The notes under the pieces: model-generated
Database searches by the model: none
Told to the model about the DNA's origin: nothing
The model's input: the letters and a program-made list of their open reading frames with translations, nothing else
Part shown: positions 1 through 33,680 of the stretch, in pieces
How the letters are laid out: every line of letters starts with the position of its first letter
Numbering within the stretch: position 1 is the first letter of the stretch
Source: Deltaproteobacteria bacterium
Lineage (GTDB): Bacteria; Desulfobacterota; Dissulfuribacteria; Dissulfuribacterales; UBA3076
DNA length: 33,680 nt
Direction of reading: 5' to 3'
NCBI GenBank assembly: GCA_003194485.1
Contig: PQXD01000003.1
Span: forward strand, 144,924 to 178,603
Made by a program: the position numbers and the translations under genes

Positions 1-771
1 TATGGCAGCAAACGTGGTGATGAACTTCCTGAGGATTTGAGTACTGCAGAAAAAAGGCTTGCAAAGATCAAAGAGGCTAAAAAATACCTGGAAGCCAGAA
101 AAAAGGCTGAAGCCAAAAAGAGCAAGGAGTCTCATAAGAAACACGGCAGAAAATCTCAAAAGCCTGACGACACAGTGAAGCCTGAAACCAAGGTCAATAT
201 GACCGATTCTGAGAGTCGTATTCAGAAGACGTCCAAAGGTTATATTCAAGGTTATAATGCTCAGGCCGTAGCTACAGAAGACCAGATAGTTATTGCCTGT
301 GACGTGGTGAATGAGGCCAATGACATTCATCAGCTTAAACCTATGCTGGAGCAGGCACAGCAGAATCTTTCAGAAATAGATGTTTACGCAAAGACAGTCC
401 TTGCTGACGCAGGGTATTGCAGTGACGATAATCTTGAATACCTGGAATCCAAGGATGAAATAAACGCTCTTGTTTCAACCCGGAAAGAGCAAGAGATGAG
501 AAAGGCCGAATCCGGCTCCAAAAATATCAGGCACCGTTCCGACAGATACAAGGCCATGGACAGGAACCTCCAAAACCCAGTCAGTCGATATATTTATGGA
601 TTTCGCAAGCGAATAATTGAACCTGTATTTGGGCAGATGAAACATTGTCAGGGTTTCCCCGGCTTTCTCTTACGTGGACTTGAGAAGGTTAAGAACGAAT
701 TCACCTTATGGTGCAGTGCGCACAATATTTTGAAGCTATACAGATATGGCGACAGAAAAACGGCAATATGA
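1..771 (+). CDS. IS1182-family transposase, C-terminal fragment (partial at window edge)
   Basis: The reading frame is open from base 1 (YGSKRGDELPEDLSTAEKRL) to a stop at 771, so the gene is incomplete only because the window starts inside it. The segment has features of the IS1182-type DDE transposase core: GYNAQAVATEDQIVIACDV, then a D-containing LADAGYCSDDN segment, and the last catalytic-acid region EPVFGQMKHCQGFPGFLLRG. The lysine-rich linker near the start (KKAEAKKSKESHKKHGRKS) is normal for this family. The protein would cut and join DNA at the element ends. Nothing in the visible part looks inactivating. The only uncertainty is the exact IS name. Confidence 0.85.
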   Translation, partial: YGSKRGDELPEDLSTAEKRLAKIKEAKKYLEARKKAEAKKSKESHKKHGRKSQKPDDTVKPETKVNMTDSESRIQKTSKGYIQGYNAQAVATEDQIVIACDVVNEANDIHQLKPMLEQAQQNLSEIDVYAKTVLADAGYCSDDNLEYLESKDEINALVSTRKEQEMRKAESGSKNIRHRSDRYKAMDRNLQNPVSRYIYGFRKRIIEPVFGQMKHCQGFPGFLLRGLEKVKNEFTLWCSAHNILKLYRYGDRKTAI

Positions 772-919
772 GCATAAAATAGAGGAAAACAGGGGGTGGA
801 ATAAGGCTCTTATGACAATGAATCTCAATAATCAGCATTTCCAGAAAGTCCAGAGGGGCATAAGGCCAAAATTTGGCCGAATCGAAATCTTCGGCTGATA
901 TGATTTACGGGACACGCTC
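1..919 (+). mobile_element. IS1182-family element, 3' part, cut by window edge
   Basis: The element holds the transposase C-terminal part (to 771) and about 148 bases of non-coding end. Its outer tip, at 911-919, reads GACACGCTC. The last 127 bases (793-919) recur as an exact reverse complement at 33554-33680, which fixes the boundary at 919/920. The end sequence contains a self-complementary stretch around 866-890 (AAAATTTGG next to CGAATCGAAATCTTCGG). The 5' part of the element lies outside the window. Directly beyond 919 is another IS1182-type transposase gene on the opposite strand, so this copy probably jumped into that one. Confidence 0.85.
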
Positions 920-1125
920 AAAAGTATCTTTACCATCATTGCCGGATGATAGGCTGCGCTTCCCTGGCCATTGGCTCTGTAAGCTGTGATTAATGCTGAC
1001 AGATCCATTTGATCAACTGTCTCAGATATAAATCGGGCAAGATGGTCCTGGGGGAGCCAGTCGTCCAGAGATGGGGGTAGCAGATATGGTTGCTCCGGAT
1101 TATAGCTTCTGAAATTGTAGTTCAT
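920..1125 (-). pseudogene. IS1182-family transposase, N-terminal fragment, broken by insertion
   Basis: The minus-strand frame begins at the ATG at 1125, with GAGG of the preceding GAGGGCCTC as ribosome-binding site. It encodes MNYNFRSYNPEQPYLLPPSL followed by the DHLARF and AYHPAMMVKILL segments, the standard N-terminus of IS1182-type transposases. After the ILL segment the frame runs into the tip of the neighbouring element at 919, so about 70 residues remain and no catalytic residues are present. The bases at 1144-1200 are probably the outer non-coding end of this older element, joining flhG near 1195-1203. The rest of the gene is not in the window. Confidence 0.8.
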
Positions 1126-1202
1126 GAGGCCCTCAAAAAGCAATTATCATGTTGAAATTATATAATATTTTACCGAATTCGGCCTCATTTTGCAACTAAT
1201 AT

Positions 1203-1430
1203 TTGCGGGACAGACTCTATAGGAGACTGAACAGTGCAACAGATCATTTTTTGAACCTTTTCGTCGATTATTTGGGATATATCCTTTGCGACAAGACCGT
1301 TCATGAAGCCGTAAAGCAACAGAGTATTCTTGTTGAATTTTCCCCCAATTCCAGGGCGAGCAAGTGTCTTTTTACGGTCGCTGAGAAATTATGTCAAGAG
1401 CGGCCGGAAGATTACGGATGTGGAATCTGA
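1203..1430 (+). pseudogene. flhG: FlhG/FleN (MinD-like flagellar number ATPase), C-terminal remnant
   Basis: The translated segment contains LFVDYLGYILCDKTVHEAVK followed by QQSILVEFSPNSRASKCLF. This is the typical end of FlhG/FleN (DYLGYI...D..V..AV..Q.P..E..P.S.A...), a MinD-type ATPase that controls flagellar number and placement. Only about 75 residues survive. The P-loop and all nucleotide-binding segments are missing, because an IS1182-type element replaced everything upstream, and an in-frame TAA sits just before at 1197. FlhG immediately upstream of fliA is the usual gene order in many flagellated Proteobacteria, which supports the call. The protein should be non-functional unless another copy exists elsewhere. 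Confidence 0.75.
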
Positions 1431-1447
1431 GTTCTTTGGCGGGACAA

Positions 1448-2185
1448 ATGTTAGCAGGGATGACCGACAAAAAAAAGCGCGACGAGGTTATAATTAAATA
1501 TGCACCTCTTGTTAAGAATATTGTTGAGAGAATTGCTTTGAAATTACCGAGTTATGTGAATAAAGATGATTTAATCAATGCCGGCATAATAGGATTGATA
1601 TCTGCTTTAAAGAAATTTGATGAAACGAGGAATGTACTATTTGAGACATATGCCAGATTTAGGATTCGTGGAGCTGTTTTAGATGAATTGAGGTCAAGAG
1701 ATGGTGTATCCAGATCAGCCAAAAACAAAGCTGCAAAGATCGAGGAGGCATTTACAGCATTGCAAGGGGAGCTCAGACGGCATCCAACAGATGAAGAGGT
1801 GTCAGATTTTCTTGGCGTATCAGTTGATGAGTATTATAAGCTTCTTAATGAAGCAAGGGGAGTTTGCATCTTGAGCACTGATAATTTATGCGCCAATTAT
1901 TGTGAAAAGTATGGTACCTATGATGTCCTGGAAAAAATTGATCAAAATAATCCTTTTTTTCTTCTAGCAGATAAAGAATTGAAAGAGACATTAAGAGATG
2001 CAATAGATTTACTATCTAAAAAAGAGAAATTAGTTTTACAACTATATTATTATGAGGAATTGACATTAAAGGAAATAGGAATGGTAATGTCATTAAGTGA
2101 ATCAAGGATATGTCAACTTCATTCTCAGATAATATTAAAATTAAAGAGTATTTTGAAGAAATATAGACACGACGAATTTATTTAA
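1448..2185 (+). CDS. fliA: Flagellar sigma-28 factor FliA
   Basis: This RNA polymerase sigma factor directs transcription of late flagellar and chemotaxis genes. Region 2 is seen near residues 20-75 (YAPLVKNIVERIALKLPSYV, then DLINAGIIGLISALKKFD and YARFRIRGAVLDELRSRD). Region 3 includes HPTDEEVSDFLGVSVDEYY, and region 4 carries the helix-turn-helix LTLKEIGMVMSLSESRICQL. The length of about 245 aa matches FliA. The ATG at 1448 is chosen because GGCGGGA lies just upstream and it follows the flhG stop by 17 bases. An ATG at 1460 is possible, and a longer frame from 1391 would overlap flhG. The inactivation of flhG upstream may also have removed the operon promoter. Confidence 0.9.
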   Translation: MLAGMTDKKKRDEVIIKYAPLVKNIVERIALKLPSYVNKDDLINAGIIGLISALKKFDETRNVLFETYARFRIRGAVLDELRSRDGVSRSAKNKAAKIEEAFTALQGELRRHPTDEEVSDFLGVSVDEYYKLLNEARGVCILSTDNLCANYCEKYGTYDVLEKIDQNNPFFLLADKELKETLRDAIDLLSKKEKLVLQLYYYEELTLKEIGMVMSLSESRICQLHSQIILKLKSILKKYRHDEFI

Positions 2186-2186
2186 T

Positions 2187-2293
2187 ATGACTATTGAGTT
2201 AGCTCCACATCATATGCTAATTGTAACGGATTATTGGATGATTACCCAATAATCAAAGACTATATATCGAAGCGGAGCTAACTCAATAGTCAT
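2187..2293. repeat. Palindromic element with 20-base perfect arms and nested hairpin
   Basis: Left arm 2187-2206 and right arm 2274-2293 are perfect 20-base inverted repeats (ATGACTATTGAGTTAGCTCC against its complement). They enclose about 67 bases that hold a second hairpin, TTATTGG at 2231-2237 against CCAATAA at 2246-2252. The element begins immediately after the fliA stop codon. No T-run follows the right arm, so a simple intrinsic terminator is not the best reading. A small MITE-like or REP-like element, or an mRNA processing/stability structure, fits better. Confidence 0.8.
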
Positions 2294-2314
2294 TATTTAA
2301 TTATTTATATTGAA

Positions 2315-2616
2315 ATGAAAAGAACATATTTTATAATAATTTTTTTGTCACAATGGTCCTTTTGCCATATAGTTATGCGATTACACCAGAACAGATCATT
2401 GAATTGAAGAAGGCAGGAGTAAGCGATAAAACGATTCAAATAATGTTAGAACAAGAGAAAGAAGGTACAAGAGTGATTAAAGACGAGCAAGGTAATGTAT
2501 ATATTATTTATTCTACGAGGAGATCAATGTGTAAGACTAAAGAAGATATTAAGGAGGAAGAAAAAGTGAAAAGAGCTTGGAAAATGCTTGAAAATATCAT
2601 AATTGATAAAAGATAG
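2315..2616 (+). pseudogene. Small putative exported protein with a homopolymer frameshift in its signal peptide
   Basis: The main frame (ATG 2353 to 2616) gives a protein starting MVLLPYSYAITPEQIIELKK and ending in a charged tail. Upstream, the ATG at 2315 opens a lysine-arginine plus hydrophobic start (MKRTYFIIIF) that is out of frame by one base. Adding one T to the run of seven T at 2340-2346 would join both into a textbook signal peptide, MKRTYFIIIFFVTMVLLPYS, followed by YA and cleavage before ITPEQ. The gene may be a true frameshift, a sequencing error in the T-run or a slippage-regulated gene; otherwise a shortened protein starts at 2353. ITPEQIIELKKAGVS resembles small proteins I associate with deltaproteobacteria. 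Function unknown. Confidence 0.55.
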
Positions 2617-2646
2617 TAAAGCCTTTGTTTGGATGGAGTTGAAGCC

Positions 2647-2967
2647 ATGGTCAGAGCACTTGATATACAGCAAACAATATTACAATCAAATGCTGTTGAA
2701 CGTGTTCAGCAGATTCAGCAACAGCATCCTGATATACAGCAGAGATATTTTAGAGATCAATTAAATAAAGAAAAGTCATTATTAAGGAAAAAAGTTAAAG
2801 ATCTTGAAAAGAGTGAGCAACTCATAGTTAGAGAGAAAGAGGAACAACATAAGAGAAAAAAAGAGTCCAAGCATAACAAACAAAAGTCTGATGGAGAAGT
2901 TATCTCTGATTTCAGTAATGATCTATCGGCTGATGAGATTGGGAGAAAAGTAGATATAAGGATATAA
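2647..2967 (+). CDS. Small coiled-coil protein of the flagellar cluster, function unknown
   Basis: This is a charged, glutamine-rich protein of about 106 aa. It starts MVRALDIQQTILQSNAVERV, continues with a QQIQQQHPDIQQRYF segment, then has a long lysine/glutamate stretch likely to form a coiled coil. The ATG at 2647 has GGATGGAG eight bases upstream, so it is preferred over an upstream TTG at 2629. There are no membrane segments or signal peptide. Small proteins of this type sit next to fliA and DUF2802 genes in deltaproteobacterial flagellar operons (from memory of gene neighbourhoods). It is one base away from the next gene, so co-translation is likely. Confidence 0.7.
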   Translation: MVRALDIQQTILQSNAVERVQQIQQQHPDIQQRYFRDQLNKEKSLLRKKVKDLEKSEQLIVREKEEQHKRKKESKHNKQKSDGEVISDFSNDLSADEIGRKVDIRI

Positions 2968-2968
2968 G

Positions 2969-3427
2969 ATGACTATAGATTTATTGCCAGCCCTTCAGAT
3001 TTTTGCGGATTTAATGCTATTTTTTGCCATTATATTTTTTATCCGGATAGTAAACAAAGAGATGAAGAAGAGATCATTAGTAATAGATACGGATTCTTTT
3101 ACTGAATTCAAGAAGTTTATAGAAGATTCCCGGCATTCTGCTGATTATCTATTGGAAACTTTAAATGAGGGCAGAAAATCTTTCAAAGAGATGGCATATG
3201 TCTTAGATGAAAAAGAGAAAAGATTGAAATTTCTTATAGAAGAGTCAGACAGCAGGCTTGAAGAAATGAGACCAAGCGGTTCAAACCGTGGAGAAAGGTA
3301 TGAAGAGGTCATAAAGTTGGCCGAACAAGGTCTAAGCGAGAAAGAGATGGCCCATGTGTTGAATTTAACAGAAGGAGAGATACGCCTTATTTTAGATCTT
3401 GATCGTAAAAAGAATGAAAATGCCTAA
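2969..3427 (+). CDS. DUF2802-like membrane-anchored protein of the flagellar cluster
   Basis: The N-terminus is a single hydrophobic segment (residues about 5-25: LLPALQIFADLMLFFAIIFF). It is followed by a charged helical middle part likely to form a coiled coil. The C-terminal module RYEEVIKLAEQGLSEKEMAH... reads like the helix-turn-helix-type end of DUF2802 proteins, which occur next to chemotaxis and flagellar genes in Proteobacteria. The 152 aa length fits that family. The predicted topology is one N-terminal membrane anchor with the rest in the cytoplasm. It overlaps the start of the next gene, indicating one operon. Role unknown; assignment to DUF2802 is by eye. Confidence 0.7.
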   Translation: MTIDLLPALQIFADLMLFFAIIFFIRIVNKEMKKRSLVIDTDSFTEFKKFIEDSRHSADYLLETLNEGRKSFKEMAYVLDEKEKRLKFLIEESDSRLEEMRPSGSNRGERYEEVIKLAEQGLSEKEMAHVLNLTEGEIRLILDLDRKKNENA

Positions 3428-4568
3428 CACTTTTAATTTCGTCCGCTCTAATCTAATTTCGCAAATTAAATCCCCCGTTACAGATTCAAAAAAAGAAATT
3501 TTTTTACTTCCTCTTTCTGTCAATGAAGTTGTGGAAGCGGATGTTTTAGAAAAAGTTGGCGACAGAAAATTGCTAATTTTACTGAAAACGGCGAAGATTT
3601 TAGCGGATTCTGAGATACCATTTAAAGTAGGTGAAAAAATTACAGTAAAAGTTGAGCGATTACATCCCAGGGTTGTCCTTCGTTTCATACAGAATCCAGA
3701 AAAGCTGCAGGATTCCGGAATCGCCGATTATGTGAGGTTCTATCGTTCGAATCCAAAGGCAGTCTGTGCCTTTTTTTTGGAGCTAAGCAAGGTGTTCAAT
3801 CAAGAGGGCCTGGGGGAGGTCGCATTACATCTGGGAAAAGAGAACATAGAGAATATTCAAAACCTTTTAGGATCTTTAGTGATTTCTAAAGAAACTCTGA
3901 ATGATAAGCTTTTTTTAAGGAATTATATATACAAATTTGGCTATTTAATGGAAAAGGGGCTTAAAAATTATATAAATAAGGGTCTTTTTAAGACTGCAAA
4001 TCTAAATGATTCTTCCCAAAGTCTTAAGGGACTTCTCATAAATATGTCTGATAAGCTTAAATTATTGATGGAAAACAGAAATCTTTCGGCAGTAGAAAAG
4101 CTTTCTGATTTTATTAACACATCATTAAAGATGATTGAATCCCATCAAGTGATAAATTATCTGTTTCAGGAATATGAAGGTAAGTATATGTTTCAAATTC
4201 CTATATTATTTACAGAAAAGATGGGATTTGCGGAAATTTTTGTTAAATTTGGAGACAGGAATTCAGAAGGCAGAGAGCAGCAAAAACAAAAGAGTATCAT
4301 ATTTTTGTTGCATATGGATGCATTAGGTGACATTGTTATTGATGCAAAAATCATTGAAAAGAACATAAGCTGTATTTTAAAATGTAACGATAATAATTTA
4401 CGCAATTTTATACTACCTTTTTTAGATAATTTACGCAAAAAACTTAAGGATCTTAAATATAAAGTAGATTACCTTGAATGTGTGGTAGATACGAATATTT
4501 TAAAAAAGGATGAATGTAGCGAGTTTCAGTATCTATTTGCACAAGAAAAAGTAGATCTTTTGGTATAA
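3420..4568 (+). CDS. FliK-like flagellar hook-length-control family protein (probable)
   Basis: This protein of about 382 aa has no membrane segments. The C-terminal third (MGFAEIFVKFGD, then SIIFLLHMDALGDIVIDAKI and NNLRNFILPFLDNLRKKLKD) has the layout of the FliK C-terminal domain: strand, long-range strand pair, then an amphipathic helix ending in a strand (YKVDYLECVV). The N-terminal half (FLLPLSVNEVVEADVLEKVG, VGEKITVKV) resembles the beta-rich start of deltaproteobacterial FliK-like proteins. FliK sets hook length and switches export specificity. The gene lies directly before flhX, an export-switch paralogue. ATGs at 3399, 3414 and 3420 are possible; 3420 gives the smallest overlap (8 bases). 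No strong ribosome-binding site is visible. Confidence 0.6.
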   Translation: MPNTFNFVRSNLISQIKSPVTDSKKEIFLLPLSVNEVVEADVLEKVGDRKLLILLKTAKILADSEIPFKVGEKITVKVERLHPRVVLRFIQNPEKLQDSGIADYVRFYRSNPKAVCAFFLELSKVFNQEGLGEVALHLGKENIENIQNLLGSLVISKETLNDKLFLRNYIYKFGYLMEKGLKNYINKGLFKTANLNDSSQSLKGLLINMSDKLKLLMENRNLSAVEKLSDFINTSLKMIESHQVINYLFQEYEGKYMFQIPILFTEKMGFAEIFVKFGDRNSEGREQQKQKSIIFLLHMDALGDIVIDAKIIEKNISCILKCNDNNLRNFILPFLDNLRKKLKDLKYKVDYLECVVDTNILKKDECSEFQYLFAQEKVDLLV

Positions 4569-4632
4569 TTAGTTTCAAAAAGGTCTTCTTATAGTGTAAT
4601 TATTACTTAATTACTTTTGAGAGATATTTTTG

Positions 4633-4923
4633 ATGGACTGGCATAAGAAAAAAAACGTTATAGCGGCTGCTATAGAATATGATAACAAAAAGGATGCAGC
4701 TCCAAAGGTAACTGCTAAAGGAAGGGGTTCAATAGCTGAAAAAATTATAAAACTGGCCATGGAGCATAATATACCTATTAAGGAAGATCCCGCCCTGGTA
4801 CAGATCTTAAGCCGACTTGATATCGATGAGCAGATTCCTGTTGAGATTTATAAGGCTATTGCTGAAATATTGGCTTTTGTTTACTCAATTAATGAGCAAT
4901 ATAGAGAGAGGCAGACAAAGTAA
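4633..4923 (+). CDS. FlhX/FhlB: FlhB C-terminal-domain-like export switch protein
   Basis: This 96-aa soluble protein starts MDWHKKKNVIAAAIEYDNKK. The motif AAAIEYD...APKVTAKGRGSIAEKIIKLA matches the start of the cytoplasmic FlhB/YscU domain, and the remainder (HNIPIKEDPALVQILSRLDI, then IPVEIYKAIAEILAFVY) matches its end. The autocleavage NPTH loop and all membrane helices of true FlhB are absent, as expected for FlhX/FhlB paralogues that can partly stand in for the FlhB C-terminal domain. The ATG at 4633 is preferred over the TTG one codon earlier. It is the last gene of the flagellar cluster in the window. A short AT-rich hairpin (GTAATTA at 4596 with TAATTAC at 4608) precedes it. Confidence 0.85.
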   Translation: MDWHKKKNVIAAAIEYDNKKDAAPKVTAKGRGSIAEKIIKLAMEHNIPIKEDPALVQILSRLDIDEQIPVEIYKAIAEILAFVYSINEQYRERQTK

Positions 4924-5064
4924 AAGGAGGCTTTCTCTGCGCGGACTTTGCGTAAATATCCGGTGAACCCGTTATATCCCGTCCTGAAGCGGTTATCTTT
5001 TTCCGGGTTTCAAGGCTCACTCATCGCATGATCAACGACAATTATTTTTCCCTGTCAACGACAA

Positions 5065-5232
5065 TTATAATTCCCTTTTCCGTTTGTCAATTTTTCTGTT
5101 TTTTTCATTAAAATTTCTTCCTTTTTGGGACTGTTCCAGACGATAGCCCGTCAGGCGGTCAATGGCAGCTGCCGTTGTCATGGGATCCTTGAAGATACGT
5201 TCCCGGGCGCATTTCGTTTTTGTTGATAGACT
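5065..5232 (-). pseudogene. IstB-like (IS21-family helper ATPase) C-terminal relic
   Basis: The minus-strand frame reads IFKDPMTTAAAIDRL followed by GYRLEQSQKGRNFN and a lysine-rich end. This is the C-terminal signature of IstB-type helpers of IS21 elements (iF.DP..TtA.IDRL ... SYR). The usual HH...L stretch between the two motifs seems deleted, and everything upstream, including the AAA ATPase core, is gone. Together with the next entry this fills the space between the flagellar cluster and the CRISPR array. A 14-base direct repeat (TCAACGACAATTAT, near 5033 and 5057) lies at its edge. A short non-coding stretch (4924-5030) precedes it with nothing recognisable. Confidence 0.5.
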
Positions 5233-5450
5233 TAACCTGCTGCCAAAGCGGCTCGATGAAAGTTGCTGAAACACAGTTTCCATCTTCCTGACACAAGTTG
5301 AGACCGGAGATAGAGAAAGACCTCTGCCGTATCTTCTCTCCAAAAGGTTCCCGGAGCCTTCAGGCGAAGATTGATTACACGACGAATACCGCTTTCGATA
5401 GCACCACTGCCAATAGGCACCTTTCGTCTACGGAAGTATTGGTATCTCAT
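5232..5450 (-). pseudogene. Transposase C-terminal relic (ISKra4-like)
   Basis: The frame encodes VPIGSGAIESGIRRVINLRL followed by GTFWREDTAEVFLYLRS and GRW. This pattern (GSG.IE....  LR.K..G..W....A...LR...  GRW) is the conserved end of ISKra4-like DDE transposases. Only about 70 residues are left and no complete element ends are visible. It stops some 40 bases before the last repeat of the CRISPR array, so it marks the trailer side of the array. Assignment to ISKra4 is by motif memory, and a related family is possible. The fragment is not expected to be active. Confidence 0.5.
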
Positions 5451-5489
5451 GTGATCACGGAGTTCTGAGGATATGTAATCAGGATACGG

Positions 5490-7146
5490 GTTTCAATCCT
5501 TGTTCTTCTGGATGATGCCTACCGGCCCGTACAGGTGGCGTTGACGGTATAGACCATTGCGTGGTTTCAATCCTTGTTCTTCTGGATGATGCCTACCGGC
5601 GTTGACCCGGCTGCCGGGTCACAGTCAATACATTTTGGTTTCAATCCTTGTTCTTCTGGATGATGCCTACCGGCAAGGAGCGGGCCAAGATAGCCAAACT
5701 TGATGCAGGGTTTCAATCCTTGTTCTTCTGGATGATGCCTACCGGCCATTTTGGTTTGTCTCGATACTCTATCAGCTTTTTCAGTTTCAATCCTTGTTCT
5801 TCTGGATGATGCCTACCGGCCATTTTGGTTTGTCTCGATACTCTATCAGCTTTTTCAGTTTCAATCCTTGTTCTTCTGGATGATGCCTACCGGCTCGATG
5901 GCTTTTTCATTTGATAGGAGCCCTGGCTTTCTGTTTCAATCCTTGTTCTTCTGGATGATGCCTACCGGCATCCGAATGCCGGGAGCTAAACTATTGAGGT
6001 TAATAAGTTTCAATCCTTGTTCTTCTGGATGATGCCTACCGGCAAGATAATAGACTACTGTGCCATTATCCGCCAGGATAGTTTCAATCCTTGTTCTTCT
6101 GGATGATGCCTACCGGCCCATTCTGGATGAGCCGGCTTAGTGCATCCTGAGCAGTTTCAATCCTTGTTCTTCTGGATGATGCCTACCGGCTCGGCAATGA
6201 TTTTCTTTTGTTTCTCTGCTGTCTTGTTTCAATCCTTGTTCTTCTGGATGATGCCTACCGGCAATTTGTACCTATGACAGTCTCATCCGGGGTCTTGGGC
6301 GTTTCAATCCTTGTTCTTCTGGATGATGCCTACCGGCTGGGGGAAGGGTTCTTATGTCAGTAGATTAATTGATAGTTTCAATCCTTGTTCTTCTGGATGA
6401 TGCCTACCGGCAATGAAAGATATAATAATCGGAGGTGAACTTTTCTGTTTCAATCCTTGTTCTTCTGGATGATGCCTACCGGCAGATAGTGCTCGACTTA
6501 TCCGCTTCGATGATTTTCGTGTTTCAATCCTTGTTCTTCTGGATGATGCCTACCGGCCTCATTTTCCATAATCACTTTTTGCTCATTGTAAGAAGGTTTC
6601 AATCCTTGTTCTTCTGGATGATGCCTACCGGCCCATGCTAATGCCTTTCTTCAATACATCCGCCAAGGGGGTTTCAATCCTTGTTCTTCTGGATGATGCC
6701 TACCGGCCTGCATCAGATGGATTCTCTTGACCTTCTTCGCCCAGTTTCAATCCTTGTTCTTCTGGATGATGCCTACCGGCCATCGACTGTGGCTTGATCT
6801 TTGCGAATTCCTTCTCGTTTCAATCCTTGTTCTTCTGGATGATGCCTACCGGCCTCTGCACTTCTGATTCTGGAGTGAGATTGCAGGTTTTGTTTCAATC
6901 CTTGTTCTTCTGGATGATGCCTACCGGCCGGAAGTATGGAGCACATGAATTTCCCTAACTTTGCTGTTTCAATCCTTGTTCTTCTGGATGATGCCTACCG
7001 GCCTCCTGGGCTGAGCGAGCGTCCACGCACTAAGACGGTTTCAATCCTTGTTCTTCTGGATGATGCCTACCGGCAACTTACGCAAGGTTTGTCATTACCG
7101 CAAGACAGTGTTTCAATCCTTGTTCTTCTGGATGATGCCTACCGGA
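5490..7146 (-). CRISPR. CRISPR array: 23 repeats of 37 bases, 22 spacers
   Basis: The repeat on the plus strand begins GTTTCAATCCTTGTTCTTCT and ends GGATGATGCCTACCGGC. In the crRNA sense it begins GCCGGTAGG and ends GGATTGAAAC, the usual 3' end of type I-A/I-B repeats, so the transcribed strand is minus. Repeat starts are 5490, 5564, 5638, 5710, 5784, 5858, 5933, 6007, 6081, 6154, 6226, 6301, 6375, 6447, 6521, 6596, 6671, 6744, 6817, 6892, 6966, 7038 and 7110. Spacers are 35-38 bases. All repeats read as identical except the leader-proximal one (7110-7146), whose outermost base is A instead of C on the plus strand. Spacers at 5747-5783 and 5821-5857 are identical. The array lies directly downstream of cas4, and Cas6 from the same locus should process it. 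Apparent ORFs across it are artefacts of the repeat period. Confidence 0.98.
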
Positions 7147-7295
7147 GCAACCTTCCCTCAACCTTTTGATTAGATAAGGAAAAAATAATTATCAGCTCTC
7201 CTCTTTTTACCACAAATGCATTGGTTATCTGTTGATAATATACCATTCTCAGAATAGATTACATGTATAACTATTTGAAAACATTGTCAAGTCGC
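7147..7295 (-). promoter_or_regulatory. CRISPR leader (AT-rich)
   Basis: About 150 AT-rich bases lie between the cas4 stop and the first repeat in the crRNA direction. The stretch has no coding potential and A/T runs such as AAAAAATAATTATC at 7181-7194. Its position, upstream of the repeat end that carries the only variant base and next to the adaptation genes, fits the leader, which carries the array promoter and the Cas1-Cas2 docking site. I do not see a convincing -35/-10 pair by eye. Confidence 0.7.
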
Positions 7296-7949
7296 CTAAA
7301 CGCAAATATTTTTGTACGTGCAGTCCAGACATTTTCGCCGTGAGTTTGATCTGTTGGGATAATAATCACGATAGATTATTGAAAACACACCTTCCACTAT
7401 TTTCCAAGCCTTTTTCTTTTTCAGTTCATCAGTATTGACCGGGACTTCAACCAGCTTGTTGGCGCTTCGCAGAAAACAGATAAACCCACGTTTTACCTCC
7501 CGGTTGTATCGTTCCTTGATAAGACCGGCATATAGCATGGTCTGAATCCGCAACGTCTTGAAGATATTGTCTTTATATTCGGCAAATTTGTAATCCAGCG
7601 GCGCCATGGAGCCGTCGCTCAGGGTGAGTATTTCGTCAATCCTGCCCCGAACTTTTAACCTGGCTGATGCCAGGTAAACATCCTCCTCTTTGGCGATACA
7701 TCCTATCTTTTTTCGCAGGTACTCACGATTGCGAACCAGGCGGCGCTGGTGCATTTCGCGGCCGGCCATAACCTTGTAGCGCCGTTCCTCATGCTGGGGA
7801 ATCTTGAGGCAATGCATGAAGTAGACAAAGCGGGGACAAAAACAGTATTCCATGACATCGCTGGGAGTGATCATGGGCAAGGCCGTGGCCTCGTAGAATT
7901 CACCACTGCCTTCCAGCCCGGCCTCGGTTGTTTCAAAAGATAAGTTCAA
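7296..7949 (-). CDS. cas4: CRISPR adaptation exonuclease Cas4
   Basis: A PD-(D/E)XK nuclease of the RecB type that trims prespacers and selects the PAM during spacer uptake. At 217 aa it is slightly longer than usual. The iron-sulfur cysteines are present: YCFCPRFVYF near residue 38 and a C-terminal RKCLDCTYKNICV. The nuclease core follows with GRIDEIL and the PLDYKFAEY motif (D and K in the catalytic positions). The N-terminal 25 residues before ITPSDVMEY are extra. Its start overlaps the cas2 end by 17 bases, so the two are co-translated. In many type I-B loci cas4 precedes cas1; here it is the last gene, next to the leader. Confidence 0.93.
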   Translation of the reverse strand: MNLSFETTEAGLEGSGEFYEATALPMITPSDVMEYCFCPRFVYFMHCLKIPQHEERRYKVMAGREMHQRRLVRNREYLRKKIGCIAKEEDVYLASARLKVRGRIDEILTLSDGSMAPLDYKFAEYKDNIFKTLRIQTMLYAGLIKERYNREVKRGFICFLRSANKLVEVPVNTDELKKKKAWKIVEGVFSIIYRDYYPNRSNSRRKCLDCTYKNICV

Positions 7950-8238
7950 GCAGATCCCCTTTTACCAGTTTTTGGTCAAAGGCCTCACCGAGCAGGCGGC
8001 ATTTTCTGAAATCATCCTCGCACATAGGGAAAATATATACCTTATCACCATCGTCATCCATAAGATCCTCCATCTGAAGGGTCAGCTCATCCAGACTGTT
8101 GTGGTTGATACTGCCCACGAACGCCGAGTACTGCACCCGGTAAAGCCCCTTTTGCTTGCAGGCCTTGGCGATCTTGGTCCTGGCCCGGTCGTCGGAAATG
8201 TCGTAGATTATCCAGACTAGCGTTTCATCCGCCTTCAA
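7933..8238 (-). CDS. cas2: CRISPR adaptation protein Cas2
   Basis: The small ferredoxin-fold partner of Cas1 in the spacer integrase complex. The N-terminal strand carries the family signature TLVWIIYDISDDRARTKIAK, followed by GLYRVQYSAFVG and the end strand DKVYIFPMCEDDFRKC. The frame is open from 8253, but GGGGGAG at 8246-8252 on the minus strand lies at a normal distance from the TTG at 8238. This start gives 101 aa (MKADETLVWII...). The aspartate in YDISDD is retained. Cas1 and cas2 normally abut or overlap; here more than 200 bases with a palindromic repeat lie between them, while cas2 and cas4 overlap. Confidence 0.93.
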   Translation of the reverse strand: MKADETLVWIIYDISDDRARTKIAKACKQKGLYRVQYSAFVGSINHNSLDELTLQMEDLMDDDGDKVYIFPMCEDDFRKCRLLGEAFDQKLVKGDLLELIF

Positions 8239-8290
8239 AACAAACTCCCCCAATCGCAGTCATTTTGGTGTAAACCGCCATCATGTGAGG

Positions 8291-8434
8291 GCTCACAGGG
8301 TGCTGCAGACCTGCCTGTGCCAGCACGGCAGACAGGTGCAAGGCGGAAGGCACGCAGGCGTACTCCTTGTACTTCAAGTGCCTGACCTGTCTGCCGCCAG
8401 GCAGGCAACGCAGCAGATGCGGTGCCCTGTGAGC
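8291..8434. repeat. Interspersed palindromic repeat, copy A (between cas1 and cas2)
   Basis: Outer arms GCTCACAGGG (8291-8300) and CCCTGTGAGC (8425-8434) are perfect inverted repeats. Inside are a hairpin ACCTGCCTGTGCC/GGCAGACAGGT and a conserved core hairpin around 8347-8383 (AGGCAC...GTAC...GTAC...GTGCCT). The minus strand shares the core AGGCACTTGAAGTACA with copies at about 12183 and 26958, and the flank CACAGGGCACCGCATCTGCT with the latter. The element separates cas1 from cas2. A 15-base direct repeat (CAGCCGGTGGCAGTC) occurs just beside it at 8448 and again inside cas1 at 8522. Confidence 0.8.
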
Positions 8435-8461
8435 ACTTACCTCCAATCAGCCGGTGGCAGT

Positions 8462-9472
8462 CTACAGCTCGACAAGTTCCGGCACCTTGTCGATACTGCC
8501 TTTTTTTATGAGAATATTGGCCAGCCGGTGGCAGTCAAACTGGATAATATGGCGGCGCTTGATGTTGCGGCCCCGGTAGCGTATCGCCTCGTCCAGATAT
8601 TCATTGAACCTTGTCAGCAGGAGGGCCTTGCCCTCCTTGTTCAGGGTATAGCCGCCCTTTATCTCATCAAAATGGGCTTCCTTTACCTTACGGCCGGCCA
8701 ACAGCACCATGACCACCCGGTCGGCCCATACCCGGTAAGGTTCGATCATATCGAACACCATGGACTTCTTGTTGTAATTATCCGTGTGCAAAAGGCCGGT
8801 ATAGGGATCAAGCCCGGCCAGGATGCATCCATGCTCCACCAGGGAATAGAGGACTCCGTAGCCATAGTTGAGCAGACAGTTGAAGAAGTCTTTGGCCGGA
8901 TTACGGCTGCGGCCGTTGAACTGATACCGTTCCGGTAACGCTTCCGACAAGGTGGAGAAATATACCCGGCTGCCGTTGCCTTCGACGCCCAGGACCCGGC
9001 TGCGCACAGCCTCAAGGTTTCCGCCCTTGATCTCCGCCAGGGATCCTTGCAGGGACGTAAGCTGGTTGATTCCGCCGGTCAGCTCCCGGCTCTTCCGGGT
9101 CCGCCGTTTGCGCAATTCCGCAAGGTGTTCGATCTGGTTTTCAAACTTTCGTTTCACCCATTCCAGTACAAGGTGGACGCCTTCCATGGTTTCAGCCACC
9201 TCCAACTGCCGCCGCCTGATCCGGGTGGTACTTCCCAGCCGGCAGTGCCAGACCCGGCCGTACGGCGTGCCGAACTCATCCAGGAAGACCAGGTCGATAT
9301 TCCAGGTCATGGCCAGCTTGATCACGTCCGAGGTCAGGCTCACGCCGGTGGTCACCAGGATAGAACTTACCTTGCGGGGCGAAAGCTCCATCTTGCGCTC
9401 TTTGGCCTTGACCAGGAAATTACCGTCCTTTACCCGGAGGTATGACCCGTAAGTGTTAAGAACAAGTTGCAT
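8462..9472 (-). CDS. cas1: CRISPR integrase Cas1
   Basis: The catalytic subunit of the spacer-acquisition complex, 336 aa, of the type I-B kind. It has an N-terminal beta domain (MQLVLNTYGSYLRVKDGNF, LVTTGVSLTSDVIKLAM) and a C-terminal helical domain. The metal-binding residues are in place: E164 in GVEGNGSR, H229 in TGLLHTDNY and E244 in FDMIEPYR. The ATG at 9472 directly follows a TAG stop of an upstream minus-strand frame, and no clear ribosome-binding site is seen, so it may be translated by coupling. About 270 bases of this gene (8781-9050) recur in a broken second copy near 11712. The effector genes lie 4.8 kb upstream on the same strand. Confidence 0.95.
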   Translation of the reverse strand: MQLVLNTYGSYLRVKDGNFLVKAKERKMELSPRKVSSILVTTGVSLTSDVIKLAMTWNIDLVFLDEFGTPYGRVWHCRLGSTTRIRRRQLEVAETMEGVHLVLEWVKRKFENQIEHLAELRKRRTRKSRELTGGINQLTSLQGSLAEIKGGNLEAVRSRVLGVEGNGSRVYFSTLSEALPERYQFNGRSRNPAKDFFNCLLNYGYGVLYSLVEHGCILAGLDPYTGLLHTDNYNKKSMVFDMIEPYRVWADRVVMVLLAGRKVKEAHFDEIKGGYTLNKEGKALLLTRFNEYLDEAIRYRGRNIKRRHIIQFDCHRLANILIKKGSIDKVPELVEL

Positions 9473-9580
9473 CTATACAGAATTTTCGATTACGGTTTCC
9501 AACCGCGCCACAGGGACGCCCACAATTTTCTGTCCAATTTGACCTGCAAATCTGATCTTGATCTTCCGGTTCGCTAACAA
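9473..9580 (-). other. Short open frame ending at the cas1 start codon, possible gene-tail relic
   Basis: A minus-strand frame reads NRKIKIRFAGQIGQKIVGVP followed by VARLETVIENSV and a TAG that abuts the cas1 ATG. It looks protein-like (basic strand-forming start, then an orderly hydrophobic pattern). Upstream it runs into the end of the PIN-toxin gene in another frame. It may be the 3' tail of a gene that once preceded cas1 before the toxin island arrived, or a short leader peptide starting at TTG 9580. I do not recognise it. Confidence 0.3.
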
Positions 9581-9978
9581 ATAATAAGATCGAGTCCGGG
9601 AATATCTTCAAAATCTTTTTTATTTCGTGTAAGCAGGCTAAACCCGTATTGGATTGCCTGGCTGGCGAGCCACAAATCCTGAACCCGATAACGATGACCG
9701 CGTCCAGAGGCTTTTATGTATGCTGCAAGGCCGCCAAAGATGTCGGCGGTATCACCATTGATGGTCAGAAGCGGCTTACGTTGCAACCGGCGGAGGGCTG
9801 CCAGCCGTTTCTGCCGTGTGCTTGGATTTCCGGCAATTTCAGCCCCGAACTTGAGTTCAGCAAGGGTAACCGGAGAGAGAAAAACCGGCGCATCGCCGGT
9901 CAACAACGCTACATCCGCGGGTGCCAAGGCCCCCTGCTCGACATCGATCCAGATGCAGGTATCGATTATGAATCCCAT
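9574..9978 (-). CDS. vapC: PIN-domain ribonuclease toxin, VapC type (module 1)
   Basis: A 134-aa PIN-domain protein, the RNase toxin of type II toxin-antitoxin pairs. The acidic active-site residues are visible: D in GFIIDTCIWIDVE near residue 6, E in SPVTLAELKFGAEI near 40, and D residues in YRVQDLWLASQAI and LTRNKKDFEDIPGL near the end. The usual length is about 130 aa. The start overlaps the antitoxin stop by 13 bases, a normal arrangement for tight co-translation. It is the gene nearest upstream of cas1 on the same strand, so read-through into cas1 is possible. Confidence 0.88.
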   Translation of the reverse strand: MGFIIDTCIWIDVEQGALAPADVALLTGDAPVFLSPVTLAELKFGAEIAGNPSTRQKRLAALRRLQRKPLLTINGDTADIFGGLAAYIKASGRGHRYRVQDLWLASQAIQYGFSLLTRNKKDFEDIPGLDLIIC

Positions 9979-10238
9979 GGATCATGCACTCCTTCATCAA
10001 TCCAGCCCCCGCCCGGATACTCTCGACTGTCCTTGATCCAACCACCGGCGGCCTCGGGAGGCAATGTCCGGTACAGGTCGGCCATGGCCTCAAGTGCCGT
10101 CTGAAGCCGAGGCCCAGGCACCAGACGCGCGATCTGCTGATGATTACGCTCAATTGCGATTTCCTCGCCGTCATGTACCATGCAGTCCAGCACCTTGCGC
10201 AAATTACGAGCCAGTTCCGTTGCGGTAATCGTTTTCAT
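9966..10238 (-). CDS. Phd/YefM-type antitoxin (module 1)
   Basis: A 90-aa protein with the Phd/YefM start, MKTITATELARNLRKVLDCM, and a following EEIAIERNHQQIARLVP segment. This is the DNA-binding half of such antitoxins. The C-terminal part (ALEAMADLYRTLPPEAAGGW) should wrap the toxin. AGAGGTG lies just upstream of the ATG at 10238. It overlaps the PIN toxin and normally represses its own promoter. Part of its 3' half recurs as a degraded copy at 13881-13959. An AT-rich upstream stretch (10239-10399, including TTTACATATTAG) has no gene and may contain the promoter. Confidence 0.85.
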   Translation of the reverse strand: MKTITATELARNLRKVLDCMVHDGEEIAIERNHQQIARLVPGPRLQTALEAMADLYRTLPPEAAGGWIKDSREYPGGGWIDEGVHDPWDS

Positions 10239-10399
10239 ATTTCACCTCTACATAAAATATGCTCGAATCATACTTTACATATTAGCCCCTTTATACCCAC
10301 GGAGCAAGGAGAAAGACCACGAACAAACATATCGCCCCGGAGGCCCGCCTCCTCTTCGGATTCACTGGCCGAATTCATCGAAATAGGCAGATAGCTCAC

Positions 10400-11305
10400 C
10401 TACTTGAAACAGTTTGGAAATTTTTTTCGACCCCATTTATAAAAATCAGAGAAGGTGTCAAATATGGCGTTTTCACAGGTTGCGTCCTTAAAATTGGTTT
10501 TGTCATCCCACTTTGAGATATTTTTGAAGGTTGCTCTGTCCAAAAAAGTATGTGATAAATCCGTATTGTTTAGAATTGCCCCATCTATTATGGCTTCTTC
10601 TAAATTAGCTCCTTGTTGACCTGGGCCTGATAGATTTGCATTCGTCAGATTCGTTCCTATAAGAAGACACTTTCTTAGATTTGTGCTATGCCATAGACGA
10701 GAGCCAGACAAATCAGTTCCTTCAAGGAGTGCTCCTTCGAAGGTAGCATGCATAAATTCAGTATCCTTCATATTAGCATACATAAAGTTGGCATATTCAA
10801 AATTGGCGGGATAATCGGAAGCGCCGGGGCCAGCGGCCGTAGCCCGAGACAAATTTGCAAAAGATAGATCGGCCTTTTTAAAGCTGATGCCTCTAAGATC
10901 AAGACCACTCAAATTTGCCCCTTTTAGCCTGGCACCTTCAAGTGCTTGAGGATTCATATCTATGATGGCGTGAATTATAGCTTGTCGAACGAACTCTTCT
11001 TCATCTTTTTTCATCAGACTATTTATTAATACAAACTCACACCTCTTTTCAAAGGGCTTAGGCCCTATACCAAAGTATCGTCGGTAGCGATGCAAGTTAA
11101 TCAAATCAATAGCAGAAGTAGCCCGAACCGCTGCATTCGCATCCCCCAGACGTTGCAGTGCTTCAGAAAAGTAAAGATTCATTTGCTGCTCACGCTGATA
11201 TACAAAAGGGAGGGAAAATGTCAGAAAAGTCGATGCAGCACCAATGAACAGCAGTAAAATCTTTAGACGTTCCAATTTGTATTTTTTCTCTTCAAAATTA
11301 CCCAC
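10400..11305 (-). CDS. Membrane-anchored pentapeptide-repeat protein
   Basis: A 301-aa protein with one N-terminal membrane segment (ILLLFIGAASTFLTFSLPFV, residues about 16-35) and a helical middle domain (about 40-115) resembling the linker of similar membrane pentapeptide proteins. A right-handed beta-helix of A(D/N)LXX repeats follows from about residue 118 (ARLKGANLSGLDLRG, KKADLSFANLSRA, FEGALLEGTDLSGSRL, TNLTNANLSG, LEEAIIDGAIL). The role is unknown. Pentapeptide proteins in accessory regions are sometimes linked to phage defence or DNA mimicry, but nothing here proves that. It has its own upstream gap and probably its own promoter. A transposase relic starts about 75 bases upstream. 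Confidence 0.85.
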   Translation of the reverse strand: MGNFEEKKYKLERLKILLLFIGAASTFLTFSLPFVYQREQQMNLYFSEALQRLGDANAAVRATSAIDLINLHRYRRYFGIGPKPFEKRCEFVLINSLMKKDEEEFVRQAIIHAIIDMNPQALEGARLKGANLSGLDLRGISFKKADLSFANLSRATAAGPGASDYPANFEYANFMYANMKDTEFMHATFEGALLEGTDLSGSRLWHSTNLRKCLLIGTNLTNANLSGPGQQGANLEEAIIDGAILNNTDLSHTFLDRATFKNISKWDDKTNFKDATCENAIFDTFSDFYKWGRKKFPNCFK

Positions 11306-11379
11306 TATGTTGCCCCTTTCGTATTAACAAAAATGGTCTGTTTTTCCTATTTTCATATAGTAGAACAGTGTCACGTCAA

Positions 11380-11510
11380 CTATCGAGCGTGTGTATTCAG
11401 ATTATCCATTACCAGAGTTATTTTTTCGGCATCCTCATACTGGGCCGCAATCTCTTCCAGAAAGTAAATAGCCTGCTTGTTTTGAAACAGATAACTTTCT
11501 TCTACGTTCA
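11380..11510 (-). pseudogene. IS630-family transposase fragment
   Basis: The minus-strand frame reads YLFQNKQAIYFLEEIAAQYE followed by DAEKITLVMDNLNTHAR and a stop. EKI.LV.DNLNTH is the highly conserved second catalytic-aspartate motif of IS630-type DDE transposases. Only about 40 residues remain and no element ends are seen. It belongs to a mosaic of gene scraps (11380-11979) between the pentapeptide gene and the nested palindrome. Confidence 0.65.
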
Positions 11511-11526
11511 AGAAGAAGCGAAGGAA

Positions 11527-11709
11527 TTACGCTTCTTTCCTCTGTGTCATATTCAAAACACATATTTCCGATGCCTCATCATCCATTTCAATGAATAAGT
11601 CCCTGGTGGGGTATTCCGCCTCAATCAAGGTAAACTTCTCCCCTTTGTCCTCGCAAACCGTCTCCAGGTTAAGCTTGCCCAACTGGCCGAGCAGATATTC
11701 CGCCTGATC
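11527..11709 (-). pseudogene. Unidentified gene tail, 60 codons
   Basis: An open minus-strand frame gives DQAEYLLGQLGKLNLETVCE, then DKGEKFTLIEAEYPTRDLFI and EMDDEASEICVLNMTQRKEA before TAA at 11527. Composition and the alternating pattern look like genuine protein. The frame has no start of its own, because upstream it is fused to the relic cas1 sequence. I do not recognise the family. It is either the end of a lost gene or part of a rearranged transposon cargo. Confidence 0.35.
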
Positions 11710-11711
11710 TG

Positions 11712-11979
11712 TCCGTGTGCAAAAGGCCGGTATAGATCAAGCCCGGCCAGGATGCATCCATGCTCCACCAGGGAATAGAGGACACCGTAGCCATAGTTGA
11801 GCAGGCAGTTGAAGAAGTCTTTGGCCGGATTACGGCTGCGGCCGTTGAACTGATACCGTTCCGGCAACGCCTCCGGCAAGGTGGAGAAATATATCCGGCC
11901 GCCGTTGCCTTCGACGCCCAGGACCCGGCTGCGCACAGCCTCAAGGTTTCCGCCCCTGATCTCTGCCAGGGACCCTTGC
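11712..11979 (-). pseudogene. cas1: Second, broken cas1 copy (internal fragment)
   Basis: These 268 bases match 8781-9050 of the intact cas1 with about ten substitutions and one 2-base deletion by eye, near 96% identity. They cover Cas1 residues about 141-231. The translation (RSRVLGVEGNGGRIYFSTLP, ERYQFNGRSRNPAKDFFN, SLVEHGCILAGLD) retains the first catalytic glutamate. The 2-base deletion (TATAGATC for TATAGGGATC) then shifts the frame before the catalytic histidine. Both edges are abrupt and join unrelated sequence. It is a dead remnant of a duplicated or second adaptation module, not a functional gene. Confidence 0.9.
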
Positions 11980-12000
11980 CCGCTTTCCTTGAACCGGGTC

Positions 12001-12265
12001 TTAAACCCAAATTATGCACTTCAAACACCGAACAATAAGGAACAAATAGAAAAATCAGTAAGTTATGGTGTATTGTCCAGTTTGGAATGTTCACCCAAAA
12101 GGTGCATTCCACCGGAGTTAAAAATTGTTCGGTATTTGAAGCCACAAGGGGCAGCCAATTTTACCAAATCTGCTTTGTTGTCAGGCACTTGAAGTACAAA
12201 AGTACGTCTGCGTGCCTTCCGCCTCGCATCTTTGGCAAACTTGGCTGCTGCATAATTCGGGTTAA
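12001..12265. repeat. Nested palindrome with three-way-junction layout, containing repeat copy B
   Basis: Three inverted-repeat pairs fit together in order. The outer stem is 12001-12018 (TTAAACCCAAATTATGCA) with 12249-12265. Inner stem 1 is 12019-12035 (CTTCAAACACCGAACAA) with 12125-12141, 16 of 17 paired. Inner stem 2 is 12151-12168 (GCAGCCAATTTTACCAAA) with 12231-12248. Adjacent arms touch with almost no gap, so the strand can fold as one stem with two branches. Branch 1 encloses a further hairpin (GGAATGTTCACC at 12084 with GGTGCATTCC at 12101). Branch 2 encloses the repeat core shared with copies A and C (12183-12216). The AbiEii-type gene reads through it. Confidence 0.75.
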
Positions 12266-12704
12266 AAACTGAACAAACCTCCCGGATGGAGGCCCTCAGT
12301 TTAATTATCGCATAAAGGTCGCAAAAATCCTTTTTGGCTCCGCGCTGAGATATGGTTTTTATTTTTTCCGCCCCGATATCACGCCAGTGCGCAACTTTTA
12401 TTCCACGCCAGACTGCGGGTGCGGCAATAAGGGGAACTTCATAATAGAGGAATGAAACCCGTATTCCTTCAACTTCGCAGTGTATTGTCCCCTGCGAAGT
12501 AAAAAATACCCGGGTGGCCTGGATCGTGGCCAGCAGCACATCCGTGTTGAAGGGCCTGGTAGAGAAAAAATCGAGATCGTCCGATTTCCTGTGTCGTAAT
12601 TGGAGGGCCAGGGCAGTGCCGCCGGCCAGGTAAAAATCTCCGACCCGGGGCGCCAGCGACTTTACCGCCTTGATGGCATCCACGGATAATACTTCCTCAA
12701 ACAT
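12063..12704 (-). CDS. AbiEii/AbiGii-type nucleotidyltransferase toxin, C-terminus altered
   Basis: A nucleotidyltransferase-like toxin of type IV toxin-antitoxin or abortive-infection pairs (DUF1814). The active-site region FYLAGGTALALQLRHRKSDD followed by LDFFS is the family hallmark. KKDFCDLYAII near residue 150 is the conserved KxDxxDLY element. The ATG at 12704 is chosen because AGAGAGG lies just upstream, and it overlaps the presumed antitoxin gene by 43 bases. From about residue 165 onward the frame runs through the nested palindrome (ARRKARRRTFVLQVPDNKAD), so the natural C-terminus seems replaced by repeat-derived sequence. It may be inactive or carry a new tail. Confidence 0.75.
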   Translation of the reverse strand: MFEEVLSVDAIKAVKSLAPRVGDFYLAGGTALALQLRHRKSDDLDFFSTRPFNTDVLLATIQATRVFFTSQGTIHCEVEGIRVSFLYYEVPLIAAPAVWRGIKVAHWRDIGAEKIKTISQRGAKKDFCDLYAIIKLRASIREVCSVFNPNYAAAKFAKDARRKARRRTFVLQVPDNKADLVKLAAPCGFKYRTIFNSGGMHLLGEHSKLDNTP

Positions 12705-12985
12705 TCGACCTCTCTCACCGGGATGCCCAAGCGGACAGCCCAGTATTTGCCGGTCCGGGGCGACAAACCACGCCGGCACCGCACCACCCGGGCGATCTGT
12801 TCATCACCGTATATCTCCCTTAATCGATGGACATCAGCCATATCGCCGAAGTCAAGGACCCGGGCTATTACATACCACGCGTGTCGCTCGGGATCGATCT
12901 GAGCCGCGTCCCAGAACAAGGTGGGAGAAAAGAGGACCTTGATATCCGGTTGTTTGCCTTTTGTGGGCTTACTCCCAGCTCTCAC
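12662..12985 (-). CDS. Putative antitoxin partner of the AbiEii-type gene (DUF6922-like)
   Basis: A 107-aa protein with FWDAAQIDPERHAWYVIARV, LDFGDMADVHRLREIYGDEQ and the end LSPRTGKYWAVRLGIP. This pattern (FWD...D..H...I.RVL.FG...D...L...YG...I) is found in short proteins encoded just before DUF1814/AbiEii genes and presumed to be antitoxins. It starts with GTG at 12985; no better start is visible. Its 3' end overlaps the nucleotidyltransferase start. The family label is from memory and the antitoxin role is inferred from gene order. Confidence 0.7.
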   Translation of the reverse strand: MRAGSKPTKGKQPDIKVLFSPTLFWDAAQIDPERHAWYVIARVLDFGDMADVHRLREIYGDEQIARVVRCRRGLSPRTGKYWAVRLGIPVREVECLRKYYPWMPSRR

Positions 12986-13094
12986 GATAAAAAACCTCTA
13001 CTCTACCATAATAGATATCAACCCGGACTCCTTGGAAACCATTTTTCTCCGCAACCAAAAGTCAGGAGTGAGGAATGTACCAAGAGTATTGCCC

Positions 13095-13499
13095 TTATTT
13101 CCCTGTTTTTATGGTCTTGAGATCACAGTGCTGCTCAATCTGGTCAAAGTCTCTGTCGTTGTGAAGCAGTGGAATATCGTTCTCGATTGCCACGGAAGCA
13201 ATCATGCAATCTATCGGCTTGCGGATCGTAATCCCTTTGCGCCGGAGGGCACGGTAAATATCCGCTGCCTTGATAAAAGTTGCATGGGTCATCGGGAGAA
13301 ATATTAAGCTGTCGAATCTCTCTCTGGTATCTTTGTACTCCTTTTCCTTGCGGATGCCCTGGAGGACTTCCGTCAGAATGACGCCGCAGATGCAGAGATC
13401 ATCCTTGTTACGCACCAAAGATTCCAGGGTTGCAACATGAGGGAATTCCAGACTACCGAAAAAATCAATCCATACAGTCGTATCGACCATAATAATCAT
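13095..13499 (-). CDS. vapC: PIN-domain ribonuclease toxin, VapC type (module 2)
   Basis: A 134-aa PIN-domain RNase. The first aspartate is in MIIMVDTTVWIDFFGS near residue 6, the glutamate in GVILTEVLQGIRKEKEY near 43, and the later aspartates in IRKPIDCMIASVAIEND and LLHNDRDFDQIE. This is the VapC fold with all four acidic positions kept. It overlaps the antitoxin by 4 bases (ATGA), the standard vapBC arrangement. It differs clearly in sequence from module 1, so the two are not recent duplicates. Confidence 0.92.
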   Translation of the reverse strand: MIIMVDTTVWIDFFGSLEFPHVATLESLVRNKDDLCICGVILTEVLQGIRKEKEYKDTRERFDSLIFLPMTHATFIKAADIYRALRRKGITIRKPIDCMIASVAIENDIPLLHNDRDFDQIEQHCDLKTIKTGK

Positions 13500-13699
13500 G
13501 GAGTGCGGCCCCGGCGGGAGGCGTCCAAATCACCATCCCAATGAACCTTCCCTTTTAATTCAAGAATCTTGAGTTGGGATTCACGCCTGAGAAGTTCACG
13601 CAGGGCATAATCTATAAGCGCTCTGCGTGTCTTTATTCCGGTAGCTTTCTGGCATTTATCCACCAGTTCGTCATCAAGAACAACATTTGTGCGTCCCAT
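13496..13699 (-). CDS. vapB: Ribbon-helix-helix antitoxin, VapB type (module 2)
   Basis: A 67-aa antitoxin with the N-terminal ribbon-helix-helix MGRTNVVLDDELVDKCQKAT followed by GIKTRRALIDYALRELLRR. This is the VapB form that recurs with VapC of this kind. The C-terminal tail (LKGKVHWDGDLDASRRGR) should fold on the toxin. AAGGAAG lies 9-15 bases before the ATG at 13699. A near-ideal promoter with an operator palindrome sits directly upstream, consistent with self-repression by VapBC. Confidence 0.92.
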   Translation of the reverse strand: MGRTNVVLDDELVDKCQKATGIKTRRALIDYALRELLRRESQLKILELKGKVHWDGDLDASRRGRTP

Positions 13700-13725
13700 G
13701 TAAATTACTTCCTTTTCAACCTATT

Positions 13726-13760
13726 AATACACATTATACAATAAAAGATGTGTATTGCAA
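13726..13760 (-). promoter_or_regulatory. vapBC promoter with overlapping operator palindrome
   Basis: On the minus strand TTGCAA (13755-13760) is followed after 16 bases by a perfect TATAAT (13733-13738). A perfect 9-base inverted repeat, AATACACAT/ATGTGTATT (13748-13756 and 13726-13734), flanks the -10 box, so repressor binding would block polymerase. The start codon lies 27 bases downstream of the palindrome. Confidence 0.8.
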
Positions 13761-13784
13761 GCCCGGACTAATTCCCGCCGGTTA

Positions 13785-13959
13785 TTATGCCGCCTTTTTC
13801 TTCCTGATTTCAATCAGCAGTTCCAGATGCTTGTCCAAGAGGCGTAATAATTGGTTCATGGCCTGGGACTGCATGGCCCCTCTCGACTGTCTTTGACCAA
13901 TCGGCAGCGGCATCCGGAGGCAAGGTCCGGTACAGGTCGGCCATGGCCTCAAGCGCCAT
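13785..13959 (-). pseudogene. Degraded copy of the module 1 antitoxin 3' part
   Basis: Bases 13881-13959 resemble 10021-10110 of the module 1 antitoxin (shared runs such as GGTCCGGTACAGGTCGGCCA with one change). The frame reads ALEAMADLYRTLPPDAAADW and then diverges. Beyond it, a 29-codon frame (13874-13785, MNQLLRLLDKHLELLIEIRK...) may be an unrelated scrap. No intact antitoxin or toxin accompanies it, so it is a leftover of duplication or recombination between modules. Confidence 0.65.
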
Positions 13960-14109
13960 CTACTTAGGGAGCAGGGAAAAATAAATCGCTCTTTTCATCA
14001 GCTTGATTGCAGGCCACCTAACCAGAAACACAAACATGAAGTGCGCCATTCTTTGCAGCCAGCACCAGGGTCTCATCCCGCTTACATTAACTGTTTGATC
14101 TGTGGGCAT
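13960..14109 (-). CDS. Very small hydrophobic-basic ORF upstream of the toxin island, doubtful
   Basis: A 49-codon frame starts at ATG 14109 with AGGAGA at an ideal distance (14117-14122). It encodes MPTDQTVNVSGMRPWCWLQR, MAHFMFVFLVRWPAIKLMKR and a short end. It is Trp/Arg-rich with a hydrophobic centre, as in some membrane peptides. Against it, another frame of the same DNA reads ETLVLAAKNGALHVCVSG, which looks like a fragment of an ordinary protein, so this may be debris with a chance ribosome-binding site. The remaining 14116-14280 up to cas3 shows nothing recognisable. Confidence 0.2.
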   Translation of the reverse strand: MPTDQTVNVSGMRPWCWLQRMAHFMFVFLVRWPAIKLMKRAIYFSLLPK

Positions 14110-14280
14110 TAACATTTCTCCTGGCGGGTTCCTTTCCAAACGATTTTTCGTGCTATTGTTCCACGAAAAAGCCGTCTTTGTTAGTTTTCGTAAAATAGTT
14201 GCGCGAATATGGGCTTACGAGGAAGCTGTTTCTGGTTCCGGTCCCGATACGCGCTTTTCCCTGCTATGGCAAAACGTAAA

Positions 14281-16635
14281 TTAGCATATTATGTTGCCGT
14301 TGCCAGTAACGGATTCTTTTTCTAATAGCCCGAAATGCTTACTATATTTGCAATCTACAACCCAATAAGGAAATGATTTTATGCGATTATTTTGTCTTAT
14401 CTCGGCAACTTCTCTTTCTATGAGTTCTTTGTTGAGCAGCTTGTAGAACATGCCCTTATGCACTGTAATGAACAATTTTTCTGCTTCAATGAAATCAAAC
14501 TGACGTATATGTTCTTCGTAAATCTCTCGAAACTCAACCGGCAACACTGAAACGCTCGTGAATCTGCGATAGAAGGCTTCCTCTTCCTCTTTATGCCGCA
14601 TGAATGGTTTCAACCTGCCCAAACTTTCCATGAATCCCGCCTTGGTTTCGTCGTACTTATTTTGGTCAGGCCATTGAGGGTAAACTTCGTCAAGCATTTT
14701 CTGAAGTGAATATTCTTTTATTACAGAAATCCCGCTCAGCACTTCCAAGGTTCTGGTTACAAGCTCTTCAGGATAAATATAAGAGTCATACTTACCCCCT
14801 TCACGGCAGATAAAAACCGGGCAGACACCTTTCTCGCGCCTTCTATTGATACGGCCGAATCTCTGGATAAGCGCATCCAGGGGAGCAGGCTCCGTAAACA
14901 TGACGTCAAAATCAATGTCCAGACTCACTTCAATGGCCTGCGTGCCAACGAGAAGGCGGATATCATCTTCAAAAAGAAGTCTTTCTTTCTCCATCCGGTG
15001 TTCTGCAATGAATCGAGAATGGAGCAAAACGGCCTTTGATGTTTCCATATTGCCAGTTAATTGACGAAAAACTTCCTGGGCATTAGAGACGGTATTACAA
15101 ACAACAATGATTTTTCCCCTTTTACGTAGCATTTTTTTAATTACGGGGGTTTGATCGAATATGGTTCCGGCAGCAATTTGAACCCGATGCCTGGTGAATT
15201 GCTCCAGAAGAGTATGATCGGCTTTTACAAGGACGGAATGGCCAACAGCGCTTTGGAGTTCCTTGTACATAAATGAAGGGAGGGTGGCGGTCATGATCAT
15301 TACCCTGATGTGCAAATATTTTGTCAGCCATTTCAGGGAAGAGATGATCTGCGCAAAGGTTTGAACGTCATATGCATGTATTTCATCAAAGATAAGCATA
15401 GCGCCTGCCAACTCGGTGAATCCTTTCTCGAATCCTTTAACTCCGTAACAATATTTCAATATTTGAAAAGGGGTAACGACTTTCAAAGGATGTACCATCT
15501 GCCGGTGCATCTCCTTGATTTTTCCTAACCGGAGTTGTAAGTCCTTGGGATTGTCTTCCGTGTCTTCAAAATATTCTGACAGATATTGGCTGAGTTTTCC
15601 GTGTAGAAGGCCAATATATGTTGTCTGTCCCGGTTTCGCCCCTTTGCCTTCGAAGTCTCTTGCTAACCGTTGATGCATGGCGTTGATTGAAGCCGTATAG
15701 GGCAACACATAAAAAATGCGGCCTTGGTGGCCGCTCTGCAGTTGTTTTCTGAGCCATAACAGAGCAGCTTCTGTTTTACCGGAACCGGTAGGAGCCGCGA
15801 GAAATACATTTCCCTTGACACGTCCGCATTCTTCCTGATGTGTGTACCATTTGCCGTTTAACCGGTTTAAAAAATGGAAAGATTTTTCTGTAAGTCTCGG
15901 GATTTCCAGTTGTTCGGCCGATCCCATATGGTCGCAGAGTTTGGTGGCTCCGGAAAGAAACATCCGAGGCCAATATTTTGTGTCCCCTGGTTCGACTTTC
16001 TTTACAAGATATGAGAGGGCATATGCTTGGATGGGATTTTTCTGGGAAGAGAAATCAACATGCTCAAATTCGAATTGTCGTTTTCCGGATGCATACCGGT
16101 CGTAGTAATCCTGCAACTTTGCTTTCAAGTCCAGAAGATACGTTACATTCAGGCATTTTTGTAAATTTTCGTTGAAATCTAATGGATTAACCTGGTATTT
16201 ATGGTTCAATCGATATTCTTCAACTTCTTTATCCGAGTAAAGATACTCCTGAAGGGTTTCAAAATCTTTATGATGCCCGAGAATACTCAGTGCAATGATT
16301 TCCTTCCGTTCCGGGGTAAATGGCAGCATTTCCACAAAAGGTACACTGAAAATCTCGTGGCGATTATGGCGCCATTGATTTTCTTGTTTTTTTAAAACCC
16401 GTTGAAACTCCATGTGGACCTTGCCCCAGTCGTGCAGATAAACAGTGCAGAAAAGAAGATCAAAAAAATCTTCCATCCCGGAGAGAGAAGGAAGGATCGG
16501 CAAAGCCATTTTGAGATCCTGGTATACCTTTAAACAATCCTCAATGTGCCGGAGCAGACTTTTGCCGTCTGATTTTGCCAGAATGCTTTCAGCACTGCAT
16601 TCCTGCGCCAAAGATTTAATAGGGGCTTTTTTCAC
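14281..16635 (-). CDS. cas3: CRISPR helicase-nuclease Cas3
   Basis: Cas3 is recruited by Cascade to unwind and degrade target DNA. This is a full-length HD-helicase fusion of 784 aa. The HD nuclease residues are H30 (LLRHIEDC), H68-D69 (YLHDWGK), H93 region (NRHEIF) and GHHKD near 120. Helicase motifs are LAAPTGSGKT (Walker A, about 279-288), LIFDEIHAY (DEIH at 417-420), MTATLP (448-453) and the motif VI region LIQRFGRINRR near 590. Cas5 ends 2 bases before its start, so it is the last gene of the effector operon. No inactivating change is seen. Downstream, the usual cas4-cas1-cas2 genes are displaced by the toxin island. Confidence 0.96.
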   Translation of the reverse strand: MKKAPIKSLAQECSAESILAKSDGKSLLRHIEDCLKVYQDLKMALPILPSLSGMEDFFDLLFCTVYLHDWGKVHMEFQRVLKKQENQWRHNRHEIFSVPFVEMLPFTPERKEIIALSILGHHKDFETLQEYLYSDKEVEEYRLNHKYQVNPLDFNENLQKCLNVTYLLDLKAKLQDYYDRYASGKRQFEFEHVDFSSQKNPIQAYALSYLVKKVEPGDTKYWPRMFLSGATKLCDHMGSAEQLEIPRLTEKSFHFLNRLNGKWYTHQEECGRVKGNVFLAAPTGSGKTEAALLWLRKQLQSGHQGRIFYVLPYTASINAMHQRLARDFEGKGAKPGQTTYIGLLHGKLSQYLSEYFEDTEDNPKDLQLRLGKIKEMHRQMVHPLKVVTPFQILKYCYGVKGFEKGFTELAGAMLIFDEIHAYDVQTFAQIISSLKWLTKYLHIRVMIMTATLPSFMYKELQSAVGHSVLVKADHTLLEQFTRHRVQIAAGTIFDQTPVIKKMLRKRGKIIVVCNTVSNAQEVFRQLTGNMETSKAVLLHSRFIAEHRMEKERLLFEDDIRLLVGTQAIEVSLDIDFDVMFTEPAPLDALIQRFGRINRRREKGVCPVFICREGGKYDSYIYPEELVTRTLEVLSGISVIKEYSLQKMLDEVYPQWPDQNKYDETKAGFMESLGRLKPFMRHKEEEEAFYRRFTSVSVLPVEFREIYEEHIRQFDFIEAEKLFITVHKGMFYKLLNKELIEREVAEIRQNNRIKSFPYWVVDCKYSKHFGLLEKESVTGNGNIIC

Positions 16636-16637
16636 GC

Positions 16638-17291
16638 CTACTCCGTGTAATCGTGCCAGTATATCTCGTGGTCGAGTTGCGGATCGAGGAAGCCTTTTCC
16701 CGGCAGGGCTTCCGGCTGCACATAATCATATTCCAAGAGAAAAAACGGACGCGTCCCCATGCTTCTTCGTGGTATTTCATTTGTAAAGCTGACAGGTAAT
16801 GCCTGAATAGGAGCGGCAAGGGGTATATTGCCAACTGGAACCGAAGTGCCTCTCAATTTTGTAAGTTCGGCCAGGGGCTGAATGTCAATTTGTTCAATAG
16901 ATTGCACTGATGCAAGATCATTGGAGCGACCTAAAAGGAGCTGAAAATAAGGTTTGTAAAAGAAATCCGCTACTCTTGAGTTGCTTAAATAAAGCCACAA
17001 CGAGTTGTCAAAAAGAATCTGCCTTCGCATAACATTGGGTTTAGTGATAAGTCGGGAAGATTTGCTGCTGAATTGGTAAATAGTTTCAAGCTCAACCGTT
17101 TGGCATCCAAAACTATACACATAACCGACAGACACCTCCTTGGCGGAAATATAGTCACCTGCCGCAGCGGAAATCAGACCGTAGATCGTGGCAAGAGGCG
17201 GCACTACCAAAGAAGGTTGATAACCGCTGATAAGATTTGGATAACGAAAACTTGCGGTCCAACTGGTCAGATGGATTCTGTAGGCTTTCAT
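16638..17291 (-). CDS. cas5: Cascade subunit Cas5 (type I-B, Cas5t-like)
   Basis: Cas5 holds the 5' handle of the crRNA in the Cascade complex. The start, MKAYRIHLTSWTASFRYPNL, with the conserved GYQPSLVVPPLATIYGLISA segment directly after, is the Cas5 N-terminal signature of Tneap-type I-B systems. The length of 217 aa fits. It lacks the residues expected of a processing Cas5d, in line with a separate Cas6 in the operon. It lies 12 bases after cas7 and directly before cas3. Confidence 0.92.
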   Translation of the reverse strand: MKAYRIHLTSWTASFRYPNLISGYQPSLVVPPLATIYGLISAAAGDYISAKEVSVGYVYSFGCQTVELETIYQFSSKSSRLITKPNVMRRQILFDNSLWLYLSNSRVADFFYKPYFQLLLGRSNDLASVQSIEQIDIQPLAELTKLRGTSVPVGNIPLAAPIQALPVSFTNEIPRRSMGTRPFFLLEYDYVQPEALPGKGFLDPQLDHEIYWHDYTE

Positions 17292-17303
17292 AGCTGTCCG
17301 CCC

Positions 17304-18359
17304 TTATGGAATTTGTGTTTTTACTTCTTCCGTATAGGCCCTTATTGCTTCATTCACTGATCCATAATAAATTCTGTTATTTTCTTCTTTGAACTTACGA
17401 AATCCCTCTTCCAACTCGTCCATAAAACCCGTCCGCCTTCCAATATAGACTTTTCCGACGATTCGGTCCGAATAATCCGTTACAACCTGTTTGAGCGCAT
17501 CCAGAGAAAAAACAGGTTTTCCGAGATCGTCTTTTGCAAGATGGGAAAAGAGATGATTACCGCTACCCAGGGTGGTCAATACGATAATTTTCGGAGTTAC
17601 ATCTCCCATGTTGGTGGTTTGCATTGCCCCGCCGTTGAGAACTTCAAGGGCGCGGATGGTATCTTCAACCCTTTTGACTCGTGTTTCCTTCGGCAGCCGA
17701 TATAATTTCAACGGATTGCCTGTTTTGTCTTTGGCAAAGGGGTCGTCAATCTCTGTCGCTTTATTATCGATGGCGATTTGTTTAAGATTTCCATTGAGGT
17801 TCTTAAAGCCGGTCCGTTCTTCACTGGAAAAGGTCCCCACTTGTTCAAGCGCGACGGAAAACATCCCTTTCATTGTGGCGCAATACTCGTCCTTGCCATA
17901 AGGAACGGCATCACCTTCTTGGCGGGACATTGAAGACCAATTCTGCACGATATTGGTTGGCGATACGCTGAGCAACGCGGAGTTTTTAAGCGGTGAAACA
18001 CGTGTCAAGGTAACATTCTTGCTCTTCGTCTTCCCTTTGTCGTCGATTGTTTCCTCTTTTGCCGCCCTCATGTAGCCAAACATGTCATCATCAGCATATA
18101 TAATGGGGTTGGCTTCAGTGAAAGCAATTTTCTTTTCTCTTATGACCGGGGACATCTTCCAGGCGAACTCTTTTTTGAGTGTTTCCCGCCACCAATACCG
18201 CCATGCCTGGCCGGAGACATAAGCATAGCTTTTCCCGTTCTTGTAAATCTTTTTGGTGGCCACAGCGTTTTCCAAAGCAGTGGTTGTATCTTTGCCGGCA
18301 TTGTTTAAAGCAACCACATCCACATCTATTAAAAGAAACCCCTGAACTGTATATAACAT
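17304..18359 (-). CDS. cas7: Cascade backbone subunit Cas7 (Cst2/DevR family)
   Basis: Cas7 polymerises along the crRNA to form the Cascade backbone. The N-terminal RRM strand (YTVQGFLLIDVDVVALNNAG), then SYAYVSGQAWRYWWRETLKK and the later VSPLKNSALLSVSP segment match the Cst2/DevR branch of Cas7. A glycine-containing end region (KIIVLTTLGSGNHLFSHL) is also conserved. The 351 aa length is typical. It sits between cas8 and cas5, with 14 and 12 bases between genes, consistent with one transcript. Confidence 0.93.
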   Translation of the reverse strand: MLYTVQGFLLIDVDVVALNNAGKDTTTALENAVATKKIYKNGKSYAYVSGQAWRYWWRETLKKEFAWKMSPVIREKKIAFTEANPIIYADDDMFGYMRAAKEETIDDKGKTKSKNVTLTRVSPLKNSALLSVSPTNIVQNWSSMSRQEGDAVPYGKDEYCATMKGMFSVALEQVGTFSSEERTGFKNLNGNLKQIAIDNKATEIDDPFAKDKTGNPLKLYRLPKETRVKRVEDTIRALEVLNGGAMQTTNMGDVTPKIIVLTTLGSGNHLFSHLAKDDLGKPVFSLDALKQVVTDYSDRIVGKVYIGRRTGFMDELEEGFRKFKEENNRIYYGSVNEAIRAYTEEVKTQIP

Positions 18360-18373
18360 TTTCGTCCTCCCGG

Positions 18374-19798
18374 TTATTGATTAAACGCTTCAATTGATTG
18401 TCTTTCTATTTCTTCTATTTCGGATATTGGTTCATCGGGAATCTCATCCGGTGCTATACGCAAATCGTGAAGTTTTTCATACAAACATATTAACAAGAAG
18501 TCCCTGACTTCATACCAGTTCTGCCCATCAGGGAAAAGGTATTCGACGTAATCATTAAAGCGAATAAATGGTTCGGGTTCGCCGTCCTTATAATGGACTT
18601 TAACCATGCGGGTGATTGCACTGCGGAGTTGGTAACCATATCTGGCCCCTTCTAACGGAGTAATAAACTTTTTGTAATCCCTTTCTTTCCGGCACAATGC
18701 GATAATTTTATCCGAAATTTTCCGGATTAGATCGATCTGTTCCTGCTTCATCTTTTTCACCTCCTTCAGATACGCTATGGCTAAATAAATCGGGAACCTC
18801 CTAGACTTATACACTTCACGTAAATGCCACAATATAGACTTTCCGGCAAGTAAACGGTCATAAATGGTATTACTGTTGGTCCCTTCGTAATCGTTGATTT
18901 CCAACTTGGTGGCTATCTTTTTTTTGACCTCAACCCACTCTCCTGCCTCTGCGTCAAAGTGAACCGATTTGCGGAAACAGTAATGCTTTTTTACAAAATA
19001 GTGCCAATCCGCTCTCAAATCGGGTTTCAAAACTCTTTTTAGAAAAGCGAAAACCGGGCTGGGAAGGTCGTAAATTTCGGCATCAGGTTTGCTCCCGAAG
19101 TTTGTAAAGTAAAATAACCTTAACTGTTGGGAAGGGTGATCATACAGTTGAAATCGTTCAATCAACTTGGATGAGAAGAAAAAAAGCGCATTTCGGGGAT
19201 TTGCAAAGGATCTTCCATAGATTGATTTCAAAATGCCCTCGGAAGAACCCCTATGTATTTTATCCAGATTCTTCAGGATGATATCCTCGCGCCACAGCCT
19301 TTCCGTATATTCATTTTGAATTTGAAGAAACATGAGATTCCCTCCACTCTGTAACAGCCCCAATGGAAGGAAGTAAAGTTTGATAAGACAGTCTTTGCAG
19401 ATGAGCAAGCCAGGCTCCTGAGAGTGATAAAAGTTGGTAAATTCTCCCGAGCCTACCAGTGGAAAATTATCCCTGCCCCCCTCAAACAACGGCCCTTTGC
19501 TGGAGCATATCCTGCAATATCCATCTATGACATTTCCTTTGCCTTGCAGGAATTCAAGATAGTATTTTAAGGAATCATCGCGTTGGCGCTTAGGTTTTCC
19601 CGTAGCATGAATAGTGGTTATTTTTGAGTGCAAGAATACAGAGTTAATCTTTCCCTTCCAGTGATCCACATAAACGTCGGTGATAAAGCGAATTTTTCCC
19701 TCAACAGTTTGTTGGGTGAGGCTATTCATGACCACTCCGCCCATATCCACAAATGGATCGCCAGTGAGTGTCTGTGTCATTTGTTCCATATTATCCAC
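18374..19798 (-). CDS. cas8: Cascade large subunit Cas8 (Cst1/Cas8b1-like, type I-B)
   Basis: Cas8 recognises the PAM and recruits Cas3. The N-terminal motif LTGDPFVDMGGVVMNSL is the Cst1-type start (GDPFVD.G), which places the system in the Tneap variant of I-B. A probable zinc finger is seen: CRICSSKGPLFEGG with LLICKDCLIKLYF further on, four cysteines in two CxxC pairs near residues 97-100 and 135-138. The length of 474 aa is in the usual range. The start overlaps the cas6 end by 8 bases. The annotation rests on these motifs and on its position between cas6 and cas7. Confidence 0.88.
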   Translation of the reverse strand: MDNMEQMTQTLTGDPFVDMGGVVMNSLTQQTVEGKIRFITDVYVDHWKGKINSVFLHSKITTIHATGKPKRQRDDSLKYYLEFLQGKGNVIDGYCRICSSKGPLFEGGRDNFPLVGSGEFTNFYHSQEPGLLICKDCLIKLYFLPLGLLQSGGNLMFLQIQNEYTERLWREDIILKNLDKIHRGSSEGILKSIYGRSFANPRNALFFFSSKLIERFQLYDHPSQQLRLFYFTNFGSKPDAEIYDLPSPVFAFLKRVLKPDLRADWHYFVKKHYCFRKSVHFDAEAGEWVEVKKKIATKLEINDYEGTNSNTIYDRLLAGKSILWHLREVYKSRRFPIYLAIAYLKEVKKMKQEQIDLIRKISDKIIALCRKERDYKKFITPLEGARYGYQLRSAITRMVKVHYKDGEPEPFIRFNDYVEYLFPDGQNWYEVRDFLLICLYEKLHDLRIAPDEIPDEPISEIEEIERQSIEAFNQ

Positions 19799-20477
19799 TC
19801 CTTCTTATCACACCAAATCCACGGGAAACCGATTTGCCGAGGCCAATGAAATCTGGCAAAATAATATTGGTCACAAAATAGAGATTAAATCCGGCCATCT
19901 TATGATTTTTAAAGACAAAAAAATGGCTTTTCGGCAAATTCGTAATTGTCAGCTCAATTTGCTTATTGATATTCCATTGAATCCCTTTGGCAAATGACAG
20001 AATATTACCGACCAGCACTCGCTGAAGGAACTCTTTCTTCATGCCATTATTGTTGAGGGCAATGAACTTCGTAAAATTGGTTTCATTCAGGGCGAACCAG
20101 TTTTCGATTTTGTACTTCACCGGCTTGAGAGAAAATCCACACTGAAAATAATCGAAAGATATATGTTTAATTTTCACTTCCACCCTCTTCCCATGGATAA
20201 CGAGATCCAGATCGACTTGCTCAAATAGCTTCAGGATATCCTCGGAGCCTTGATTTATACATATCATTGTGGGATTTCTACGAACAGTCTTATATTGGAT
20301 GAGGGGGTATCCGTAACGAAATTGATCTTCCAAGTGATTATGAAACAAGACGTGTTCCTTCCCAATCTTTTCAATCATGGCGGCACGGAAGGCCGGGATT
20401 TCCCGTTTTTCAATTTCAAAATCGAAAATGAGCGTAAATATTTTGATTTTGTCTAACTTATCTTTTTGAGATTCCAT
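19791..20477 (-). CDS. cas6: crRNA-processing endoribonuclease Cas6
   Basis: Cas6 cuts the array transcript in each repeat and stays with the 3' end. At 228 aa it shows the Cas6 C-terminal glycine-rich loop, FIGLGKSVSRGFGVIRR, and two RRM-like halves. PLIQYKTVRRNPTMICINQG is the conserved strand pair of Cas6 proteins. FHNHLE at about 46-50 may supply the catalytic histidine. It is the first gene of the effector operon. Its target is presumably the repeat ending GGATTGAAAC; cleavage 8 bases from that end would give the typical ATTGAAAC handle (family knowledge). Confidence 0.92.
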   Translation of the reverse strand: MESQKDKLDKIKIFTLIFDFEIEKREIPAFRAAMIEKIGKEHVLFHNHLEDQFRYGYPLIQYKTVRRNPTMICINQGSEDILKLFEQVDLDLVIHGKRVEVKIKHISFDYFQCGFSLKPVKYKIENWFALNETNFTKFIALNNNGMKKEFLQRVLVGNILSFAKGIQWNINKQIELTITNLPKSHFFVFKNHKMAGFNLYFVTNIILPDFIGLGKSVSRGFGVIRRSG

Positions 20478-20602
20478 GTTGACTGATAATTAGTTGATAT
20501 CATAGGTAGTTATTGGAACCAATCATCCGTTTGTATACGATTGCATAGCACCTAATATGCATATTACCTAATATATATTTTCATACAAACATGGTGCCGT
20601 CC
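20478..20602 (-). promoter_or_regulatory. Upstream region of the cas effector operon with repeated AT-rich motifs
   Basis: The stretch before cas6 is AT-rich. It carries a 9-base direct repeat ACCTAATAT (20550 and 20566, 16 bases apart) and an inverted pair GTTTGTAT (20529) / ATACAAAC (20583). These may be regulator sites for the cas operon. No unambiguous -35/-10 pair is visible. The part 20576-20602 also belongs to a 27-base direct repeat found again at 22893. Confidence 0.4.
20576..20602 (+). repeat. 27-base direct repeat, left copy
   Basis: TATTTTCATACAAACATG with nine further bases matches 22893-22919 at 23 of 27 positions in the same orientation. The two copies bracket the ORF6N/ATPase gene pair. 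On the plus strand both contain ACAAACATG followed by a short open frame, so they may be duplicated promoter/start regions or target-site-like flanks. Confidence 0.6.
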
Positions 20603-20853
20603 GATTTCGAATCCGCCGCCGGCAATATCTTTTGACGGCCTTGCTTATTTTTTTCTTTTCTTCCTTTTTCCGGCCCCGGACCGTCATAGACCGGAACCTG
20701 GAACGTCTTCGCGGCTTCGAAACCGCCTTTCCCTGGCCGCGGTCTTTTTCCAGTACGGAGATAGTGCATTGCTAATGAACTATCTTGGCCGGAACATTGC
20801 ATTACTAATGCACTCTTTACCGGGCATCCCCGGCCTGACAAACCGGTGTTCAT
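20581..20853 (-). CDS. Hypothetical small ORF downstream of the ORF6N gene, doubtful
   Basis: A 90-codon minus-strand frame starts at an ATG that overlaps the ORF6N stop (TGATG). It begins [20 protein letters not shown] and ends in a basic tail finishing DGTMFV. The overlap suggests coupling. But the frame passes through two copies of an operator-like motif (20765 and 20798), has low-complexity charged segments and no recognisable family. It may be non-coding. Another frame of the upstream repeat near 22904 also ends in DGVMFV, because the 27-base repeat is shared. Confidence 0.25.
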   Translation of the reverse strand: MNTGLSGRGCPVKSALVMQCSGQDSSLAMHYLRTGKRPRPGKGGFEAAKTFQVPVYDGPGPEKGRKEKNKQGRQKILPAADSKSDGTMFV

Positions 20854-21350
20854 CAAAATCCGATCTTCCTCTTGGGCTTCTCATCCGCCTCCAGCAACTG
20901 CCCGAGGGCCTTGAACACCACCCGGAACTGTTCGTCGTACTTTTTTTCCATCTCCTCGATCTTTTTCTTCAGCTCCGCATGGGTGGCGAGCATCTTCCGC
21001 AACCTGGTAAAGGTCCGCATGATGGCAATGTTCACCTGGATGGCCCGATTGCTGTTAAGGACGCTGGAAAGCATGGCGACGCCCTGCTCGGTAAATGCGA
21101 GGGGTGGATATTTTGCATGCTGACCTCTTTTTAAGGTGCCAAATTGGCGCCTTAAAACATCGTATTCCTCCTTGGTCAGCTCGAACATGAAATCTTCCGG
21201 GAACCGGTCGATGTTTCTCCGGACCTGCCTCTTGAGTTGCTTTGTCTCAACGCCATAGAGTTCGGCCAGGTCGCGATCAATCATCACCCTTTCACCACGG
21301 ATGAAAAAAATCCGCTCTTTTATGACCTCAATGGGAATAAGATTGCTCAT
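20853..21350 (-). CDS. ORF6N-domain DNA-binding protein
   Basis: A 165-aa protein with the ORF6N domain: [54 protein letters not shown] and [21 protein letters not shown] coiled-coil tail follows ([18 protein letters not shown]). ORF6N domains come from phages and mobile elements and are thought to bind DNA. The ATG at 21350 is preferred over the GTG one codon earlier because AGGAAG is well spaced. It follows the ATPase gene by 80 bases on the same strand. Bacterial chromosomes often carry such genes as stand-alone accessory genes. Role unknown. Confidence 0.88.
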
Positions 21351-21433
21351 CACTTTACTTCCTGGTTTTCAAAAGGTGTCGTAAGGCGTGCTGTTCAAAA
21401 CGGACCGCGCCTGCCCCTGACTCGTTTTCATCT

Positions 21434-22732
21434 TCACCCCAGCAGCCATTTCCAGACCGGCAGGTAATCAATTTTCACGCCGTCAAGGGTATCTTCCTGC
21501 CAGACGTCCGAGGTGACAACTGTCACTCTGTCCAGGCCGAATTTTTTTGCCGCGGCAAGGGCGGCCTTGATCTCACGGCGTTTGGTACCCGGTTCTTCCA
21601 GGTCATGGCACACCTGGATGGCCCCGGCGATATCAAGGCCCTGTTTGACAAGGAAATCGACTTCCAGGCCGGCCCGGTTCCGCCAGTAGTAGATCTCATG
21701 GCCGCGCCGCTTAAGTTCCAGGCAGACGATATTCTCCAGGGTGCGGCCGATATCGGCGGAGAACCTGAAGCCGGCGGCGGCGGCCAAGGCATGATCAACG
21801 CAGTAGATCTTGGCAGGGTTGTATATCTGCTTTTTTATTGAGTAATCAAAAAGGTTGATCCTGATGAACAGGAAGGCGTCCTCTAGGTAGCTGAGGTAGT
21901 TTTTTACTGTATTGACGCTTCGCACCGATATAAGGTCTTGCAGCTTTTTATAACTCATCCGGCAGGAGATATTGGAGGCCAGATAAAGGGCGAGTTCTTT
22001 GAGCTCACGAACGTTTCTGAGTCCGTGCCTGGCAACGATGTCCCGATAGATTATATCCCGGAAATATTCCTGCAGGATGGAGGTGTCTCCGGTTTTCAAC
22101 GCCTCAGGAAAACCGCCGGTTTGGACATAACGGTCAAAAAGATGAACCAGCGCGGCCCGTTTTTCAGGCCGCAGGAAATCCCTGTCATCCGGGATCGTTC
22201 CCTTCACCCGCACGAATTCCCGGAAAGAAAAAGGGAAGAGCTCCATTATCCGGTTGCGGCCGGTGAGGGCCGTGGCGACCTCGCTGCTGAGCATGGCGGC
22301 GTTTGAGCCGGTGACGAAGATCTTGATGTCTTCAAATTCATAGAGCCTGTTTACCCAGCGTTGCCAGACAGGGACATTATGGATCTCGTCCAGAAAAAAA
22401 TATTTCTTACCGGCCAGCGGCGCCTCAAGTTCAAGATAGGCCTCGTACAGGGCCTGGAAATCGCTGCTCCTGAACTCTGCGAACCGCTCATCCTCGAAGT
22501 TGAGAAAAAGAAGCTGGTTCAACTCCGTCCGTCCGCTGTCCAGAAGTTTTTTCATCAACAGCCGCATCAGGGTCGATTTGCCGGAGCGCCTGACCCCGGT
22601 GATTGTATGGATCTCTTTTTGGGCAAAGAGACGGTCCGGGTCCGAGGATGCTTGCCGCGCAAAATAATCCCCTGCCTTCAGGGCATGCTCCTTGTGCTCA
22701 ACAAGCAATTCCCGCAGTTTGCGCTTATCCAT
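21434..22732 (-). CDS. AAA ATPase with DUF4143 domain
   Basis: A 432-aa protein of the AAA_14/DUF4143 group. The Walker A motif is ITGVRRSGKSTLM (near residue 45), Walker B is YFFLDEIHNVPVW (near 112), and the sensor region is FVTGSNAAMLS. The DUF4143 part (about 210-430) ends in an endonuclease-like strand, YYWRNRAGLEVDFLVKQG, which resembles the PD-(D/E)XK core. These ATPases are common accessory genes in anaerobes; their biochemical role is unsettled. Upstream lies a 15-base inverted repeat (22750/22783) that may be an operator. Its high GC content resembles the TA island and housekeeping genes rather than its own AT-rich flanks. Confidence 0.9.
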   Translation of the reverse strand: MDKRKLRELLVEHKEHALKAGDYFARQASSDPDRLFAQKEIHTITGVRRSGKSTLMRLLMKKLLDSGRTELNQLLFLNFEDERFAEFRSSDFQALYEAYLELEAPLAGKKYFFLDEIHNVPVWQRWVNRLYEFEDIKIFVTGSNAAMLSSEVATALTGRNRIMELFPFSFREFVRVKGTIPDDRDFLRPEKRAALVHLFDRYVQTGGFPEALKTGDTSILQEYFRDIIYRDIVARHGLRNVRELKELALYLASNISCRMSYKKLQDLISVRSVNTVKNYLSYLEDAFLFIRINLFDYSIKKQIYNPAKIYCVDHALAAAAGFRFSADIGRTLENIVCLELKRRGHEIYYWRNRAGLEVDFLVKQGLDIAGAIQVCHDLEEPGTKRREIKAALAAAKKFGLDRVTVVTSDVWQEDTLDGVKIDYLPVWKWLLG

Positions 22733-22749
22733 TTACTGGCTCCATATAT

Positions 22750-22797
22750 TGCATTACTAATGAAATATTCTTATCAAAAAAGTTCATTACAAATGCA
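22750..22797. promoter_or_regulatory. Operator-like inverted repeat upstream of the ATPase gene
   Basis: TGCATTACTAATGAA (22750-22764) and TTCATTACAAATGCA (22783-22797) form a 15-base inverted repeat with two mismatches, 18 bases apart, ending 18 bases before the ATPase start codon. The same half-site occurs at 20765 (TGCATTGCTAATGAAC) and 20798 (TGCATTACTAATGCAC) beyond the ORF6N gene, so one regulator may bind both ends of the module. Confidence 0.55.
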
Positions 22798-22866
22798 ATA
22801 TATAATAAACATGAGATGCCGACAAGAAAAAATTTCCCTCCTTCTGTTTGTACAAAATTGTATATC

Positions 22867-22886
22867 GATCTGTATACATACAGATC
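22867..22886. promoter_or_regulatory. Perfect 8-4-8 palindrome in the gap upstream of the ATPase gene
   Basis: GATCTGTATACATACAGATC has perfect 8-base arms and lies between the operator-like repeat and the right 27-base repeat, in a stretch rich in TGTATA/TACAAA steps. It may be a regulator site. The surrounding 22798-23097 contains no convincing gene, only short frames. Confidence 0.4.
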
Positions 22887-22892
22887 TGTAGG

Positions 22893-22919
22893 TATTTTTA
22901 TACAAACATGACGCCATCC
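22893..22919 (+). repeat. 27-base direct repeat, right copy
   Basis: Matches 20576-20602 with four mismatches (all transitions), including the shared ATACAAACATG. It marks the right limit of the ORF6N/ATPase segment. Confidence 0.6.
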
Positions 22920-23098
22920 AAATGTAAAATGCGGGATTACTTCTTGTTTTGCTTGGCCTTTTTGATGATATTGTCAAGGGACACCAGCTTTTACGATTTT
23001 CCATGCCCCGAAGTGAAAGGCTGGCTGAGCATCCAGCCGAAGGGTTAACAGGCGAAAGTGCACTTTGGCATGTCAGTCATGCGCAGGAAGATAACCCA

Positions 23099-23130
23099 GG
23101 GATTGAGGAATTGGCAAATCCCTCAATCCC
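23099..23130 (-). terminator. Hairpin directly downstream of ychF
   Basis: GGGATTGAGG (23099-23108) and CCTCAATCCC (23121-23130) are perfect 10-base arms around a 12-base loop, starting 3 bases after the ychF stop. No T-run follows on the minus strand, so termination may be weak or the hairpin may only protect the 3' end. Confidence 0.5.
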
Positions 23131-23132
23131 CT

Positions 23133-24182
23133 CTATACATTAAAGCGTATATCTACAATATCGCCGTCCTGCACAAGGTAGTTTTTGCCCTCAAGCCTCA
23201 CCTTCCCGGCCTTCTGGGCAGCAAAATGGCTGCCGCAGGCCATGAGATCGTCGCAGGATACCACCTCTGCCCTGATAAAGCCCTTTTCCATGTCAGAATG
23301 GATGGCCCCGGCAGCTTTCTGGGCAGGGGTGCCCTGCCGGATTGCCCAGGCACGGACCTCATCTTTTCCCACAGTAAATAAGGAAATGAGGCCCAGAAGC
23401 TGATAAGATTCTCTGATCAAACGGAGGGTGGCGGGTTCTTCAAGGCCCAGGTCTTCCCTGAAGGGTTCTGCTTCCTCAGGTGAGAGCTGGGCCAGCTCCA
23501 TCTCAAGCCTCCCTTTAAGCTCTACAAGGACAACTGCACCGGGGAGCTGAAGGCCTGTAGCACCAAGCTCTACATCATCTCCGGTGTTAAGGACCACGAT
23601 ACAGGGTTTTGCCGAAAGAAAGGCATAACCCCTGAGCATCGGGGATTGAGCTATCTCCGGATATCCTCTCAATGCCTCTCCCCTTTCCAGGATCTCCCCG
23701 GCCTTTTTAAGAAGCTCCAGCTCCTTGGGATCTCCTTTCCCGGCCTTGGCAATCTCCTTCTCCAATCTCTCAATCCTCTTCTCCAGGATGATGAGATCGG
23801 TGAGAATGAGCTCGGACTCCAGGGCATCCAGATCCTCCTGCGGCACGGGGGGCTCGCCGGACCGGTCGAAGTTTCGAACCACATGTACCAGGGCGTCCAC
23901 AGGATGAAGGAGTCTAAGGAGCTCATGTATTGAAGACTCCGTACCCTCTCCGGCAGAGATAGTCCCGCTTATATCCACGTACTGTACCTGGGCATAGGTG
24001 GTCTTTTTGGGATTGTACATGGATGAGAGTCTGTCCAAACGGATGTCCGGCACCTTGACTACCGCCAGGTTCGGGTCTTTTTTGCCCTTTTGGTAGGCGG
24101 AGACCTCTGCAGCGCTTCCTGTGAGGGCGTTAAATATGGTGGTCTTGCCGGAGCCCGGCAGCCCGACTATTCCTATCTTCAT
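23133..24182 (-). CDS. ychF: YchF/OLA1-type P-loop ATPase
   Basis: A 349-aa Obg-related ATPase of the YchF family, a universally conserved translation- and stress-linked factor that prefers ATP. The P-loop GLPGSGKTTIFNAL is at residues 7-20, the switch region is VQYVDISGTISAGEG in place of the strict DTAG, and KPCIVVLNTGDD holds the altered G4 motif. The C-terminal TGS domain (ARAWAIRQGTPAQKAAGAIH-type segment, then EGKNYLVQDGDIVDIRFNV) is complete. It is probably the last gene of the minus-strand block, separated from the MoaB/MogA gene by a 117-base palindromic gap. Confidence 0.93.
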   Translation of the reverse strand: MKIGIVGLPGSGKTTIFNALTGSAAEVSAYQKGKKDPNLAVVKVPDIRLDRLSSMYNPKKTTYAQVQYVDISGTISAGEGTESSIHELLRLLHPVDALVHVVRNFDRSGEPPVPQEDLDALESELILTDLIILEKRIERLEKEIAKAGKGDPKELELLKKAGEILERGEALRGYPEIAQSPMLRGYAFLSAKPCIVVLNTGDDVELGATGLQLPGAVVLVELKGRLEMELAQLSPEEAEPFREDLGLEEPATLRLIRESYQLLGLISLFTVGKDEVRAWAIRQGTPAQKAAGAIHSDMEKGFIRAEVVSCDDLMACGSHFAAQKAGKVRLEGKNYLVQDGDIVDIRFNV

Positions 24183-24199
24183 GGGCTATATCTTTAAGC

Positions 24200-24280
24200 G
24201 TTCAAAGGTTCCTGGTTCACCGTTCAGGGTTGCTTTTCTTTTGTTAACCTTCACTAACCCCGTACCTTGAACCTTTGAAC
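24200..24280. repeat. Inverted repeat between moaB/mogA-type gene and ychF
   Basis: GTTCAAAGGTTC (24200-24211) and GAACCTTTGAAC (24269-24280) are perfect 12-base arms. Further GAACC/GGTTC words lie around them (GGTTCACCGTTCAGGG, CTCTGAACCCAGAACC). It could form a long imperfect hairpin in the intergenic space. No gene is present there. Confidence 0.65.
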
Positions 24281-24299
24281 CTCTGAACCCAGAACCGTC

Positions 24300-24785
24300 C
24301 TACCGGCAGGGAGTGGGATCTCCCTTGATTTTATCCAAGGCATGTCTAAGCACGGGAAGTATTACCTCCATTCCCTGAGTCACGGCCGAAGGACTGCCGG
24401 GCAGATTGATAATAAGTGTCTTGCCCCGCACTCCGGCAATCCCTCTCGAAAGCATGGCCCTTGGTGTGGAATCAAGGCCCCTGATGCGGATGGCTTCCGA
24501 GATCCCGGGGACCTCCCGCTCTATTATGGATTTCGTGGCTTCAGGCGTGATGTCCCTGGGAAACAGCCCCGTGCCGCCTGTAGTAACTATGATATCCAAA
24601 GAGGCATCGTCTGCCCATTTGATTAATATGCACCTGACATCCTGTACTTCGTCAGGGACTGTCTTGTGCGAGAGCACGTTGTAGCCATGCCGTTCGAGCA
24701 GGTGGCGGATTGCAGGCCCGGATTCATCTCTCCTGTCTCCCCTGGCAGCGCTGTCACTCACAGTGAGAACGCCGGCGGTATACAC
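24300..24785 (-). CDS. mog: MoaB/MogA-type molybdenum cofactor biosynthesis protein
   Basis: A 161-aa protein of the MogA/MoaB family that adenylylates molybdopterin before Mo or W insertion. It shows AGVLTVSDSAARGDRRDESG, then the signature IIVTTGGTGLFPRDITPEAT and GISEAIRIRG, and near the end KTLIINLPGSPSAVTQGMEV. It lies downstream of the formate dehydrogenase operon, whose FdhA needs a Mo- or W-bis-MGD cofactor, so a supply role is likely. It starts 11 bases after the EF-G-like gene. MoaB and MogA cannot be separated by eye, so the symbol is generic. Confidence 0.88.
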   Translation of the reverse strand: MYTAGVLTVSDSAARGDRRDESGPAIRHLLERHGYNVLSHKTVPDEVQDVRCILIKWADDASLDIIVTTGGTGLFPRDITPEATKSIIEREVPGISEAIRIRGLDSTPRAMLSRGIAGVRGKTLIINLPGSPSAVTQGMEVILPVLRHALDKIKGDPTPCR

Positions 24786-24796
24786 GTTGTCTCCTT

Positions 24797-26872
24797 CTAT
24801 GCCTTTTCTTTTTTGGCTTGGGCGATAATCTTTTCAGCCAGATTCGGCGGCACTTCTTCGTAGTGGGATTGCTCCATGGTGAATGTCCCCCGGCCTGCGG
24901 TCATGGCATTAAGATCCAGCATGTAGCGCTGTACCTCTGCCAGGGGAACAAGCGCTATAATTGCCTGTCCGCCCTTGCCCGGTTCCATACCCATAACCTT
25001 GCCACGTCTGCTGTTTATGTCACCGATTATATCGCCGACAGCGTCATCAGGCACGGTTATGGTGAGCTTCACAATAGGTTCGAGCAGGGTGGGTTTTGCC
25101 TCCAGCACGCCTTTCCTGAAGCAATTGATGGATGCTATCTTGAAGGCTATCTCTGAGGAGTCAACCTCGTGGGACTTGCCGTCATAAAAACGTACCTTTA
25201 CATCAACAACTGGGTATCCGGCAAGTGGTCCTGACTCTGTGGCCTCCTTCAGCCCCTTCTCCACGCCCGGAACGTAATTTCTCGGGACATTCATTCCCAC
25301 AAGCGCCTCTTCAAACTCAAAACCCTTACCCCTTGGTAGTGGTGAGATGTCAAAGTGGACCTCTGCAAACTGACCTGCTCCGCCGGTCTGCTTTTTGTGC
25401 CGATAAATAACCGCCTTCTTCGGCGCCTTTATGGTTTCATGATAGGGGATACGCGGAAGGGCAAGGTCCACCTGCACGCCGAACTTCCTTGCCATCTTTT
25501 CCACAGTGGCATCTATATGAATCTGGCCGTTTCCCGAGAGCAGGAGTTCCTTTGTCTGCTGGTCACGCCTTACATCAATTGTGGGATCTTCCTCCTGTAG
25601 TCGTGAAAGGGACTGGGTTATCTTTTCTTCATCCCCCCGGCTTCTGGGCTTGAGGGCATAGGTCAGGACCGGAGCGGGAAGAGCCACGAACGGATAGATT
25701 ACCGCATTTGCAGGATCACAGAGGGTATCACCGGTACCGGTCTCCTTTAGCTTTGCTATCGCTGCTATCTCGCCGGGAACCGCCTTTTCCACAGGCTTTT
25801 GCGCCTTACCCTCAAGGACAAATATCTGGCCATATCGCTCATTTTTTCCTTTGCTGGAGTTATAGAGGGAGCCGTCGGGTTTTAGCGTGCCGGAATAGAC
25901 CCGGATAATGGAAAGGCGCCCCGTATAGGGATCTGTAAGTGTCTTGAAGACAAGGCCGGATACCGGGGCATCGGCAGACGGGTCCCGCTCTGTCTCATCC
26001 CCGCTTTTGGGGTCAGTGCCGGAGACAGCCCCGCGCTCATCAGGCGAAGGTAATAACTGTACAATCAGGTCAAGCAAGGCGCTTCCGGCCATGTTTTTTA
26101 AGGCGGAACCACAGCACACCGGTATAAAACCGCCACTCATTATGCCTTGTTTCAGGCCGGAAACGATTTCATCAGGGGTGAGTTCTTCACCCTCAAGGAA
26201 CTTTTCCAGCAGCACGTCATCAGATTCTGCGGCAAACTCGATCAGATTGTTCCTCGAACTTTCAACCTCGCCCTGCAGATCTGCCGGGATATCAACAGGA
26301 TTGACCCTGCCGCTCCCATCATTGCTGAACTCAAAGGCCTTTGCATTAACGAGATCTACAATACCCCTGAAATCCTCCTGTTCGCCAAGAGGCAAGGATA
26401 CCGGAACCAGTCTCAGGTCCAGGGCTTCCTTTATTGCATCCACTGCCTTCTTGAAGTCTGCCCTCTCCTTATCCATTTTGTTGACACACATAATGACAGG
26501 AAGGCCTGAATCCCTGATAATGGACCATACCTTCTGTGCCTGCGGTTTTACCGGATCTACAGCATCTACAGTAAACAGTATATTATCAGCCGCCCTGGCA
26601 GCCATCCTGGCTTCGGCGAGGAAGTTGTCGTCTCCGGGTGTGTCCATAAGATAGACTTTGGCCCTTTTCCAGTTCAGGTGATGAAACGCTGTGCTGATGG
26701 AGATGTGGCGCTTGACCTCTTCCGGCTCAAAGTCCAACACCGAGGATCCGTCATCGACCTTGCCCATGCGCGAAGTTGCCTTGGCGGTAAAGAGCAAGGC
26801 CTCTGCCAGAGAAGTCTTGCCGCTTCCGCTTTGGGCAACCAGAGCGAGATTTCTGATGTTGCTGACTTCCAT
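24797..26872 (-). CDS. fusA2: Elongation factor G-like GTPase (EF-G2 type)
   Basis: A 691-aa protein with all EF-G domains. In the GTPase domain G1 is AQSGSGKTSLAEAL instead of the GHIDAGKTT of true EF-G, G3 is MDTPGDDNF and G4 is CVNKMDKERADF. Domain II (LVFKTLTDPYTGRLSIIRVY), domain III and domain IV (GKSHEVDSSEIAFKIASINC) are followed by the C-terminal ferredoxin-like domain (MEPGKGGQAIIALVPLAEVQ). The changed G1 loop and missing pieces of the switch region place it with EF-G2-like paralogues, whose exact role is unclear. It has its own upstream gap containing repeat copy C. The start MEVSNIRNLALVAQ is normal for this group. Confidence 0.9.
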   Translation of the reverse strand: MEVSNIRNLALVAQSGSGKTSLAEALLFTAKATSRMGKVDDGSSVLDFEPEEVKRHISISTAFHHLNWKRAKVYLMDTPGDDNFLAEARMAARAADNILFTVDAVDPVKPQAQKVWSIIRDSGLPVIMCVNKMDKERADFKKAVDAIKEALDLRLVPVSLPLGEQEDFRGIVDLVNAKAFEFSNDGSGRVNPVDIPADLQGEVESSRNNLIEFAAESDDVLLEKFLEGEELTPDEIVSGLKQGIMSGGFIPVCCGSALKNMAGSALLDLIVQLLPSPDERGAVSGTDPKSGDETERDPSADAPVSGLVFKTLTDPYTGRLSIIRVYSGTLKPDGSLYNSSKGKNERYGQIFVLEGKAQKPVEKAVPGEIAAIAKLKETGTGDTLCDPANAVIYPFVALPAPVLTYALKPRSRGDEEKITQSLSRLQEEDPTIDVRRDQQTKELLLSGNGQIHIDATVEKMARKFGVQVDLALPRIPYHETIKAPKKAVIYRHKKQTGGAGQFAEVHFDISPLPRGKGFEFEEALVGMNVPRNYVPGVEKGLKEATESGPLAGYPVVDVKVRFYDGKSHEVDSSEIAFKIASINCFRKGVLEAKPTLLEPIVKLTITVPDDAVGDIIGDINSRRGKVMGMEPGKGGQAIIALVPLAEVQRYMLDLNAMTAGRGTFTMEQSHYEEVPPNLAEKIIAQAKKEKA

Positions 26873-26904
26873 AGATGCTGTTTCCTTTCCTTCATAGATT
26901 TATG

Positions 26905-27034
26905 GTAACCGTTTACAGGGCACCGCATCTGCTTTGTTGCCTGCCTGCCGGCAGACAGGTCGGGCACTTGAAGTACAGGAAGTACGTCTGCGTATCCGTA
27001 GGTCTCGCATACGCAGCACCCTGTAAACGGTTAC
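26905..27034. repeat. Interspersed palindromic repeat, copy C
   Basis: Outer arms GTAACCGTTTACAGGG (26905-26920) and CCCTGTAAACGGTTAC (27019-27034) are perfect 16-base inverted repeats. The core GGGCACTTGAAGTACAGGAA at 26963 on, and the preceding ATCTGCTTTGTTGCCTGCC, match copies A and B. It lies between fdhA and the EF-G-like gene and may serve as an mRNA end structure there. The remaining 27035-27107 contains only AAATTTCAAGTTTC-like low-complexity sequence. Confidence 0.85.
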
Positions 27035-27107
27035 AGTTCTGTAAGTTGCAGTAAAACGGGCATTATCGAATTTCTGTTTTTCCCAATTTCAAATTTCAAG
27101 TTTCGAA

Positions 27108-29921
27108 TCAACCTTTCCCGGTACCCCACCTCATATAGTCTCTCATAAGATAGGCAGACTCTTCCCGTTCGATCTTGACTGTGCATATCTTGAATTCAGG
27201 TGTCTTGGCAATGGGGTCCAGGGCACTGCTGGTCAGGATGTTTGTCCTGGTCTCAGAAAAATTGAACGTCATGCAAACAACACCCGGAGAAACGATTTCG
27301 GTTATCTTTGTCCTGGCCTTTATGCTCCCTCTCCTCGAGGTCACTCTTATGACTTCGCCGTCCTGGATCTCCAGGGAGGCGGCATCAGCCGGGTGTATCT
27401 CCATTCGCTCCTCGCCACGCAGGTCATCAAAACCTTCGGCCTTACGCGTCATAACGGCATGATAATGGAAGGCGCTCCGTCTGGTGATAAGGATAAATGG
27501 ATACTCGTGGCTGGGAGTCTCTGCCGGAGGCCGGTACGAAATGGGTGCGAATCTTGCGCGCCCGTTTGGTGTGTTGAAGCGCTCGCTGTAAAGATACGGC
27601 GTTCCCGGATGTTCGTGATCCGGGCAGGGCCATTGAAGCCCGGACTTCTCAATACGTTCGTACGTAATGCCCCCGTAACTCGGGGTCAGGCTGCGCATCT
27701 CCTCAAAGATCTCCTGGGGGCTGCTGAAATCAAAACCTTTTGCCCCCATGCTTTTTGCAATATCGCATATGATCATCCAGTCGGGACGTGAATTGCCTTT
27801 GGGCTCTATTGCCTTGCGGACCCTTTGTACCCGCCTCTCGGTGTTGGTAAAGGTCCCGTCTTTCTCGGCAAAGCTGGCTGCCGGAAGCACAACGTCTGCC
27901 AGACGCGCCGTCTCTGTAAGGAAGATATCCTGCACCACGAACAGTTCCAGATGTGATATGGCCTTTTCTATGAAATGGGTGTCCGCGTCCGTGACTACCG
28001 GATCTTCACCAACCAGATAGAGGGCCTTGATCCTGCCCTCACGGGCCGCATCAAACATCTCGGTCAATGTGAGTCCGGGTGATGGACTGAGCTTGCAACT
28101 CCACGCCTTTTCAAACTTCCTCCGCACCTTTTCATCATCCACCTTTTGATAACCAGGGTATACATTTGGAAGCGCTCCCATATCACAGGCGCCCTGGACG
28201 TTATTCTGCCCCCTTAAGGGATTTACGCCGGTCGAGGGCCTTCCGATGCTGCCCGTAAGCAGCGCCAGGTTGGCCAGGGCCCGCACATTGTCCGTCCCGT
28301 GCGAGTGCTCGGTGATGCCAAGGGTATACAGGATGGTAGCGGGTGAGGTAGAGGCGAACATCCTGGCGGCCTCGACCATGTCCTGTGCAGGAACACCAGT
28401 AATTTCCTCAACAGTTGCCAGGTCATTCTCCATGACCGAGGCCTCAAAGGCCTCATAGCCATCGCATCGTTCCTCGATAAATGAGGTATCCAGGAGGTCT
28501 TCCTCGATAATGACCCTCATCATCCCATTCAGGAGCGCTATATCGGTTCCTGGCCGGAGCCTGAGCCAGATATCGGCCATGCGGCAGAGAGGTATGCGCC
28601 TGGGATCCGCCACGATGAGCTTTGCACCTTTTTGCACGGCCCTGGTGACCTGCCTGCCTATAATCGGATGATTTGCCGTCGTATTGGTGCCGATGGCAAA
28701 GATGCAGGCCGCATCGCTGATCTCGCCTATGGAGTTCGTCATGGCACCGCTGCCGAAGCTGGCGGCCAGACCGGCCACCGTGGGCGCGTGTCAGAGACGG
28801 GCACAGTGGTCGATATTATTGGTCTTCAATACCGCCCTGGTAAACTTCTGGAAGAGGTAGTTCTCTTCATTTGTGCATCTGGCCGAGGAGATGGCCGCAA
28901 TCTCATTTCCTTTGTAATGGGCTAGGCTGCTTGCCACATATTTGATCGCCTGGTCCCAGGTGATTTCCACAAACTTGCCTTCTCTCTTCACAAGGGGCAA
29001 TGTAACCCGTCTGCCTTCTTCTGTTACTTCAACTACAGAGGACGGCCGTGCATATTCATCGTATGCACGCATGAGCGGAAGAGACAGCCTGTCCGGACTA
29101 TCAACAAACTTATAGCCAAAGCGCCCGCGGACACAGAGGTTGCCCTTATTGACAGGGCTTTCGCAATCGCCCCTGGCCCTTACGATGGTGTTTCCGCGCA
29201 CACCCAGGTAAAGCCCGCACCCCACACCACAGTATGAACAGGTGGTTTTTACTTCACGGGTTGGATATTCGGCCTTTTTGGGTATCAGGGCACCTACAGG
29301 GCAACGCTCGACACATTCCCCGCAGGACACGCAGACGGAGTCTTTTATAGGTTTGTTGGCAAATGTGCTGACTCTGAGGTCGTAACTCCGGTATGCCATG
29401 TCGATTGCATCAATACCTGCGATCTCGTGACAGGTTCGGACACATATGGTGCACTGCACGCACTTGTTTGGATTGAAATCGAAAAACGGGTTGCTGGTGT
29501 CAATAGGAAGGTCCTTGGCCGTATGCTCTAAGCGATTGAACCGGTGTTCATTGAAACCTATACGGTTCACAAGTTCCTGAAGGCGGCACTGCCCGCTCTT
29601 TGGGCAGAGAAGGCAGTTGAAGTCATGGTCACTCAGGATGAGCTCAAGGATCACCCGGCGCAATCGTTCGATTTCAGGATCGTCCGTAACAACCACCATC
29701 CCTTCTTCCACGGGGGTCCGGCAGGCCGGTTCAAGTCTCCTCCGGTTTTCGATCCTGACCAGGCACAGGCGGCACACGCTCTGGGGCGAGACATCAGGGC
29801 AATGGCACAGGGTGGGGATATAGATACCTGCATCCCGGGCCGCTGTGAGGATCGTGGCACCCTCATCGGCCCTTACCGTAATTCCGTTTATGTTCAAAGA
29901 AACGCTACTCACTCTTATCAC
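27108..29921 (-). CDS. fdhA: NAD-linked formate dehydrogenase alpha subunit, selenoprotein (UGA = Sec)
   Basis: FdhA oxidises formate, or reduces CO2, at a Mo/W-bis-MGD centre. One frame of 938 codons is broken only by TGA at 28793-28791. The context [24 protein letters not shown] is the conserved active-site segment where the family has Cys or Sec, so TGA is selenocysteine 377. Domains in order are an N-terminal 2Fe-2S (CRLCLVR), the NuoG-type His-Cys cluster (DHDFNCLLCPKSGQCRLQ), two ferredoxin clusters (CVQCTICVRTC, CVSCGECVERCPVGAL), the catalytic 4Fe-4S (CSYCGVGCGL) and the molybdopterin domains. Start GTG 29921 overlaps the nuoF-like end; GTG 29912 is also possible. A SECIS-like hairpin follows the UGA. 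Confidence 0.95.
28761..28779 (-). promoter_or_regulatory. Bacterial SECIS hairpin of fdhA
   Basis: Eleven bases after the UGA the transcript can form a 7-bp stem, GGUGGCC/GGCCGCC, with a GGUCU loop. The spacing and the loop match the E. coli fdhF SECIS, whose loop is also GGUCU (family knowledge). SelB would bind it to insert selenocysteine. Confidence 0.8.
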
Positions 29922-31839
29922 CTGAGCCTTCCATCAGACCGGTAACACATTCCACTGCATTGAACCGCTTGGGGCAGACCGCCATGCAGGTCCCGCATTT
30001 GATGCACTTACTCTGATCAATCTCGTGGACCTGCCATTTCGCACCTATAATGGCACCAACCGGACAGGCCGTCAGGCATTTCATACAGGCCTTACACCTG
30101 TAGTCCTTGATACGGTAGAAAATGAGGGACCTGCACACAAGGGCCCGGCATCGTCCTTCATGGATGTGCTCTTCATACTCTTTACGAAAATAGCGTATGG
30201 TAGATACTACGGGATTTGGGACTGTCATTCCAAGGCCGCATATGGAGGCCTGCTTGACGGCATCGGACAGTTCGAGCAGGATCTCGATATCTCCGGGCTT
30301 TCCGTCTCCTCTTGTGATATCCTGCAAGATCTTGAACATCTGCTTTGTGCCGAGCCTGCACGGAGCACACTGCCCGCAGGACTCATTCTGTGCAAAATCG
30401 AGGAAGTACCGGGCGATATTTACAATACACGTGCTCTCATCCATGACGAGCATCCCTCCGGAGCCCATGATCGACCCTACCTTGGCCAGCGATTCATACC
30501 CCACTGGCAGATCCAGGAGTTCTTCAGGGATACATCCGCCTGATGGCCCGCCGGTCTGTACCGCCTTGAAACGCTTCCCTTCCGGGATACCTCCGCCTAT
30601 GTCAAAGATGATCTCGCGAAGCGTCGTGCCCATCTCCACCTCGACAAGGCCCACATTCCGGACCTTTCCCACGAGCGAGAATATCTTCGTCCCCGTATCG
30701 GTGGCAGTACCTATTTTTGAATACCACTCGCCCCCGTTCAGGGCAATCCTGGAGACGTTTACCAGTGTCTCCACGTTATTAATAACAGTAGGTTTGCCCC
30801 ACAGTCCCTGTATGGCAGGGAAGGGGGGTTTTGGTCTTGGCCGGCCGCTTCTTCCTTCGATTGAGGCTATAAGCGCGGTCTCCTCTCCACATACGAATGC
30901 ACCCGCGCCCTTTACGATCTTGATCTCAAAATCAAACCCGCGCCCCATGATATTGCGCCCGAGGAGCCCCAGATCAGCGGCCTGGGCAATGGCTGTGGAC
31001 AGATGATGTACGGCCAGCGGATATTCAGCGCGCACGTATATGATCCCCTGAGAGGCCCCGACGGCATAACCGGCGATCATCATCCCTTCCAATATGCTGT
31101 AGGGATCGCCTTCCATGACGCTCCGGTCCATAAAGGCGCCCGGATCACCCTCATCGCCGTTACAAATGATGTATTTCTCTTTACCAGGGGCATTGCGTGC
31201 CGTTTCCCACTTGATGCCGGTCGGAAACCCGGCACCTCCTCTTCCGCGCAGACCGCTGAGCTTGATCTCTTCAATGACTCCTTCAGGGGTCATTTGAGAC
31301 AGGACTTTGGCAAGGGCCCGAAAGCCGTCGACCTTTATATAATCTTCAATGATAGTAGGATCTATGATACCACAGTTTTTCAGTACAATCCTTTTCTGCT
31401 TCTTGTAAAAGGGGATGTCATTCTCATAAAGGCACTTCTGGCCGGTGACAGGGTCTTCATACAGGAGCCTTTCAACTACCCGGTCTTCAAGCAATGTCTC
31501 GGAAATGATTTCCGGCACGTCCTCTTCTGTTACGCTATTGTAGAAGATATTTTGCGGACCTATAATCACATTTGGCCCTCTCTCGCAAAACCCATGACAA
31601 CCCGTCTTCTTGACCGTTATCTCATCTTCAAGCTCCTGCTCCTTGATTTCTCTGGCAAAGGCCTCTCTGACATGCTCGCTTCCGGAAGACATGCAACCGC
31701 TTCCACAGCAGACGCTGACAAGTTTGCCTGTTGTCTGCTCACCTGCAATGAGGGTCTCCCTCAGGAGTCTCAACGATTCCACGGTACCTATTCTGTAGCC
31801 TTCCATTGATGGTATCGAGATCGATTTTTCCATATCCAT
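29905..31839 (-). CDS. nuoF: NuoF-like diaphorase subunit of formate dehydrogenase (HymB/FdhB type)
   Basis: A 644-aa FMN- and NAD(P)-binding subunit that links FdhA to the nicotinamide pool. A thioredoxin-like 2Fe-2S domain comes first (SVCCGSGCMSSGSEHV, KKTGCHGFCERGPNVII). The FMN/NADH-binding core is GLRGRGGAGFPTGIKWETAR, CNGDEGDPGAFMDRSVMEGD and GAGAFVCGEETALIASIEG. The 4Fe-4S motif is ESCGQCAPCRLGTKQM. A C-terminal ferredoxin domain has two clusters (CKACMKCLTACPVGAI, CIKCGTCMAVCPKRF). This order is usual for HymB/HydB and NAD-dependent FdhB proteins rather than complex I NuoF. It overlaps fdhA by 17 bases, so the pair is translationally coupled. Confidence 0.95.
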   Translation of the reverse strand: MDMEKSISIPSMEGYRIGTVESLRLLRETLIAGEQTTGKLVSVCCGSGCMSSGSEHVREAFAREIKEQELEDEITVKKTGCHGFCERGPNVIIGPQNIFYNSVTEEDVPEIISETLLEDRVVERLLYEDPVTGQKCLYENDIPFYKKQKRIVLKNCGIIDPTIIEDYIKVDGFRALAKVLSQMTPEGVIEEIKLSGLRGRGGAGFPTGIKWETARNAPGKEKYIICNGDEGDPGAFMDRSVMEGDPYSILEGMMIAGYAVGASQGIIYVRAEYPLAVHHLSTAIAQAADLGLLGRNIMGRGFDFEIKIVKGAGAFVCGEETALIASIEGRSGRPRPKPPFPAIQGLWGKPTVINNVETLVNVSRIALNGGEWYSKIGTATDTGTKIFSLVGKVRNVGLVEVEMGTTLREIIFDIGGGIPEGKRFKAVQTGGPSGGCIPEELLDLPVGYESLAKVGSIMGSGGMLVMDESTCIVNIARYFLDFAQNESCGQCAPCRLGTKQMFKILQDITRGDGKPGDIEILLELSDAVKQASICGLGMTVPNPVVSTIRYFRKEYEEHIHEGRCRALVCRSLIFYRIKDYRCKACMKCLTACPVGAIIGAKWQVHEIDQSKCIKCGTCMAVCPKRFNAVECVTGLMEGSGDKSE

Positions 31840-31894
31840 ATTGATTCGGCACTCAACAGATTAATTTAGCAAGAATCATGTCCGGATTTTTTTA

Positions 31895-32350
31895 TCAATC
31901 GAGGTCCTCTGTCAGTAATTTCTTGATCTTTCTTACTGTCATTCTCGAGTGGACTTCGTCATCTACAAGGACAACCGGAGCCAGGGCACATGACCCGAGG
32001 CAGGCAACCCGTTGCAGGCTGTATTTGTAATCCGGGGTCGTTTGACCTGTCTTGATCCCAAGGCAGTTTTCCGCCGTTTCCAGAATGCTACGCGCACCCA
32101 GTACATGACAGGCAGTCCCCTGGCACACGGAGACGAGATGATCACCCCGTCGCGTCAAATAGAAACGGTCATAGAACGTTGCCACGCTGAATACCTGGCT
32201 CGGCGGCAATTTCAAGAAATCCGCGACTGAAGACAGGGCGGCCTCGGGCAGATATCCAAACTCCTCCTGGACCCTCTGCAGGATGGAGATCAATCCCCCC
32301 TTTTCTCCTTCAAAAACTGCAAGTATCTTGTTTAGTCTTTCCGTATCCAC
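31895..32350 (-). CDS. nuoE: NuoE-like 2Fe-2S subunit of formate dehydrogenase (HymA type)
   Basis: A thioredoxin-like [2Fe-2S] subunit. The cluster cysteines are CQGTACHVLGA and CLGSCALAPVVLVDDEVH, spaced as in NuoE. The upstream helical part (LISILQRVQEEFGYLPEAAL, VFSVATFYDRFYL) is also standard. The frame is open further upstream into the fbp-like gene, but family length and the GTG at 32350, four bases after that gene's stop, favour 151 aa. The ribosome-binding site is weak (AAGCGTTAAG), suggesting coupling to the upstream gene. It should dock on the NuoF-like subunit and pass electrons between flavin and FdhA clusters. Confidence 0.9.
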   Translation of the reverse strand: MDTERLNKILAVFEGEKGGLISILQRVQEEFGYLPEAALSSVADFLKLPPSQVFSVATFYDRFYLTRRGDHLVSVCQGTACHVLGARSILETAENCLGIKTGQTTPDYKYSLQRVACLGSCALAPVVLVDDEVHSRMTVRKIKKLLTEDLD

Positions 32351-32354
32351 AGTC

Positions 32355-33365
32355 TTAACGCTTACCCTGAATGATGCCTTCGGCCATCCGCACATCTTCC
32401 GCGCTGCCGATGAACACCGGCACCCTTTGATGAAGATGTTGGGGCTGGATATCAAGGATACGTTCGAACCCGGTGCTTGCATATCCTCCGGCCTGTTCTA
32501 CTACAAAGGCCAGGGGATTTACCTCGCAAGTGAGCATCAACTTTCCATGGGGCTTTGACGGGTCCTTTGAATTCGCCGGATACATGTATATCCCGCCTTT
32601 CAGAAGATTCCGGTGAAAATCAGTGACAAAAGAACCTGTATATCGCGCTGTATAGGGACGGCCTGTCTTTATGTCCGGTGTCTTGAAATACTCGATCACG
32701 TCCTGTACTCTTTCATCCCAGAAATAATAATTTCCTTCATTGACGCTATAGGTCTTTCCCTTATCGGGTATACGAATGTTCTCGTGGGAGAGAAGAAACT
32801 CCCCGATACTCGGTTGCAGTGTAAAGCCATGCACCCCGTCTCCTGTTGTATAAACCATTATCTTGCTCGACCCGTAAATAAAATATCCCGCTGCCACCTG
32901 TTTATAACCGGGCTTTAAGGCCTCTGCCATAAGGCCGAATTCTCTGGGCCCCTCTTTTTTGATGATTGAAAAGACCGTACCGATCGTGACGGGTACATCA
33001 ATATTGGTAACACCCCCCAGGGGATCAAAGATCAATATATAGTTACCCCTTGGATACTCCTCTGGGATAGGTATCAAATCGGTATTCATCTTGGAGACCA
33101 TACAAGCCAGATAGCCCACGTGACTGAGGCGATTCATAATTGTAAAATTGGCATATTCGCGCAATTTTTGTACGAACGCTTCGCCAACGCTTTCTGACTC
33201 CACAGTATCCAGGGCATCAGACAAATTTGCCTTGTCTACCTTTTTGGCGATGATCTTGGCTGCTACTGTCATCTCAGATAATATCGATGTAAAGGCGCCC
33301 GTCGCCTCCGGCCGCTCTTTTTGTCTTGATAAGATAAACTCAGTAACAGTTATCCCTTTAGCCAT
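32355..33365 (-). CDS. fbp: Class I fructose-1,6-bisphosphatase homologue with altered metal site
   Basis: A 336-aa protein with full-length similarity to class I FBPase: KQVAAGYFIYGSSKIMVYTT, KGKTYSVNEGNYYFW, PYTARYTGSFVTDFHRNLLK, GGIYMYPAN and CEVNPLAFVVEQAGGYAS. Sugar-phosphate residues are therefore kept. The metal-site segments differ from the classical enzyme: the usual SEE is SKMN (ACMVSKMNTD), and DPLDGSSNID is DPLGGVTNID, so two glutamates and the central aspartate are missing. It may be inactive, use a different mechanism or have a regulatory role. The ATG at 33365 has AGAGGTGG upstream. It is first in a run with the formate dehydrogenase genes (nuoE-like starts 4 bases after its stop). 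Confidence 0.88.
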   Translation of the reverse strand: MAKGITVTEFILSRQKERPEATGAFTSILSEMTVAAKIIAKKVDKANLSDALDTVESESVGEAFVQKLREYANFTIMNRLSHVGYLACMVSKMNTDLIPIPEEYPRGNYILIFDPLGGVTNIDVPVTIGTVFSIIKKEGPREFGLMAEALKPGYKQVAAGYFIYGSSKIMVYTTGDGVHGFTLQPSIGEFLLSHENIRIPDKGKTYSVNEGNYYFWDERVQDVIEYFKTPDIKTGRPYTARYTGSFVTDFHRNLLKGGIYMYPANSKDPSKPHGKLMLTCEVNPLAFVVEQAGGYASTGFERILDIQPQHLHQRVPVFIGSAEDVRMAEGIIQGKR

Positions 33366-33553
33366 TTCAAATCCACCTCTTTATTGAGTGTTATGCTGCA
33401 AACCAGAATGCAAGCAGCTCGCTGGCAGATCAGTTCCTACCATGTTGATACATCTTGGTCAATATGTATGCTTGAAAGAAACCGGCTACGTGCAACCGGA
33501 CTCCCTATTTCTTTGCAGATTCTGCTGTCAATTGGTAAGAATGCATATCTATG
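33366..33553 (-). promoter_or_regulatory. Upstream region of the fbp-fdh operon
   Basis: No gene is recognisable in these 188 bases. TTGACA lies near 33514-33519 and TTGACC near 33450-33455 on the minus strand, but the matching -10 boxes are poor. The IS1182-type element ends at 33554, so the operon promoter either lies here or was affected by the insertion. Confidence 0.3.
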
Positions 33554-33680
33554 GAGCGTGTCCCGTAAATCATATCAGCCGAAGATTTCGATTCGGCCAA
33601 ATTTTGGCCTTATGCCCCTCTGGACTTTCTGGAAATGCTGATTATTGAGATTCATTGTCATAAGAGCCTTATTCCACCCC
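33554..33680 (-). mobile_element. IS1182-family element end, second copy, cut by window edge
   Basis: These 127 bases are the exact reverse complement of 793-919, beginning at the tip GAGCGTGTCCCGTAAATCAT. In this orientation the transposase gene would lie on the minus strand beyond the window. Apparent plus-strand frames here (SVSRKSYQPKISIRPNFGLM) are shadows of the terminal sequence and also appear at 832-919. Confidence 0.9.

Follow-up and report, generated by a model that had tools for sequence, protein, structure and literature searches.

A class I fructose-1,6-bisphosphatase homologue without its catalytic metal-site residues is linked to a formate dehydrogenase cassette in seep-type sulfate reducers

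What might a fructose-1,6-bisphosphatase (FBPase) homologue that has lost catalytic residues do beside formate dehydrogenase (FDH) genes? The question was raised by one locus in a stretch of 33,680 nucleotides, referred to below as the window. The open reading frame, designated psFBP (pseudo-FBPase), occupies positions 32355 to 33365 of the minus strand and encodes 336 amino acids; it starts at an ATG with AGAGGTGG ahead and is free of stops. Its homology to class I FBPase, described beforehand as extending throughout the protein, was borne out by full-length matches above curated cut-offs, covering both domains: 414.5 bits for NCBIfam NF006778 (cut-off 368), and 161.4 and 147.7 bits for Pfam PF00316 and PF18913 (cut-offs 34.8 and 27, respectively). 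The top sequence match in the PDB was E. coli FBPase (2gq1, 1.9e-86). An AlphaFold model obtained with 43 sequences reached a pLDDT of 82.5 and a pTM of 0.88, with low confidence at the altered loop of residues 119 to 125 (with 20 sequences the pLDDT was only 46), and Foldseek aligned it to solved FBPases with TM scores of 0.84 to 0.88, as the sequence predicts. psFBP is homologous over its full length to the class I enzymes (EC 3.1.3.11), among them E. coli Fbp (2gq1), the porcine enzyme and human FBP1, and shares their predicted fold. Identity was 42 to 47% to E. coli-type FBPase and 55 to 63% to the closest intact bacterial enzymes.

The divergence from these enzymes was found at the residues of metal binding and phosphoryl transfer (D74, E97, E98, D121, S123 and R276). 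Residues were numbered as in mammalian FBPase, on an alignment with the rabbit and E. coli proteins. The two altered motifs read as in the preliminary description. Thus, SKMN stands for SEEN (positions 33084 to 33095, minus strand), replacing Glu97 with Lys and Glu98 with Met, and DPLGGVTNID stands for DPLDGSSNID (32997 to 33026, minus strand), replacing Asp121 with Gly, Ser123 with Val and Ser124 with Thr (PMC3785478 for Glu97 and Asp121). Besides the change of S123 to V, three losses went beyond that description: codon 69 (33159 to 33161, minus strand) encodes R where Asp74 stands in the mammalian enzyme, codon 277 (32535 to 32537, minus strand) encodes M where Arg276 stands, and N64 is replaced by S. 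In human muscle FBPase, the M1 ligands are Asp118, Asp121 and Glu280, M2 is bound by Glu97, Asp118 and the Leu120 carbonyl and M3 by Glu97, and Arg276 is able to form a salt bridge with metaphosphate (PMC3785478). With Asp118 and Glu280 kept and Glu97 and Asp121 lost, psFBP therefore has two of the four carboxylate ligands of that structure, and a lysine replaces Glu97, the glutamate common to the metals. Glu98 and Asp74, further metal-site residues of class I FBPase, are gone as well, so that only Asp118 and Glu280 are retained of the whole set. None of the changed residues occurred in the 24 catalytic-type FBPases compared. The replacement of D74, E97, E98, D121 and R276 strongly supports the earlier claim that metal-dependent catalytic residues have been lost, and, judged from these residues, ordinary FBPase catalysis has very probably been lost with them. 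With D118 and E280 still in place, the protein may bind metal weakly or in an altered way.

The same substitutions recurred in 24 independently assembled relatives (L033 to L056); with psFBP of the window these make a set of 25 distinct variants, all of them full-length. The concordance of the 25 sequences rules out sequencing error or chance. Sixty-five columns were invariant in the 24 catalytic-type FBPases, and 46 of them were unchanged in all 25 variants; eight were lost (N64, D74, E97, E98, D121, S123, S124 and R276), every one of which belongs to the catalytic centre or adjoins it. Among the new residues, Lys97, Gly121 and Met276 were invariant (25 of 25), and together with Thr124 they were fixed in 24 to 25 of the 25 variants, while the positions of Asp74 (R, H, V, T, L or A) and Glu98 (M, K, T, Q, N or R) were free to drift. 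The residues of the substrate 6-phosphate pocket of class I FBPase (Asn212, Arg243, Tyr244, Tyr264 and Lys274) were intact in the variants aligned, N212, R243 and K274 being found in 25 of 25; D118, E280 and N125 were also retained. At the AMP site, Thr27, Gly28, Thr31 and Tyr113 were kept and Lys112 and Arg140 were changed, two positions that are not conserved even in intact FBPases of related bacteria, an ambiguous pattern with regard to the AMP sensing suggested beforehand.

The 25 variants formed a single clade (support 100/100) on a stem of 0.45 changes per site, in agreement with a single origin of the pseudoenzyme. This clade joined the intact FBPases of Desulfobacteria with moderate support (92/81), and the intact FBPase of the window's genome grouped with its own order; psFBP probably originated by duplication near the intact Desulfobacteria FBPases. 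Median dN/dS values were 0.094 and 0.079 in two groups of variants versus 0.081 in intact FBPases, and this common level (0.08 to 0.09) marks psFBP as a maintained protein. The motif pattern was rare: one of 395 genomes drawn from the phylum had it, the window's own, as did five of 194 in the order of G060. Each of these carriers belongs to the clade, and a widespread variant was thus rejected.

The hosts are seep-type sulfate reducers, namely Seep-SRB2 and an order of Desulfobacteria. The nearest MAG (L033) is labelled SeepSRB2, and further carrier MAGs bear the label Desulfobacterales or Desulfobacteria, for example C00003060 and S7086C20. Seep-SRB2 belongs to the Dissulfuribacterales, is a partner of methane-oxidising archaea and fixes carbon through the Wood-Ljungdahl pathway (PMC10553843). 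The order C00003060 also holds Seep-SRB1c, which has not yet been found with ANME (PMC10553843), and for this reason psFBP is not claimed as a marker of syntrophy. Two psFBP copies (L047 and L048; 74 and 73% identity to that of the window) were found in a single MAG, G065, which lacks an intact class I FBPase and may mix strains.

Downstream of psFBP on the minus strand, the window encodes a nuoE-like 2Fe-2S FDH subunit (31895 to 32350; PF01257; likely GTG start, with the longest open reading frame beginning at 32482), a nuoF-like FMN/NAD subunit with C-terminal ferredoxin domains (29905 to 31839; PF01512, PF10589 and Fer4) and fdhA, a molybdopterin formate dehydrogenase with a NuoG-like N terminus (27108 to 29921). 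The latter contains an in-frame TGA at 28791 to 28793, in the context CARL-U-HAPTVAGL, which was read as selenocysteine and at which ORF callers cut the gene into an N and a C ORF, fdhN and fdhC (28791 to 29921 and 27108 to 28778); TGA was found in 14 of the 15 loci read, and L044 has TGC (Cys). These genes share the domain make-up of the NuoE-NuoF-FdhA selenocysteine NAD-type FDH, Sec codon included. The order psFBP-nuoE-nuoF-fdhA held in every locus whose contig continues downstream, so that nuoE, nuoF and fdhA accompanied the variant wherever they could be read, and this conserved order gives strong support to the proposed linkage with an NAD-type formate dehydrogenase. Among the Desulfobacteria, 12 of 15 loci have nuoE beginning 8 to 11 nt past the stop of psFBP. 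The distance in the window is about 4 nt if the GTG at 32350 is the start, and translation together with the formate dehydrogenase, as tight coupling, is plausible from these spacings.

The position of psFBP at the head of an operon, as first described, could not be read in the window because the contig ends 315 bp upstream of the gene, a segment in which a search for an acsE remnant was negative. The relatives correct this placement: in most of them psFBP lies within a more extensive Wood-Ljungdahl cluster, preceded by metF/acsD-acsB-acsC-acsE, with the methylene-THF reductase/AcsD gene first, and several Desulfobacteria carry two heterodisulfide-reductase-like genes between the acs cluster and psFBP. 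In the nearest relative, a 30-codon remnant of the acsE 3' end lies upstream of psFBP (L033:3205-3294); the acsE-psFBP junction seems to be broken there, and no full-length acsE of that type was seen in its genome (G007). In the window's own genome (G000), acsB-acsC-acsE lies on another contig (C7, L120) and is followed by unrelated genes; this acs cluster is only 85 to 88% identical to the same-genus cluster, unlike those of other members of the genus. In G007, and in G000 to the extent that its locus could be seen, the cassette is not beside a full-length acsE, and the link of psFBP is thus firm to the FDH genes and weaker to the acs genes.

The occurrence of the cassette in two lineages is most simply explained by exchange of a psFBP-containing unit. 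Mean identities between the Seep-SRB2-type and Desulfobacteria sequences were 72.5% for psFBP, 71.4% for nuoE, 69.9% for nuoF, 70.7% for fdhN and 68.0% for fdhC, whereas those of the acs genes were 45.2% (acsE), 57.7% (acsC) and 65.0% (acsB). The difference between the five ORFs (68 to 73%) and the acs genes (45 to 65%) indicates that psFBP moved between lineages with the FDH cassette, and the FBPase tree suggests that it may have passed from Desulfobacteria to Seep-SRB2. The identity matrices of psFBP and the FDH subunits were also correlated (rho 0.75 to 0.92); since the acs genes correlate too, the level of identity is the stronger point. NuoF and FdhN of the cassette had at most about 60% identity to proteins outside the clade in searches with these two proteins. 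Within the window's order, the acsE gene of relatives without psFBP is followed directly by an NfnB/GltD-like gene and another FDH, and in the NuoEF-FDH operons of other families regulators or unrelated genes were found upstream; several of these loci end too early, and wherever the upstream region of related operons in the phylum could be read it contained no FBPase gene.

The occurrence of a second, intact fbp in the same genome was examined as proposed beforehand. An intact class I copy was present in 15 of 24 genomes and not found in the rest, several of which are incomplete MAGs or carry a class V FBPase. The window's own genome (97.4% complete) contains a second class I FBPase with intact SEEN and DPLDGSSNID, and two FBPase copies were found in seven of the ten variant-carrying genomes of its family, itself included. 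Among the Desulfobacteria with psFBP, eight of 14 genomes also encode an intact class I FBPase; G065, a ninth, carries a pair of variants instead. In G068, G070 and G071 a class V FBPase (PF01950) was found and an intact class I copy was not; none of 20 genomes tested yielded GlpX. A few MAGs yielded neither a class I nor a class V FBPase, a weak kind of evidence because several MAGs are incomplete. The original reaction is thereby covered by another FBPase, of class I or class V, in most psFBP genomes. Where their surroundings were readable, the intact fbp copies showed no linkage to FDH or acs genes, unlike psFBP with its place in the FDH cassette. Of 76 genomes in the order of G060, only two yielded a class I FBPase, and these two carry psFBP; the other members of that order must use another FBPase class.

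Under the explanation that we favour, a copy of a class I FBPase would have lost its catalytic metal cluster and become fixed for a new role. It would no longer hydrolyse fructose-1,6-bisphosphate and would keep its sugar-6-phosphate pocket, acting as a non-catalytic partner of the FDH, either a bound subunit in physical contact with the enzyme or a regulator. The psFBP-nuoE-nuoF-fdhA cassette would encode an NAD-type selenocysteine FDH supplying the Wood-Ljungdahl pathway, and its sharing would have made it common to the Seep-SRB2-type and Desulfobacteria lineages; through psFBP, the reduction of CO2 to formate would be tuned to gluconeogenic sugar phosphate. The parts of this proposal differ in strength. 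A functional tie between psFBP and formate dehydrogenase is well supported by linkage and co-transfer, and we regard it as likely. Sensing of a sugar phosphate through the kept 6-phosphate pocket is plausible, if somewhat short of probable. The explanation as a whole, a pseudoenzyme without its metal cluster that belongs to the cassette and partners an FDH tuned by sugar phosphate, may be right or wrong with about equal chance. Its most specific form, in which the dead FBPase would be an integral sugar-phosphate-sensing FDH subunit coupling the gluconeogenic pool to Wood-Ljungdahl CO2 reduction, in a cassette exchanged among seep lineages, is tentative and rather doubtful.

Other readings were weighed against the same data. 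psFBP could still be a catalyst, though of a different reaction, with the invariant lysine in place of the metal cluster and another phosphorylated or C1-related substrate that serves the Wood-Ljungdahl and FDH context. The fixation of Lys97, Gly121, Thr124 and Met276 resembles that of a new functional site, and the three invariant residues could equally mark a catalytic one; strong purifying selection acts on a protein that retains D118, E280 and the sugar-phosphate pocket. However, the free variation at Asp74 and Glu98 indicates that these two positions now have no chemical role, and we know of no metal-free phosphatase of the FBPase fold. We consider this reading unlikely. It is also conceivable that psFBP regulates the intact FBPase, in mixed tetramers, by donating Arg243 to the active site of its neighbour, or as a dominant-negative brake on gluconeogenesis. 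The retention of R243 and the 6-phosphate residues, the presence of an intact class I FBPase together with psFBP in 15 of 24 genomes and the restriction of class I FBPase to psFBP genomes in the order of G060 (2 of 76) agree with such a role, which is weakened by the finding that the cassette is linked with FDH rather than with the intact fbp and lies in genomes with different FBPase lineages or none: the intact FBPase of Seep-SRB2 is of a different lineage, and G068, G070 and G071 offer the class V enzyme in place of a detectable class I partner. This role is, in our judgement, distinctly unlikely.

Residual FBPase activity, low and with the metal held by D118, E280 and other groups, would fit a score that exceeds the threshold of NF006778, the FBPase equivalog, and the retention of D118, E280, N125 and the substrate pocket, but Glu97, Asp121, Asp74, Glu98 and Arg276 are lost in 25 of 25 variants, Lys97 brings a positive charge to the metal position, and most genomes keep another FBPase; this makes it highly improbable. 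The loss of catalytic residues might also point to a pseudogene in decay that travels with the FDH genes. This reading is refuted by the selection and conservation tests, with 25 of 25 concordant sequences full-length, dN/dS at 0.08 to 0.09, a single old origin, invariant new residues and preserved gene junctions, and its chance is negligible.

The favoured reading, a non-catalytic FDH partner, has parallels among metabolic pseudoenzymes, inactive paralogues that serve as regulators or partners; psFBP has likewise lost catalytic residues while its fold and ligand pocket are retained and purifying selection persists, a pattern suggestive of an enzyme taken out of service and given a regulatory or structural role in CO2 fixation. 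No pseudoenzyme of the FBPase family was described in the literature searched, which omits most subscription papers; in PMC10553843, a genomics paper on Seep-SRB that deals with both the Wood-Ljungdahl pathway and formate dehydrogenases, no bisphosphatase is named in the main text. If the reading is correct, a CO2-fixation operon would have captured a pseudoenzyme derived from FBPase, which ranks among the most thoroughly studied regulatory enzymes of gluconeogenesis, and the level of sugar phosphate would act directly on formate and CO2 reduction in energy-limited autotrophs, in lineages that include Seep-SRB2, the partner of methane-oxidising archaea. Since psFBP exceeds the NF006778 cut-off and is annotated as an ordinary FBPase, metabolic reconstructions would count a probably non-working enzyme.

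In one genome of the Seep-SRB2 type, a single 1003-amino-acid ORF (L035:336-3347) was found to fuse MTHFR, TPR repeats and CdhD/AcsD. Similar ORFs of about 1000 amino acids were also present in L037, L038 and L041.
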